The notes beneath the pieces are model-generated. The model was given only the letters and a program-made list of their open reading frames with translations, was not told where the DNA came from and did no database searches. A stretch of DNA of 64,000 nucleotides from Geomonas azotofigens (GTDB lineage: Bacteria > Desulfobacterota > Desulfuromonadia > Geobacterales > Geobacteraceae): NCBI RefSeq assembly GCF_018919395.1, contig NZ_JAHLME010000002.1:620001-684000 (forward strand). Direction: 5' to 3'. This document shows, in pieces, positions 1 through 64,000 of this stretch (positions are counted from its first letter, which is position 1; every line of letters starts with the position of its first letter). Position numbers and translations under genes: made by a program.

Positions 1-62
1 TCACCGGAACCGGCGTTCATCACCATGAAAATGGGAGCGTTGAAGGGTGCTTTGGGGAACAT
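1..62 (-). CDS. Partial N-terminus, possible diacylglycerol/lipid kinase-like protein
   Basis: Reading leftwards, an ATG at 62 sits 7 nt after a GGGAG ribosome binding site and opens a frame that runs off the window edge. Only about 20 residues are visible. They contain a hydrophobic strand (APIFMVMNAGSG), which resembles the first strand and glycine-rich phosphate loop of the DagK/YegS lipid-kinase fold. The opposite strand is also open to a stop at 67-69, but it has no usable context. The family call is inference from a very short stretch. Confidence 0.4.
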   Translation of the reverse strand, partial: MFPKAPFNAPIFMVMNAGSG

Positions 63-188
63 GACGTGACTCCCAGCGGATATTGGCCACACAAGGGGAG
101 GAGTTTAGCACATGGAGGAAGGACCGCGCGGCCGTGGGTAACAAAAGAGGTTGCGGGCTCAACTTCGACGGATGTCGCCCCTTTTCAC

Positions 189-208
189 GGGCGAATAATC
201 ATTCGCCC
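189..208. repeat. Perfect 8-bp inverted repeat (GGGCGAAT-aatc-ATTCGCCC)
   Basis: Eight-base arms around a 4-nt loop lie between two divergent genes, the partial gene ending at 62 and the DUF1992 gene at 336. There is no U-tract, so an operator or leader hairpin is more likely than a terminator. Nothing else convincing is seen in 63-335 apart from a possible -35 TTGACT just upstream of the gene. Confidence 0.45.
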
Positions 209-335
209 TCCTCGCCGGAATATGGACATAATCACGCCATTTTCATTCACACCTTCCCAAAACAGCAACGCCATCCAAACTATGGGTTCCACGCGGGAGT
301 TGACTATCTGTCGGTGGTTCTGCCAAAATCGCGGA

Positions 336-704
336 ATGGAAATATTCGCATTGATCGCAGAAAGACGGATTAAGGAAGCCATGGAGCGCGGGGAGTTCGA
401 CAACCTTCCCGGGCGTGGCAAACCGCTGGTGCAGGAAGACCTCTCGGCTGTCCCCGAAGAATTGCGCATGGCCTACAAGGTGCTCAAAAACGCAGGATGC
501 GTCCCTCCTGAGGTGGAGTTGAGCAACGAGGTTGCCTCGCTGCGGCGGCTGATCCTGGACATGGAAGAGAGCGAAGAAAGGATGAGGAAGGTGCGGGAAC
601 TGAACTTCAAGCTTATGAAGCTGGAAATGACCCGCAAGCGCCCTCTTTCCCTGGACCTGCTCCCCGAGTACCAGGGCAAACTCCTCGACAAGCTGCAGGG
701 ATGA
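336..704 (+). CDS. DUF1992 (DnaJ-homologue subfamily C member 28-like) small protein
   Basis: This 122-residue soluble protein has the hallmarks of the DUF1992 domain: an N-terminal IAERRIKEAMERGEFDNLPGRGKPL segment, then YKVLKNAGCVPPEVELSNEV, then a charged helical C-terminus. The frame is open further upstream, but the conserved domain begins at MEIFALIAERRI, so the ATG at 336 was chosen. Its ribosome binding site is poor. The molecular function of the family is not established; it occurs in bacteria and as a mitochondrial/Golgi-associated J-protein relative without the J domain here. It is separate from the next gene by about 100 nt. Confidence 0.8.
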   Translation: MEIFALIAERRIKEAMERGEFDNLPGRGKPLVQEDLSAVPEELRMAYKVLKNAGCVPPEVELSNEVASLRRLILDMEESEERMRKVRELNFKLMKLEMTRKRPLSLDLLPEYQGKLLDKLQG

Positions 705-807
705 CCATATTGCTTTATCTTTACCCTTGAAATGATCGACCCCGTTCGGTATGGTGCCAACGGAGGCCACCACTTCCCCGCCTTAAAACAGATCCCAAAG
801 GAAACCC

Positions 808-1218
808 ATGGAAAAATTAGACGAGGCGCTGGTAAACCTGCGCCAGGACATGCAGGACGGCAAGAAGCAATGCGAGTTCTACGATCTCTTTCTCAACTCC
901 TCTTTTTTCGTCCCCATCCTGGAAGACGGTGAGCAGGAGCAAGCCGGCGGCGTGGTGCCGGTGATCACCGAGGCGGATGGCAAAGACTTCCTCATGCTTT
1001 TCAGCACGGTGGAGCGCCTGAAGGCTTGGGACCCCGCTGCACGCTTTATCGAAGTTCCGGGTCACCTGCTCGCGCTGAGCACGGTGGATCCGCTCAACTG
1101 GGCGCTCAACGTCGGTACCGACTACTCCAAGCAGTTCCACCCCGAGGAGATCGCCTGGCTCAGGGGGGCGGTCGAGCATTGCAACGCCGAGGCAGCAGCA
1201 GGCGCGCAGCAGGCGTGA
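808..1218 (+). CDS. SseB-family N-terminal domain protein
   Basis: This 136-residue cytoplasmic protein matches the SseB N-terminal domain pattern: an early FYDLFLNSSFFVPI strand, a central region ending in FLMLFSTVERLKAW, and ALSTVDPLNWALNVGTDYSKQFHPEEIAWL near the C-terminus. The start ATG at 808 follows AAAGGAAACCC. SseB-like proteins have been linked to enhanced serine-sensitivity phenotypes, but no biochemical role is secure. The last residues (AEAAAGAQQA) look disordered. The gene faces the SPOR-protein gene, with a shared terminator between them. Confidence 0.75.
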   Translation: MEKLDEALVNLRQDMQDGKKQCEFYDLFLNSSFFVPILEDGEQEQAGGVVPVITEADGKDFLMLFSTVERLKAWDPAARFIEVPGHLLALSTVDPLNWALNVGTDYSKQFHPEEIAWLRGAVEHCNAEAAAGAQQA

Positions 1219-1310
1219 TGATCTTCCCGGGCGGGGTCTCCGCCCCTTACACAAGCTGAAAATACTAGATGAAGGGGCTGCCAGGTCGGAAGCCCCTCTC
1301 TCCCAATAAG

Positions 1311-1339
1311 AAAGGGGCAGCCGCTATGACTGCCCCTTT
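1311..1339. terminator. Bidirectional Rho-independent terminator
   Basis: The arms AAAGGGGCAG and CTGCCCCTTT enclose a 9-nt loop and lie between the convergent SseB-like (+) and SPOR (-) genes. A/T-rich ends on both sides suit termination in both directions. A second GGGGCT/AGCCCC stem lies just upstream at about 1273-1296. Confidence 0.8.
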
Positions 1340-1367
1340 CCCTTTACGAACCTGTTTATGACTCGCC

Positions 1368-3368
1368 TTACTTGTGGCGTTGCACCACGGTCGGTTTCGC
1401 GCCTAGCTTTTCCAGCTCCGCTCCCTTCCGGGCGGCGGCGTCCTCGCTCTGGAAAGAACCGGCAGTCAGGTTGAAGGTCGGGACCTGAACCGATATCGGC
1501 CTCAGTTCGGTGGTGATGCCGAAACCGGCCAATCGAAGCTGCTCGTCCACCGCCCCCAGTTTATCGAAGTAGGATCCGGCATACACGTTGAACTTCCCGG
1601 TCTTGTCTTGAAGCATGAATTGCTCGGCCTTGGCCTTGCGCAGCTTCTGCATCATGCTCTCGGCCGCTTTTTGATCCGTGTACTCGCCGACATGGATCCG
1701 GCTCATCTGTTCTTTCTTTTTGGGGCCCGGCTCGACTACCGGCTTCATCCCGGCCGCTTTGATCTTCTTCTTGATCGCAACCATATCAGACTTCAATACA
1801 AAACTGCCGAAATCGAGGGTATAGCCGTCGGCAGAAGCTGCACTGGCCGGTGCCTGCGCCTGGGACTGCGCCGCAACGGCAGGCGCAACGGATGCCGCGG
1901 CGGGCGCCGCGACAGTTTCGTTACTCGTAGTCTTCGCAGCAGCCTTGGCAGCCGCTTTCGCAACGGCTTTCTCTTCAGCAGCTTTCCTGGCGGCGGCTTT
2001 GTCGGCAGCGGCCTTTTCGGCAGCCGCTTTCTTGGCGGCGGCTTTGTCGGCAGCGGCTTTTTCAGCGGCCGCTTTCTTGGCGGCGGCCTTCTCTTCAGCA
2101 GCTTTTTTGGCAGCCGCTTTGTCGGCAGCGGCTTTCTCTGCAGCCGCTTTCCTGGCGGCCGCTTTGTCCGCAGCGGCTTTTGCGGCAGCAGCTTTCTTGG
2201 CCGCAGCCTTGTCCTCAGCAGCTTTTTTGGCAGCGGCTTTGTCGGCTGCAGCTTTTTCTGAAGCCGCTTTCATGGCGGCGGCTTTGTCCGCAGCGGCTTT
2301 TTCCGCAGCTGCTTTCCTGGCCGCAGCCTTGTCTGCAGCGGCTTCGGTGGCAGCTTTCTCGGCAGCAATCTTCGCTGCGGCTGCTTTCTCAACGGCGGCT
2401 TTCTCGACTGCAGCCTTTATGGCTGCCGTTCTCTCAGCTACGGCTTCCTCGATAGTTGCCGGACGGACGGTGGCCGCCTTCGGAGCAGGTACCAAGTCAG
2501 CAGCCTCCTTGCCAGCAGCCGCGTCTTCAGCAGCCACTCTCTGAGCAGCCACCCTGTCAGCGGCCACTTTGTCAGCAATAGCTTTGTCAGCAGCGGCCTT
2601 CTCCGCGGCGGCCTTCTCCGCGGCGGCCTTCTCAGCGGCAGCTTTCTCAGCGGCAGCCTTCTCTGCGGCGGCTTTCTCTGCGGCGGCTTTCTCCGCGGCA
2701 GCTTTCTCCGCGGCAGCTTTCTCAGCGGCAGCTTTCTCAGCGGCAGCTTTCTCAGCGGCAGCTTTCTCTGCGGCAGCCTTCTCTGCGGCAGCCTTCTCTG
2801 CGGCAGCCTTCTCTGCGGCAGCCTTCTCAGCGGCGGCCTTCTCAGCGGCAGCCTTCTCAGCGGCAGCCTTCTCAGCGGCGGCCTTCTCTGCGGCAGCTGG
2901 TTCAGCAGCGACTTTCTCAGCCTTATCGGCAACAGCCACCGAAGCGGCAACAGTGGGTGCGACAGCTGCGGGTGCGGCCACGGCGGGTGCGGCGGCCTCA
3001 GGCTCAGCAAGCTGCGGCGCCTGCTGAGTCGGATCCTGCACCAGCTTCAGCAGGCCCGGCTCCAGCTTTTCGGTCGCTTTCGGGAAATCCTTCAGCAGCG
3101 TCTTAAGAGTCCGTACCGCCTTCTCGTCCCTCGATGTCGCCGCATAGCACTTGGCCAGCATCACCAGCACTTCCTCACGCTGAGGCGTGGTCGGGAACTT
3201 CTTCAGGATCCTTTCCAGCCACGTGGATGCGAAGTAGTAACTGTTCTCCTTGTAGTGGTTTTTGGCCTGCGCAAACATCGACGCCTCGTCGGAGTCTGCG
3301 AATGAGACGGAAGGAACAATCAGACAGGCCAGTACGATTGCCACTAACAGCATGCGTATGGTGCTCAT
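1368..3368 (-). CDS. TolA-like Ala/Lys/Glu-rich periplasmic protein with C-terminal SPOR repeats
   Basis: This 666-residue protein starts with a signal peptide (about residues 1-24, ending VSFA). A TPR-like segment follows at about 28-110 ([36 protein letters not shown]). Next is a Pro/Ala linker, about 20 near-perfect AAAEK pentapeptides (about 155-265), and a second degenerate tract of [10 protein letters not shown]-type units (about 310-490). The C-terminus has three SPOR-like units ([66 protein letters not shown]). SPOR domains bind septal peptidoglycan. The alanine/charge repeat is expected to form one long helix, like TolA domain II. A cell-envelope spanning or division role is inferred. 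Confidence 0.75.
2590..2898. repeat. 15-bp coding tandem repeat (AAAEK units)
   Basis: About 20 copies of a 15-bp unit (on + : GCGGC[A/G]GC[C/T]TTCTC[N]) encode AAAEK in the minus-strand SPOR protein. Copies differ mostly at third positions (gcggcg/gcggca, ttctct/ttctcc/ttctca). Adjacent copies often share the same variant, which is the mark of local duplication. Because the unit is a multiple of three and lacks stops, several frames stay open on both strands across it. Confidence 0.9.
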
Positions 3369-3574
3369 TCAAAACCTCACATGTTCAATAGAGTCTACAG
3401 TATTGGTGCGCTTGAGACAGTAGAGAAGAGCTTTTCTAAAATTGTCGCAAGATTAGTGTACATGAAGGTCAATGTCAAAGAATAATTTAAGGAAAATCTC
3501 AGTGAAAGGATGGTGTCACGATGTCCCTATGACAGTCTCGAAGACGTCACGGCTGCTCCGCGCAATTCCGCCAC

Positions 3575-3602
3575 GTGACAGTCGCATTTCATTGAGTACA
3601 AT
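3575..3602 (+). promoter_or_regulatory. Sigma70-type promoter reading into the YkgJ-like gene
   Basis: -35 GTGACA (3575-3580), a 16-bp spacer and -10 TACAAT (3597-3602) each match the consensus at five of six positions. The ATG at 3611 begins only 9 nt after the -10, so a transcript from this promoter would be leaderless or nearly so. The sequence TGACAGTC also occurs about 45 bp upstream. Confidence 0.55.
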
Positions 3603-3610
3603 CTTGCAGT

Positions 3611-4291
3611 ATGAACAGCATCGATTCCTGGCATGAAGAGCAATACCGCTCGCTGATGACGTCCACGGTACTTGAGATCTTGGGCACAAACCCCGATGCC
3701 GCCATCGTGGCACGGAGCGTAAGGACCTGCGCGGATGCAGCGGAAGAGTTCTGTGTGGATCGTCCCTTCGCCTGCGGCCCAGGTTGCGCTCATTGTTGCG
3801 TGCTCAACGTCGCCGCGCTGCTCCCCGAGGCGATGACCATCGCGCTATGGCTGCGGGAAAAGCTTAACGGTGCCGACCTGGCTGGGTTGCAAAAGTGCCT
3901 CGCCGCGCATCGTTCCTGGGCCCGCTGGATGGATGACGAGGAGCGAATCCTGAAGCAGATGTCCTGCCCGTTGCTTGACGCTTACGGCGGCTGCAGCGTC
4001 CATCCCGTGCGCCCCCTCGCCTGCCACGCCATAACCTCGCTGAACAGCCAGAGTTGCCGGGAAGCCCTCACCCCCACCGTGACGGATGATGATCGACTGG
4101 TGCCAATCGACCTGCTCCGTAAGGCGGTCTTCGACGCAACCTTCACCGCCCTCGCCTCGGCGCTGCGCCGTGTCGGCCTCGATGACCGCAGCATCGAACT
4201 CGGCACCGGAGTACTCGCCTTCCTCGAACACCCCGAGTTCGTGGAGCGCTTCCTGTCCGGCGAGAAGCTGCCACAAGCGCTCTGGTTGTAG
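3611..4291 (+). CDS. YkgJ-family cysteine-cluster (Zn/Fe-binding) protein
   Basis: This 226-residue protein carries the cysteine pattern of the YkgJ/CxxCxxCC family. CGPGCAHCC lies at about residues 54-62, then CPLLDAYGGCSVHPVRPLACHA at about 118-139, and SQSC soon after. Such proteins are thought to chelate Zn2+ or an Fe-S cluster; no enzymatic role is established. The chosen ATG is the first in frame and has no Shine-Dalgarno, consistent with the near-leaderless promoter just upstream; an internal ATG at 3656 is an alternative start. It converges on the cytochrome gene. Confidence 0.75.
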   Translation: MNSIDSWHEEQYRSLMTSTVLEILGTNPDAAIVARSVRTCADAAEEFCVDRPFACGPGCAHCCVLNVAALLPEAMTIALWLREKLNGADLAGLQKCLAAHRSWARWMDDEERILKQMSCPLLDAYGGCSVHPVRPLACHAITSLNSQSCREALTPTVTDDDRLVPIDLLRKAVFDATFTALASALRRVGLDDRSIELGTGVLAFLEHPEFVERFLSGEKLPQALWL

Positions 4292-4363
4292 TTGTAATAG
4301 CGTCGGCTCTTCCTTCGCGAGAGAAAGCAACTGTATTCCGGCCCTCCCATAGATTCAAAAAAG

Positions 4364-4391
4364 AAGGGATCAGCTTGGCGGCTGATCCCTT
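4364..4391. terminator. Bidirectional Rho-independent terminator
   Basis: The 11-bp stem AAGGGATCAGC / GCTGATCCCTT has a 6-nt loop and is followed by TTCTTT on + and preceded by A-rich sequence that gives U's on -. It separates the convergent YkgJ-like and octahaem cytochrome genes. Confidence 0.85.
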
Positions 4392-4430
4392 TTCTTTGGC
4401 TTATCCCTTTTCTAGTTGTCAGATCCTGGG

Positions 4431-5834
4431 CTAACCCCGGGGGTCCTTGGTGTAGCCAAGGCCCTTCCAGTCGATGCGACTGTTCTCGCCGTGGCAGTTC
4501 TGGCACCGCAACGCCTTGTCCATGGGCACCACCATGTGGTTCAGCGACCATACCGTGGTGGTTTCGATCCAGCCGTACTTGCCGCTGTAGGGAAGCCCGG
4601 CGGCCTTCATGCCCGCCGCGATGGCCTTGTCCCAGTCGAACTTGACGGAGTAGGCGCTGTCGCTTTCGGCGGGGCCGATGATGTTGGGGACGGCAACGGT
4701 AAGGTTCTCCAGGTCGTAAGGCTGCTTGGCCTGCATCACCTTGAAGGGGAAGATCCTCGCATCGGGGTCGCCGCGCTCCCCGCGCGGGGCCGAAAGCCGG
4801 ACCACCTTGGTCGGGTCTATCTTGTCCCCCATGAGGACGCGTTCCACGGTGCCGTTGTACCACATCAAGGTCGGCGCCAGGTCCTTACCGAGCACCAGGT
4901 CTCCCCGCGCCTTGTCGTAGATTTTCAGCGCGTCCGGTTTGGCCGCCTCGGCTTTCTGGTCTCTGCCCGCCGTGGACCAGTCCCAGGAGAGCACGGTGGG
5001 GCTTCCCTTGGCGTAGGTCGGGATGTGGCAGGTCTGGCAGGCGACCCTTTTCATGTGCTTGTTGAGGATGGCGATCTTGTGCAGGTTCCCCTTATGGCAG
5101 TCGGTGCATCCCATGGCGCGCGGACCGGAACCGGGGGACACGGAGATCGCCTCCCCCTTCACGTCGTGGTTGGCCGCCTTGTGGCAGGACTCGCAGGTGA
5201 GCCCCTTGGCTCCCATGTGGACGTCGAAGTCACCGGTAGGATTGGCAAGGTTGGCGTCGAGATCGCCGTGCTTGTAGTTTTCGCCGCCGCCGCTGTAGAA
5301 ATGACAGTTGCCGCAGGCGGCGCGGGACGGCCGCGAGATGGACTGCGCGGCGAAGACCAGGTCCACCGGCTCCCATACCTTGCCGGCCGGGTATTCCTTG
5401 TGCTCCCCGGGGTAAACCGGGTGGCCCGCCCCGAGGGGAAATTTCTTGTACGTGCCGCTGGTATCGTGGCAGACCAGGCAGTCGATGTTCTCGGTCTTGG
5501 TGAAATCGAAGGAACCGTCCTGCCAGCCGTAACCGGCGTGGCAACTGGTGCAGCCGGGGAGATTGGAGGGGACGGCGAGACAAAAGGAGTTGCCCAGCGC
5601 GTTCTTCTTGCCGTAGTCGACGATCTTGCCGTTCACCGTCTGTTTTTTGCCCCAGTTCCAGTGCACGGTCTGGGTGATCTGGTTGGTCAGCTTCTCATGG
5701 CACCCGGCACACGCCTTGGTCACCTCCGGCCCGTTCTGAAAGGGCCCCGTGATGAAACGGTGGGTCCCCTTGAGGGCGGCGTCCGAGGTGGAGGCGCAGG
5801 CCAAGGCGAGAAATAACAGCAGGTATTTCCTCAT
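4431..5834 (-). CDS. Octahaem c-type cytochrome, tetrathionate reductase (OTR) family
   Basis: This 467-residue periplasmic protein has a signal peptide (MRKYLLLFLALACASTSDA) and exactly eight CXXCH haem motifs, in order CAGCH, CTSCH, CLVCH, CGNCH, CESCH, CTDCH, CQTCH and CQNCH. The opening NGPEVTKACAGCH...TVHWNW is typical of the octahaem tetrathionate-reductase family known from Shewanella, where one haem has a lysine ligand. Family members can reduce tetrathionate, nitrite and hydroxylamine in vitro; the physiological substrate here is unknown. The start at 5834 was chosen over an in-frame ATG 20 codons upstream because it places GAGGT 8 nt ahead and exposes the signal peptide. No quinol-oxidase partner is adjacent. 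Confidence 0.9.
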   Translation of the reverse strand: MRKYLLLFLALACASTSDAALKGTHRFITGPFQNGPEVTKACAGCHEKLTNQITQTVHWNWGKKQTVNGKIVDYGKKNALGNSFCLAVPSNLPGCTSCHAGYGWQDGSFDFTKTENIDCLVCHDTSGTYKKFPLGAGHPVYPGEHKEYPAGKVWEPVDLVFAAQSISRPSRAACGNCHFYSGGGENYKHGDLDANLANPTGDFDVHMGAKGLTCESCHKAANHDVKGEAISVSPGSGPRAMGCTDCHKGNLHKIAILNKHMKRVACQTCHIPTYAKGSPTVLSWDWSTAGRDQKAEAAKPDALKIYDKARGDLVLGKDLAPTLMWYNGTVERVLMGDKIDPTKVVRLSAPRGERGDPDARIFPFKVMQAKQPYDLENLTVAVPNIIGPAESDSAYSVKFDWDKAIAAGMKAAGLPYSGKYGWIETTTVWSLNHMVVPMDKALRCQNCHGENSRIDWKGLGYTKDPRG

Positions 5835-5932
5835 GTGTGAGACCTCGCGATCTGGATGTTTGGGCAGACGTTCAGTGCAGAGCGGGATCGGCATGTCAGC
5901 CGGGGCACCCGGCCCTTTTTCACCGGCAACAC

Positions 5933-5959
5933 ATTATATTTGATGGTTGGTCTAGTCAA
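5933..5959 (-). promoter_or_regulatory. Promoter for the octahaem cytochrome, with short spacer
   Basis: On the minus strand -35 TTGACT (5954-5959) and a perfect -10 TATAAT (5933-5938) are separated by only 15 bp. Such under-length spacers are often activator-dependent. The predicted 5' leader is about 90 nt. Confidence 0.5.
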
Positions 5960-5974
5960 TGACAAATTGCGTAC

Positions 5975-6006
5975 GGTTAACGCCCCCGGAGTGAACGGCG
6001 TTTACC
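5975..6006. repeat. Inverted repeat in the cytochrome-metE divergent region
   Basis: GGTTAACGCC (5975-5984) and GGCGTTTACC (5997-6006) are complementary at nine of ten positions with a 12-nt gap. They lie just upstream of the cytochrome -35 and about 130 bp before metE, a plausible shared operator. Downstream, a TACAAT at 6064-6069 could be a metE -10. No cobalamin or SAM riboswitch signature was recognised in 5835-6137. Confidence 0.45.
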
Positions 6007-6137
6007 ATGCGCAAGGCTGCGTGCTTAAAGTGACGGATCTGCTGCACATCCCATCGAAGCTGCTACAATTGTCAACTTGTCGTAGCGGCGTGTCGTACTT
6101 GTTTCCAGGCGTCCACAGCATGCGGAGGAGATGCACT

Positions 6138-8444
6138 ATGCCAGTCCTTGCCACAGTATTAGGCCACCCCCGAATTGGTATCGCGAGAGATCTGAAGAAG
6201 GCACTCGAGGCGTACTGGAGCGGCGCAACCTCCGCCGAGTCGCTTCTGGCGACGGCGCAGGAGATCCGCAGCCGGCACTGGTCCATGATGAAGGAGGCGG
6301 GGCTGGACCAGATCCCCTGCAACGACTTCTCCCTCTACGACCACATGCTGGACATGGCGGTCACGGTAGGAGCCATACCGTCGCGCTTCCAGCGGATCGC
6401 CGATCCGCTGAACCGCTACTTCGCCATGGCTCGCGGCGTCCAGGACCGGGGCGCCGGCATAGACCTCTCCCCCCTGGAAATGACCAAGTGGTTCGACACC
6501 AACTACCACTACATCGTCCCGGAATTGAGCGCCGACCAGTCGTTCGTCCTTAACCCCACCAAGATAGCGGCGGAACTGGCCGAGGCGCAGGCCCTCGGCA
6601 TCGCGCCTCGACCGGTGTTCCCCGGGCCGGTCACCTTCCTGAAACTGTCCAAGTACGCCGACGACGTCCCCGCCGGGACGGACCCCCTGGAGCTGCTGCC
6701 GCGCCTGCTACCGGTCTACGAGGAGTTGCTGGCGCTTCTCGCCGGCCACGGCGTCACCTCTTTGCAGCTCGACGAGCCCTGCCTCTGCTTCGACCTCGAT
6801 GCACGCAGCGAGGAGGCCTACCGCGAAGCCCTGTCGCGCCTTGGGCATGCGGCTAAACGCCCCACCCTGCTGGTCGCGGCCTACTTCGGCTCGATCGGCG
6901 ACAACCAGCGCCTGGTCACCGATTCCGGCTGCGAGGCGTTGCACCTGGACCTGGTGCGCGCCCCGGGGGACCTCGAGGCCGTGCTGGCGGCGCTGCCGGC
7001 GGGGATGAAGCTGTCGCTCGGGGTGGTGGATGGACGCAACGTCTGGCGCTCCGACCTCGAGCAGACCCACCGCATGGTGCGCCGGGCCGTAACCGCCTTG
7101 GGGGCCGAGCGGGTCATGGTCGCCAGTTCCTGCTCGCTGCTGCACGTACCCGTCGACCTCGACGCCGAGACCAGGCTCGACCCGGAGTTGAAGAGCTGGA
7201 TGGCATTCGCGGCGCAGAAAGTCGCCGAGGTGCGCCTGCTGGCCGACGCCGCTGAGCAGGAAGAACCGCAAGGTGCGGCGTTCGACCAGGCCGCCGCCGC
7301 GCTCGCCCGCCGCAGGGCGGCCGCGGCCGTCGCGAACCCCTTGGTCCGGCGCCGCGCGGAACAGGTGACCAACGCCATGACCAGGCGCGGCGCCCCCTTC
7401 GCCGAGCGAAGCGCCAAGCAGAAGCGGCGTTTCGACCTCCCCCTGCTGCCGACCACCACCATCGGCTCCTTCCCGCAGTCAAGGGAGGTACGCGAAGCGC
7501 GTTCCAAGTGGCGCGGCGGCACGCTCGACGGCGAAGGGTATCAAGGCTTCCTGCAGGGCGAGATCAGGCGCTGCATCGAGAAGCAGGAGCAACTCGGTCT
7601 CGACGTGCTGGTGCACGGCGAATTCGAGCGCACCGACATGGTGGAGTATTTTGGGGAGCAACTGGAGGGATTCGCCTTCACCCAGAACGGCTGGGTGCAA
7701 AGCTACGGGTCGCGCTGCGTCAAACCTCCTGTTCTCTACGGCGACGTGACCCGTCCCCGTCCCATGACCGTCGAATGGAGCGGCTTCGCCCAATCGCTCA
7801 GCAAGCGCCCGGTGAAGGGGATGCTCACCGGCCCGGTCACCATCCTGCAATGGTCCTTCGTCCGCAACGACCAGCCTCGCTCCGAGACCTGCCGGCAGAT
7901 CGCGCTCGCGCTGCGCGACGAGGTGGCCGACCTGGAGCGGGCCGGCATCGCCATGATCCAGGTGGACGAGCCGGCGATCCGGGAGGGGCTGCCGCTGCGT
8001 CGCCGCGACTGGCCGGAGTACCTGGAATGGGCGGTCGCCTCCTTCTGCCTGGCCACCGCAGGGGTGACCGACGAGACCCAGATCCACACCCACATGTGCT
8101 ACTCGGAGTTCGGCGACATCCTCCCCGCGATCGTCGCCATGGACGCCGACGTCCTCTCCATAGAATCCTCGCGCTCGCGCATGGAGCTTCTGTCCCACTT
8201 CCGGCAGCACGGCTACCCCAACGACGTCGGCCCCGGCATCTACGACATCCACTCGCCGCGGGTGCCCACCGTCGAGGAGATGACGACGCTCCTGCAGCTG
8301 GCGGCCGAGGTCCTGCCGGTGGAGCGGCTCTGGGTGAACCCTGACTGCGGCCTGAAAACCCGAGGCTGGCCCGAGATCGAGGCGTCCCTGGCCAACATGG
8401 TGCAGGCGGCGCGGCAGGTCAGGCGCCAACGTTCTCCCGGCTAG
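6138..8444 (+). CDS. metE: Cobalamin-independent methionine synthase
   Basis: This 768-residue enzyme is close to the usual 750-770 length. It transfers the methyl group from 5-methyltetrahydropteroyltri-L-glutamate to homocysteine in the last step of methionine synthesis. The N-terminal half begins VLGHPRIG, and the C-terminal catalytic half begins LPTTTIGSFPQSREVR. Zinc-ligand motifs are visible as IHTHMC (His, Cys), SIESSRS (Glu) and NPDCGLKTRGW (Cys). The start at 6138 has GGAGGAG 7 nt upstream, whereas the in-frame ATG at 6120 does not. It is transcribed alone, divergent from the cytochrome and closed by a strong terminator. Confidence 0.95.
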   Translation: MPVLATVLGHPRIGIARDLKKALEAYWSGATSAESLLATAQEIRSRHWSMMKEAGLDQIPCNDFSLYDHMLDMAVTVGAIPSRFQRIADPLNRYFAMARGVQDRGAGIDLSPLEMTKWFDTNYHYIVPELSADQSFVLNPTKIAAELAEAQALGIAPRPVFPGPVTFLKLSKYADDVPAGTDPLELLPRLLPVYEELLALLAGHGVTSLQLDEPCLCFDLDARSEEAYREALSRLGHAAKRPTLLVAAYFGSIGDNQRLVTDSGCEALHLDLVRAPGDLEAVLAALPAGMKLSLGVVDGRNVWRSDLEQTHRMVRRAVTALGAERVMVASSCSLLHVPVDLDAETRLDPELKSWMAFAAQKVAEVRLLADAAEQEEPQGAAFDQAAAALARRRAAAAVANPLVRRRAEQVTNAMTRRGAPFAERSAKQKRRFDLPLLPTTTIGSFPQSREVREARSKWRGGTLDGEGYQGFLQGEIRRCIEKQEQLGLDVLVHGEFERTDMVEYFGEQLEGFAFTQNGWVQSYGSRCVKPPVLYGDVTRPRPMTVEWSGFAQSLSKRPVKGMLTGPVTILQWSFVRNDQPRSETCRQIALALRDEVADLERAGIAMIQVDEPAIREGLPLRRRDWPEYLEWAVASFCLATAGVTDETQIHTHMCYSEFGDILPAIVAMDADVLSIESSRSRMELLSHFRQHGYPNDVGPGIYDIHSPRVPTVEEMTTLLQLAAEVLPVERLWVNPDCGLKTRGWPEIEASLANMVQAARQVRRQRSPG

Positions 8445-8471
8445 CTTTCCGGCGGCGCCGGCACCAACGCA

Positions 8472-8506
8472 AAAGAGGGATCAGCCGACTTCGGCTCATC
8501 CCTCTT
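8472..8506. terminator. Rho-independent terminator after metE (bidirectional)
   Basis: The stem AAGAGGGAT..AGCCGA / TCGGCT..ATCCCTCTT is followed by seven T's on +. It lies between convergent metE and the DUF3553 gene. The reverse side ends in TTTTGCG, so it probably serves both. Confidence 0.85.
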
Positions 8507-8541
8507 TTTTTGCGCGGACGCGGCGCGGGCCGCGGCAGTTG

Positions 8542-8811
8542 CTACGCGGCTTTGACCGCACGCTTGCGGGGCGCCTTCTTCTCTTTGGGAAGGGTCGTCC
8601 TTTGCGCCGGCTTCTGCTCGACAGCGGCTACCGGCAGGAACGCGCGAGGGTCCGCCGGGTGCAGGTCACCCAGGTGGGAACTGGCGATCTTCCTGACGAT
8701 CCCGTCGTTGAAATGAATGGCAACCCAGGTCGGGCAAATCTCGTTGACTTTACCGACACCCCATTGGCTCGCTCCACAGTGGCTAACTACATCACCTCGT
8801 TTGATGGACAT
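8542..8811 (-). CDS. DUF3553 domain protein
   Basis: This 89-residue protein has an N-terminal domain with RGDVVSHCGASQWGVGKV, typical of DUF3553 (a small beta-barrel also found as a tail on UvrD/PcrA-type helicases), and a basic, disordered C-terminus (KEKKAPRKRAVKA). The start at 8811 is preceded by AAGGGGAT; an in-frame ATG 13 codons upstream lacks a good site. A nucleic-acid or RNA-polymerase binding role is inference from the basic tail and from family occurrence. The 290 nt upstream (8812-9103) hold nothing else recognisable. Confidence 0.7.
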   Translation of the reverse strand: MSIKRGDVVSHCGASQWGVGKVNEICPTWVAIHFNDGIVRKIASSHLGDLHPADPRAFLPVAAVEQKPAQRTTLPKEKKAPRKRAVKAA

Positions 8812-9008
8812 ATGATCCCCTTGCTTGGTTGGCAACATGAAAGGTGGCACACCGGCATGACCGGGTGGGCGGGCGACAGGACAGGGTCCCGCAAGCCTGC
8901 CAGGGCGTAGGCCGGGAGGTACGGCGCCAGGCGAACCTAGCGGTCAGCGCCGTTTGAAGCGGGGTTGTGCGGGTGCAACAGTGATCGGCAGGGAGGGTCG
9001 ATAAAGAT

Positions 9009-9039
9009 GTGGCCCCCGAGGTTGGTTCAAGGGGGCCAC
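9009..9039 (-). terminator. Terminator of the cold-shock gene
   Basis: Perfect 9-bp arms GTGGCCCCC / GGGGGCCAC have a 13-nt loop and lie about 65 bp past the minus-strand csp stop. On the minus strand they are followed by ATCTTTAT, a weak U-tract. Confidence 0.65.
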
Positions 9040-9103
9040 GTCCTTAGGTAAAACTGTTCGGGGCGCGTCGGGCGGAACCCGCCGCTCCGCCGGGTGCTTC
9101 TAG

Positions 9104-9304
9104 TTACACCCTTTTTACGTTGGCAGCCTGGAGGCCTTTGGGCCCTTTGACCACGTCGAAAGTCACGCTATCACCTTCAGCCAAGGATTTGAAGCCGTCG
9201 CCGCTAATGGCGGAGAAGTGGCAGAATACGTCCTCACCGTTCTCCTGCTCGAGAAAACCAAAACCCTTGCTGTCGTTGAACCATTTTACAGTACCGTTTG
9301 CCAT
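9104..9304 (-). CDS. Cold-shock family protein (CspA-like)
   Basis: This 66-residue single-domain OB-fold RNA/ssDNA chaperone opens [23 protein letters not shown]1 is KGFGFLEQ and RNP2 is DVFCHFSAI, with cysteine in place of the more usual valine. The start follows GGAG with a 10-nt gap. The long AT-rich upstream region suggests a structured leader, as in other csp genes. It is probably a constitutive or cold/stress-induced paralogue; several per genome are usual in this group. Confidence 0.95.
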
Positions 9305-9660
9305 GTCTTTTCAATCTCCAAAAGTGTGTTGCGAATATGTCCGGAAATCCGGAACTTTTTCCACGGTAACAGGTTAGTATTCACAAAGCAAGCTATTTAA
9401 ATAAGGTCCACATACTTTCAATGCCCGTTTTTTAGCTTTTTATGCGTCACTGGTGGCAAGAAACAAGCTTTTAGAAAATGGAGTTTATGTAACATGTTCA
9501 GTTACTTACCCGACAATAATATTATAAATCCCCAAGCTCGAGGATTATTGTTGCTATTTAAATGGTGGAGGTTCAGCATTGGTAGAATTTTCGACCCAAC
9601 GAAAAAAGTAACGCCGCGTGAACCTCATCGAGTAAGCCGGCTTTTTGTCAAGGAGATCTG
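9305..9660. other. AT-rich divergent intergenic region with inverted repeat
   Basis: These 356 bp lie between csp (-) and a small basic protein (+). Composition is far more AT-rich than the neighbours. ACAATAAT (9513-9520) and ATTATTGT (9544-9551) form a perfect 8-bp inverted repeat 23 bp apart. On the minus strand a TTGAAA (9416-9421) could be a csp -35, but no good -10 is correctly spaced. No open reading frame of note is seen. Confidence 0.4.
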
Positions 9661-9819
9661 ATGGCACAACCCAATTTCAAATTTCAAAAGCGCCAGAAGG
9701 AACTGGACCGCATAAAGAAACAGCAGGAGAAGGCCCTGCGCAAACAGGAAAAATCGGACCAACCCCTCGCCGACGAGGCCGACGGCCAGGATGCTCAGTC
9801 CGGCGAGATCGAGCCGTAG
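9661..9819 (+). CDS. Small basic/charged conserved hypothetical protein (52 aa)
   Basis: The ATG at 9661 sits 6 nt behind a strong AAGGAGAT site. The 52-residue product starts MAQPNFKFQKRQKELDRIKK, a very basic predicted helix, then turns acidic (LADEADGQDAQSGEIEP). Similar small MAQPNFKFQKRQKE proteins are familiar in Geobacter-type genomes, but no function is known. It ends 47 bp before the acyltransferase and may be co-transcribed with it. Confidence 0.7.
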   Translation: MAQPNFKFQKRQKELDRIKKQQEKALRKQEKSDQPLADEADGQDAQSGEIEP

Positions 9820-9866
9820 CTCCCCCCGGAGCGCGACAGATGCGACAAGGTTAAATAAGGTATCTT

Positions 9867-10781
9867 ATGCGACAAGTATTCTGGAGGCTGCAGGCGGCGG
9901 TCTTCTACTGCCTCACCCTGGCCGGCGCCCTGATACCGAGCACGTTGTTCAAGCGCTGCGGGGGCATGGTAGGACACGTCCTTTGGCGCCTGCTCCCCTC
10001 CCGCCGGGCCGTCGTGATCGACAACCTGCGGCAGGCCCTCCCCTACCTGAAGGGACACCCGCTTTGGCAGAATTCCAACGGTGAAGCAGGGGCGATCGCC
10101 CTCGAGAACTACGGCAACCTGGGAAAATCGCTGATCGAGATCTGCCAGCTCTATCATGGCCGCGGCGACCACCTCATTGCCGCTCTCGAGGTGCGCGGCC
10201 TGGAGCACTACGAGAAGGCCCGGGCCAAGGGGAAAGGCATCATCTGTTTCAGCGGTCACTGCGGCAACTGGGAGCTGATGGCGCTCGCGTTCAGCCGCTT
10301 GTTCGGTGACGGCGTCGTGGTGGCCAGGCGCCAGAACAACCCGTTCTTCAACCAGATGGTGGAGCGGATGCGCATGAGTTACCGAAGCCGCGTGATCTAC
10401 AAGAAGGGGGCCTTTAGGGGGATACTCTCCGCGCTGAGGTCCGGGGAACTGGTCGGCATCCTCGCTGACCAGGCGGCCGGCCCCGAAGACGGGGTCCTGG
10501 TCAGCATGCTGGGGCGCAGGGCCTGGGCGACCAAGGCGCCGGTGCTCATCGCCCGCAAAAGCGGGGCTCCGCTGCTCCCCGTATTCATCCATCGCGAGGG
10601 GGAGAGCCACGTCATCACCTTTCATCCCGAGCACCGTTTCAGCGGGGACATGAGCGACCACGGCATCCAGAAGGAAACCCAGGCGCTCTCGCGGTACGTG
10701 GAGGACTTCGTCGCCGCCCATCCCACCCAGTGGTACTGGATGCACCGGCGCTGGAAACGGGCCGGAGAGGCGAGCGCCTGA
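9867..10781 (+). CDS. Lipid A biosynthesis (KDO)2-lipid IVA acyltransferase family
   Basis: This 304-residue membrane-associated enzyme of the LpxL/LpxM (HtrB/MsbB) family transfers a secondary acyl chain onto the lipid A precursor at the inner membrane. The signature HX4E occurs in SGHCGNWEL. RRQNNPFFN and ADQAAGPEDGVLVSMLGRRAW match the substrate-binding blocks, and HPTQWYWMHRRWK is the usual C-terminal motif. An N-terminal hydrophobic helix (AAVFYCLTLAGALIP) anchors it. No other LPS gene is nearby, so specificity for the L or M position cannot be assigned. Confidence 0.88.
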   Translation: MRQVFWRLQAAVFYCLTLAGALIPSTLFKRCGGMVGHVLWRLLPSRRAVVIDNLRQALPYLKGHPLWQNSNGEAGAIALENYGNLGKSLIEICQLYHGRGDHLIAALEVRGLEHYEKARAKGKGIICFSGHCGNWELMALAFSRLFGDGVVVARRQNNPFFNQMVERMRMSYRSRVIYKKGAFRGILSALRSGELVGILADQAAGPEDGVLVSMLGRRAWATKAPVLIARKSGAPLLPVFIHREGESHVITFHPEHRFSGDMSDHGIQKETQALSRYVEDFVAAHPTQWYWMHRRWKRAGEASA

Positions 10782-10793
10782 AACCGGGACAAA

Positions 10794-10823
10794 AAAGGGA
10801 CCAGCCTTCGGGCTGGTCCCTTT
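10794..10823. terminator. Bidirectional Rho-independent terminator
   Basis: A 13-bp perfect stem AAAGGGACCAGCC / GGCTGGTCCCTTT with a TTCG tetraloop lies between the convergent acyltransferase and cupin genes. Confidence 0.9.
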
Positions 10824-10854
10824 GCGTTTCCCGCTCCGCGCATGCCGGGCTCCG

Positions 10855-11316
10855 CTACTTGCCACCCTTCACGGGGTGCAGGCTCCAGGGGCCGCGCGTC
10901 GCTATCTGCAGCACGGTTTCCTCGTCCACCCAGGCGTTATGCACCTTCTTGGGCGGCAGCGCGAAGTAGCTTCCCGCAGGAAGCACGGTCGGGTTGTCCT
11001 GGGTCATGCCCATGGCGAGCTTGATGGTCCCGGAAATTACCGTCACCCGTTCCACGTTGTCATGGAAATGCGGCGCGATCCTGGCGCCGGCGGGGAGCTT
11101 GAGCCTCGCCACGAAAAAGCCCGGCTTGGCCATGTCCCCTTCCAAAACGGCCATCTGCGCGCCGGGTATCGCCGGCGGACCGGCGTGCCACTGTATGTCG
11201 TTTGGTACCGTAATCACCTGCTGCACCGCAGCCTTGGCGACCTTCTTCTCCGCCGCGACTCCGACGGCGGCCATGGAGAAAAAGACCATCATCAGGAACA
11301 GCATCGTCCTTTTCAT
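10855..11316 (-). CDS. Exported cupin-domain protein
   Basis: This 153-residue protein has a signal peptide (MKRTMLFLMMVFFSMAAVGVAA) and one small cupin barrel. The metal-binding block is PHFHDNVERVTVISG, in which two His and a Glu are in the usual order, and the second block is LPPKKVHNAW. It is therefore likely a periplasmic metal-binding cupin; the catalytic role is unknown. It is divergent from the Lrp-type regulator, with 185 bp between the starts. Confidence 0.8.
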   Translation of the reverse strand: MKRTMLFLMMVFFSMAAVGVAAEKKVAKAAVQQVITVPNDIQWHAGPPAIPGAQMAVLEGDMAKPGFFVARLKLPAGARIAPHFHDNVERVTVISGTIKLAMGMTQDNPTVLPAGSYFALPPKKVHNAWVDEETVLQIATRGPWSLHPVKGGK

Positions 11317-11448
11317 GTCAGCCTCCTCAACAGCCTAAAAATCCTGGTTTTCCAACCAGCCTGTATCCTATTGTACGGCCCGCCGCCGCGCCATGCCAGA
11401 CAAATCCCCCCCCGATCTCCCGCCCCCGGACCATTCCGAAAATAATTC

Positions 11449-11477
11449 TTTACAAGGTATGACAATATGAATAAAAT
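11449..11477 (+). promoter_or_regulatory. Sigma70-type promoter of the Lrp-like gene
   Basis: -35 TTTACA (11449-11454), an exact 17-bp spacer and -10 TAAAAT (11472-11477) each match the consensus at five of six positions. The expected start is near 11484, giving a short leader before the ATG at 11502. Confidence 0.65.
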
Positions 11478-11501
11478 TCGCACCAAAAGGTGTAAACGAG
11501 A

Positions 11502-11972
11502 ATGTTTGACGAAATAGACATCCACATACTGGAGATTCTTCAGGAGAAGGCGAGGATCCCCAACGCGGAGGTCGCCCGGCAGGTGGGCATGGCCCCTTCG
11601 GCGGTACTGGAGCGGATCCGCAAGCTCGAGGAGCGGGGCATCATCGAGGGGTACGAGGTAAGGCTCAACCCCGCCTGCTTCCACCAGGGGCTCTCCGCCT
11701 TCGTCCAGGTCGAGACCGACGGCACCGACGCGCAGACCGCCGCGGCGCTCGCCGCCATCTCCTCGGTGCAGGAGGTGCACCAGGTGGTCGGTCCGGACGG
11801 CTTTTTGGTCAAGCTGAGAACCGCCGACCACACCACCCTGGCCAAGATCCTGCGCCAGATCAGGCCCCTACCCGGGGTGAGGTCGATCCGCACCCAGGTG
11901 GTCCTGGAAACGGTCAAGGAAACCAGAAGGGTGGATCTCGCGGAACACAACGGCAACGGCCGTCACTCTTAA
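11502..11972 (+). CDS. Lrp/AsnC-family transcriptional regulator
   Basis: This 156-residue protein has an N-terminal winged HTH (DIHILEILQEKARIPNAEVARQVGMAPSAVLERIRKLEERGII, about residues 4-48) and a C-terminal AsnC ligand-binding (RAM) domain (about 65-140). Members sense amino acids and form octamers. It is followed 48 nt later by a diaminopimelate-decarboxylase-like gene, so lysine or a related amino acid is the natural guess for ligand. Autoregulation from the promoter just upstream is likely but not shown. Confidence 0.9.
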   Translation: MFDEIDIHILEILQEKARIPNAEVARQVGMAPSAVLERIRKLEERGIIEGYEVRLNPACFHQGLSAFVQVETDGTDAQTAAALAAISSVQEVHQVVGPDGFLVKLRTADHTTLAKILRQIRPLPGVRSIRTQVVLETVKETRRVDLAEHNGNGRHS

Positions 11973-12020
11973 TACAATACGCGTTGCGCAGCTACCATCA
12001 TTAGAAGGAGAACCAAAGTC

Positions 12021-13280
12021 ATGCCGATGTCCGCTTCTTTCAAAGAACGTCTGTTCCCCCGGATCCCCGCCATCCAGCAGCATTTCCAGACCCCGTTCCA
12101 CATCTACGACGAGGCGGGCATCCGCGAGACCGGCGCCAACCTCATCAAGGCCTTCTCCGCCATCCCGGGCTTCCGCGAGTTCTTCGCCGTGAAGGCGCTC
12201 CCGAACCGGGAGATCCTGAAGCTCATGAAGGAGATGGGCTTCGGCTTCGACTGCAGCTCCATTCCCGAGCTGATCCAGGCTCGCCAGTTGGGCGCGAAGC
12301 CGGAAGACATCATGTTCACCTCCAACAACACGAGCCAGGAAGAGTTCGAGTTCGCGGCCAAGGACGGCGGCTGCATCCTGAACCTCGACGACATCTCCCT
12401 CATCGACAAGGTACCGGTCTTCCCCGAGCTGATCTGCTTCCGCTACAACCCCGGCCCGCGCCGCACCGGCAACGTCATCATCGGCAACCCCGAAGAGGCG
12501 AAGTACGGCGTCTCCCACGAGCAGGTGGTCGAGGCCTACCGGAAAGCCCAGGCGCGCGGCGCCAAGCGCTTCGGCCTGCACACCATGGTCGCCTCCAACG
12601 AGCTCGACTACACCTACATCGTGGAGACCGCCCGCATGGTGCTCGAGGTCGCCGAGGAGGTCGAGGCGGCGCTCGGCATCACCTTCGAGTTCGTCAACAT
12701 CGGCGGCGGCTTCGGCATCCCCTACCGCCCGGAGCAGAAGGCGCTCGACCTCCCCACCATGTCCAGGGAGATCACCGCGCTCTTCGCGGACTTCCGCTCC
12801 CGTCACGGCCACGCGCCGGCCATGTTCATGGAGAGCGGCCGTTTCATGACCGGCCCGCACGGCGCCCTGGTGGCAACCGCCATCAACAGCAAGGACACCT
12901 ACAGAAAGTACATCGGCCTGGACGCCTGCATGTCCTCGCTGATGCGCCCCGCGCTGTACGGCTCCTACCACCACATCGACGTTGTGGGCAAGGAGGGCGT
13001 TGAGCGCAGCGAAGTTTACGACGTGGTCGGCTCGCTGTGCGAGAACAACGACAAGTTCGCCATCCAGCGCGAGCTCCCCCCCATCGAGGACGGCGACCTG
13101 GTCGTGATCCACGATTCCGGCGCACACGGCCACGCCATGGGCTTCCAGTACAACGGCAGGCTGCGTCCCAAGGAGCTCATGCTGCGCGCCGACGGCCGGG
13201 TGGAGCTGATCCGCCGCGCCGAGACCGTCGAGGACTACTTCGCCACTTACAACTTCGAACAGAACGTGCTGAAGCCGTAG
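12021..13280 (+). CDS. Diaminopimelate decarboxylase-like PLP enzyme (fold type III)
   Basis: This 419-residue member of the Orn/DAP/Arg decarboxylase-2 family has the PLP lysine in FFAVKALPN, the glycine-rich phosphate-binding NIGGGFGIPYRP, and the second-subunit catalytic Cys in VGSLCENNDKFA. DAP decarboxylase is expected: meso-diaminopimelate to lysine, the last step of lysine synthesis. Two differences from typical LysA are visible. AVKANPN reads AVKALPN, and the substrate-contacting GAYG motif reads GAHG. The ATG at 12021 follows GGAG with a 10-nt gap; 12027 is an alternative start. An Lrp-type regulator is directly upstream. Confidence 0.8.
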   Translation: MPMSASFKERLFPRIPAIQQHFQTPFHIYDEAGIRETGANLIKAFSAIPGFREFFAVKALPNREILKLMKEMGFGFDCSSIPELIQARQLGAKPEDIMFTSNNTSQEEFEFAAKDGGCILNLDDISLIDKVPVFPELICFRYNPGPRRTGNVIIGNPEEAKYGVSHEQVVEAYRKAQARGAKRFGLHTMVASNELDYTYIVETARMVLEVAEEVEAALGITFEFVNIGGGFGIPYRPEQKALDLPTMSREITALFADFRSRHGHAPAMFMESGRFMTGPHGALVATAINSKDTYRKYIGLDACMSSLMRPALYGSYHHIDVVGKEGVERSEVYDVVGSLCENNDKFAIQRELPPIEDGDLVVIHDSGAHGHAMGFQYNGRLRPKELMLRADGRVELIRRAETVEDYFATYNFEQNVLKP

Positions 13281-13327
13281 AGCTCTCCGCTAGAGCTAGG
13301 CGAGCACACGCTCTTGAATAAAACGAG

Positions 13328-13358
13328 AAAGGCACCCCGCCTCAGGCAGGGTGCCTTT
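13328..13358 (+). terminator. Rho-independent terminator
   Basis: The stem AAAGGCACCC / GGGTGCCTTT has an 11-nt loop and a T-run. It ends the Lrp-decarboxylase unit; the next gene is convergent. Confidence 0.85.
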
Positions 13359-13478
13359 TCCCATTATGGTCTACAAAACCAAATCCCCTCTGTCTCTCCT
13401 TCGCAAAGGGGAGGACGCGGGTTCTCGTGGTCGCTTGTGAACGGCTAGCTGCATTTTCTGGGAATTCCCGAAGGAACG

Positions 13479-15989
13479 CTACAAGGCCGCCTCTTCCCCG
13501 GCTCTGAAGGCGGTGCGAGCAAAGGCATCGCGCAGGAAGGCGTCGGCCTCGGCGGCGGGCATCGGCCGCGCGTGCAGGTACCCCTGGACCTGGTCGCACT
13601 TGCACAGCAGGAGTTTCTCTTCCTCCTCCTGGCTCTCCACCCCTTCGGCGATCACCTTGAGCCCCATGCTGTGCCCGATGGCGACGATGGCCTTGATGAT
13701 GCCGACGGCATCGTCCCGGACGGTGACATCCCTGACGAAGGACTGGTCGATCTTGATCCGGTCCACCGAAAAGTTCTTCAGGTAGCTCAACGAAGAGTAC
13801 CCGGTCCCGAAGTCGTCGATGGAGACCTGCACCCCGAGCGACTTGAACATGCGCAAAAGCGCCACCGATTCGGCCGCTTTCTCCATGAGCATGCTCTCGG
13901 TCAGTTCCAGGTCGAGGTACTTGGGCTCCAGCCCCGCCTCAAGGAGCGTCCCTACCACCATCTCGGAAAATCCCTCCTGCATCATCTGCTTGATGGAGAC
14001 GTTGACGCTGACAGTTACCTGGTAGCCTTCCTGATGCCACCGCTTGCACTGGGTGCACGCCTCGCGCAGCACCCAAGCCCCCAGCTCGTGGATCAACCCG
14101 GTCTGCTCGGCGATGGGGATGAAGCGCGCCGGCGAGACCATCCCCAGGGTGTCGTCGTGCCAGCGGGCCAGGGCCTCCATGGCGACCACCCTCCCCTCCC
14201 GCAGCTCGAGCTGCGGCTGGTAGTGCAGTGTGAGCCGGTCGTTTTTGAGCGCATCGCGCAAAGCCGCCTCGAGCGCCACCCGCTCCTGCGCCTGCTGGTT
14301 CAGTCCTTTTGAGAAGTACTGGTAACGGTTACCACCGGCGCTTTTGGCGGCGTACATGGCAAGGTCGCCGTTTTTCAGCAGGGTGGCGATGTCGTCGCCA
14401 TCCTCGGGGAAGAGGACGATACCGATGCTGGCGCCGGAATAGATCTGACGGTTCTCCACCTCGAAAGGCTGCTTGCCCAGGTCGAGCAGCTTCTCGGCCA
14501 GCTTGGCTATGCCGTCGCCCCCCGACACCTGGCAGCACAGCAGGGCGAATTCGTCTCCCCCGAGGCGGGCGAACGTGTCGCTCGCCCTCATGATCGTCCG
14601 GAAACGCTGCACCACAAGCTGCAACAACTGGTCGCCGGCATGGTGCCCCAGTGTGTCGTTCACGTCCTTGAAGTGGTCCAGGTCGAAGAAGAGGACGGCG
14701 AACATCTCGCCGTAGCGCTTGGCGCGGGCGAGCGCCTGGGAACAACGGTCGTAGAAGAGGGTCCGGTTGGCAAGACCAGTCAACTGGTCGAAGTAGGCGA
14801 GGTTGTGCACCTCCAGCTCCGCCTGCTTGCGCAACGTGATGTCGTGGCTCAGGCAGAGGAAGCGATCCTTTTTTCCGCTCGACTCGAGCATGGTCGCCGA
14901 CAGTTGTACGTGGATGGCACGGCCATCTTCGGTCACCAGGCTGGCCTCCCGCTCCACCAGCCCTTCCTGGCGCAGCACCGCGGCGATGAAATCATCACCC
15001 AGGCTCGGGTCGACGAACAGCCCGGCGAAGTCGCGGCCCACCATGTCCTTCCTGGCGAAGCCGAACACCTCCACGGTAGCCCGATTCACGTCGAGGATGC
15101 CCCCCTCGCGGGAGACCACGGTGAGCGCCTCGGGCATGGTGGCGATGATGCTGTCCAGGTACTTGTTGGTGGAGTTGAGCCGTTCCTCGGAGTCCCGCAA
15201 CCGCTGCACCATGGTGTTGAAGGAGATGGAGACCGCGGTGATCTCGTCATGCTCGGTTTCCGGGACGACCACGTCGCGCTTGCCTGCGGCGACCGCTGCT
15301 GCGGCATCCTTGAGGATCCTGATACGGCGGGAAATCCTGTAGGGAACGGCCACGCTCAAAAGAAGGGCAGCGGTCAACGCCACCACGGAGAGCACCACCG
15401 CAGAAACGATGGCGCTGGAGACGCTTTTCAGTGTTGCGGCGAGGTGCACGTTCAGGTCGGCCATCTCCCGGTCATGCGCCGCGTTGACGGCCTGCAGAAA
15501 ATCCTTCTCCGCCTGCTCGAAGCGCTCCTTGGCGGCGATCAGCTGTAGAGCGCTCCCCCTCGCGTCAACTACGGCGATGTAATCGCGGGACTGCTTCAGC
15601 AGTGCCTGACCGGTCAGTTCCAGCGTCCTGGGCATCCTTTCCGTCCCGTGCACCAGGGTCCTGCTGCAGAGTTCGAGGCTGTTGCGAAAACTCGCCCGTC
15701 CCTCTTCGAGAAGCCGCACCTCTTCCTCTTTGGCCTGCAGAGCCTCTTTCCCCTCGCCTTCCGCAGGCTGCACCGAGGTCAGGAAGGCGTACTCCATCGA
15801 CGAGGAGACAATGCGCAGCCCGGCGTAGCGGAGGTCCTTGAGCACGAGCAGGTGCGGGATGACCTCCTTGTTCACCTTGTAGAAGCTGTCCCTCACCTTC
15901 TGAGCCCCGGAAATCCCCCCGATCGAAATCAGGACGGTGGCACAGATGATGGCGAGATAACTCAACAGCAGTTTAAGCCAGAGTTGCAT
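13479..15989 (-). CDS. Membrane GGDEF/EAL protein with PAS and HAMP (c-di-GMP turnover)
   Basis: This 836-residue protein has a TM helix at about 5-27, a periplasmic four-helix-bundle sensor at about 30-190 and a TM at about 193-215. HAMP follows to about 270, then PAS (275-395), a GGDEF domain with intact LGGDEFALL, and an EAL domain with intact VAMEALARW plus the ELTESMLME and SIDDFGTGYSSLSYL motifs. Both active sites look complete, so it could make and/or degrade cyclic di-GMP. The periplasmic bundle resembles chemoreceptor sensors. The start at 15989 follows GAGGGAG. It is downstream of hcp in the same direction but 160 bp and a hairpin away, so probably a separate unit. Confidence 0.9.
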   Translation of the reverse strand: MQLWLKLLLSYLAIICATVLISIGGISGAQKVRDSFYKVNKEVIPHLLVLKDLRYAGLRIVSSSMEYAFLTSVQPAEGEGKEALQAKEEEVRLLEEGRASFRNSLELCSRTLVHGTERMPRTLELTGQALLKQSRDYIAVVDARGSALQLIAAKERFEQAEKDFLQAVNAAHDREMADLNVHLAATLKSVSSAIVSAVVLSVVALTAALLLSVAVPYRISRRIRILKDAAAAVAAGKRDVVVPETEHDEITAVSISFNTMVQRLRDSEERLNSTNKYLDSIIATMPEALTVVSREGGILDVNRATVEVFGFARKDMVGRDFAGLFVDPSLGDDFIAAVLRQEGLVEREASLVTEDGRAIHVQLSATMLESSGKKDRFLCLSHDITLRKQAELEVHNLAYFDQLTGLANRTLFYDRCSQALARAKRYGEMFAVLFFDLDHFKDVNDTLGHHAGDQLLQLVVQRFRTIMRASDTFARLGGDEFALLCCQVSGGDGIAKLAEKLLDLGKQPFEVENRQIYSGASIGIVLFPEDGDDIATLLKNGDLAMYAAKSAGGNRYQYFSKGLNQQAQERVALEAALRDALKNDRLTLHYQPQLELREGRVVAMEALARWHDDTLGMVSPARFIPIAEQTGLIHELGAWVLREACTQCKRWHQEGYQVTVSVNVSIKQMMQEGFSEMVVGTLLEAGLEPKYLDLELTESMLMEKAAESVALLRMFKSLGVQVSIDDFGTGYSSLSYLKNFSVDRIKIDQSFVRDVTVRDDAVGIIKAIVAIGHSMGLKVIAEGVESQEEEEKLLLCKCDQVQGYLHARPMPAAEADAFLRDAFARTAFRAGEEAAL

Positions 15990-16105
15990 GCTACTCCCTC
16001 AGGTAGGAAACACGATGGTTCAGTCACACGTATCGGCGTGACGCTGTAAAACCTGAGGGAGATCTGCTAAAGGAGCGGCTTGACGGTGGGTGAGTCGGTC
16101 AGGAT

Positions 16106-16133
16106 GCGCGGGGCGGCGAGAGCCGCCCCGCGC
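16106..16133. terminator. Very stable GC hairpin downstream of hcp
   Basis: Perfect 12-bp arms GCGCGGGGCGGC / GCCGCCCCGCGC with a GAGA loop lie 20 bp after the hcp stop. There is no U-tract on either side, so it may act as an RNA-end stabiliser rather than a classical terminator. Confidence 0.55.
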
Positions 16134-16151
16134 TGTGCCAGAAGGGGGTCA

Positions 16152-17807
16152 TCATTGTCCCAGTGCGTGCCGCAGATCCTCGTCCGGTGTGGTGATGGGA
16201 CCCAGGTCGTAATTCTGCACCAGGAAGTCGAGCACCGCCGGCGACACGTAGGCGGGGAGGGAGGGGCCCAGCCGGATCCCCTTGATGCCCAGGTGCAAGA
16301 GCGTGAGCAGTATCACGTGGGCCTTCTGCTCGTACCAGGAAAGGATCATGGAGAGCGGCAGGTCGTTCACCTCGCACTGGAAGGCGTCGGAGAGCGCGAC
16401 GGCGATGCGGATGGCGGAGTAGGCGTCGTTGCACTGCCCCACGTCGAGCAGGCGCGGGATGCCGCCGATGTCGCCGAATTCCAGCCGGTTGAAGCGGTTC
16501 TTGCCGCAGGCGAGCGTGAGGATGACGCAGTCTTTGGGCACCTTCTCCGCCAGTTCCGTGAAGTAGTTGCGCCCGGTCTTCGCCCCGTCGCAGCCGCCGA
16601 TCAGGAAGAAGCGCCTGATGGCGCCGTTTTTCACCGCGTCCACCACGGCACCGGCCACCTTGAAGACCGCCTCGTGACCGAAGCCGACCAGGATCTCCTG
16701 CCCCGGGTTCTCAGGGAGGTCCGGCAGCGCGAGCGCCTTGTCGATCACCGGGGTGAAATCGTACCCCTCCAGGTGCGGGATGCCGGGCCAGGCCACCTCG
16801 CCCCAGGTGAAGAGGCGGTCCGTGTAGCTCGCCTCGGGCTTCTGGATGCAGTTGGTGTTGAAGATGATGGCCCCCTTGAAGTCCGGGAGCTCGCGGGCCT
16901 GGTTCTGCCAGGCGGTGCCGAAATGGCCGGCGAAGTGGGGATATTTCCTGAGGCCGGGATAGCCGTTGGCGGGGAGCATCTCGCCGTGGGTGTAGACGTT
17001 GATCCCCTTTCCTTCGCTTTGCTTGAGGATCTCCTCCAGCATGGGGAGGTCATGGCCGGAGACCACGATCCCCTTGCCGCCGCGGGTGCCGAGGTTCACC
17101 TTCATCGGTTCCGGGGCCTGCAGCAACTCGGCGTGCCCGTCGTAGAGGAGCTCCATGGTGCGCAGGTTCCACTTGCCGCACTCGAGGGAGAGGCCGACGA
17201 AGTCCTCAAGGCTTGTCTGCGGGTCCGTGGTCTTGGCGAGTGAGCGGTGGATGAACTCGTAGATCCCCTCGTCCTTTTTCCCCATCTCCGCCGCGTGCCA
17301 GGCGAAGGCGCCCATGCCAAGGAGGCCGTAGATCAGGATCTCTATGGTGGAGAGGATGTTTTCGTCCTGGTGCCAGGTGCGGACGCCGTGCTGGCGCCCC
17401 TGGGCGATGAGCCCCTGGGTGTCACCCGCCGGCTGCCAGTTGGCCGCCTCCTGTGACAGTTGCGGCGCCGCGCCCCCCTTCTGTTGCTGGTAGCCGTTCT
17501 CGTACAGCGCCTTTGCCTTCTCCTTCATCCGGTTGCAGTTGTGCAGGCGCCGGGCGATATCGTCCGGATCGAAGTTGACGTTGGTGACCCGGGTGAAGAG
17601 ACCGTCCAGCATGAAACGGTCCACGTCCTGGTCCTTCTGGCCCAACTCCCGCGCCTTGCTGGCGTAGAGGGCCACGCCCTGCAGCCCGAAGATCATCAGG
17701 TCCAAAAGCGCCGACACCTCGGGGGTCTTGCCGCAGTTCCCCATCACGTCGCACCCTACCCCGCGCGCCGCCTGCTCACATTGCCGACAAAACATCGCAC
17801 TAGCCAT
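16152..17807 (-). CDS. hcp: Hydroxylamine reductase (hybrid cluster protein)
   Basis: This 551-residue cytoplasmic Fe-S enzyme has N-terminal cysteines in MFCRQCEQAARGVGCDVMGNC (C-x2-C-x8-C-x5-C). That is the spacing of the [4Fe-4S] class found in anaerobes, not the longer spacing of E. coli. Hybrid-cluster ligands lie in NTNCIQ, TLACGKNRF and DVGQCNDAYSA. The enzyme reduces hydroxylamine in vitro, and NO detoxification or S-nitrosylation roles are proposed. The start follows AAGGAGGCGTAC. No adjacent hcr reductase is present, as usual for this class. It is probably transcribed from its own promoter in the 149-bp gap. Confidence 0.95.
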   Translation of the reverse strand: MASAMFCRQCEQAARGVGCDVMGNCGKTPEVSALLDLMIFGLQGVALYASKARELGQKDQDVDRFMLDGLFTRVTNVNFDPDDIARRLHNCNRMKEKAKALYENGYQQQKGGAAPQLSQEAANWQPAGDTQGLIAQGRQHGVRTWHQDENILSTIEILIYGLLGMGAFAWHAAEMGKKDEGIYEFIHRSLAKTTDPQTSLEDFVGLSLECGKWNLRTMELLYDGHAELLQAPEPMKVNLGTRGGKGIVVSGHDLPMLEEILKQSEGKGINVYTHGEMLPANGYPGLRKYPHFAGHFGTAWQNQARELPDFKGAIIFNTNCIQKPEASYTDRLFTWGEVAWPGIPHLEGYDFTPVIDKALALPDLPENPGQEILVGFGHEAVFKVAGAVVDAVKNGAIRRFFLIGGCDGAKTGRNYFTELAEKVPKDCVILTLACGKNRFNRLEFGDIGGIPRLLDVGQCNDAYSAIRIAVALSDAFQCEVNDLPLSMILSWYEQKAHVILLTLLHLGIKGIRLGPSLPAYVSPAVLDFLVQNYDLGPITTPDEDLRHALGQ

Positions 17808-17825
17808 GTACGCCTCCTTGAAAGG

Positions 17826-17839
17826 TTGGAATTTTCCAA
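17826..17839. promoter_or_regulatory. Palindrome (TTGGAA-tt-TTCCAA) just upstream of hcp
   Basis: Perfect 6-bp arms lie 18-32 bp before the hcp start codon, between a weak TTGAAA -35-like element and the RBS. It fits a repressor or FNR/CRP-type operator position, but I could not match it to a known HcpR or NsrR consensus. Confidence 0.4.
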
Positions 17840-17956
17840 TCAGGAGAGTTTGTCAGATCCGCGACAGTTTTCAACCAGCGGGGAGACGATGCGGGGGAGC
17901 GAGGACGATGCGGGCGGTGGAGCGAGGCCGGGAGGGTACGGGGAAAGCGGGGCAGT

Positions 17957-20566
17957 TCACGTTGAGGTGAGCACCCTGTCGAGCACCTCGGCCACCTCCG
18001 AAGCCCGGTACGGTTTCGCCATGGTGGCCTTGAACCCGAACTGGGCGTAGTCGGACATGACGGGGTCGTTTGAATATCCGCTGGAGACTATGAGCGAGGC
18101 GCGCGGGTCCATTGCCAGGATATGCCGCGCGGCCTCCTGCCCTCCCATCCCTCCTGGAATGGTCAGGTCCATGATCACCGCGGCAAACGGCGTGCCCGCT
18201 TCCTTGGCAGCGGCGTAAAGGGAGATGGCCTCGCTTCCGTTCGCGCAGCTCGTCACCTTGCAGCCGAGGTTCTCGAGTATCGCGCAGATGAGTGTCCGGA
18301 TCATCTCCTCGTCGTCCATAACCAGGATGTTGCGTTGCGGGAGTGCGGCCACCGCCGGGGCGGCGGCAGGCGATTCAGGCTCGCCCCCCTTCCCCTCTCC
18401 CTGCGCAGCCGGAAGAAACACCTCGAACGCCGTCCCCATGCCGGGTTGGGAGCGGACGGTGATGTACCCGCCGTGCCGCACGATGACGGAGTGAGCCGAG
18501 GAGAGCCCGAGGCCTTTGCCGCCTGTCTTTGTTGAAAAGTACGGGTCGAATATCCTTTTCTGGTCCTCGGCGGCAATCCCGCACCCGGTGTCGCTGAAGG
18601 AGAACTTGACGTATCTTCCTGCCGCAAGGGCCATGCTGTTACCCTCCTCGATGGTGACATTGGCGGCCGCCACCGTGAAGGTGCCCCCCTGGGGCATGGA
18701 CTGCAGGGCGTTGATGACGATGTTGCTGAAGGCCTGGTGCACCTGCCCCTCGTCCACCTCCAGCAGATAAAGGTTCTTGGGCAGGTCAAGCACGCTCAAG
18801 ACGTTGGAGCCGCGCAGCACCAGGGAAACCGTCTCCTCCACGAGATGCCTCACCGCCACGTTCTTCTTGATCGGCTTCCCCCCCTTGGCGAAGGTGAGCA
18901 GCTGGTTGGAAAGCTCGGAGGCCCTCTGGCAGGCCTTTTCCGCCTGTTTCAGCAACTGGTGCGCCTGCGCGGCGTCCTCCAGGGTCATCTGGGCCAGGGT
19001 GATGTTCCCCATGATGCCGGTGAGGATGTTGTTGAAGTCGTGGGCTATCCCTCCCGCCAGCACCCCCAACGATTCCAGCTTCTGCATCTTGAGCAGTTCC
19101 TGCTGCGACTTTTCCCGCTCGGTGATGTCGCTGTTTATCTCCATGATGCGCCAGGGACGTCCCTGCTTATCCCGTTGCAGCGCCCACCTGCTGCTCACGA
19201 CGATCTCCCCCCCGTGGCAGGTGGTGTGCGTCAGTTTCCCCTCCCAGCGCCCCACCCGCAGCAGGTCCTGCATGATCTCGTCCTGCGGTTTTGGGAACAC
19301 CGTCCGCAGCAGGGTGTGGATCACTTGCCCCTGCGCCTCGCCCGCCTGGTAGCCGTAGGTGCTGGCGGCGCCTTGATTCCAGTAGACGATGGATCCGTCG
19401 AGGTCCAGCAGGATGATGGCGTCATGGGCAAGTTCGAGAAGGTCCGACTTTTCCCGCAGCGCATCTTCGTTCTTGATCCGCTGCGAGAGCTCGAAGGCGA
19501 GAGCGTCCGCCATTTCGTCAAAGGAAGCCCCGAGACTCCCCAGTTCCCCTCCCCGCACCTCCTCACCCACCCGCACCTGGAGTTCTCCGGCGGCGAGGCT
19601 GCGCGAAGCGGTTTCCAAGGCGCTGATACGGTTGGCGATGAGCCGCTTGCTGAGCCAGATGTTGAGCGCGAACACCATCACCAGCACCAGGAACATGACC
19701 GAGAGGTTCCAGGCCAACTGGTGGTTCGCCTCTTGAAGCAGGATGTCCAAGGGGCTGCCGCCCCGTATGTAGGCGTAGGGGGGAAGTTCGGGCGAGAGCC
19801 TGATCTTGCGGTACGCGGAGAGCCTTTGGACGCCGTCGCTCGAGGTCAGCCTGATCACCCCGGTTTCCGGACCGTTCTTCATCTTTTCGAACTGGTTGGA
19901 GCGGTCTGGGGTCCCGATGTACTTGTCGGGATCGACGGTACGGTAAAGAAAGATACCGTTGTGATCGAAGATGCCGAATGAAGTGCCGGCAGGAAGCTTG
20001 CTGGCCTGCAGCAGCGTGCCGATATAGGTGAGGTCGACGCCCAAAAGAATGGCCCCGTCGAAGGCGCCGGCGTCATCCCTCAGGGGGTAAGCCAGGTTCA
20101 GAATGGGCTTTTTTGACGCCTTGCCTACCGTGTACTCACCGGTGGAGAAGCGGCCAGTGGCCTTGGCGTCCCTGAAGGCCTTGCGATCGGCCAGAGATAC
20201 CGGCTTCGCCGTGGGGACCGCGGTGGCCCACGTCATGCCGGAGCGGTCCACGATCATGATGTTGGCGTAGCCTGGGAACTTTTTCAACAGCCCCGCCAGC
20301 AACGGGCCGACAGCGGCGGCGTCCTTGTGGCGGATCTGCGGCATCAGTGACAGGACCTCCATCATCTGCCGGGACGCCTCGACCTTGCTGTTGAGTTCGG
20401 AGGAGATGTTGTCAAGAAGGTACGTCGTGGCGCGTGTCGATATGCGCAGATCGTCGGAGCGCCCCTCCATTCCGGAATAAATGATGAGCGCGACCGACGG
20501 CAGCGCCATGATCGTCAGCATGAACGCTATTAGAAGATGAATGGGCAGGGATTTTAACCAGTTCAT
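17957..20566 (-). CDS. Hybrid sensor histidine kinase (dCache-HAMP-PAS-HisKA-HATPase-REC)
   Basis: This 869-residue inner-membrane kinase has TM helices at about 8-30 and 290-312 flanking a double-Cache periplasmic sensor (IMIVDRSGMTWATAVPT, ILNLAYPLRDDAG). HAMP then PAS (HDAIILLDLDGSIVYWNQGA) follow, with the H-box [15 protein letters not shown]. The ATPase N and G boxes are QAFSNIVINALQSMPQG, DTGCGI and GGKGLGL. A C-terminal receiver has its aspartate in VIMDLTIPGGMGG. No output domain and no adjacent regulator are seen, so phosphate probably passes to an unlinked partner. The start follows GGAGAAGTA. Confidence 0.88.
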   Translation of the reverse strand: MNWLKSLPIHLLIAFMLTIMALPSVALIIYSGMEGRSDDLRISTRATTYLLDNISSELNSKVEASRQMMEVLSLMPQIRHKDAAAVGPLLAGLLKKFPGYANIMIVDRSGMTWATAVPTAKPVSLADRKAFRDAKATGRFSTGEYTVGKASKKPILNLAYPLRDDAGAFDGAILLGVDLTYIGTLLQASKLPAGTSFGIFDHNGIFLYRTVDPDKYIGTPDRSNQFEKMKNGPETGVIRLTSSDGVQRLSAYRKIRLSPELPPYAYIRGGSPLDILLQEANHQLAWNLSVMFLVLVMVFALNIWLSKRLIANRISALETASRSLAAGELQVRVGEEVRGGELGSLGASFDEMADALAFELSQRIKNEDALREKSDLLELAHDAIILLDLDGSIVYWNQGAASTYGYQAGEAQGQVIHTLLRTVFPKPQDEIMQDLLRVGRWEGKLTHTTCHGGEIVVSSRWALQRDKQGRPWRIMEINSDITEREKSQQELLKMQKLESLGVLAGGIAHDFNNILTGIMGNITLAQMTLEDAAQAHQLLKQAEKACQRASELSNQLLTFAKGGKPIKKNVAVRHLVEETVSLVLRGSNVLSVLDLPKNLYLLEVDEGQVHQAFSNIVINALQSMPQGGTFTVAAANVTIEEGNSMALAAGRYVKFSFSDTGCGIAAEDQKRIFDPYFSTKTGGKGLGLSSAHSVIVRHGGYITVRSQPGMGTAFEVFLPAAQGEGKGGEPESPAAAPAVAALPQRNILVMDDEEMIRTLICAILENLGCKVTSCANGSEAISLYAAAKEAGTPFAAVIMDLTIPGGMGGQEAARHILAMDPRASLIVSSGYSNDPVMSDYAQFGFKATMAKPYRASEVAEVLDRVLTST

Positions 20567-20629
20567 TACTTCTCCGCTTGGGAGTTGTCACTGAAACCCG
20601 GTCTGAGATAGCGAGGTCTCCCGTGACGA

Positions 20630-20653
20630 CTTCTGCATCACGATATGCAGAAG
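20630..20653. repeat. Perfect 9-bp inverted repeat at the hybrid kinase promoter
   Basis: CTTCTGCAT (20630-20638) and ATGCAGAAG (20645-20653) are separated by 6 nt. It sits right after the predicted -10 of the minus-strand kinase promoter, covering the expected start point, which suits a repressor site. The rest of 20567-20959 shows nothing else beyond a TAAAAT upstream of the CsbD gene. Confidence 0.5.
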
Positions 20654-20680
20654 ATTAAATGATTCAGGTTGCAATGTCAA
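20652..20680 (-). promoter_or_regulatory. Promoter of the hybrid kinase
   Basis: On the minus strand a perfect -35 TTGACA (20675-20680) is followed by TAATCT at 17 bp (20652-20657), or by the better hexamer TTTAAT at 15 bp. The leader to the ATG at 20566 is about 80 nt. Confidence 0.45.
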
Positions 20681-20959
20681 AATCCTAAAAGCAGGATCTT
20701 TCGAAGCGACAAAATCACTATGGAGCAACTCAACGCCAACGAGGTGTCTTCACCCCCGGCCCCGATTTCGTAAGACCCGACGAGGCCCAGTTGATATTCA
20801 AGGCTGGTTACTGCGCTGCAAGTACCTTTCGCATCGCATTATTATCGTTTAAATTTATCGACTGTATTTCAAAAGTAGATGCGTGGTAAAATAAGTTCGT
20901 AGCCGGTGATTAACCCGAACCAGCTAAACCGAAGAATCATTTTTACAAGGAGATTAGCC

Positions 20960-21175
20960 ATGAAATCCAGCACAAGAGATACATCAAAAGGCGTACTCCA
21001 CGAAACAAAGGGCAAAATAAAGGAAACTACCGGCAAGGTATTCGGGAATGTTTCATTGGAAACCGAAGGGAAGGCGGAAAAGATAGCCGGCAAGGTGCAG
21101 AAAAACGTCGGCAAAGCGGAGAAAAACATCGAGGATGATCTCGATGAAGACACCAGGCGTCCGGGCAAATACTAG
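20960..21175 (+). CDS. CsbD-family stress protein
   Basis: This 71-residue, highly charged soluble protein is of the CsbD type: KGVLHETKGKIKETTGKVFGN then ETEGKAEKIAGKVQKNVGKAEKNI. These are low-complexity helical proteins usually under general-stress control in other bacteria; the molecular role is unknown. The ATG at 20960 was chosen over an upstream in-frame ATG because of the AAGGAG 8 nt ahead. It is a single gene with its own terminator. Confidence 0.85.
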   Translation: MKSSTRDTSKGVLHETKGKIKETTGKVFGNVSLETEGKAEKIAGKVQKNVGKAEKNIEDDLDEDTRRPGKY

Positions 21176-21203
21176 TCCGTACGACCAAGAGGCATGACCA
21201 GAA

Positions 21204-21225
21204 GGGACGGCGTTCGCGCCGTCCC
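21204..21225 (+). terminator. Rho-independent terminator of the CsbD gene
   Basis: The 9-bp stem GGGACGGCG / CGCCGTCCC has a TTCG tetraloop, then TTTTCATTT. Confidence 0.9.
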
Positions 21226-21270
21226 TTTTCATTTGCAACGGTTTTGGGGAGGGAGTCCGCGCCGCGCAGC

Positions 21271-21534
21271 TTACTCCGGCAGGTGTGTGCCGCAGTAGGG
21301 GCAGACGTGGCAGGAGGGGTCGACGTAGCGCCCACAGGGGGGAAACGGGCATTGCTTGGGCTGCTTCCGCATGGCCGGCAGCGGCTGAAATTCCTCGGCA
21401 TCCTCGAGCGGGGTGCTCGGCAGCGGATCTATCCCGGCCGCCTCCTTGAGAGGCAGACATTCAAGGGCTTCCTGCATCTGAAGGCGACGCTTCTCGACCT
21501 TCTTCGCTTTCTTCAACTTACCGTTTTTCGACAT
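21271..21534 (-). CDS. Small zinc-ribbon protein, function unknown
   Basis: This 87-residue protein has a basic N-terminal helix (MSKNGKLKKAKKVEKRRLQM), a proline-rich middle, and a C-terminal four-cysteine zinc ribbon made of CPFPPCG and CHVCPYCGTHLPE. The start at 21534 was chosen because GGAAGT precedes it and the protein-like sequence begins there; the frame stays open upstream through a terminator. A nucleic-acid or protein-binding role is plausible, but nothing specific is recognisable. Confidence 0.55.
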   Translation of the reverse strand: MSKNGKLKKAKKVEKRRLQMQEALECLPLKEAAGIDPLPSTPLEDAEEFQPLPAMRKQPKQCPFPPCGRYVDPSCHVCPYCGTHLPE

Positions 21535-21550
21535 CTCGACACTTCCGACG

Positions 21551-21658
21551 CAAAAAGGGGTTACCTGGCTGGGTAACCCCTGCTTTTTTTGTGGGCTGCT
21601 TAAACCTGTTACCCCGGGGATGTTGCCTCTGCACCTTGCCTCTGCGGTAGGCGATGTT
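21551..21658 (-). ncRNA. Candidate small RNA or attenuator leader
   Basis: A well-formed promoter (see 21665-21693) is followed on the minus strand by about 108 nt without a plausible coding frame. It ends in a strong hairpin, GGGGTTACC / GGTAACCCC (21557-21565 and 21572-21580), followed by TTTTTG. Inside are two direct copies of GCAGAGGCAA 13 nt apart. It could be a free small RNA, or a terminated leader of the zinc-ribbon gene whose ATG lies only 17 nt beyond. I tried and failed to match GEMM, TPP, 6S and fluoride motifs. Confidence 0.4.
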
Positions 21659-21664
21659 CTGCCA

Positions 21665-21693
21665 GCTATAGCACACATCCGGCCGCGAAGCAA
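21665..21693 (-). promoter_or_regulatory. Extended -10 sigma70-type promoter
   Basis: On the minus strand -35 TTGCTT (21688-21693), a 17-bp spacer and -10 TATAGC (21665-21670) are preceded by TG in the extended -10 position. Confidence 0.5.
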
Positions 21694-21968
21694 CGTTCGG
21701 TTCCCCGATGATGGCGGTATAATTCCATTTTTCTTGCAGCGGTCGGACGATTATTGGGACAGCGCATGACCTCGCAATCAAAGTGCGTATCTATGACCAG
21801 CAAAGCACATCTCACACTGATATGCAGCCCCGGCCGGACTTACGGAAATCGTAGTTTCGAAAACACCTACAATCAAGGAATCATTAGCGTGATATATGTT
21901 TTTCCGGTACTGAACCAACACCACTGAGTAACAGCCCGTCCCAATCACCTCCCGCACAGGAGTATATT

Positions 21969-24900
21969 TTGCCCGTGCCCCCTTACCTCAAGCAACAGCG
22001 GTCCCTGCTGCTGTTGGCCCTTATCGCCGCCGGTCTTGCCGGCAACTATTTCAAGTTCAGCATCTTCCTCAACATCGACTTCCTCTTCGGCAGCATCTTC
22101 GCCATGCTCGCCCTGCAGCTCCTCGGCCTGGGCCGCGGCGTGCTCGCGGCGCTGGTCATCGGCAGCTATACCTATTTCCTGTGGAACCACCCCTACGCCA
22201 CCCTCATCGTCGTCGCCGAAACCGCCCTGGTCGGGCTCCTGATGCAGCGGCGCCGTATGGCCCTGGTCACTGCCGACGCGGTGTACTGGACCGTAGTCGG
22301 CATGCCGCTGGTCTTTTTGTTTTACCACGTGGTGATGCAGGTCCCCCTGAGCAACACCTACATCGTCATGACCAAGCAGGCGGTGAACGGCATCGCCAAC
22401 GCCATCATCGCCCGGCTTATCTTCACCGGTTTCGCCCTCAGGACCAAGTCGACCCGCATCTCGTTCAGGGAGATCATCGCAACGCTGCTCGCCTGCTTCG
22501 TCCTGGCCCCCTCCCTGGTACTTCTGGCCATCGGCTGCCGCAGCGAATTCACCGACACGGACAGCATGATCCGGCAGGTGCTGTTGCAAGATATAGGGAG
22601 GGAGGCGAAGCGCCTGGAGACGTGGGTCCACAACCGGAGGACGCCGATCGTGAACCTCGCCGCGTCGGCCGCTTCCCTCTCCCCGAAACAGGTACAGCCC
22701 CTCCTGGAGCAGGCAACCAAAAACGACAGTAACTTCAAGCGTATGGGACTTCTCGACCGTGACGCGACCACGACCGCCTTCTGGCCCCTCGTGGACGACA
22801 AGGGGCAGAACTGTATCGGCAAGAATTACGCGGATCGCCCCTTCATTCCGGACCTGAAACGGACCCTCAAACCGAGGCTCTCGGAAGTGGTGATGGCCCG
22901 GCTGGGGGCACCCGAGCCGGTCGTTTCCGCAGTTGCCCCCGTGGTCCGGGAGGGACGCTACGACGGCTACCTCATCGGCGTGCTGAGCCTGAAGCAGGTC
23001 AAGGAACAGCTGGACAAGGTTTCCAGCAACAGCAACATGCTGTACACGTTGCTGGACAAAAACGGCAAGGTCATTATGAGCAACAGGCCGGGGCAGCAGG
23101 TCATGACCGCTCTGTACCGGGGCGAGGGAACCCTGAGACGCCTGGACGCGGGGATAAGCCAGTGGGTCCCGGTCGCGGCCAAGAACGTTCCGGTGTCGGA
23201 ACGGTGGAAAAATTCCTTCTACGTTGCCGAGGCGATCATCGGCGACCTCGCCGAGTGGAGGCTGGTCCTGGAACAACCGGTGGCGCCCTTCCAGAAGCGG
23301 CTCAACGACTCCTACACAGAAAAACTCGTCATCCTCTTCGTCATCCTGCTCCTGTCGCTGGCGCTCGCCGACGTGTTGAGCCGCCGCATCATGGGCACCC
23401 TGGAAAACCTGCGCAGGATCACCAGCGACGTCCCCTCCACGCTGGCATCGGGCGGGAAGGTAACCTGGCCGGAGAGCGGCATCACGGAAACCAGCGACCT
23501 AATCGCCAACTTCAAGGGAATGAGCGGCAGCATCGAGCAGTACCTGGTCGAACTCAAGCAGCTGAACGACTCACTGGAACAACGGGTCGAGGAACGAACC
23601 CGTCAAGTGGAGAGACTCGCGAGCGAGCAGCGCACCATCCTGAGCACCATGCCCCTTGGTGCCTGCCTGCTCATGGACCGGAAGATTCACATGGCCAACC
23701 CCGCCTTCGACAGGATCATGGGGTTTGCGCCGGGTGAAACGGCAGGACGGGACACCTCGGTGCTCTACGCGGAGTCGGGGTGGTACCAGCAGGTGGGCGA
23801 GTCGGGATACCAGGCGCTCAAGAGGGGGGAAATCTACTCCTTGGATGTTCAAATGAGGCGCAAGGACGGATCGCTGATGTGGTGCAGCCTCACGGGACAG
23901 ATGGTCAATCCCGGCGCACCGGCGGACGGCTCGATCTGGATCTTTCAAGACATCACCGAGCGCAAGACGATGGAGTCGCGACTGCGCGCCAGCGAGAGCC
24001 ACTACCGCCTGCTTACCGAGGACGTGGCCGACGTGGTCTGGAAGCTGGATGGCGAATTCCGCTTCACCTACATCAGCCCGGCGGATCGGAAGCTGCGGGG
24101 CTTCCAAGCGGCGGAGGTCCTCGGTCACACCATCTTCGAGCAGACGACCGAGACCTGGCATGACGCCATAAAAGCGGCACTGGAATCGCACGAAGTGGCC
24201 CAGGCGGACTCGACCTGGCTCGAGATCCAGCAGCGGTGCAAGGACGGGTCCATGATATGGACCGAGGTGTCGATCACCGCCGAGCGTGACGGGGACCGGG
24301 CGGTTACGGGGTACCACGGCATCGCCAGGGACATCACGCAAAGAAAGCAGGCAGCCCAGCTCGAGCAGCAGCTCTTGCACGCCCAGAAGCTGGAAAGCCT
24401 CGGGGTGCTGGCCGGCGGCATCGCTCACGACTTCAACAACATCCTCATGGCCATCATGGGGAACGCGGATCTGGCCCTGCTCCGCACCCCTGAGGGATCG
24501 GCCGTGGCGGACAACCTGAACCGGATCCAGGACTCGGCGGCCCGGGCCGCGGATCTGACCAAGCAGATGCTCGCCTACTCGGGCAAGGGGAGGTTCGTCG
24601 TGGAGACGCTGGACCTGAACCGCCTCATCGAAGACCTGCTGCACCTGTTGGAGGTTTCCATCTCGAAGAAGGTCACCCTGACTCTCGACCTGCACCGGCC
24701 GCTGCCGCTCACCGACGCCGACCCGACGCAACTGCGCCAGATCGTCATGAACCTGGTGATCAACGCCTCGGAGGCGATAGGGGACGCCACCGGTCAAGTC
24801 GTCATTGCCACCGGCTGCACGCAGGTGGAACACAAACAGCTGCAAGGGTCCCGGCAGGAGGTGGAACTCCCGGACGGCAGGTACGTCTACCTGATGGTTT

Positions 24901-25526
24901 CCGACGACGGCTGCGGCATGGACCCGGAGACGCAGGCCAGGCTCTTCGACCCGTTTTTCACCACGAAGTTCACGGGACGGGGACTGGGGATGGCAGCGGT
25001 ACAGGGGATCGTCAAGGGTCACAAGGGGGCCATCAGCATCGACAGCAAGCCGGGCCACGGGTCTAGTGTCAAGGTCTTCCTGCCTGCCGGAGCCCCTGCC
25101 CCGCCCCTTGAACCGACCTGCACAAGCGCAGCGGAAGACCACCATGGCGGCGGAACGGTGCTGCTGGTCGACGACGAGGAGAGCGTGCGCAGCGTTGGGA
25201 CCCTCATGCTGAGCCACCTGGGGTACACCGTGCTACTGGCAAGGGATGGGGAGGAGGCGCTGCAGATCTTCAAGGAGACACCAGGCATAGGGTTCGTGGT
25301 CCTCGACCTGGTCATGCCCCGGATGGACGGCAGGGAGTGCCTGCGCGAGTTGCGCCGGCTGGCCCCGGACGTCGCCGTGATCATGTCCAGCGGGTACAAC
25401 GAGCAGGAACTGGCAAAGGAGTTCGGTGACATCACCCCGAACGGCTTCCTGCAAAAACCCTACGACGTGGCGGTCCTTAGGGAAACGGTGGCAAGATCGT
25501 TGCCGGGGCGGCCCGTTACAACCTGA
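21969..25526 (+). CDS. Large hybrid sensor histidine kinase (TM bundle-Cache-PAS-PAS-HisKA-HATPase-REC)
   Basis: This 1185-residue protein starts with TTG at 21969 (AGGAG 6 nt upstream); a GTG two codons later is possible. Six or so TM helices (residues 1-200) resemble a MASE-type integral sensor. A Cache-like extracytoplasmic domain follows (about 205-440), then a TM and HAMP-like linker, a coiled coil, and two PAS domains (about 560-670 and 675-790). The H-box is [15 protein letters not shown], the ATPase has [22 protein letters not shown] and [11 protein letters not shown], and the receiver aspartate is in [15 protein letters not shown]. Two stacked membrane sensory modules in one kinase are unusual. 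Its stop overlaps the convergent MCP gene by 11 bp. Confidence 0.88.
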
Positions 25527-26694
25527 ACTGCCCCACCAGCCGCTCCAGTTCCTCCGACTGCAGCGCCAAGGTCGTGGCAGCGGCGGCGGTATCATTGACC
25601 CCTCGCGCGGTCTGCTGCACCACGTCGGTGATCTTCTGGATACTGCGGGTGATCTCGTCGGTGGTGGAGGTCTGCTGCTGCGCGGCGGCGGTGATCTGGC
25701 CGATCTGGCTGTTCACCTCGCTGACCTGGGTCAGGATCTCCTCCAGGGCCTGCCCGGAGCGCGCCGAGTACTCAGCCCCCTTGCCCACCTCGGCCACCCC
25801 TTCCTCTATGGCGGCGATCGCCCCGCGGGTCCCCCCCTGGATCGCCTTGATCATCTCCCCGATCTCGCGGGTGGCGCTGGTGGTCCGCTCGGCGAGGGCA
25901 CGGACCTCGTCGGCGACGACGGCGAACCCCCTACCCTGCTCACCGGCCCGGGCGGCCTCTATGGCGGCGTTGAGCGCGAGCAGATTGGTCTGGTCGGCGA
26001 TGTCCTGGATGGTGCCGATGATCTGGTCGATCTGGTCCGAACGCGCGCCCAGTTCCTCCACGGTCGCTGCGGCGCCCCGTACCCTGCTCGCGATCCGCTC
26101 CATGCCCAGCGTGGTCTGGCGGACCACCTCGGCTCCGGAGTCGGCGGTCTGGCTGGCGCGTTTGGAGTTGTCGGCGGCGCTCAGGCAGTTGCGCGCGATG
26201 TCGCCGGAGGTCGCCGCCATCTGTTCGCTGGCAACCGCCACGGCGTTGGTCTGCGCGGCGGCGTCGTCGGTACCGGCCGAGATCCGCTCGGCGTTCTCCT
26301 GCAGCTGGTGGGAGGTGAGGGCCACCTGTTCCGAGTTCTGCTTGATCTGCCGTATGATGCCGCGCATGGTACTCTGCAGCGCGTCGATGGAGCGGATGAT
26401 GGTGCTGATCTCGTTGTTGCGCTTGGCGGAGATGGGCTGGGTCAGATCGCCGTCGATCATGGTCTGCAGAATTCCGATGATGCGCCGCAGCGCGTCGTTC
26501 ACGGACCAGAACAGCAGCGCGCTGAAGAAGGCGCCCAGCACCAGGAACACGGTGGTCGAGACCACCGACAGGGCCAGCGAGAACGACCTTCCAGCCACCA
26601 CGGCGAAGACGATGCAGAAGCTGTAACAGACGCAAAGCAGGATGATTCGGGTGCGGATCCGGAGGTGGAGGTAGAGATCGAGTAGAAAGTTCAT
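25516..26694 (-). CDS. Methyl-accepting chemotaxis protein without periplasmic domain
   Basis: In this 392-residue protein two adjacent TM helices (about 17-38 and 43-63) leave almost no periplasmic loop. HAMP follows (about 65-118), then the cytoplasmic signalling rod with the conserved hairpin [38 protein letters not shown]. It presumably senses an intracellular or membrane cue, or works with another sensor, and acts on CheA/CheW. No che genes are in the window. It overlaps the hybrid kinase tail-to-tail by 11 bp. Confidence 0.9.
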
Positions 26695-26974
26695 GACCTG
26701 GTCCCCAGTTGTTCATTTACTTGGGCGGCACCCGCATCGGGTCCCACGCATAATTAACTCTTCGGTGCCACCGGCTGCACCTTTAGCTCTTTATCTCCCG
26801 TTATCTCCACCCCGGCGCCTCGCCATCATCGGGCTAATGAGTACACAACTGAGTAGGTGTTGTAATCCGGTGTATGACAAATCGCGGTAACCCGTCCCGC
26901 GACACGACGGCACCCCCCCCGGAAACCCCTTGGATTTGCGCGGCTCTCATTTAGACTTCGCGTATACACTCCAG

Positions 26975-26991
26975 CTGGCACGGTACCTGCT
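26975..26991 (+). promoter_or_regulatory. Sigma54 promoter of gltBD
   Basis: CTGGCACGGTACCTGCT fits YTGGCACGRNNNTTGCW at every fixed position but one (C for T before TGC), with GG at 26977-26978 and GC at 26989-26990. The predicted start is near 27002, 40 nt before the gltB ATG. An NtrC-type activator is expected. An upstream GGTGC-N8-GCACC (26764-26781) is everted relative to the NtrC consensus, so I do not assign it. No other gene-like feature is seen in 26695-27041. Confidence 0.75.
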
Positions 26992-27041
26992 GATAAGGCA
27001 CTTAACTATCGTCTGAACCACTACCCCGCAAAGGTTGCATC

Positions 27042-31622
<4,581 letters not shown>

Positions 31623-31661
31623 ATAAGCTAAACGACCTGATACTTCAGATAGGATAGAGCT

Positions 31662-33143
<1,482 letters not shown>

Positions 33144-33168
33144 TCTTGATTGCCGCAAACAAAAGTGC

Positions 33169-33200
33169 AAAAGGCACCCGGAAACCCGGGTGCCTTTTTT
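33169..33200 (+). terminator. Rho-independent terminator of gltBD
   Basis: The 13-bp stem AAAAGGCACCCGG / CCGGGTGCCTTTT is followed by further T's. Confidence 0.92.
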
Positions 33201-33301
33201 GTTTGTCCCCGCCCCCCAGGCAGACTTGTTGCTGGAACCAAGGATCAGGCGAAGCTTTGGTGACGCTGCCGTCAGAAATTGCAGCACCACACATTAGAAT
33301 A

Positions 33302-33330
33302 TTGACATAAGCTTGCAATTATTGTAACAA
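33302..33330 (+). promoter_or_regulatory. Promoter with overlapping near-palindrome before the kinase at 33406
   Basis: A perfect -35 TTGACA (33302-33307), a 17-bp spacer and a weak -10 TAACAA (33325-33330) are seen. The spacer and -10 contain TTGCAAT-t-ATTGTAA, palindromic but for one base, so a regulator site on top of the promoter is likely. Confidence 0.45.
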
Positions 33331-33405
33331 GCTCACAACGGACAATTCCCACTCTCACGGACCGCATCGCCGAGAGCGAGTGCTGTCGGTCCAATTTGGA
33401 AGCCC

Positions 33406-35826
33406 ATGGAAAAACTGTTGCAGCTGTGGACGGACAAACTTCATCAGCCGATGGTAAAGCGTGCATCGATACTCCCCGCCCCGTTGCTCGCCGTAGTCAT
33501 ATTTGCTTTGTGGGCGTACGGTCCGGTTCGGTCTTACGAGTGCTTCCGCCTCATGGCCGCAAACACCCTGGTAGGCTATACCCTTTTCAACATCGTCGCC
33601 GCAGCGGTGATCGCGCAAAGCTTTATCAGGCACAAACGACCGAGCATCCTGATGATGGGGTGCGGCGTGGTGATCTGGAGTTGCTCCGGGTTGGTGGCCA
33701 CGCTGGGCGGTTTTAAGCAGCCGCAGAAAACGGTAAGCGTCAACCACATCATAACCGTGCACAACTGCTGCGTCTGGCTCGCCTCTTTTTGCCACCTCGC
33801 CGGGGTCAGCATGTCATTGAACTGGCAGGTGGCTCCCAGACGCCCCGGACTGGTTGTCGCGGTGGCCTACCAGCTCTCGACAGCGACAGCAGCAGCCATT
33901 GCCGTCGCCGCGTTCTCCGGATGGCTGCCTACCTTCTTCACCCCCGGGCATGGCGGCACCCTGGTGCGCCATCTTGTGCTCGCCTCGTCAGTGGTCATGC
34001 TCGCGCTGACCGCGGTCATCATGCTCTACTTGAACCGCCCCGCCTCCCCCTATCTGCACTGGTATCCCAACGCGCTGATTCTCTTAGCTGTCGGCGTGAC
34101 AGCCATCCTGGCGCAAAAAGCCAACGGCAGTTGGATTGGTTGGATCGGACGGGGTGCCCAGTCCTTGGGCGGTCTGTACATGCTCGTTGCGGCGGTGCTG
34201 TCCCTGGAAAAACCCGCGGCAGAAGGGATCCCCCTCTGGCAGGCGCTCAACCAGATGAGAAAGCGGTGGGTCTTCTCCACCGCCTTGGCGGCGATCGCGG
34301 TCTCCCTGGGCGCCGCGGTACGCCTGCTGTTTCTTTCCTTTCTGGGTACTGCCTTTCCTTTCGCCAGCTTCTATCCGGCGGTGTTCATGACGGCTGCCTA
34401 TGGCGGACTATGGCCCGGGTTGGCCGCGACGGGACTGTCGCTGGGCATGGTTTACTGGATGGAGTTGGTGACGGGAGTGCCATTTGACTTCTCGATGATG
34501 CGCACGCCCATCTTCGTCTTCTTTGGCATTAGCGCCGCTTGGGGATGGAAAGGGATTCACGGGCTTCAAAGAAGAGCGATAGTCGCCGAGGCCGATGCAG
34601 CCTACGCTTTGGAGCGTGCCGCCTCGGCCGAGAGGCTTCGCGAGGCCTCTACCAAACTGCAGCAAAGCGAGCAGTCGTTTTCCGTCCTGGTCAACACCGC
34701 GAACGAAGGGGTGTGGATCCTGGATGCCGAGGGGAAGACAAGCTATCTCAACAACCGTCTGGCCGAGATCCTGGGTCGGGGGGCGGACGAGGTCCTCGGC
34801 AGAAATGCCCACGACTTCATCCTTCACGAGGACCTGCTGCTGTTCCGGCACCAGTTGGCCATCCTCAAAAGGGGCGAGGTCTGCACCTGGGATCTGCGCA
34901 TTCCCCGCGACGACGGCGCCGTCACCTGGCTGCAGGCCTCGGCAGCGCCGTTTTTCTCCGACGAAAACGAGGTGAGCGGCTCCTTTCTCATGTGCACCGA
35001 CATATCCCGGCTAAAGGAAACCGAGGAGAAACTGCTGCAATTGAACCTGAACCTGGAGCAGATGGTGTTTGAACGCTCCGCGGAACTGAGACGGCTCAAC
35101 TGCGAACTAGAGAGCTTTTGCTACTCCATCTCCCACGAATTGCGAGCCCCCATCGCCCGGCTGCAGGCGTTCAGCAGCCTGATCCGCGAGGCGGTGGCGG
35201 GTGGGGATCTCGAGGAACTGCCGTACCTGGGCGAGCGGATCGAAGACGGCAGCAAGAAGATGCGCGTGGTGATCGACAGCCTGCTTCTGATCAACCGTCT
35301 GTCCAGAACCGAAATGCAGAAGGAGCCAGTCGACCTGTCACAGATGGCGCGGACCATCGTTGCCGAGTTGGGCGAAGAGGCGCCAGGTCGCAAGGTGCTG
35401 CTGCGGATACAGCCGGAGATGGTTGCCAGTGGCGACCGTTCCATGATGAACATCTGTCTGCGCAACCTGTTCGAAAACGCCTTCAAGTACAGCAGCAAAA
35501 ACGAGTTCGTCTCCATCGAGTTCGGCATCGACCAAGGCTCGGGTGCCTACTTCGTCCGTGACCAGGGTACCGGCTTGGACATGACTTTCTGCCACCGGCT
35601 TTTCGAGCCGTTTTCCAGGCTGCACCAGGAGCAGGAATTCGAGGGGAGTGGCATGGGGCTCAGCATAGTGAAGCGCATCGTGCAAAGGCACGGCGGCAGA
35701 GTCTGGGCCGAAGGACGCCCGGGTGAGGGAGCATGCTTCTTCTTTACCTTGGAGGATACAAGTTGCGGTGGCTGGTATGGATCAACCGGAGGTAATCATG
35801 AACAACCTGTCGCTGTTGCTTGTTGA
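33406..35826 (+). CDS. Integral-membrane sensor histidine kinase with PAS domain
   Basis: In this 806-residue protein residues 20-260 form about seven TM helices of a MASE-like integral sensor I cannot name. A second TM group (about 285-385, SFYPAVFMTAAYGGLWPGLAATGLS) looks like the DUF4118 module of KdpD-type kinases. A coiled coil, PAS (about 420-540), H-box FCYSISHELRAPIARLQAF and ATPase motifs NLFENAFKYSS, DQGTGLD and GSGMGLSIVKRI follow. The gene overlaps the response regulator that follows by 29 nt, so the two are a translationally coupled pair. Confidence 0.85.
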   Translation: MEKLLQLWTDKLHQPMVKRASILPAPLLAVVIFALWAYGPVRSYECFRLMAANTLVGYTLFNIVAAAVIAQSFIRHKRPSILMMGCGVVIWSCSGLVATLGGFKQPQKTVSVNHIITVHNCCVWLASFCHLAGVSMSLNWQVAPRRPGLVVAVAYQLSTATAAAIAVAAFSGWLPTFFTPGHGGTLVRHLVLASSVVMLALTAVIMLYLNRPASPYLHWYPNALILLAVGVTAILAQKANGSWIGWIGRGAQSLGGLYMLVAAVLSLEKPAAEGIPLWQALNQMRKRWVFSTALAAIAVSLGAAVRLLFLSFLGTAFPFASFYPAVFMTAAYGGLWPGLAATGLSLGMVYWMELVTGVPFDFSMMRTPIFVFFGISAAWGWKGIHGLQRRAIVAEADAAYALERAASAERLREASTKLQQSEQSFSVLVNTANEGVWILDAEGKTSYLNNRLAEILGRGADEVLGRNAHDFILHEDLLLFRHQLAILKRGEVCTWDLRIPRDDGAVTWLQASAAPFFSDENEVSGSFLMCTDISRLKETEEKLLQLNLNLEQMVFERSAELRRLNCELESFCYSISHELRAPIARLQAFSSLIREAVAGGDLEELPYLGERIEDGSKKMRVVIDSLLLINRLSRTEMQKEPVDLSQMARTIVAELGEEAPGRKVLLRIQPEMVASGDRSMMNICLRNLFENAFKYSSKNEFVSIEFGIDQGSGAYFVRDQGTGLDMTFCHRLFEPFSRLHQEQEFEGSGMGLSIVKRIVQRHGGRVWAEGRPGEGACFFFTLEDTSCGGWYGSTGGNHEQPVAVAC

Positions 35827-36280
35827 AGACAACCCCGACGACGAATGGCTCGCCTTGAGGACACTGAGAAAGCTGGGGCTCGAGCAGGTGACCGTGGTGC
35901 GCGACGGCTTCGCGGCGGTATCGGTCTTGATACGGCAGGTGCCGGCGCTACGGCCGGACCTGGTCCTGCTTGACATGAAACTTCCGCTCATGGACGGCAT
36001 CGAGGTTTTGCACAAGGTGCGGGAGCAAGCGGCCACGTCGTCGCTGAACGTGGTCCTGCTGACCTCGAGTGAAGATCCGCACGCCCTGGAGACCTGCCGC
36101 AACCTCGGTGTCCTCGCCTGCCTGCAGAAACCCCTGACGGCGGTGGCGCTGTTGCCGATCCTGCAGTCCCTGCCGGTCCAGGGTCCGCAACATCCAGCCG
36201 AAGAACGCCTCCCCTCCCGTGCCGCCGTGCCAGCGGCGGGGTGGACCTCGCCCAACCCCATCCTGCCGCCGGCGGTTTAG
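35798..36280 (+). CDS. Single-domain response regulator (Rcp1/CheY-like)
   Basis: This 160-residue receiver opens LSLLLVEDNPDDEWLALRTLRKLG. The phosphoacceptor is in LVLLDMKLPLMDGIEVL, with Thr in LLTSSEDPHA and Lys in CLQKPLTAVAL. The EDNPDD opening is typical of regulators paired with phytochrome-type and other hybrid kinases. The last 35 residues are Pro/Ala-rich and probably disordered. ATG 35798 was chosen for its GGAGGTAATC; two upstream in-frame ATGs lie inside the kinase gene. There is no DNA-binding domain, so output is by protein interaction. Confidence 0.85.
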   Translation: MNNLSLLLVEDNPDDEWLALRTLRKLGLEQVTVVRDGFAAVSVLIRQVPALRPDLVLLDMKLPLMDGIEVLHKVREQAATSSLNVVLLTSSEDPHALETCRNLGVLACLQKPLTAVALLPILQSLPVQGPQHPAEERLPSRAAVPAAGWTSPNPILPPAV

Positions 36281-36328
36281 CCCTCGATCTCTCCAGAGGC
36301 GGTGCCCCGTCTGCCCCCACGATAATAT

Positions 36329-37762
36329 TCATTTCTGCCCCTGTTCCCGGGGGCACTTTTCCTCTACGTTGAGACAGACCTCGGCGAGGAGTCTGATCCC
36401 CTCGCCGATATCGGCGGCCGTCATGCCGCCAAAGCCGAGCATGAGGCGGGTCGTGTCGGGCGCGCCGCCGGCGCAGGTCGCGCTGAACGGGAACAGGTAG
36501 GTTCCGCAGGCGGCGGCCTCGCTGATGATGGCGCTTTCCCCGCGAGAAGACTCCCGCAACTCCAGGACCATGTGCAATCCCGCGCCGGCCCCGATCACGG
36601 TGGCCCGGGCGCCGAAGTGCTGTTCGATCGCCTTCAGCATGGTGTCGTGCTTTTTCTGGTAGACGATGCGCATGCGCCGGATGTGGCGATCCCAGTGCCC
36701 CTCAGCCATGAATCTTGCCATGGCCTTCTGCTCCAGGAGCGAGACAGTGGGGAAATAGTCGCGGTACAAGGCATGAAAACCAGCCAAAAGGGAGTTCGGC
36801 AGCACCATGTAGGAGAGGCGCAGCGCCGGAGAGAACACCTTGGAGAAGGTCCCGAGGTAGATGATGTCCGCGTCGGGACGTAACCCCTGCAAGGACGGGA
36901 TCGGTTTGCCGTGGTAGCGCAGTTCGCTGTCGTAATCGTCCTCGATGATGACGTTGCCGCCGGATTGCGCCCACTCGATCAGGTTCAACCGGTTGGCGAT
37001 GGGCATCACCTGCCCCAGCGGCATCTGGTGAGACGGGGTGACGTAGGCGATGCCGCTGCGGCTGGCGCGCAGCGCCTCCAGGTCCATCCCCCCCGGTCCG
37101 ACCTCCACCGGGACGACCTCGAAGCCGTTGTTTTGGAACACGGCTCGCGACAAATGGTATCCGGGATTCTCGACCGCGAGGGTGGAGTGCCCCTCTCGCA
37201 GCAGGTGCGCCACCAGGTCGAGGCTCTGCTGCAGCCCGGCGCAGACGAAGATACGTTCGGGGTCGCACATTACCCCGCGGGAGCGTTCCAGGTACCGTTG
37301 GATGTTGCAGCGTAACTCCCCGTCCCCTTGGAAGCCGCCGTAGTGGGAAAGCTCCGCCGGGCTCTCGCGCAGCGTCTCCAGAAGACAACTGCGCCACTGG
37401 GCCAGCGGAAAACCGGCGGGGTCGAGCCGTGCGGGATGGAAGTCGAACCTGAATATCGGTTCCGAGGCGGAAGGACGGTGCGGCTTGCGCGCTGCTGTGA
37501 GTCGCGACACGGGCGCCACGGGCTGATCGATGGCGGACACGAAGTATCCGCTGCGTTGCCGGCTGTAGATGTAGCCTTCGGCGAACAGTTCCTGGTACGC
37601 CCCCTCGACCGTGTTCCGACTGGTTTCAAGCTCCGTCGCCAGATCCCGGACCGACGGGAGCTTGGCATGGGCAGGGAGCTTTCCTGACAGCACCTGTTCC
37701 CTGATCTGGTTGTAGAGTTGCCGGTAGAGAGGAGCTTTGTCGTTGGCATTGAGGATAAACAT
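36329..37762 (-). CDS. MocR-type GntR/aminotransferase transcriptional regulator
   Basis: In this 477-residue protein an N-terminal GntR winged helix (residues about 10-75: PLYRQLYNQIREQVLSGKL, LPSVRDLATELETSRNTVEGAYQEL) is fused to a fold-type I aminotransferase-like domain (about 115-465). PLP-pocket motifs are EDDYDSELRY and the Schiff-base lysine region YLGTFSKVFSPALRLSYMVLP. PdxR-like members use PLP to control vitamin B6 genes; others control amino-acid genes. It is divergent from a pyridoxamine-oxidase-fold gene only 53 bp away, the likely target. Confidence 0.9.
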   Translation of the reverse strand: MFILNANDKAPLYRQLYNQIREQVLSGKLPAHAKLPSVRDLATELETSRNTVEGAYQELFAEGYIYSRQRSGYFVSAIDQPVAPVSRLTAARKPHRPSASEPIFRFDFHPARLDPAGFPLAQWRSCLLETLRESPAELSHYGGFQGDGELRCNIQRYLERSRGVMCDPERIFVCAGLQQSLDLVAHLLREGHSTLAVENPGYHLSRAVFQNNGFEVVPVEVGPGGMDLEALRASRSGIAYVTPSHQMPLGQVMPIANRLNLIEWAQSGGNVIIEDDYDSELRYHGKPIPSLQGLRPDADIIYLGTFSKVFSPALRLSYMVLPNSLLAGFHALYRDYFPTVSLLEQKAMARFMAEGHWDRHIRRMRIVYQKKHDTMLKAIEQHFGARATVIGAGAGLHMVLELRESSRGESAIISEAAACGTYLFPFSATCAGGAPDTTRLMLGFGGMTAADIGEGIRLLAEVCLNVEEKCPREQGQK

Positions 37763-37815
37763 GAACCCGTCCAGTCACACATTGGCTGTGCACGATCAAC
37801 AACAGGAGGTAAGAA

Positions 37816-38187
37816 ATGATACCCGAGAAGCTGCTTGAAATTCTGAAACAGGATGGCGTAGTCGCCATCGCCACCTTGGGGGAAGACGGACCGCACCTGG
37901 TCAACACCTGGAACAGCTACATCCGCATCTCGGACGAGGGGCGTATCCTCATTCCCGCCGGGTACATGAACCGCACCGAGGCCAACGTCGCCTTCAACCC
38001 CGAAGTCCTGATCACGGCGGGGAGCAGCAAGGTGCAGGGACTGCACGGACCCGGCGCAGGTTTCCTCATCAAGGGGAAAGCCGCATTTATAACGTCCGGA
38101 CCCGACTTCGATCAACTAAAATCGAAGTTCAGCTGGCTGCGCGCCACCCTGGCAGTCACCCCCGACGCGGTAACCCAAACCTGGTAA
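37816..38187 (+). CDS. Pyridoxamine 5'-phosphate oxidase-fold flavoprotein
   Basis: This 123-residue split-barrel FMN-binding protein contains LLEILKQDGVVAIATLGEDGPHLVNTWNSYIRI and LIPAGYMNRTEANVAFNPEVLITAGSSKVQG. It is shorter than true PdxH (about 200 residues) and lacks the C-terminal PLP-oxidase block, so it may reduce or bind another substrate. AGGAGGTAAGAA precedes the ATG. The divergent MocR regulator suggests control by PLP or an amino acid. Confidence 0.8.
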   Translation: MIPEKLLEILKQDGVVAIATLGEDGPHLVNTWNSYIRISDEGRILIPAGYMNRTEANVAFNPEVLITAGSSKVQGLHGPGAGFLIKGKAAFITSGPDFDQLKSKFSWLRATLAVTPDAVTQTW

Positions 38188-38365
38188 GCTGCGGCACAGT
38201 TGCACGCGATCGAGATTGGACACATCCCGACAGAAAGCACGAAAGACCGCATGCACCAAGGACACGACGAAGTGAATACGCGGTCCCTGCAGGACTTGAA
38301 CAAGAGGCAGGGGCCGTAATTCACAGCAGACGCAGGCAAAGTCATTCACCGGGTCCACAGCAGCG

Positions 38366-38461
38366 ATGAATATGGCCCTAGTCCTGATCCTCGCGATGAT
38401 CGCCGCCGGGATCTGCAGTATCGTGTGGAACCTGCAGGCGATCACTAGCGGGCCGAAATAG
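38366..38461 (+). CDS. Possible 31-residue membrane peptide
   Basis: ATG at 38366 opens a short frame, MNMALVLILAMIAAGICSIV then WNLQAITSGPK. It is hydrophobic enough for one TM helix with a short polar tail. No Shine-Dalgarno is visible, so support is only the amino-acid character. Elsewhere in 38188-38644 I see no gene; the interval carries the katG upstream sites. Confidence 0.25.
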   Translation: MNMALVLILAMIAAGICSIVWNLQAITSGPK

Positions 38462-40834
<2,373 letters not shown>

Positions 40835-40898
40835 TGCACCGGCGACGGCACCCTCGTGTTCACCCGAGCCGGTGGTCATGAAAAATTGCGCTCCAAGC

Positions 40899-40936
40899 GA
40901 AACGGTTCAGGAATCCCCTGAACCGTTTCCTTTTTT
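40899..40936 (+). terminator. Rho-independent terminator of katG
   Basis: The 13-bp stem GAAACGGTTCAGG / CCTGAACCGTTTC has a 5-nt loop and is followed by C and six T's. Confidence 0.95.
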
Positions 40937-41034
40937 AGCCTGCAAGGAGTCATCCCTTCCAGGGCAAGGTCTATGACTGAGGCAGGGGCATTTCGAGGGG
41001 CCGTTTTCCCTCTCATACGACACAATGTTTGTTC

Positions 41035-41064
41035 TTCCCATCCATCCTGCGCCCCTTCTATAAT
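41035..41064 (+). promoter_or_regulatory. Promoter of the fasciclin gene
   Basis: A perfect -10 TATAAT (41059-41064) lies 18 bp from a weak -35 TTCCCA (41035-41040). The predicted leader is about 80 nt. Confidence 0.5.
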
Positions 41065-41110
41065 TAAGGCAGTCCCGACAGCACAGCGACCTTATGTAAA
41101 AGTGCTACCC

Positions 41111-41136
41111 ACCGGACCATGATCACATGGGCCGGT
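41111..41136. repeat. Inverted repeat in the fasciclin leader
   Basis: ACCGGACCATG and CATGGGCCGGT pair at ten of eleven positions around ATCA. It ends 6 bp before the GGAGGGAGG RBS, so as RNA it would form a hairpin next to the ribosome site; as DNA it could be an operator. Confidence 0.5.
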
Positions 41137-41153
41137 TGTGAAGGAGGGAGGAC

Positions 41154-41579
41154 ATGAAAGACATCATCGACACACTGAAGACGGACGGTTCCTTTCAGAC
41201 CCTGCTCTCGCTGCTGGAGAGCGCCGGGCTGACTGAGAGGCTGCACGGCGCTGGAGCCTTTACCCTGTTCGCTCCCAATGACGAGGCATTCACGCGCGTG
41301 AAGGTGGAAGTGATCGCGGCCGACAAGGATAAACTGGCCTCACTCCTCGCCTATCACGTCGTCAAGGGGGCGCACAACTCCGCGCAGATCGCTGAGAACG
41401 ATCACCTTTTAACTGAGAGTGGCAAATCGCTCAGTGTCCGTACCCAAGGGGGGCGCCTTGTGATCGACAACGCTCAGTATGTGCGGACCGACATAACCTG
41501 CGGCAACGGTTTGATCCAGGTCATCGACAACGTCTTCCTGCCCGAGTTTTCCGGCTGGTACTGCGGCGGCTGCTGCTGA
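41154..41579 (+). CDS. Single fasciclin (FAS1)-domain protein
   Basis: This 141-residue protein has the two FAS1 blocks FTLFAPNDEAFTRV (H1) and GLIQVIDNVFLP (H2). Unlike most bacterial FAS1 proteins it has no signal peptide, and it ends in an unusual cysteine-rich tail, GWYCGGCC, after the domain. FAS1 domains mediate adhesion or polymer binding; a cytoplasmic member of this kind has no known role. The tail could bind metal or form a lipid or disulfide link (speculative). Its RBS is very strong, suggesting high expression. Confidence 0.85.
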   Translation: MKDIIDTLKTDGSFQTLLSLLESAGLTERLHGAGAFTLFAPNDEAFTRVKVEVIAADKDKLASLLAYHVVKGAHNSAQIAENDHLLTESGKSLSVRTQGGRLVIDNAQYVRTDITCGNGLIQVIDNVFLPEFSGWYCGGCC

Positions 41580-41740
41580 CACTTGGTTTTCGTCCTCGTT
41601 GATTTCCTCTTGCTAACGCTTGTGCGATGGTAGTACGCTCAAGTGCGCCCACAGGTCTGTCAATTCATGTTCAGGCGGGAGTGCAGAGGTGTCTCAGATA
41701 GCCTTTACTCCACATTCCCTTTGATTTCGTACGGCACTGC

Positions 41741-43429
41741 ATGACTTACGCCCTCCCATACACCCGCCGTTTCCTGCCGGTTCTGCTGCTGGTTCTGTGC
41801 ATGCTCACGCCCTGCTCCGGTTGGGCTGCAGCGGCGGGAACCATCGTCGTCGGCGGCGACCACAACTATCCCCCTTACGAATTCATCGACAAGGACGGCC
41901 ACCCCGCCGGGTTCAACGTCGACCTGACCCGCGCCATCGCGGAGGTGATGGGGATGACCGTGGAGATCCGACTCGGCCGCTGGGACGAGATGCGCCGGGC
42001 GCTGCAAACGGGCGAGGTGGACATCGTCCAGGGGATGGTCCAGGCGGAGGTGCGGGCTAAGGACTACGACTTCTCGCCGCCGCATTCCATCATCAACCAG
42101 TCGGTGTTCGCCCGCCGCGGCACCAAGCCGGTCCGGGACCTGAACGACCTGAAGGGGAAAGAGGTCTTCGTGCAAAACGGCGGCATGATGCACGACTACC
42201 TCCTGGAAAAGAACGTGGGAGCCGCCATCTTCCCCGTCGACACCCACATCGACGCGCTGCGCCAGCTCGCCGCCGGCAAGCACGACTACGCCCTGGTCGG
42301 CAACCTCCCCGGACTCTACCTGAGCCGCGAGTTCGGCCTCTCCAACATCGTGCCGGTAGGCAAACTGTTCGCCGGTCAACCGTATTGCTATGCCGTCAAA
42401 AAGGGCAACGACCAGATCCTGTCCCAGTTCAGCGAAGGGCTCGCCATCCTGAAAAACACCGGGCGCTACCAGAAGATCCACGACAAGTGGCTGGGCGCGC
42501 TGGAGCCCCCAGCTGTCTCCTGGCGCAAGATCCTCACCTACGCGGCCATCACCGCCCTGCCCCTGTTGCTTATGCTGAGCGCCATCGGCTACATCAACCG
42601 CAGGCTTGCCAAGGAAGTTGCGCTGCGCACCGAGGAGATGCAGTTGCAGCAACAGCAACTGATCCAGGCGGACAAGATGGCGTCGCTCGGGGTCCTGGTC
42701 TCCGGCATCGCCCACGAGATCAACAACCCGACCGGGCTTTTGCTCTACAACCTGCCGGTATTGAAGAAGATCTTCCGCTCGACCGAAGAGCACCTGGAAC
42801 AGCGCTTCCAAAAGGAAGGGGACTTCATGATCGGGGGGCTGCGCTACTCCCAGTTTCGCGAGGACATCCCGCTGCTCATCGACGAGATGCAGGACGGCGC
42901 GACCAGGATCAAGCGCATCGTCGAGGACCTGAAGGACTTCGCCCGCAAGGACACCTCGCAGATGGACCAGTCGGTGCTCCTGAACGACGTGGTCCGGGCC
43001 GCGCTCAGGCTGGTGGAAAACTCCATCCGCAAGACCACCGGCAACGTGGTCACCGACCTCGCCGAGGGGCTACCCGCCATTCGAGGCAACGCGCAGCGGA
43101 TCGAACAGGTGGTGGTGAACCTGATCCTCAACGCCTGCCAGGCGCTCCCCGACCCGGGCAAGGGGATCTTCCTCACCACGAGCTTTGACGCCGAGCACAA
43201 CGAGGTGCTCCTGGTGGTCCGGGACGAAGGGGTCGGCATCGCCAGCGAGGATCTGCCGCGTATCGCGGACCCGTTCTTCACCACCAAGCGAGAGGTAGGC
43301 GGCACCGGGCTCGGCCTGTCGGTATCGGCCTCCATCATTAAGGAACACGAGGGAACCATGGTTTTCGAGTCGCGGCCGGGCGAGGGAACCACGGTGCGGG
43401 TAGCGCTACCCGCCCTAAAAGGAGCATGA
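41741..43429 (+). CDS. Sensor histidine kinase with periplasmic solute-binding (SBP_bac_3) sensor
   Basis: In this 562-residue protein a signal/anchor (about 10-32) is followed by one bacterial solute-binding family 3 domain (about 35-250: VVGGDHNYPPYEFIDKDG, AIAEVMGMTVEIRLGRWDEM, GEVDIVQGM). A TM follows at about 262-285, then H-box LVSGIAHEINNPTG, an ATPase with VVNLILNACQALPD, DEGVGI and GTGLGLSVSASI. This SBP type usually binds amino acids such as Glu, Asp or Arg. Its stop overlaps the next gene's ATG (ATGA), so kinase and sigma54 activator are coupled. The symporter two genes on is the likely target. Confidence 0.9.
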   Translation: MTYALPYTRRFLPVLLLVLCMLTPCSGWAAAAGTIVVGGDHNYPPYEFIDKDGHPAGFNVDLTRAIAEVMGMTVEIRLGRWDEMRRALQTGEVDIVQGMVQAEVRAKDYDFSPPHSIINQSVFARRGTKPVRDLNDLKGKEVFVQNGGMMHDYLLEKNVGAAIFPVDTHIDALRQLAAGKHDYALVGNLPGLYLSREFGLSNIVPVGKLFAGQPYCYAVKKGNDQILSQFSEGLAILKNTGRYQKIHDKWLGALEPPAVSWRKILTYAAITALPLLLMLSAIGYINRRLAKEVALRTEEMQLQQQQLIQADKMASLGVLVSGIAHEINNPTGLLLYNLPVLKKIFRSTEEHLEQRFQKEGDFMIGGLRYSQFREDIPLLIDEMQDGATRIKRIVEDLKDFARKDTSQMDQSVLLNDVVRAALRLVENSIRKTTGNVVTDLAEGLPAIRGNAQRIEQVVVNLILNACQALPDPGKGIFLTTSFDAEHNEVLLVVRDEGVGIASEDLPRIADPFFTTKREVGGTGLGLSVSASIIKEHEGTMVFESRPGEGTTVRVALPALKGA

Positions 43430-44853
43430 GCATGATCGACGCACTTAACCCGGCCTTCGAGATCCTCCTGGTGGACGACGAAGAGGCGTGGCTGCGCAGT
43501 ATCAGCATGACCCTCGCCATGTCGGGAGGCATCAACAACGTGGTGCGCTGCTCCGAAAGCCGGAAGGTACTGGAGCTGCTCCGGTCTCGCCCCATCGGCC
43601 TGGTCCTTCTGGACCTGAACATGCCGAACCTCTCGGGACAGGACCTCCTCCCCGCCATCATCGAAGAGCACCCCGAGGTTCCGGTGATCGTGCTCAGCGG
43701 GCTGAACCAGGTTTCCGTCGCCGTGGAGTGCATGCAGAAGGGGGCTTTCGACTTCTTCGTGAAGACCGTGGAGGAGGAGCGCCTGATCCAGGGAATCCAC
43801 CGCGCCATCCGGATGATCGACCTGCAGCGGGAAAACTCCGAGATGAAATCCCGCATTCTGAGCGACCGGCTGGAGCACGCCGAGGCCTTCGCCGACATCC
43901 TCACCGCGGACCGGGCCATGCACTCCATCTTCCGCTACATCGAGGCGGTGGCCGGGAGCAGCCAGCCGATCCTGATTACCGGCGAAAGCGGCGTCGGCAA
44001 GGAGCTGGTGGCGCGGGCGGTCCACAAGGTGAGCCGGCGTCCGGGCCAGCTGGTCTCGGTGAACGTGGCCGGGCTGGACGACCAGATCTTCAGCGACACG
44101 CTCTTTGGCCACACCAGGGGAGCCTTCACCGGAGCGGAACTCCCCCGCAGCGGCATGATCGAGCGGGCGGCGGACGGGACCCTGTTCCTGGACGAGATCG
44201 GGGACCTGGCCATCACCTCGCAGGTCAAACTGTTGCGCCTGTTGCAGGAGGGGGAGTATTTCTCCCTCGGCAGCGACGCCCCCAAGCGGATGAACGCTCG
44301 GGTGGTCGTGGCGACCCATCACGACCTGGCCGCCAAGCAGGCCGCCGGAGAGTTCCGCAAGGACTTCTACTACCGCCTGTGCGGTCACCACATCCACATC
44401 CCGGCCCTGCGCGAGCGCCCCGACGACATCCCGCTCCTCTTCGACCATTTCCTGGAGGAGGCGGCCCGGGAGCTTAACAAGAAGAAGCCCACCGTCCCCA
44501 AGGAGCTCCCCGTCCTGCTCACCAACTATTCCTTTCCGGGCAACGTGCGCGAGTTGCGCGCGCTGGTGTACGACGCCATGAGCCGCCACGAAGCGCACAT
44601 GCTCTCCATGGATACCTTCAAACGGGTCCTGGGAAAAGACCAGAGCCGGCCGGTGCGCCTGGACGCGCAGGGGCAACGGAGCGTCTTCGTCCCGAACGAG
44701 CCGCTCCCCGCCCTGCACGAGGTGGGCGATCTCCTGGTCGCCGAGGCGATGCGCCGGGCGGAGGGGAACCAGTCCATAGCCTGCCGCCTCATCGGTGTTT
44801 CCCAGCCCGCGCTCAGCAAACGCCTCAAAAAGACAGGGGAATCCGCACCGTAA
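43426..44853 (+). CDS. Sigma54-dependent response regulator (REC-AAA+-HTH)
   Basis: This 475-residue NtrC/DctD-type activator has a receiver (about 10-125) with its aspartate in LVLLDLNMPNLSG. The AAA+ domain (about 160-390) has Walker A GESGVGKE, the sigma54-contacting loop RGAFTGAE, Walker B GTLFLDEIGD and the arginine finger region FRKDFYYRL. A Fis-type HTH is C-terminal (QSIACRLIGVSQPALSKRLKK). GAGC AGG-type spacing (AAAAGGAGC) precedes ATG 43426. It should drive the sigma54 promoter found ahead of the symporter. A GC-rich hairpin after the stop (about 44880-44910) may end its transcript. Confidence 0.92.
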   Translation: MSMIDALNPAFEILLVDDEEAWLRSISMTLAMSGGINNVVRCSESRKVLELLRSRPIGLVLLDLNMPNLSGQDLLPAIIEEHPEVPVIVLSGLNQVSVAVECMQKGAFDFFVKTVEEERLIQGIHRAIRMIDLQRENSEMKSRILSDRLEHAEAFADILTADRAMHSIFRYIEAVAGSSQPILITGESGVGKELVARAVHKVSRRPGQLVSVNVAGLDDQIFSDTLFGHTRGAFTGAELPRSGMIERAADGTLFLDEIGDLAITSQVKLLRLLQEGEYFSLGSDAPKRMNARVVVATHHDLAAKQAAGEFRKDFYYRLCGHHIHIPALRERPDDIPLLFDHFLEEAARELNKKKPTVPKELPVLLTNYSFPGNVRELRALVYDAMSRHEAHMLSMDTFKRVLGKDQSRPVRLDAQGQRSVFVPNEPLPALHEVGDLLVAEAMRRAEGNQSIACRLIGVSQPALSKRLKKTGESAP

Positions 44854-44938
44854 TCATCAACACCCAACGCGGTTTTACCCTCTCGCGCCGCCTGCGCGGC
44901 CGCGAGGGGCTTCGCCGTTTCTCCCCCTTTCCAAACCC

Positions 44939-45041
44939 CTATAACCTGCCCCACCGCTATAACCTCCGACCAATCCGCGTAACTGCCGCTACTGCTTAAA
45001 CAAAACCCGCACAAAACCCGCTTTGCCGCCCACAGGTTATA
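44939..45041. promoter_or_regulatory. Upstream activator region with repeats for the symporter promoter
   Basis: Two direct copies of CTATAACC (44939-44946, 44957-44964) are 18 bp apart, and the inverted GGTTATA lies at 45035-45041. An 11-bp tandem ACAAAACCCGC occurs twice at 45000-45021. The elements lie about 80-180 bp ahead of the sigma54 promoter, the normal place for enhancer sites. Assignment to the adjacent response regulator is inference. Confidence 0.5.
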
Positions 45042-45119
45042 CCCCCCTGCGCATACACGCCCCCCCGCTTACTCCAGATAACTGACGGCATTACCGCCAC
45101 TTATCCATTTGTAGACGAA

Positions 45120-45136
45120 TTGGCAGTTGTCTTGCT
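45120..45136 (+). promoter_or_regulatory. Sigma54 promoter of the dicarboxylate/amino-acid symporter
   Basis: TTGGCAGTTGTCTTGCT has GG at 45122-45123 and GC at 45134-45135, the exact -24/-12 spacing, and matches the consensus closely. The predicted start is near 45147, leaving an 80-nt leader. Confidence 0.8.
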
Positions 45137-45229
45137 ATCTCGGGGGTGCGGCAGGATCTAGAAAAGTATTTTACGGGAAGCTGTGACATTGGGGACAACG
45201 ATGCAATTCAACCTGAAGGAGACCGCGGT

Positions 45230-46519
45230 ATGAAAAAGAACAAACTGACCCTGTACATCATGGTGGCGATGATTCTCGGAATCGTCGTTGGCTACTTCTG
45301 CAACCTTTCAGCGCCGGACGCCAAGGCGGCCAAAGTCATTGCGGGGTATTTCGACATCATATCCACGGTCTTTCTGCGCCTGATCAAGATGATCATCGCG
45401 CCGCTGGTCTTTGGCACCATCGTCTCCGGCATCGCCGGCAACGGCGACTCCAAAGCGATCGGACGTATCGGGGTACGGGCCATGGCCTGGTTCCTCTGTG
45501 CCTCGGTGATCTCCCTGGTGCTGGGCATGGTATTCGTCAACCTGTTCCAGCCCGGTGTCGGCACATCGCTCCCGGCCCCGGCAGCCGGCGCCAGCACCAA
45601 CCTCAACGTTGCCGCCCTCAACTTCAAGGATTTCGTCACCAACATTTTCCCGACCAGCTTCCTCGACGCCATGGCAAAGAACTCGATCCTGCAGATCCTG
45701 ATCTTCTCCGTGTTCTTCGGTTTCGCCATCGCCTCCTTCAAGGACGACAGCACCAAGACCGTGGTTGCCTTCGTGAAGGAGCTGGTGCACATCATGCTGA
45801 AGGTGACCGACTACGTCATGCGCCTGGCCCCGGTAGGCGTCTTCGCCGCCATGGCCTCCTGCATCACCGTCCAGGGGCTCGGTGTCCTGACCACCTACGG
45901 CAGGTTCATCGGCAGCTTCTATGTCGGCCTGGTCGTCCTCTGGGCCGTGCTGATCGGCGCCGGTTACCTGTTCCTGCGTAACTCCACCTGGACCCTGCTC
46001 AAACTGATCCGCGAGCCGATGCTGATCGCCTTCTCCACCGCGAGCAGCGAGGCCGCCTACCCCCAGACCCTGGAATCCCTGGAGCGCTTCGGCGTGAAAG
46101 AGAAGGTTTCCGGCTTCGTGCTGCCCTTGGGCTACTCCTTCAACCTGGACGGCTCCATGATGTACCAGGCCTTCGCCGTCATCTTCATCGCCCAGGTCTA
46201 CAACATCGAACTTTCCATCTCCAAGCAGATCGCCCTGCTCCTGGTGATGATGCTGACCAGCAAGGGGATGGCCGGCGTGGCGCGCGCCTCCCTGGTGGTC
46301 GTTGCCGCCACCCTCCCCATGTTCAACCTCCCCGAGGCGGGCCTTTTGCTCATCATGGGTATCGACCAGTTCCTCGACATGGGTCGCACCGCGACCAACG
46401 TGATCGGCAACAGCATCGCCACCGCCGTCGTCGCCAAGTGGGAGGGCGACCTGGGTGCGGAGCAGGAGGCCGTGGAAGATGACGACGCCCTCCTCGTAGC
46501 GGTACCGGTGCAGGATTAG
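45230..46519 (+). CDS. Dicarboxylate/amino acid:cation symporter (DAACS family)
   Basis: This 429-residue membrane protein of the GltP/DctA family has eight TM helices and two re-entrant hairpins. HP1 is FSTASSEAAYPQTLESLERFGV, TM7 is LPLGYSFNLDGSMMYQAF, and TM8 is MGIDQFLDMGRTATNVIGNSIATAVVAKW. Substrates in the family are glutamate/aspartate or C4-dicarboxylates with Na+ or H+. The solute-binding-domain kinase next door favours an amino acid. The ATG at 45230 follows AAGGAG; the frame is open further upstream without a start signal. Confidence 0.9.
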   Translation: MKKNKLTLYIMVAMILGIVVGYFCNLSAPDAKAAKVIAGYFDIISTVFLRLIKMIIAPLVFGTIVSGIAGNGDSKAIGRIGVRAMAWFLCASVISLVLGMVFVNLFQPGVGTSLPAPAAGASTNLNVAALNFKDFVTNIFPTSFLDAMAKNSILQILIFSVFFGFAIASFKDDSTKTVVAFVKELVHIMLKVTDYVMRLAPVGVFAAMASCITVQGLGVLTTYGRFIGSFYVGLVVLWAVLIGAGYLFLRNSTWTLLKLIREPMLIAFSTASSEAAYPQTLESLERFGVKEKVSGFVLPLGYSFNLDGSMMYQAFAVIFIAQVYNIELSISKQIALLLVMMLTSKGMAGVARASLVVVAATLPMFNLPEAGLLLIMGIDQFLDMGRTATNVIGNSIATAVVAKWEGDLGAEQEAVEDDDALLVAVPVQD

Positions 46520-46560
46520 TACGGGCATTACTCGCTAATCACCTTACCAATCACGACAAA

Positions 46561-46604
46561 CAACAAGGGCACCCAGATCGTCACCGGGTGCCCTTGTTGT
46601 TTTT
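46561..46604 (+). terminator. Rho-independent terminator of the symporter
   Basis: A perfect 14-bp stem CAACAAGGGCACCC / GGGTGCCCTTGTTG is followed by TTTTTGG. Confidence 0.93.
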
Positions 46605-46653
46605 GGTCAGCGGACGGAACCCGCATGACCCGGCCGTTCTTGGTACCCTCAAC

Positions 46654-46693
46654 AAAAAAACCCCAGGTCACCGGTAGCACCGGCAGCCTGGGG
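46654..46693 (-). terminator. Rho-independent terminator of pstS
   Basis: On the minus strand an interrupted long stem, with outer CCCCAGG/CCTGGGG and inner CCGGT/ACCGG arms, is followed by seven T's. It starts 24 bp after the pstS stop. Confidence 0.9.
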
Positions 46694-46716
46694 TCGTTAC
46701 GGCTTTGAGGGTAATT

Positions 46717-47745
46717 CTACTTGAGAGTCTTGACGGTCTTTTGCACCATCTTCACCACGCTCTCCGGCAGCGGCGCATAGAGCATCGGGGCGGCCATCTT
46801 CTGCCCCTTGGTCATGGCCCAGTTCAGGAACTCGACCAGGTGCTTCCCTTTAGCCGGATCCTTCTGCTGTTCGTACACCAGGAGCCAGGTGAAACCGACC
46901 ACCGGGTAGGCATCCTTGCCCGGCTGGTTCACCAGGGAGATGCGGTAATCGGCGGGCATTTGTTTCACGGCCGCAGCGGCAGCGGCGCTGGTGGACTTGA
47001 TCGAGGGCTCGATAAAGACGCCTGCCTTGTTCTTCAGCCAGGCGTAGGGCAGCTTGTTCTCAAAGGCGTAGGCAAGTTCGACGTAGCCGATGGAGTACGG
47101 CGTGGTCTTGATCTGCCCTGCTACCCCTTCGTTCCCCTTGCCGCCGAGTCCTACCGGCCATTTCACCGAAGCGCCCTTACCCACCTTCTTCGCCCAATCG
47201 GCGTTCACACCGGTCAGGTAATCGGTGAAGATGCTGGTGGTGCCGGACCCGTCAGAGCGGTGTACGACGATGATCGGCTTCGCCGGGAGCTTCACCCCTT
47301 TGTTGTCGTCGGCGATTTTCGGGTCGTTCCACATGGTTATTTTGCCGAGGTAGATATTGGCCAGGTCCTCGGAGTTCAGTTTGAGACCGGTGCCGACGCC
47401 GGGCACGTTGTAGGTCACCACGACGGCGCCCATGACGGTCGGGATGTGGATCAGCTTGCCGGGAGCGGCCTTCAACTCTTCATCGGAGAGGAACTTGTCG
47501 CTCGCACCGAAGTCGACGGTCTGCGCGCTGATCTGCTTGATGCCGCCGCCGCTGCCGATGGACTGGTAGTTGAACTTCACGCCCTTGTCAATCTTGGCGT
47601 ACTCGGTGAACCACTTGGAGTAAAGCGGGTACGGGAAAGTGGCGCCGGCCCCGTTGACGAGGGTCTCGGCGGATGCCTGAGCTGCGGTGCCCACCGCGAC
47701 CATCAGGGCCAGGGTGGTCAATACTTTCTTCATGCTCTTGATCAT
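46717..47745 (-). CDS. pstS: Phosphate ABC transporter substrate-binding protein
   Basis: In this 342-residue periplasmic phosphate-binding protein the signal peptide is about residues 1-26 (ending AQASA). ETLVNGAGATFPYPLYSKWF, SIGSGGGIKQI, DFGASDKFL and HRSDGSGTTSIFTDYL are the classic phosphate-contact segments. It delivers phosphate to PstCAB. AAAGGAG sits 8 nt before ATG 47745. It is transcribed opposite to the rest of the pst operon, an arrangement different from E. coli, and has its own Pho box and -10. Confidence 0.97.
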   Translation of the reverse strand: MIKSMKKVLTTLALMVAVGTAAQASAETLVNGAGATFPYPLYSKWFTEYAKIDKGVKFNYQSIGSGGGIKQISAQTVDFGASDKFLSDEELKAAPGKLIHIPTVMGAVVVTYNVPGVGTGLKLNSEDLANIYLGKITMWNDPKIADDNKGVKLPAKPIIVVHRSDGSGTTSIFTDYLTGVNADWAKKVGKGASVKWPVGLGGKGNEGVAGQIKTTPYSIGYVELAYAFENKLPYAWLKNKAGVFIEPSIKSTSAAAAAAVKQMPADYRISLVNQPGKDAYPVVGFTWLLVYEQQKDPAKGKHLVEFLNWAMTKGQKMAAPMLYAPLPESVVKMVQKTVKTLK

Positions 47746-47774
47746 TTTGTATTCTCCTTTCTGGGTTTGTCGGC

Positions 47775-47808
47775 ACTATAGGCCAGAAATGTCGCAGTTT
47801 CGTTACAG
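47775..47808 (-). promoter_or_regulatory. Pho box and -10 for pstS
   Basis: On the minus strand CTGTAAC-GAAA-CTGCGAC (47791-47808) matches the two 7-bp PhoB half-sites 11 bp apart. Ten bp later comes -10 TATAGT (47775-47780), so the box replaces the -35 as in other PhoB promoters. Confidence 0.75.
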
Positions 47809-47983
47809 TCAGAGCAAGAATTTGTGAAAACGTCACACCCCTCGGCCCATCCCTCTGCCCCACCCCGGCTACATCCCCAAAAGATCCTCGCCGGCGCAAC
47901 TTGCCATGGCTGCAGGCTACTATTCGTCATCTGCAGGCGCATTGCTTTTGCCCCGGCCACAGGTTCATAAACATTTAGCCTAG

Positions 47984-48017
47984 CTGTAACAACGCTGTAA
48001 CATTGCTGGGGCATCCT
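47984..48017 (+). promoter_or_regulatory. Pho box for the pstCAB-phoU-phoB operon
   Basis: CTGTAAC-AACG-CTGTAAC (47984-48001) has identical PhoB half-sites with the canonical 4-bp gap. CATCCT ten bp downstream (48012-48017) is a weak -10. The leader to the pstC start would be about 140 nt. Confidence 0.8.
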
Positions 48018-48164
48018 AGCCGCAATGCGGATGGACCGGGCAAAGGAAAAGGGATCCCGCTTCTTTTCTCCTGCCCAAGTCCTCGCAAAACGGTCAGATT
48101 ACGGAGGCGGTGCTTGGAGATAGATGCACGCAGTTCCTACTGCAGCAATGAAACGGAGACAAAG

Positions 48165-49127
48165 GTGGCATCAGTGACGGCGCGTAGACGCCCGACTCAA
48201 GACACGAAGAAGGTGAATGGAGATTACGTCTTTCGTTGTCTCACGACCTTGTTTGCCCTCAGCATCCTGGCCATACTGGCACTCATGATCTATGAGATGA
48301 CCGGCGAGAGCATGCCCGCGATCAAGGCGTTCGGGTGGAAGTTCGTGAGCTCGAGGGAGTGGGACGCGGTGCAGGGAAACTTCGGCGCCCTTCCCTACCT
48401 GTACGGGTCGGTGGTTTCGTCGGTGCTCGCTCTTTTACTGGCGACGCCGCTCAGCATCGGCGCGGCCCTGTTCATAACGGAGGTAGCCCCCGGCAGGATG
48501 GGCGCTATCGTGGCGCCGCTCGTTGAACTTCTGGCAGCGATCCCCTCGGTCATCTACGGGCTGTGGGGGGTGCTGGTCATGGCCCCCTGGCTCCAGTCCA
48601 CGGTCCAGCCCTTCCTGATCGAGCACTTCGGTTTCATCCCGCTCTTCCAGGGAGCGCCCTACGGCGTCAGCATGCTGGCCGCCATCTTCATCCTGATGAT
48701 CATGGTGGTGCCGATCATCACTTCCATCACGCGCGAGGTGCTCCTGGCGGTGCCGCAGAGCCAGAAGGAAGCGGCCATTGCCCTCGGGGCCACCCGCTGG
48801 GAGACCATCAAGATCGCCATTCTCCCCTACGGCAAGTCCGGCATCCTAGGTGCCGCCATCCTCGGCCTGGGACGCGCCATCGGAGAGACCATGGCCGTCA
48901 CCATGGTGATCGGCAACGCCCCCAACATATCGCTGTCCCTGCTCTCCCCGGCGTACACCATGCCGAGCGTCATCGCCAACGAATTCGCGGAGACGACCTC
49001 CAAGCTGCACGCCTCCGCGCTTATGGAGATCGGCCTGATCCTCATGGTGGTTACCCTGGTGGTCAACGCCCTGGCGCGGCTATTGATCTGGAGCGTGTCG
49101 AGAAGCGCCAAGGGAGGTGCGGCATGA
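48165..49127 (+). CDS. pstC: Phosphate ABC transporter permease PstC
   Basis: In this 320-residue inner-membrane protein six TM helices start at FRCLTTLFALSILAILALMIYEM. The permease signature is IALGATRWETIKIAILPYGKSGILGAAILGLGRAIGETMAV. I chose GTG 48165, which has GGAG 6 nt upstream and gives the family length (E. coli PstC is 319); the frame stays open for 54 more codons without homology. It pairs with PstA as the phosphate channel. Its stop overlaps pstA by 4 bp. Confidence 0.95.
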   Translation: MASVTARRRPTQDTKKVNGDYVFRCLTTLFALSILAILALMIYEMTGESMPAIKAFGWKFVSSREWDAVQGNFGALPYLYGSVVSSVLALLLATPLSIGAALFITEVAPGRMGAIVAPLVELLAAIPSVIYGLWGVLVMAPWLQSTVQPFLIEHFGFIPLFQGAPYGVSMLAAIFILMIMVVPIITSITREVLLAVPQSQKEAAIALGATRWETIKIAILPYGKSGILGAAILGLGRAIGETMAVTMVIGNAPNISLSLLSPAYTMPSVIANEFAETTSKLHASALMEIGLILMVVTLVVNALARLLIWSVSRSAKGGAA

Positions 49128-49966
49128 TTCACAGCGTAACGTTCCGCAAGATGAAAAACCGCCTGATGAATTTCATCATGCTCGCCTGCACGCTGGCCGT
49201 GTTGGTTCCGCTCGGGCTCATCTTCTTCCACATCGTCAAGATGGGGCTCAGCTCGCTCTCCCTGGACTTCTTCACCCACATCCCGGCGCCTACCGGGGAG
49301 GCGGGCGGCGGGATGGCCAATGGCATGTTCGGCTCGGCTATCATGATAGCTGGCGCCTCCCTGATCGGTCTCCCCATCGGCATCCTCGGCGCAATCTACC
49401 TTTCCGAGTTCGGTGGCACCCGGGTCTCCAACGTGATCCGGTTCGCCGCCGACGTCCTCTCGGGCACCCCGTCGATCATCACCGGCATGGTCGCCTACAC
49501 CCTGCTCGTGGTGCCGATGAAAGGATTCTCGGGCCTTGCGGGATCGGTGGCGCTCGCCATGATCATGATTCCGATCGTCTTGCGCACCACCGAGGAGCAG
49601 CTGAAGATGGTCCCCGGGTCGCTGCGCGAGGCGTCGCTGGCGCTCGGCGTCCCCTTCTGGCGCACCAGCCTCAAGGTAACCCTGCGCAGCGCCCTTTCCG
49701 GCGTGCTGACCGGCATACTCCTCGCCGTCGCGAGGATCGCCGGTGAGACCGCACCGCTGCTCTTCACCGCGCTCGGCAACCAGTTCTGGAGCAAGAACGT
49801 CATGCAGCCGATGGCGGCGCTCCCCCTGCAGATCTTCAGCTTCGCCATCGCCCCTTACGAGGACTGGCACAAGCTGGCTTGGGCCGGGGCGCTGGTGCTG
49901 GTAACCGTCATGTTCGCACTCAGCCTCACCGCCCGCTATTTCGGTAGGACGAAACAGGCAAGGTAG
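49124..49966 (+). CDS. pstA: Phosphate ABC transporter permease PstA
   Basis: This 280-residue, six-TM permease has PIGILGAIYLSEFGG, the coupling-helix region LREASLALGVPFWRTSLKVTLRSALSGVLTGILLAVARIAGETAPLLFTA, and the usual C-terminal YEDWHKLAWAGALVLV. The start at 49124 overlaps the pstC stop (ATGA) and follows GGGAGGTGCGGC, which indicates translational coupling. Confidence 0.95.
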   Translation: MIHSVTFRKMKNRLMNFIMLACTLAVLVPLGLIFFHIVKMGLSSLSLDFFTHIPAPTGEAGGGMANGMFGSAIMIAGASLIGLPIGILGAIYLSEFGGTRVSNVIRFAADVLSGTPSIITGMVAYTLLVVPMKGFSGLAGSVALAMIMIPIVLRTTEEQLKMVPGSLREASLALGVPFWRTSLKVTLRSALSGVLTGILLAVARIAGETAPLLFTALGNQFWSKNVMQPMAALPLQIFSFAIAPYEDWHKLAWAGALVLVTVMFALSLTARYFGRTKQAR

Positions 49967-49999
49967 CTTTCACGAAAAGATAAAGAGAAAGAGGAAAAG

Positions 50000-50758
50000 A
50001 TGAACAACAAGGTACAACTGGACCAGGTCAACATACATTTCGGCAAAACCCACGCGGTGCGCGATATCAGCATGACCTTCCCCGAAAACAGCGTGACCGC
50101 CATCATCGGCCCGTCAGGTTGCGGCAAGTCGACACTGTTGCGTTCCATGAACAGGATGCACGACCTGGTACCGTCGGCGCGTGTCACCGGGAAAATCCTG
50201 GTGGACAACGGCGACATCTACGACAGAAGCGTCGATCCGGTAGCCATCCGCCGCCGGGTGGGGATGGTCTTCCAAAAGCCCAATCCCTTCCCCGCCATGT
50301 CCATTTACGACAACGTCATCGCCGGTTACAAGCTGAACGGGAGGCTGCCCCGCGAGGAGGCGGACGAGATCGTGGAGAGCTGCCTGAAGCGCGTGGCGCT
50401 CTGGGACGAGGTGAAGGACCGGCTGAAGAGTAACGCCATGATGCTTTCCGGCGGCCAGCAGCAGCGCCTTTGCATCGCGCGCACCATCGCCGTGAAGCCC
50501 GAGGTGATCCTCATGGACGAGCCCGCCTCCGCCCTCGACCCCATCTCGACCCTCAAAATCGAGGAACTGATCGAAGAGCTCAAGGAGCGCTACACCATCA
50601 TCATCGTCACCCACAACATGCAGCAGGCCGCGCGCGTCTCCGATTACACCGCCTTTCTCTACATGGGTGACCTGGTCGAATGCGGCGAGACCAAGAAGAT
50701 CTTCACGACCCCCGAGGTTAAGCGGACCGAGGATTACATCACCGGCCGGTTCGGCTAA
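50000..50758 (+). CDS. pstB: Phosphate ABC transporter ATPase
   Basis: This 252-residue ABC ATPase has Walker [11 protein letters not shown]-loop [20 protein letters not shown], signature [17 protein letters not shown] and Walker [14 protein letters not shown] with the switch His in [14 protein letters not shown]. It powers PstCA and takes part in phosphate signalling to PhoU. It lies 33 bp after pstA with a purine-rich AAGAGGAAAAG RBS. Confidence 0.97.
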
Positions 50759-50803
50759 CCCGTAAGCGGCGATCGGCGCAACCAACAAACAACCGGAGAC
50801 GAC

Positions 50804-51475
50804 ATGGAAAGAGAACATTTCAGTAAGCAGTTCGACAACGAACTGAACCAGATACGCGAGAAGCTCCTGGAAATGGGCGGTAAGGTCGAATCGATGATCG
50901 CCAACGCGATGAAGTCCCTCGTGGAAAGGGACACGGAACTCGCGGAGCGGACCATCGCTTTCGACCACGAGATCAACACCCTGGAGATGATGATCGACGA
51001 TCGCTGCCTCGAAGTACTGGCCCGGCGCCAGCCGGCCGCGCGCGACCTGCGCTTCATCACCCTGGCTTTGAAGATCGTGACCGACCTGGAGCGGATCGGC
51101 GACCAGTGCGCCAACATCTGCAAGCGCGCACGCGAGTTGAACCAGGAGCCGTCGCTGAAGCCGTACATCGACCTGCCGCGCATGGCGCAGGCCGCGTCGA
51201 ACATGGTGACGGAAGCGCTGGATGCTTTCGTACGCGGCGACGACGAGCTGGCCATAAAGGTCTGCCAGGACGACCAGTGCGTGGACGAATTGAACGAGCA
51301 GATCCAGCGCGAGCTTCTGACCTTCATGATGGCGGACCCCAAGACCATCAGCCGGGCCATGAAGATCATCCAGGTCTCCAAGGGCCTCGAGCGCATCGCC
51401 GACCACGCCACCAACATCGCCGAGATGGTTATCTTCATGATCAAGGGTAAGGATATCCGCCACACCATCGCCTGA
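50804..51475 (+). CDS. phoU: Phosphate-specific transport regulator
   Basis: This 223-residue all-helical protein carries two PhoU repeats with the metal-binding E(D)xxxD patterns: KVESMIANAMKSLVERDTELAERTIAFD and ASNMVTEALDAFVRGDDELAIKVCQDD, and TDLERIGDQCANICK and KGLERIADHATNIAEM. It dampens Pho signalling and Pst activity when phosphate is plentiful. Ribosome entry is from GGAG, 8 nt upstream. Confidence 0.96.
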   Translation: MEREHFSKQFDNELNQIREKLLEMGGKVESMIANAMKSLVERDTELAERTIAFDHEINTLEMMIDDRCLEVLARRQPAARDLRFITLALKIVTDLERIGDQCANICKRARELNQEPSLKPYIDLPRMAQAASNMVTEALDAFVRGDDELAIKVCQDDQCVDELNEQIQRELLTFMMADPKTISRAMKIIQVSKGLERIADHATNIAEMVIFMIKGKDIRHTIA

Positions 51476-51549
51476 CGCCTCAGTCGTCTCCGGACCTCGC
51501 CGGCATGACAAAAGGACCGGGTACAACCAAAAGTGCCCGTGAGGTGACT

Positions 51550-52230
51550 ATGCAGACCATATTGATCGTCGAAGACGAGCGGGACCTCGCCGAACTTCTC
51601 TCCTTCAATCTGGAGAGAGAGGGATTCAAGACCATCATCGCCACTGATGGCCATGAAGGACTGGCTAACGTTGCCCATTGCCAGCCCGACCTGGTCATCC
51701 TTGACCTCATGCTGCCAGGGATGCTGGGCACGGACGTCTGTAAGAACCTGAAGAAATCGGAAAGAACCTCCCATATCCCGGTCATCATGCTCACCGCGAA
51801 AGGCGAAGAGATCGACAAGGTCGTCGGATTCGAGGTCGGAGCCGACGATTACGTCGTGAAGCCTTTCTCCAGCAGGGAACTGCTCCTTCGCGTTAAGGCC
51901 GTGCTCAGGCGCACCAATACCGAAACCGCTCCCCGCACGATTCTGCAGTTCGGGTCCATAACCATCGATGCCGACCGCCACCTGGTCATGGTCGACGGGG
52001 AGGAGATCTTCTTCACCAGCACCGAGTTCAAGCTGCTTCACACCCTGGCGCAGAGACCTGGAAGGGTTCAGAGCCGCGACGTGCTGTTGCGGGATGTTTG
52101 GGGTTACAACTTCGTGGAGGACAGCCGGACCGTCGACACCCACATCACCCGCTTGCGCACCAAGCTGGGGTCAGCCGGCGACCTCATCAAGACCGTGCGT
52201 GGTTTTGGATACAAGCTCGACTCGCAATGA
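51550..52230 (+). CDS. phoB: PhoB-type OmpR-family response regulator
   Basis: In this 226-residue protein the receiver (1-120) has its aspartate in LVILDLMLPGMLG and Lys in DDYVVKPFSSREL. A C-terminal winged helix (about 130-225) has FFTSTEFKLLHTLAQRPGRVQSRDVLLRDVWG and SRTVDTHITRLRTKLG. Position after phoU and the Pho boxes identify it as PhoB. Its kinase PhoR is not in this window. The start 51550 follows GAGGTGACT; the frame is open 15 codons upstream without an RBS. Confidence 0.92.
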   Translation: MQTILIVEDERDLAELLSFNLEREGFKTIIATDGHEGLANVAHCQPDLVILDLMLPGMLGTDVCKNLKKSERTSHIPVIMLTAKGEEIDKVVGFEVGADDYVVKPFSSRELLLRVKAVLRRTNTETAPRTILQFGSITIDADRHLVMVDGEEIFFTSTEFKLLHTLAQRPGRVQSRDVLLRDVWGYNFVEDSRTVDTHITRLRTKLGSAGDLIKTVRGFGYKLDSQ

Positions 52231-52305
52231 GCTGCGGAATCCTCCTTGTCTCGGTGCCGGTGCAGGAATAACAGAACCGGAGATCACTAAAACCATTCCG
52301 AAGCA

Positions 52306-52340
52306 AAGAAGCCGCCAGGGCAAAGCCCTGGCGGCTTCTT
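52306..52340 (+). terminator. Strong hairpin after phoB
   Basis: Perfect 16-bp arms AAGAAGCCGCCAGGGC / GCCCTGGCGGCTTCTT have an AAA loop. The following sequence (atgtatgg) lacks a long T-run, but the stem itself ends in CTTCTT. Confidence 0.8.
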
Positions 52341-52471
52341 ATGTATGGTTAAACTGTTTGTCGGCGAATAGCTCCGTTAGCATGCATCACACCTCCCGCC
52401 ACCTCGCAGCCCCTCCTCCCCCTTCCAGAATGATTTCCAGAAAAAGGCTCAGCAAAATTTTTCAACGACAC

Positions 52472-52489
52472 GTCAACAAAACGTTGACA
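52472..52489 (+). promoter_or_regulatory. Operator-like inverted repeat over a consensus -35, 5-oxoproline operon
   Basis: GTCAAC-AAAAC-GTTGAC (52472-52488) is a perfect 6-bp inverted repeat whose right arm contains a perfect -35 TTGACA (52484-52489). More CAACG/CGTTG elements follow at 52495-52500 and 52520-52525. A -10 is not clear (TTGTAT at 17 bp, TATACC at 20 bp). The leader to the first gene is about 260 nt and includes a GAAGAGCTCTTC palindrome (52644-52655). No gene is seen in 52341-52776. Confidence 0.5.
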
Positions 52490-52776
52490 TTTTATCAACG
52501 AAATGTTTGTATACCGAAAACGTTGTTTGTAATTGTGGAGTACAGGCCGCCGTGCACCTCATGGAGGGGCGACAGACGAACTTCGCCGTAACAGGCGCCC
52601 TGCTGCCACCTGACCGCCCTCCCGTGGAAGCCCCCCCAGGTGGGAAGAGCTCTTCGCGGTTGATCCACATGGCATAAAACTTCTTAATCCCCCCTGCCCC
52701 ACCTGATGCGCTCCTGGGCAGACCGGCCGGCGTCAAGTTCATAGTCGTATTTTTCACCCCCGAAAAGGAGAATGCC

Positions 52777-53526
52777 ATGCAAGCCACGCAAGGAGCTGTA
52801 AACCTCTGGCCGCTCATCGGTGTAGCCGTAATCATTGCCGGTTTTATCCTACGGCAAAACCCCGTTATGGTTGTCATCATCGCGGCGGTGGTTACCGGCC
52901 TCACCGCCGCCATGCCCATCGACAAGATTCTCATCTCGCTGGGCACCGGATTCGTGAAGACCCGGAACCTGCCACTGATTCTATTGCTGCCACTGGGAGT
53001 CATCGGTCTGCTGGAGCGCTACGGGCTGAAAGAACAAGCCCAGCGCATAATCGCCAAGATCAAATCAGCGACAGCGGGACGGTTGCTGATGGTCTACCTG
53101 TTCGTGCGCGAGTTGACGGCCGGGCTTGGCCTGGTGAGCCTTGGCGGCCACCCGCAGATGGTGCGCCCGCTGATCGCGCCTATGGCCGAAGGTGCGACCG
53201 AAAACCGCTACGGCTCCATACCGGACCAGCTGCTTTACAAGATAAGGGCAATGGCTGCCGCCACGGATAACGTCGGCCTGTTCTTCGGGGAAGACATTTT
53301 CGTAGCCTTTGGAGCCATCGTGCTGATGCAGACGATCCTGCGCGGGTACAGCATAGAGGTCAATCCCCTGCACATGGCGCTGTGGGGCATCCCAACGGCC
53401 ATCTCGGCATTCACCATCCACGCGTTCCGCCTGCGCAGGCTGGACGTGGAAATCGAACGGGAACTGGGTTTCCAGAAAACCGCTGAAACCGTCGTCACCG
53501 AGGCATTCACAGGAGAAAAAGCATGA
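52777..53526 (+). CDS. 5-oxoproline transporter, DUF969-family subunit
   Basis: This 249-residue inner-membrane protein has about six TM helices (VNLWPLIGVAVIIAGFILRQNPVMVVIIAAVVTGL at the N-terminus). The conserved LPLGVIGLLERYGLKEQAQRII and FVRELTAGLGLVSLGGHPQMVRPLIAPMAEGA define DUF969. DUF969 and DUF979 proteins occur together beside pxp genes and are taken as a two-part 5-oxoproline (pyroglutamate) importer. AAGGAGAATGCC precedes the ATG. Its stop overlaps the next start (ATGA). Confidence 0.88.
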   Translation: MQATQGAVNLWPLIGVAVIIAGFILRQNPVMVVIIAAVVTGLTAAMPIDKILISLGTGFVKTRNLPLILLLPLGVIGLLERYGLKEQAQRIIAKIKSATAGRLLMVYLFVRELTAGLGLVSLGGHPQMVRPLIAPMAEGATENRYGSIPDQLLYKIRAMAAATDNVGLFFGEDIFVAFGAIVLMQTILRGYSIEVNPLHMALWGIPTAISAFTIHAFRLRRLDVEIERELGFQKTAETVVTEAFTGEKA

Positions 53527-54491
53527 GTTCGACGATCTTGCCGCTGAATTACTTTTTCATTCTGCTGGGACTGACGCTGTCCGTCATTTCCATCATGTCC
53601 TTTCGCGATCAAGGCAACCCGAGGCGCATCGCCACCGGCTCGTTCTGGGCGCTCTACGCGGTGGTCTTCCTGATCGGTGATCTACTGCTTCCCCTGGTCG
53701 CCGGCATCATCGTCGTGGCGATGGCACTCATCGCCGGGCTGGGCGGCGTCTCCCTCGGCAAGTACAGCCAGTTCACCGCCGAGGAGCGCCACGAAAGCGC
53801 GGTCAAACTGGGCAACCGCCTGTTGTATCCGGCACTGATCATCCCCTTTACCACCATGATCGGCTCGGTGGTATTTCAAAAGACCAAGATCGGCGGCATG
53901 TTCCTGCTCGATCAAAAGAACTTCACCCTGGTAAGCCTTGGCATCGGCTGCATTCTCGCCCTCATCGTCGCCTGCCGCTTCACGGGGTCCACACCGGTGC
54001 AGGCCATGCGCGAAGCCCGCCGCCTGATCGACTCGATGGGGTGGGCCGTGGTGCTGCCCCACATGCTGGCTGTCCTGGGGCTGCTGTTCATGGATGCCGG
54101 CGTAGGCAAGGCGGTAGCCAACATCACCACCACCTACATCCCGATGGACTTCAAGCTGGTGGCCGTAGCGGTCTTCTGTCTTGGGATGACCATTTTCACC
54201 ATGATCATGGGCAATGCCTTTGCCGCCTTTCCGGTCATGGCCGGCGGGGTCGGGGTTCCCATCCTCATGGGGGTGTTCCACGGCAATCCCGCCATCGTCG
54301 CCGCGATCGGCATGTTCTCGGGCTACTGCGGCACGCTGATGACCCCCATGGCGGCTAACTTCAACATCGTCCCTGCGGCCCTGCTCGACCTTCCCGACAA
54401 AAACGGGGTCATCAAGGTGCAGATCATGACCGCCCTGCCGCTGCTCGTGGTCAACATCGCCCTGATGTATTTCCTGATGAACGCGTTCTAG
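53523..54491 (+). CDS. 5-oxoproline transporter, DUF979-family subunit
   Basis: This 322-residue membrane protein has about nine TM helices. LNYFFILLGLTLSVISIMSFRDQGNPRRI, TMIGSVVF, MGNAFAAFPVMAGGVGVPILMGVFHGNPAIVAAIGMFSGYCGTLMTPMAANFN and the ending PLLVVNIALMYFLMNAF are DUF979 hallmarks. It is coupled by 4-bp overlap to the DUF969 partner and probably forms the importer with it. Confidence 0.88.
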   Translation: MSSTILPLNYFFILLGLTLSVISIMSFRDQGNPRRIATGSFWALYAVVFLIGDLLLPLVAGIIVVAMALIAGLGGVSLGKYSQFTAEERHESAVKLGNRLLYPALIIPFTTMIGSVVFQKTKIGGMFLLDQKNFTLVSLGIGCILALIVACRFTGSTPVQAMREARRLIDSMGWAVVLPHMLAVLGLLFMDAGVGKAVANITTTYIPMDFKLVAVAVFCLGMTIFTMIMGNAFAAFPVMAGGVGVPILMGVFHGNPAIVAAIGMFSGYCGTLMTPMAANFNIVPAALLDLPDKNGVIKVQIMTALPLLVVNIALMYFLMNAF

Positions 54492-54509
54492 AGCCAAAAG
54501 GAGAAAGTC

Positions 54510-57470
54510 GTGTCCAACCAAGGCGTTGAAGGAGCGGTAAGCCACAGCGGCGATAACAACAGCTGGCTTGAAGCAGAGATGCATCCCTACTTTTTCGTCT
54601 CCATGAAGGACGAGCCGGAGGCGATCGATATCCTCAGGCGCGAACTGGGGACCCTGCGGCATAACCGCCGCCTGATACTCGCGGACCGGGACAGGAGCTT
54701 CATCCAGGCCGTGGCCAACGTTCCCGGGTCGTTGTATGAGTCGATCCGCCGGGTGCGCGAGCGGGAGATATCCTACGCGATGATCGCCCACTCGGAGGGC
54801 CCTCTCCCGGGAATGCAGCAGACCCTGGAAATCCAGCGCCTGGAATTCGACCGCAAATCGAACCACGAGGTCTTGAACGGCAAAGGAAACGAGGTTCCCG
54901 CCGATGTGCGCAACCGGATCCATGACGATTTCATCCGGGAATACCCGGCGAGCCCCACCGGGGACTTCGACCGGCTGCTACGGATCATCTGGCTCAACAA
55001 CGAGAGCTACGTGCGCATTTCCCCGCCGGCGCGGGTGGCCCAGATCCTGAACCTGTTCCAGATGGGCAACCAGGGGGGCGGCCTGCACCTGGACGTGGAA
55101 CCTATGGCAACGGGAGGCGAGTCGCGGGTCCTCTTTGCCGTTGCCAATCCCCCCCAGAAGGACTTCCTGCTGCAGGTCATGGAAGTCTTCAACCGGCTTG
55201 GGCTGGCCGTGAACCGCGCCTACTGCCTGACCATCTCCAACGGCGTCCACCCCTACTTCCTCGGGACCTTCTACGTGCGCCCGCGCGGGGGGAGCCTGCT
55301 GGAAAAGAACTCCGAGAGCTTCGTTCGTCTGCAAGGCGAGTTATACACCACGCAGATTCTCAATGTCGGCTCCCCGACGTACCGCGAGTTCGTCACCAAG
55401 GACGTCATCTCCGGCGAGGACGCCGCCCTGATCAACGCCTTCACCGCGTTCTGCCATTCCAACCTCGCCCACAACCAGCCCGACCGCTTCGGCCTCGAGG
55501 ACGTCCAAAACGCCTTCACCTCCCATCCCGACATAGCGCTCCAGCTGGTGAGGCTGTTCCGCAGCCGCTTCGACCCGCGCGCCGTTGGCGCGACCGACTA
55601 TGAGGCGCTGCTGGCCGCGACGCAGCAGACCGTGACCGATTACAGCACCGGCCACCGCTACCTGGACGAGATACGGAGGGCGATTTTCCGCTGTTGCCTC
55701 TCCTTTATCCGCAACACGCTGAAGACCAACTTCTTCGTGGTGGTGAAGCAGGCGCTCTCCTTCAGGATCGACCCCGCCTATCTGGCCGAGCTCGGTCCCG
55801 ACTTCACCGGGGATCTGCCACAAGGCACACCGTTTCGGATCACCTTCTTCTTCAGCCGTTTCGGCTTCGGCTACCACATCGGCTTTTCCGACATCGCCCG
55901 CGGCGGCTGGCGCACCGTCATCGCCCGCACCAAGGATGACTTCGTCACCAACTCCAACAACCTGTTCCGCGAAAACTTCGTGCTGGCGTTCACCCAGCAT
56001 CTCAAGAACAAGGACATCTACGAGGGCGGCTCCAAGATGGTGTTGATCCTGAACACCGCCGACCTCAAGGCGCGGGATCGTGACCAGGAAACCTGGCGCC
56101 TGTACAAGCTGCAGTACGGTGTCATCAACGCCTTCCTCGACATATACGTGACCGAAAACGGGATCGCGAAAAATCCCGGCGTCGTCGACTACTATCGCGA
56201 GGATGAACCGATCGAGCTTGGCCCGGACGAGAACATGCACGACAACGTCATCGAGGCCATCGCCCGCATCTCGGCGAAAAGGGGCTACATCCTCGGCAAC
56301 GGCATCATGTCCAGCAAGCAGGTCGGCATCAATCACAAGGAATTCGGCGTCACCTCGCTCGGTGTCGTCACCTTTGCCGAGATAACCATGGCCGAACTCG
56401 GCATCGACATGCGCGAAGCCCCCTACTCCGTGAAGATGACCGGCGGTCCCAACGGCGACGTGGCGGGCAACGCCATGCGCTTGCTCCTGGAGCGCTCTCC
56501 GCAGGTGCAGATCCGGCTGATCCTGGACGGGACCGCGGCGCTGTGCGACACGGCCGGAGCGGACCGCGACGAACTCGGGCGCATACTGCTTTCCCGGGAC
56601 CTCGACGCCTTCGACCCGTGGCAACTCAATCCCGGCGGTTTCATGCTCTTTCGCAGCGGGAGCCGCTCCGAGGGACTGCGCGAGCTCTATCGCAAGGTGA
56701 CCCGAACGGCCGACGGGGTGGAGGAAGAATGGATCTCGGTGGATGAATTCTCCCGGGAATTCGCGGAGCTCCCCTTCTGCGTGAAGGCGGACCTTTTCAT
56801 CCCCGGTGGCGGCAGGCCGGAAACCATCGACACGCACAACTGGGAACGCTTCTTACTCCCCGACGGCACCCCTTCCGCCAAGGTCATCATCGAGGGGGCC
56901 AACTCGTTCATCACCCCTGAGGCGCGGCAGCACCTGCAGAGAAAAGGCATCATCATCATGCGGGACGCATCCGCCAACAAGTGCGGGGTCATCTCCTCCT
57001 CCTACGAGATCATCGCCAACCTGCTGCTGACCGAGGAGGAGTTCCTGGCCAACAAGGAGCGCTACGTTGCCGACGTGCTCCAGATCCTGGAACGACGCGC
57101 CGCTGACGAGGCGAGGCTGATCCTGAGGCGCCGCCGCGAGCAGCCAAACCTTCTCTGCACCGACATTTCCAATTCCATCAGCGCCGAGATCAACACGCAC
57201 TACGCACGGCTGTTCAGCTTCTTCCAGAAACGGCCGGACATCTGCCTGCAACCGCTCTTCAAACGGGCGATCATGAGCCACCTCCCCCGCTTCCTGAGCG
57301 AAAACAGCAGTTACAGCCAAAGGATCGGACAACTGCCCCAGAAGTACCTTTTCGCAATCCTCGCGGCCGAAATAGGATCCGCAATGGTGTACCGGGGCGA
57401 CCAGGAGGCGGACTTCGAGGAGTTCGTGAAGGTCTTCCTGGACCGGAACTTCCCTGGGGAGGGAGCATGA
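54510..57470 (+). CDS. NAD-dependent glutamate dehydrogenase, large (about 115-kDa) type
   Basis: This 986-residue enzyme oxidatively deaminates glutamate to 2-oxoglutarate and ammonium. The N-terminal half (about 1-400) is a regulatory region. The catalytic part has FGFGYHIGFSDIARGGWRT, NIYEGG-type GGSKMVLILN, MSSKQVGINHKEFGVTS, the dinucleotide-fold MTGGPNGDVAGNAMRLL, and VIIEGANSFITPEARQHLQRKGI. It is shorter than the roughly 1600-residue proteobacterial GDH and closer to the fungal GDH2 size. GTG 54510 follows AAAAGGAGAAAGTC. Position directly between transporter and 5-oxoprolinase genes points to a catabolic, not assimilatory, role. It overlaps pxpB by 4 bp. Confidence 0.92.
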   Translation: MSNQGVEGAVSHSGDNNSWLEAEMHPYFFVSMKDEPEAIDILRRELGTLRHNRRLILADRDRSFIQAVANVPGSLYESIRRVREREISYAMIAHSEGPLPGMQQTLEIQRLEFDRKSNHEVLNGKGNEVPADVRNRIHDDFIREYPASPTGDFDRLLRIIWLNNESYVRISPPARVAQILNLFQMGNQGGGLHLDVEPMATGGESRVLFAVANPPQKDFLLQVMEVFNRLGLAVNRAYCLTISNGVHPYFLGTFYVRPRGGSLLEKNSESFVRLQGELYTTQILNVGSPTYREFVTKDVISGEDAALINAFTAFCHSNLAHNQPDRFGLEDVQNAFTSHPDIALQLVRLFRSRFDPRAVGATDYEALLAATQQTVTDYSTGHRYLDEIRRAIFRCCLSFIRNTLKTNFFVVVKQALSFRIDPAYLAELGPDFTGDLPQGTPFRITFFFSRFGFGYHIGFSDIARGGWRTVIARTKDDFVTNSNNLFRENFVLAFTQHLKNKDIYEGGSKMVLILNTADLKARDRDQETWRLYKLQYGVINAFLDIYVTENGIAKNPGVVDYYREDEPIELGPDENMHDNVIEAIARISAKRGYILGNGIMSSKQVGINHKEFGVTSLGVVTFAEITMAELGIDMREAPYSVKMTGGPNGDVAGNAMRLLLERSPQVQIRLILDGTAALCDTAGADRDELGRILLSRDLDAFDPWQLNPGGFMLFRSGSRSEGLRELYRKVTRTADGVEEEWISVDEFSREFAELPFCVKADLFIPGGGRPETIDTHNWERFLLPDGTPSAKVIIEGANSFITPEARQHLQRKGIIIMRDASANKCGVISSSYEIIANLLLTEEEFLANKERYVADVLQILERRAADEARLILRRRREQPNLLCTDISNSISAEINTHYARLFSFFQKRPDICLQPLFKRAIMSHLPRFLSENSSYSQRIGQLPQKYLFAILAAEIGSAMVYRGDQEADFEEFVKVFLDRNFPGEGA

Positions 57471-58225
57471 GCGACACAAACATCGTCAAAGCCGGCGAAC
57501 AAGGAGTGGTGGTGGAATTCGGCAACGTGATCGACCCCGGCGTCAACGCCCGGGTTCATCGCCTGGCGCAGTTGATCGCCAGCGACATGCCGGACGAGAT
57601 ACTCGAGCTGGTGCCGACCTACCGTTCCTTGATGGTCTACTTCGACCCGCAGAGAATCAACCGGGAGGCGCTCAGCGAGAAGATCAGGCTCTACCTGGAG
57701 AGCGGCGACCAAAGCGGTGACCGCAGCGACACGGCCACGGTGGTCAGCATCCCGGTCTGCTATGGCGGCGATTTTGGCCCCGACCTCGATTTCGTCGCGA
57801 GCCACAACAAGCTGAGCACGCAGGAGGTGGTCCAGATTCATACCTCCCGCGCCTACCAGGTCTACATGCTGGGCTTTACCCCCGGTTTTCCCTATCTGGG
57901 CGGGATGTCGGATCGGATCGCGGCACCGCGACTGGCTCAACCCAGGGTGGTGATCCCCGCGGGTTCCGTTGGCATCGCCGGCAGCCAGACCGGCATCTAC
58001 CCGATCGAGAGCCCCGGCGGGTGGCAGTTGATCGGGCGCACGCCGCTGCAGATCTTCAGTCCCGGGTCGGCCAACCCGTTTCTCTTCGCGGCGGGAAACT
58101 TCCTGCGCTTTACCGCGATAGACGCCGAAACCTTCCTGGATATCAGGCGGCAGGTGGAATCGGGTAGCTACCTGCCGGTGACCGGCACTATTGAACGAGG
58201 GGGGGACGCCGCATGTGCACTGTGA
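57467..58225 (+). CDS. pxpB: 5-oxoprolinase subunit PxpB
   Basis: This 252-residue cytoplasmic protein is of the KipI/allophanate-hydrolase-subunit-1 fold. The signature is YMLGFTPGFPYLGGMSDRIAAPRLAQPR then IPAGSVGIAGSQTGIYPIESPGGWQLIGRTP. With PxpC and PxpA it cleaves 5-oxoproline to glutamate using ATP. The start is coupled to the GDH stop (ATGA) with GGGAGGGAGC ahead. Older databases call it a sporulation-kinase inhibitor homologue; the neighbourhood makes the 5-oxoprolinase role clear. Confidence 0.93.
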   Translation: MSDTNIVKAGEQGVVVEFGNVIDPGVNARVHRLAQLIASDMPDEILELVPTYRSLMVYFDPQRINREALSEKIRLYLESGDQSGDRSDTATVVSIPVCYGGDFGPDLDFVASHNKLSTQEVVQIHTSRAYQVYMLGFTPGFPYLGGMSDRIAAPRLAQPRVVIPAGSVGIAGSQTGIYPIESPGGWQLIGRTPLQIFSPGSANPFLFAAGNFLRFTAIDAETFLDIRRQVESGSYLPVTGTIERGGDAACAL

Positions 58226-59145
58226 TCAAACCGGGGATGCTGACGACCGTCCAGGACCGTGGGCGCACCGGGTATCGCGCCTTCGGGATGCCGGTGTCCG
58301 GAGTCATGGACCGCTACGCCGCCAGCATGGCCAACATCCTGGCCGGCAATGACCCCGGGGCGGCGGTACTGGAAATGACCATGCTGGGCGGAACCTTCCG
58401 CTTCCCCAACGAAACCTACCTGGCCGTGTGCGGGGCGGATATGCAGGGGACCCTGAACGGCAAGAAGATCAAAAACTGGTCCGCCTTTTACGTCCCGGCC
58501 AACAGCGAACTCTGCTTCGGCTACGCGGTGAACGGCTGCCGCAGCTATCTCGCCTTCTACGGGGGCATCGCCGTCCCCGAGGTCTTGGGAAGCAGGTCGA
58601 CCTATACCCGCGCCGGCATAGGCGGCTTTGACGGCCGGGCACTGCAGGCCGATGACGTCATCGAAATCGCCAAGGCCGACCGGATGCCCTTCGCACCGCG
58701 CGAACTTTCCTACCATCACCTCCCCAAGTACGGCAGCGAGGTGCGCCTGCGGGTAATTCCGGGGCCACAGGAAGGGCTGTTTACCCCCGAGGGGTTGCGG
58801 TCGCTCTTCAGCCAGAGCTTCACGGTTTCCCCCAGAAACGACCGCATGGGTGTCCTCTTGGAAGGGCCGACCATCGAGCATGCCGCGGGGCCGGACATCA
58901 TTTCCGACGCCCTGAGCGCGGGCGCGATCCAGGTTCCGGGGGACGGGCACCCCATCATCATGATGGCGGACTGCCAGACGACGGGCGGCTACGCGAAGAT
59001 CGGTTTCGTGATCGGACCCGACCTGTCCAAGCTGGCACAGGCCAAGGCCGGAGACAGCGTGACCTTTGTGGAGTGCGGCGATCAGGAGGCGGTCGCGGCG
59101 CTGGCCGCGGAAAATTTGAGCTACGAGAAGGCGGCGCTCGGGTAA
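58213..59145 (+). CDS. pxpC: 5-oxoprolinase subunit PxpC
   Basis: This 310-residue protein is of the KipA/allophanate-hydrolase-subunit-2 fold: IKPGMLTTVQDRGRTGYRAFGMPVSGVMDRYAASMAN, VCGADM, GGIAVPEVLGSRSTYTRAGIGG and GHPIIMMADCQTTGGYAKIG. Family proteins are often labelled biotin-dependent carboxyltransferase from their likeness to urea carboxylase. Here it is the partner of PxpB, overlapping it by 13 bp. Together they supply the ATP-dependent part of 5-oxoprolinase. Confidence 0.93.
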   Translation: MCTVIKPGMLTTVQDRGRTGYRAFGMPVSGVMDRYAASMANILAGNDPGAAVLEMTMLGGTFRFPNETYLAVCGADMQGTLNGKKIKNWSAFYVPANSELCFGYAVNGCRSYLAFYGGIAVPEVLGSRSTYTRAGIGGFDGRALQADDVIEIAKADRMPFAPRELSYHHLPKYGSEVRLRVIPGPQEGLFTPEGLRSLFSQSFTVSPRNDRMGVLLEGPTIEHAAGPDIISDALSAGAIQVPGDGHPIIMMADCQTTGGYAKIGFVIGPDLSKLAQAKAGDSVTFVECGDQEAVAALAAENLSYEKAALG

Positions 59146-59203
59146 GTGCCGGGGCGTTCGGGGCCAGCGCAAGACGCGAGGCCCGGAGTAAGGAGAAAAC
59201 AGT

Positions 59204-59965
59204 ATGCACATCGATTTGAACTGCGACATGGGTGAAGGGTTCGGCGCGTACACTATCGGCAGTGACGAGCAGGTGATGCCGTTCATCACCTCGGCGAACA
59301 TCGCCTGCGGCTTTCACGCCTCTGACCCGGCGACCATCCGCAAGACCGTCAGGATGGCCAAGACCCACGGCGTCGCGGTGGGAGCCCACCCCTCCTACCC
59401 CGACCTGGTCGGGTTCGGGCGGCGTCCCATGGAACTCTCGGCAGAGGAGGTCACCGCGGACCTGATCTACCAGATCGGGGCCCTGGCCGCGTTCTGCAAG
59501 TGCGAAGGGATCAAGCTGCAGCACGTAAAGCCGCACGGGGCGCTCTACAACAAGGCCGCCGTCAGCAGCACCATAGCCTTGGCCATCGCCGAGGCGATCA
59601 AGGCCCTGGATCCTGACCTGTACCTGGTATGCCTGAGCAATTCCGAGATGGTGACCGCCGCCAAGGCAACCGGCATCAGGTACGTGGAAGAGGTCTTCGC
59701 CGATCGCGCCTACACCCGGGAAGGGAAACTGGTGCCGCGGACCCAGCCGGGCGCGGTGATCCACGATCCGGCGCTGGCCGCGGAACGGGTACTGGCCACG
59801 GTCAGGGACCGCAGCGTGACCTCCATAGATGGCAGCGAGGTCCCTCTCAACGCCCAGACCATCTGCGTTCATGGCGATACCGCCGAAGCTATCGAGATGA
59901 TCCGGATCATCAGGTCGCGGCTGGAGCGGGAAAAGGTTCAACTGAACGCCTTCGGCACTCTTTAA
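59204..59965 (+). CDS. pxpA: 5-oxoprolinase subunit PxpA (LamB/YcsF family)
   Basis: This 253-residue TIM-barrel-like protein opens [16 protein letters not shown], followed by [44 protein letters not shown] and [13 protein letters not shown]. The His/Asp residues of these motifs form the proposed active site. It completes PxpABC. AAGGAG lies 8 nt upstream. The order here is B-C-A, with the carboxylase genes starting 13 bp later. Confidence 0.95.
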
Positions 59966-59978
59966 AGCGAGGTACACC

Positions 59979-61529
59979 ATGACCATCGAAAGCAAACTCC
60001 ATCTTCTGCAGGCCAAAAACGAGCAGGCCGAGTTGGGGGGCGGCGCTGACAGGATCGAGAAGCATCACAAGTCCGGCAGGCTCACCGCCCGGGAGCGCAT
60101 CGCCATCTTGCTCGACGAGGGGAGCTTCAACGAGATCGACAAGTTCGTCACCCACCGCTGCCACAACTTCGGGATGGAAAAACAGAAGATCGCCGGCGAC
60201 GGTGTGGTGACCGGTTACGGCACCATCGACGGAAGGCCGGCATACGTCTTCGCCCAGGACTTCACCGTCTTTGGCGGGTCCCTCTCCAAATCCTATGCCG
60301 AGAAGATCGTCAAGATCATGGACATGGCCCTGAAGAACGGGGCGCCGGTAATCGGCCTGAACGATTCCGGCGGGGCCCGGATCCAGGAGGGGGTCGATTC
60401 GCTCGCGGGCTACGCCGACATCTTTTTGCGCAACGTCACCTCCTCCGGGGTGGTGCCGCAGCTGTCGGCCATCATGGGGCCCTGCGCGGGGGGAGCGGTC
60501 TACTCGCCGGCCATCACCGATTTCGTCTTCATGGTCAAGGACACCTCCTACATGTTCATCACCGGCCCGGAGGTCATCAAGACGGTAACCCACGAGGAGG
60601 TGACCAAGGAGGAACTGGGGGGAGCCATGACCCACAACTCCAAGTCGGGATGCGCGCACTTCGCCTGTTCCGATGACGAAGAATGCCTGCTGATGATGCG
60701 CGAACTCTTTTCGTTTCTCCCCCTGAACAACATGGAGGACCCTCCGCGGGCCGCGTGTGACGACGACATCAATCGCTGCGAAGATGCCCTGCGCAGCATG
60801 ATCCCCGATGACCCGAACGTCCCCTACGACATCAAGGAGGTCATCAAGGCCGTGGTCGATGACCGCTATTTCTTCGAGGTCCAGGAGCACTACGCCAAGA
60901 ACCTGGTGGTGGGCTTCGCCCGGTTGAACGGCAGGCCGGTAGGCATCGTCGCCAACCAGCCCATCTTTCTGGCCGGCGCCCTGGACGTCGACTCCTCCCT
61001 CAAAGGGGCGCGCTTCACCCGTTTCTGCGACAGCTTCAACATCCCGCTGGTGATCTTCGAGGACGTCCCCGGTTTCATGCCCGGCGTGGGGCAGGAACTG
61101 GGCGGCATCATCAAGCACGGCGCCAAGCTCCTCTACGCCATGGCCGAAGCGACCGTGCCCAAGATCACCGTCATCACCCGCAAGGCCTACGGCGGCGCCT
61201 ACTGCGTCATGAACTCGAAGCACATCCGCGGCGACTACAGCATGGCCTTCCCCACGGCGGAAATCGCGGTCATGGGGCCGGAAGGCGCGGTCAACATCAT
61301 TCACCGGGCCGAGATGTGCGCTTCCGACAACCCGCAGGAAACCCGGAAATCACTGGTCAGCGACTACCGGGAAAAGTTCGCCAACCCTTACAATGCGGCC
61401 GAACTCGGCTACATCGACGAAGTCATCGATCCGGCCCGGACCCGGTCCAAGCTGATCAGCGTGCTCGAGATGTGCAAGAACAAGCGCGATGCCAACCCGC
61501 CGCGCAAGCACGGCAACATCCCGCTGTAG
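59979..61529 (+). CDS. Acyl-CoA carboxylase carboxyltransferase subunit (PccB-like)
   Basis: In this 516-residue crotonase-fold carboxyltransferase the N-half has the acyl-CoA site [24 protein letters not shown] and [23 protein letters not shown]. The C-half has the carboxybiotin site [26 protein letters not shown] and [18 protein letters not shown]. Sequence type is that of propionyl-CoA carboxylase beta or methylmalonyl-CoA decarboxylase alpha. The true substrate cannot be read from the sequence. It follows pxpA by 13 bp and precedes its biotin carboxylase by 49 bp, so it belongs to the same operon. Confidence 0.9.
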
Positions 61530-61578
61530 CCGGCGAGTTACCACTGCATCTCGAAGCGTACTGCAAGGAGTAGTTCAT

Positions 61579-63102
61579 ATGCCTGCTGACAAGCTTTTTA
61601 ACAAAGTCCTCATCGCCAACCGCGGCGAGATCGCGGTACGGATCATCCGCGCCTGCCAGGAACTCCAGATCCCCACCGTAGCTGTCTATTCGGAGGCGGA
61701 CCGGGCCTCGCTGCACGTGAGGGTGGCGGATGAAGCCTACTGCATCGGCCCAGCCCCCGCCTCCCGCTCCTATCTCAGGACCGACACCATCATCGAGGTG
61801 GCGAAGAGGTCCGGCTGCGACGCCGTCCACCCCGGATACGGGTTCCTCTCTGAAACGGCCGCTTTTGCCGAACTCTGCGCGGCAGAAGGGATCACCTTCA
61901 TCGGGCCCAACCCGGATGCCATCAGGACCATGGGGGACAAGGTCGCGGCCCGGAGGGTGGCGGCCGCGCAGGACGTCCCGCTGGTGCCCGGCATGCTGGA
62001 GGAGTTGAAGGACGACGGCGCGGCGCGGCAGGTAGCTGACACCATCGGTTACCCGCTCATGGTCAAGGCGGTGCATGGGTTCGGCGGAAAGGGGATGCGT
62101 GTCGTGGAGCGCCCGGAGGACCTGGCCAGGCTGGTGCGGGCGGCCCGTTCCGAGTCGTTCAACTGCTTTGGCAGCAGGGCGGTCTACCTGGAGCGCTGTA
62201 TCGAAAGCCCCCGGCACATAGAGATCCAGATATTCGGCGACAAACAAGGGCACGTGGTCCATTTCATGGAACGCGAGTGTTCCATCCAGCACCGTCGCCA
62301 GAAAGTGATCGAAGAGGCGCCATCGACCATCGTGGATGAAGAACTCCGAGGGAAACTGGGCGAAGCGGCTCTCCGCATCGCGCGAGCGGTCGGCTACGAT
62401 TCGGCTGGAACCGCAGAGTTCCTGGTCAACGCGGCAACGAAGGAATTCTTCTTCCTGGAGATGAACACCCGTCTGGCGGTCGAGCACCCGGTCACCGAGG
62501 CTGTCACCGGCACCGACCTCTGCAAGGAGATGATCCGCGCGGCCGCCGGCCTCCCCCTTTGCTTCCAGCAGCAGGACATCTCGTTTCGTGGTCACGCCAT
62601 CGAATGCCACATCCACGCGGAGGATCCGGATCACGACTTCTTCCCCATCGCCGGGCGCATCGCCGGCCTGCGCACGCCGGGCGGCCCGGGTGTCCGCGAT
62701 GACTCGGGCATGTACGAGGGACTCGAGGTGCCCCCCTACTACGACCCGCACCTGGCCAAGCTCGTGGTGTGGGCCAGCACCCGGGAGCGCTGCATCAGCC
62801 GGACCCGGCGGGCACTGTCCGAGTACTTCGTGAAGGGGATCAAGACCACGATCCCCTTCTGCGAACGGGTCATGCAGAATGAGCATTTCATTGCCGGCGA
62901 CTACGACACGACCTTCATCGACAGCAGGTTCGTCAAGGAGGATGCCGCCAGGGAAAAACCGCACCAGGAGGTGGCGCTCCTTGCGGTCGCCATCAAAGCG
63001 TTCCGCAGCGACCAGTCCCAGACTCGCAAGAGCGCCGCTATTTCAGACACCACTTTGCAGGCCGAATCGGGCTGGAAGATGAGTGGCCGTATCAAACGCT
63101 GA
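61579..63102 (+). CDS. Biotin carboxylase subunit with unusual active-site residues
   Basis: This 507-residue ATP-grasp protein has the AccC/PccA layout (ANRGEIAVRIIRA, HPGYGFLSE, EMNTRL). Several near-invariant positions differ. The glycine-rich lid reads KAVHGFGGKGM instead of KA-GGGG-[RK]GM. The catalytic QRRHQK is QHRRQK (Arg240 where E. coli AccC has His236). TRLQVEH is TRLAVEH (Ala300 for Gln294), and ECRINAED is ECHIHAED (His344 for Arg338). Lys242, Arg298 and Glu302 are kept. The C-terminus lacks a biotinyl domain, which is on the next gene. The ATG at 61579 has AAGGAG upstream. It is either a divergent catalyst or partly inactive. Confidence 0.88.
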   Translation: MPADKLFNKVLIANRGEIAVRIIRACQELQIPTVAVYSEADRASLHVRVADEAYCIGPAPASRSYLRTDTIIEVAKRSGCDAVHPGYGFLSETAAFAELCAAEGITFIGPNPDAIRTMGDKVAARRVAAAQDVPLVPGMLEELKDDGAARQVADTIGYPLMVKAVHGFGGKGMRVVERPEDLARLVRAARSESFNCFGSRAVYLERCIESPRHIEIQIFGDKQGHVVHFMERECSIQHRRQKVIEEAPSTIVDEELRGKLGEAALRIARAVGYDSAGTAEFLVNAATKEFFFLEMNTRLAVEHPVTEAVTGTDLCKEMIRAAAGLPLCFQQQDISFRGHAIECHIHAEDPDHDFFPIAGRIAGLRTPGGPGVRDDSGMYEGLEVPPYYDPHLAKLVVWASTRERCISRTRRALSEYFVKGIKTTIPFCERVMQNEHFIAGDYDTTFIDSRFVKEDAAREKPHQEVALLAVAIKAFRSDQSQTRKSAAISDTTLQAESGWKMSGRIKR

Positions 63103-63126
63103 CGGCACGTACCGGAGGGATTCCAC

Positions 63127-63642
63127 ATGGCATATATCGTTACCTGCAAGGGAGAAGAGCGGAACATAGGGGTGGAGGAGCGTCATCCCGGCCTGTACAC
63201 CGTTCACTTGGGAGGGAAGGAATACCTGGTCGATTACCACGAATCGCGGGATAACCTCTTGTCCCTGATCATCGATGGCAAATCGTACGAGGTCGACATC
63301 GAAGTTTCCGAGAGTGGGGAGATGTACGGTGTCGACATCCAGGGGGATCATTTCGAACTGGAAGTAGTTGAGGAGAAGAAAAAAAAGCTGGCCAGGAAGC
63401 TGTCCGCCGCGCCAAGCGGGAGGCAGGAGATCAGGTCACCAATGTCTGGCAACGTCTGCAAGATCCTGGTCAAGCAAGGGCAGCCTGTCGAACCGGGCCA
63501 AGTGCTTATGATCCTTGAGGCGATGAAGATGATGAACGAGATCAAGGCAACCGTTGCCGGGGTTATCGGCTCACTGAAGGCGAAAGAGGGCGTCCCGGTT
63601 GCGACCAACGACTTGCTGTGCGTGGTGGAACCGGCGGAATAG
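63127..63642 (+). CDS. Biotin carboxyl carrier subunit
   Basis: In this 171-residue protein the N-terminal 90 residues form a beta-rich region with a lysine-rich linker (VEEKKKKLARK). The C-terminal biotinyl domain (about 100-168) carries the attachment motif EAMKM with biotin lysine 134. The separate carrier shows the carboxylase is a three-gene type (carboxyltransferase, biotin carboxylase, carrier). The N-terminal part resembles the linker of PccA-type alpha subunits, as if PccA had been split. GGAGGGATTCC precedes the start. Confidence 0.92.
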   Translation: MAYIVTCKGEERNIGVEERHPGLYTVHLGGKEYLVDYHESRDNLLSLIIDGKSYEVDIEVSESGEMYGVDIQGDHFELEVVEEKKKKLARKLSAAPSGRQEIRSPMSGNVCKILVKQGQPVEPGQVLMILEAMKMMNEIKATVAGVIGSLKAKEGVPVATNDLLCVVEPAE

Positions 63643-63674
63643 GGGTCAGCAGCCGGATTTTAAAAGTATTTTTC

Positions 63675-63704
63675 TTGGAAAAATGGACTCACGGTAGTTA
63701 TACT
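63675..63704 (+). promoter_or_regulatory. Promoter of the terminal regulator gene
   Basis: -35 TTGGAA (63675-63680), an 18-bp spacer and -10 TATACT (63699-63704) indicate independent transcription of the gene at 63754, although no terminator separates it from the operon. Confidence 0.45.
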
Positions 63705-63753
63705 GCACCCTTACAGCACGCCTGTGTCAAGTTCCGCAGATATCAGAGGGTCT

Positions 63754-64000
63754 ATGCCAAAGAAAGAGATCGATACCAGCAGCGTTCAGGGTACTTCCAA
63801 GCCGTCCGATGAGAATAACGTCCATATCGTTACGTCCTCACATCTCGCTATTTCCTACCCCGAGTCATCCGAATTCGAATTCGGGCTCATCATTGCCTAT
63901 CATGCCTTCGAACGCTGGATGGTGCGTTGTATGAACGCCGCCGGAGCCAAGGACATGGCCCCGCTCGACATCCTGATCCTGCACCATATCAACCACCGCG
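63754..64000 (+). CDS. Winged-helix (MarR-like) DNA-binding regulator, partial
   Basis: ATG 63754 follows GAGGG; 82 residues are visible before the window ends. After a polar N-terminus comes SEFEFGLIIAYHAFERWMVRCMNAAGAKDMAPLDILILHHINHR, the pattern of a MarR-type winged-helix family in which a long helix precedes the HTH. The HTH itself is cut off. Position at the end of the 5-oxoproline operon makes it a candidate local regulator, possibly acting at the inverted repeat at 52472-52488 (inference). Confidence 0.7.
   Translation, partial: MPKKEIDTSSVQGTSKPSDENNVHIVTSSHLAISYPESSEFEFGLIIAYHAFERWMVRCMNAAGAKDMAPLDILILHHINHR

Follow-up and report, generated by a model that had tools for sequence, protein, structure and literature searches.

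A biotin carboxylase (BC) of Geomonas azotofigens carries a genuine remodelling, fixed in one clade, of an active site that is otherwise nearly invariant. The gene lies in the 64,000-nucleotide stretch of contig NZ_JAHLME010000002.1 analysed here (hereafter, the window), and its product is, judged by sequence, the BC subunit of a predicted three-subunit complex of the acyl-CoA carboxylase type, encoded with a carboxyltransferase (CT) and a biotin carboxyl carrier protein (BCCP) in one operon with 5-oxoproline genes. Of the textbook BC residues, Arg338 and Gln294 are both replaced in this protein. With a probability that we put at about 0.5, it would be a changed but not broken BC variant that uses ATP and whose biotin/bicarbonate gate has been remodelled.

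The start codon of the BC gene (ATG at 61579) is preceded by AAGGAG, and the Biotin_carb_N, ATP-grasp and Biotin_carb_C domains follow one another in order (PF00289, 165.5 bits; PF02786, 228.2 bits; PF02785, 124.4 bits), placing the product in the BC family by homology. Its score exceeds the cut-off of NCBIfam NF006367 (629.7 versus 597) and lies below that of the accC equivalog TIGR00514 (608.2 versus 626.5). An AlphaFold2 model computed from an alignment of 21 sequences (mean pLDDT 87.2, pTM 0.84) was superposed with VIA-align on 2vpq_A (Z 56.1, rmsd 1.1, 447 residues aligned) and on 3g8c_A, which contains biotin, bicarbonate and ADP (Z 55.0, rmsd 1.4, 443 residues aligned). The modelled fold is that of a BC, from which activity is unreadable; built mainly on canonical relatives, the model proves only that the fold can persist. 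With E. coli AccC and the bacterial BCs 3g8c and 2vpq, the window BC has in common this fold, the three Pfam domains, the MgATP residues, K238, R292, E296 and R16, whereas Q294A, R338H, R234H, G164F and M384H set it apart from AccC. The alpha subunit of the propionyl-CoA carboxylase (PCC) holoenzymes 3n6r and 6ybp can likewise be aligned to the window BC, and PCC beta is closest to the window CT, but, unlike in these holoenzymes, BC and BCCP are encoded here by separate genes.

Table 1. Operon genes and substituted BC codons, in window coordinates (residue numbers in parentheses are those of E. coli AccC)
Feature	Position	Strand	Evidence or remark
DUF969 membrane protein, probable transporter half	52777..53523	+	PF06149, 283.8 bits
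DUF979 membrane protein, probable transporter half	53523..54491	+	PF06166, 390.1 bits
Large NAD-type glutamate dehydrogenase-like protein	54510..57470	+	PF05088, 85.5 bits; PF00208, 85.9 bits
PxpB-like subunit	57467..58225	+	TIGR00370, 229 bits (cut-off 145.55)
PxpC-like subunit	58213..59145	+	TIGR00724, 288.8 bits (cut-off 230.2)
PxpA-like subunit (LamB/YcsF)	59204..59965	+	NF003814, 377 bits (cut-off 226)
CT subunit, MmdA/PccB type, 516 aa, canonical-looking	59979..61529	+	PF01039, 663.8 bits; closest solved chain 3n6r_B, PCC beta
BC-like ATP-grasp subunit, 507 aa, remodelled bicarbonate/biotin site	61579..63102	+	PF00289, PF02786, PF02785
T-loop/lid codons H166-G167-F168 (G162-G163-G164)	62074..62082	+	Modified clade fixed for H/N and F/C
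H238-R239-R240 (R234-R235-H236)	62290..62298	+	R234 absent from 5/5 modified BCs; 236 variable everywhere
A300 (GCG), replacing bicarbonate-contact residue Gln294	62476..62478	+	Alignment; contact from PMC9581989
H344, replacing Arg338, stabiliser of deprotonated biotin	62608..62610	+	Alignment; role from PMC9581989 and PMC8667948
H391, replacing a hydrophobic residue (M384), two residues past D382	62749..62751	+	Alignment
BCCP, 171 aa, EAMKM intact	63127..63642	+	PF00364, 67 bits
Winged-helix (HTH_27, MarR-like) regulator, running past the window end (L069)	63754..64000	+	PF13463, 75.4 bits

The operon reads DUF969, DUF979, glutamate dehydrogenase, pxpB, pxpC, pxpA, CT, BC, BCCP and winged-helix regulator. 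The same gene set recurs at L070, at L071 and, within the sequence available there, at L077. The genes for CT, BC and a biotinylatable BCCP stand side by side, which is the gene arrangement of a three-subunit acyl-CoA carboxylase. When the Pxp proteins were examined as a PxpABC 5-oxoprolinase, the PxpA and PxpB models were exceeded, as was the broader TIGR00724 for PxpC, but the PxpC equivalog NF045499 was not (252.7 versus a cut-off of 500). The residue that follows GGAY in the CT, which we take to determine acyl-CoA specificity (Asp422 in Streptomyces PccB), is Cys in the window, compared with Val in 3n6r (PCC) and Ile in 1vrg, so that the substrate may not be propionyl-CoA. Of 15 aligned CTs, 11 have Cys at this position, and these 11 all belong to this operon module; the CT at L109 has its Cys in GGACC, and the outgroup CTs at L034, L009 and L010 have Asp.

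Residues are numbered throughout after E. coli K-12 AccC (L092), to which the window BC was aligned and whose motifs it matches gap-free; V165, H166, F168, H238, R240, A300, H344 and H391 of the window protein thus stand for S161, G162, G164, R234, H236, Q294, R338 and M384, whereas R16, K116, K159, G163, G165, G166, E201, H209, Q233, K238, E276, E288, N290, R292, E296 and D382 are intact. The canonical BCs used for comparison are a chosen set of 46, many of them mutually related: 23 of the 34 loci of a pattern-seeded scan, 12 and 6 loci of other searches, two sister operons, E. coli AccC, and the AccC and pyruvate carboxylase of the window genome (left out were L005, a copy of L071, as well as L021-L025, L028-L031 and L037; L024 has masked residues). 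R234, Q294 and R338 are each present in all 46, and the invariance of the latter two marks Q294A and R338H as truly unusual. Position 384 is I, L or M throughout the set, and G164 is kept in 45. Position 162, by comparison, is Ala in 42 of the 46, and position 236 is H in 37, N in 5, F in 3 and R in one, the canonical BC at L011, which shares H236R with the window. Both of these positions vary in canonical BCs and were rejected as signs of lost function.

The first-pass annotation had reported Gln294 as Ala300 and an essentially universal Arg338 as His344, with Lys238, Arg292 and Glu296 intact and the neighbouring subunits normal, and in all this it was right. Its reading of the other sites needs amendment: His236 is indeed Arg240, but this is ordinary variation at a position it took to be invariant; of the two lid glycines given as His166 and Phe168, the residues are correct, but only G164 is a conserved glycine; and the changes of R234 and M384 to His were missed. 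The canonical residues do not sit elsewhere in the fold, as the gap-free motifs and the superposition over 443-447 residues attest, and misalignment was rejected as a cause of the odd residues.

Among columns conserved at 98% or more in the canonical set, the window BC differs at 3 of 66, namely R234, Q294 and R338. In a leave-one-out comparison within the canonical set, the pyruvate carboxylase of the window genome differed at 5 of 71 such columns, L079 and L011 each at 2 of 68, and the other 43 at one or none. The count of such changes in the window BC is therefore not extreme, but their location is. Outside this ultra-conserved class, the window BC is altered no more than canonical relatives: in successive classes of falling conservation, 12/95, 41/144 and 86/133 columns are changed, compared with 11/97, 34/136 and 84/139 in L072 and 13/95, 42/135 and 88/140 in L079.

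A search of every available genome (48 in the family, 141 in the order, 277 in the class) turned up four more close BCs that share the pocket changes of the window: those of G016 and G017, which belong to the same genus (88% identity), and those of G120 (80%) and G053 (79%), each from another family within the order. Q294A and R338H thus recur together in five genomes, down to about 77-80% BC identity, and the five BCs form one clade, implying a single evolutionary event. Where a functional AccC-type BC is expected to have Gln294 and Arg338, all five have Ala and His, respectively, and all five have M384H; position 234 is H, H, H, F, F, position 162 H, H, H, N, N and position 164 F, F, F, C, C, whereas position 236 (R, N, H, N, N) is not among the common changes. 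Every one of them keeps the residues to which we assign MgATP binding (K116, K159, H209, E276, E288, N290) and bicarbonate activation (K238, R292, E296). In four of the five genomes the BC reading frame is intact, and in the fifth (G053) it stays open until the contig stops; at L078, the contig end cuts the BC off at 424 aa. At L077 (869-2416), the modified BC also lacks Glu241, the residue that pairs with Arg338 in the salt bridge reported for the gate.

Searched as a DNA pattern, the Q294A motif was found in 5 of the 277 class genomes, exactly those with the modified BC, and in 1 of 395 sampled genomes of the phylum, the window's own. The exact Q294 pattern was found in only 133 of the same 395, so that pattern searches must miss many BCs with other wording; beyond the phylum, genomes were covered by the pattern-seeded scan only. 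As to a mobile source, no relative was seen in a scan of viral contigs, and 991 plasmid records matched, all at <60% identity, with no close copy among them.

The odd residues had been proposed to reflect a shifted chemistry specific to this operon type or, alternatively, relaxed function. Five sister operons (L079 in G058, L105 in G580, L006=L107 in G593, L007=L108 in G603 and L109 in G513) have the same neighbour genes as the window (pxpBCA, CT, BC, BCCP and regulator) with BCs 55-65% identical to that of the window, but these BCs, unlike the window BC, are canonical and keep R234, Q294 and R338, and their pxpABC genes are of another type. L006 is equated with L107, and L007 with L108, because their contigs agree in length. 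Five related pxp operons with canonical BC mean that operon type alone cannot explain the change, and this explanation was rejected as stated. The change belongs to one lineage of the pxp-CT-BC-BCCP operon. Window PxpA, PxpB and PxpC are 36-46% identical to those of L079, compared with 59-70% between L079 and the sister operons L006 and L007. The pxp genes of the window look replaced inside a conserved operon, given that their identity to L079 is 36-45% as against 88% for DUF979 and 79% for CT, and the BC change coincides, as a single event, with this different pxpABC set. In the BC of L079 (6406-7941), the lid is altered (C162, V164) and R234, Q294 and R338 are canonical, possibly a halfway state. 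The stretches available around the BCs at L072, L106 and L008 showed no pxp gene.

The modified BC is under purifying selection, with dN/dS values of 0.10, 0.13, 0.15, 0.17 and 0.20 (Nei-Gojobori) for five pairs of modified BCs. On maximum-likelihood trees, BC has a stem branch of 0.349 leading to the modified clade, compared with 0.069 in CT and 0.224 in BCCP. Inside the clade, BC distances divided by CT distances gave 5.6, 3.3 and 3.1, compared with 1.0-2.3 in seven canonical pairs, whereas the BC/BCCP ratio was not raised (0.65-0.88 versus 0.53-0.88); between the window and L070, for instance, CT is 97.5% identical and BC 88%. Four fixed changes specific to the clade were found in CT and none in BCCP. 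We read these rates as a burst in BC at the time of pocket remodelling, followed by continued, somewhat looser constraint, with CT unusually slow. Wholesale relaxation of function is disfavoured by the dN/dS values, by the 63 of 66 ultra-conserved columns kept and by the ordinary behaviour of the other conservation classes, but partial relaxation may hold, BC being fast relative to CT both on the stem and within the clade.

According to a study of Lactococcus pyruvate carboxylase (PMC9581989), Glu294 and Arg290 promote deprotonation of bicarbonate, which is contacted by Glu294, Arg290 and Gln292; Arg341 stabilises deprotonated biotin; the 231-239 loop binds nucleotide when the lid is closed; and a salt bridge between Arg341 and Glu239, reported to form after ATP cleavage, bars carboxybiotin from re-entry. 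These residues would be E. coli E296, R292, Q294, the 233-241 loop and E241 by a two-residue offset, and R338 by alignment. In E. coli BC, as PMC8667948 reports, R338Q lowers activity 100-fold and D382 sits in the biotin pocket. The changes at 234, 338 and lid positions 162/164 would accordingly fall in the gate loop, the enolate arginine and the T-loop of the scheme in PMC9581989; with R292 and E296 kept, the window BC would retain the bicarbonate-activating parts, and the alterations would affect a single contact to bicarbonate, the residue for the biotin enolate, the gate loop and the T-loop. A literature search, outside which most subscription papers lay, returned nothing relevant on Arg338 variants of BC, BC pseudoenzymes or a Geomonas carboxylase, which leaves absence unproven.

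In the reading that we prefer, one operon lineage would have remodelled its BC at the bicarbonate/biotin end and at the lid/loop gate while leaving the MgATP end intact. The window BC would still bind MgATP and still activate bicarbonate, with E296 and R292 deprotonating it for attack on ATP. The ureido group of biotin would be held differently, with His338 and perhaps also His384 taking over from Arg338, and the Arg338-Glu241 gate would be lost. Biotin carboxylation would then be altered in rate, gating or reversibility, and the protein would be no dead relic, although carboxylation may simply be crippled, given the cost of R338Q in E. coli, and the long BC stem branch (0.35 versus 0.07 for CT) speaks against a purely selective story.

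The loss of two catalytically important residues, one of which costs 100-fold when replaced singly in E. coli (R338Q; PMC8667948), together with a CT far more conserved than BC, would also suit a subunit dead for carboxylation that binds MgATP and aids assembly or regulation, CT and BCCP acting as decarboxylase or transcarboxylase or BCCP being charged in trans by the housekeeping AccC. The window genome indeed has a canonical AccC (own_L001) and, next to a mutase, a separate set of BC and CT. We regard this as a tentative alternative with appreciably less than an even chance, since one would expect a subunit that does no chemistry to have lost part of the complete MgATP set and of K238, R292 and E296, all kept in 5/5, and the window retains nearly all ultra-conserved columns. 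A changed substrate or direction, with another carboxyl acceptor or donor, or with the reverse reaction (carboxybiotin, ADP and phosphate yielding ATP) favoured once the re-entry gate is gone, seems unlikely. The loss of Arg338 and of gate-loop R234, and in L077 also of Glu241, would fit it, the gate role being taken from PMC9581989, as would the divergence of pxpABC, but BCCP and its biotinyl motif are unremodelled, and the Pxp difference and the BC change are one correlated event rather than independent cases. A specific form of it, to which we give slightly less credence still, would have the gate opened by the loss of both arginines, so that carboxybiotin re-enters and the complex becomes mainly decarboxylating and ATP-forming (or uses another acceptor), tied to 5-oxoproline/glutamate catabolism.

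Two simpler accounts fit poorly. A BC gene turning into a pseudogene could produce the long stem branch and a rate of evolution above that of CT, but open frames, dN/dS of 0.10-0.20 and shared substitutions kept across five genomes make this very improbable; purifying selection already contradicts it, and the substitutions are not peculiar to one strain, so single-strain decay was rejected. That the protein is an ordinary, fully active BC in whose scaffold these residues are simply replaceable would agree with its ordinary overall conservation and with the variation of H236 and residue 162 among canonical BCs, but strains belief to the same degree, because Q294 and R338 are kept even in a BC-like paralogue of 1035 aa encoded by the same genome (27% identical to AccC over the aligned part, by BLAST) and the Q294A pattern is confined to the window's own genome in the phylum sample.

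His and Ala kept at 338 and 294 with the ATP end unchanged would amount to a natural experiment on uncoupling carboxyphosphate formation from biotin carboxylation, and the modified BC would allow tests, beyond site-directed mutants, of what the lid, the 233-241 loop and Arg338 do. If it is active, the essential residues of BC are fewer than assumed; if inactive, a conserved carboxylase subunit has been retained for another purpose.

The window genome also encodes a second CT of MmdA/PccB type (514 aa; L100 4960-6501, in G000:C1), near which no BC or BCCP gene was recognised when the ORF list of a 14-kb stretch was inspected without family models. The 1035-aa paralogue (L098, G000:C13:195000-206000) has a BCCP-like C-terminus and reads Q-M-H-E-Q-K, with M-H-E at positions 234-236, where AccC reads Q-R-R-H-Q-K; its neighbours are a carboxyltransferase and, named by eye from sequence, a mutase and a short epimerase-like protein.
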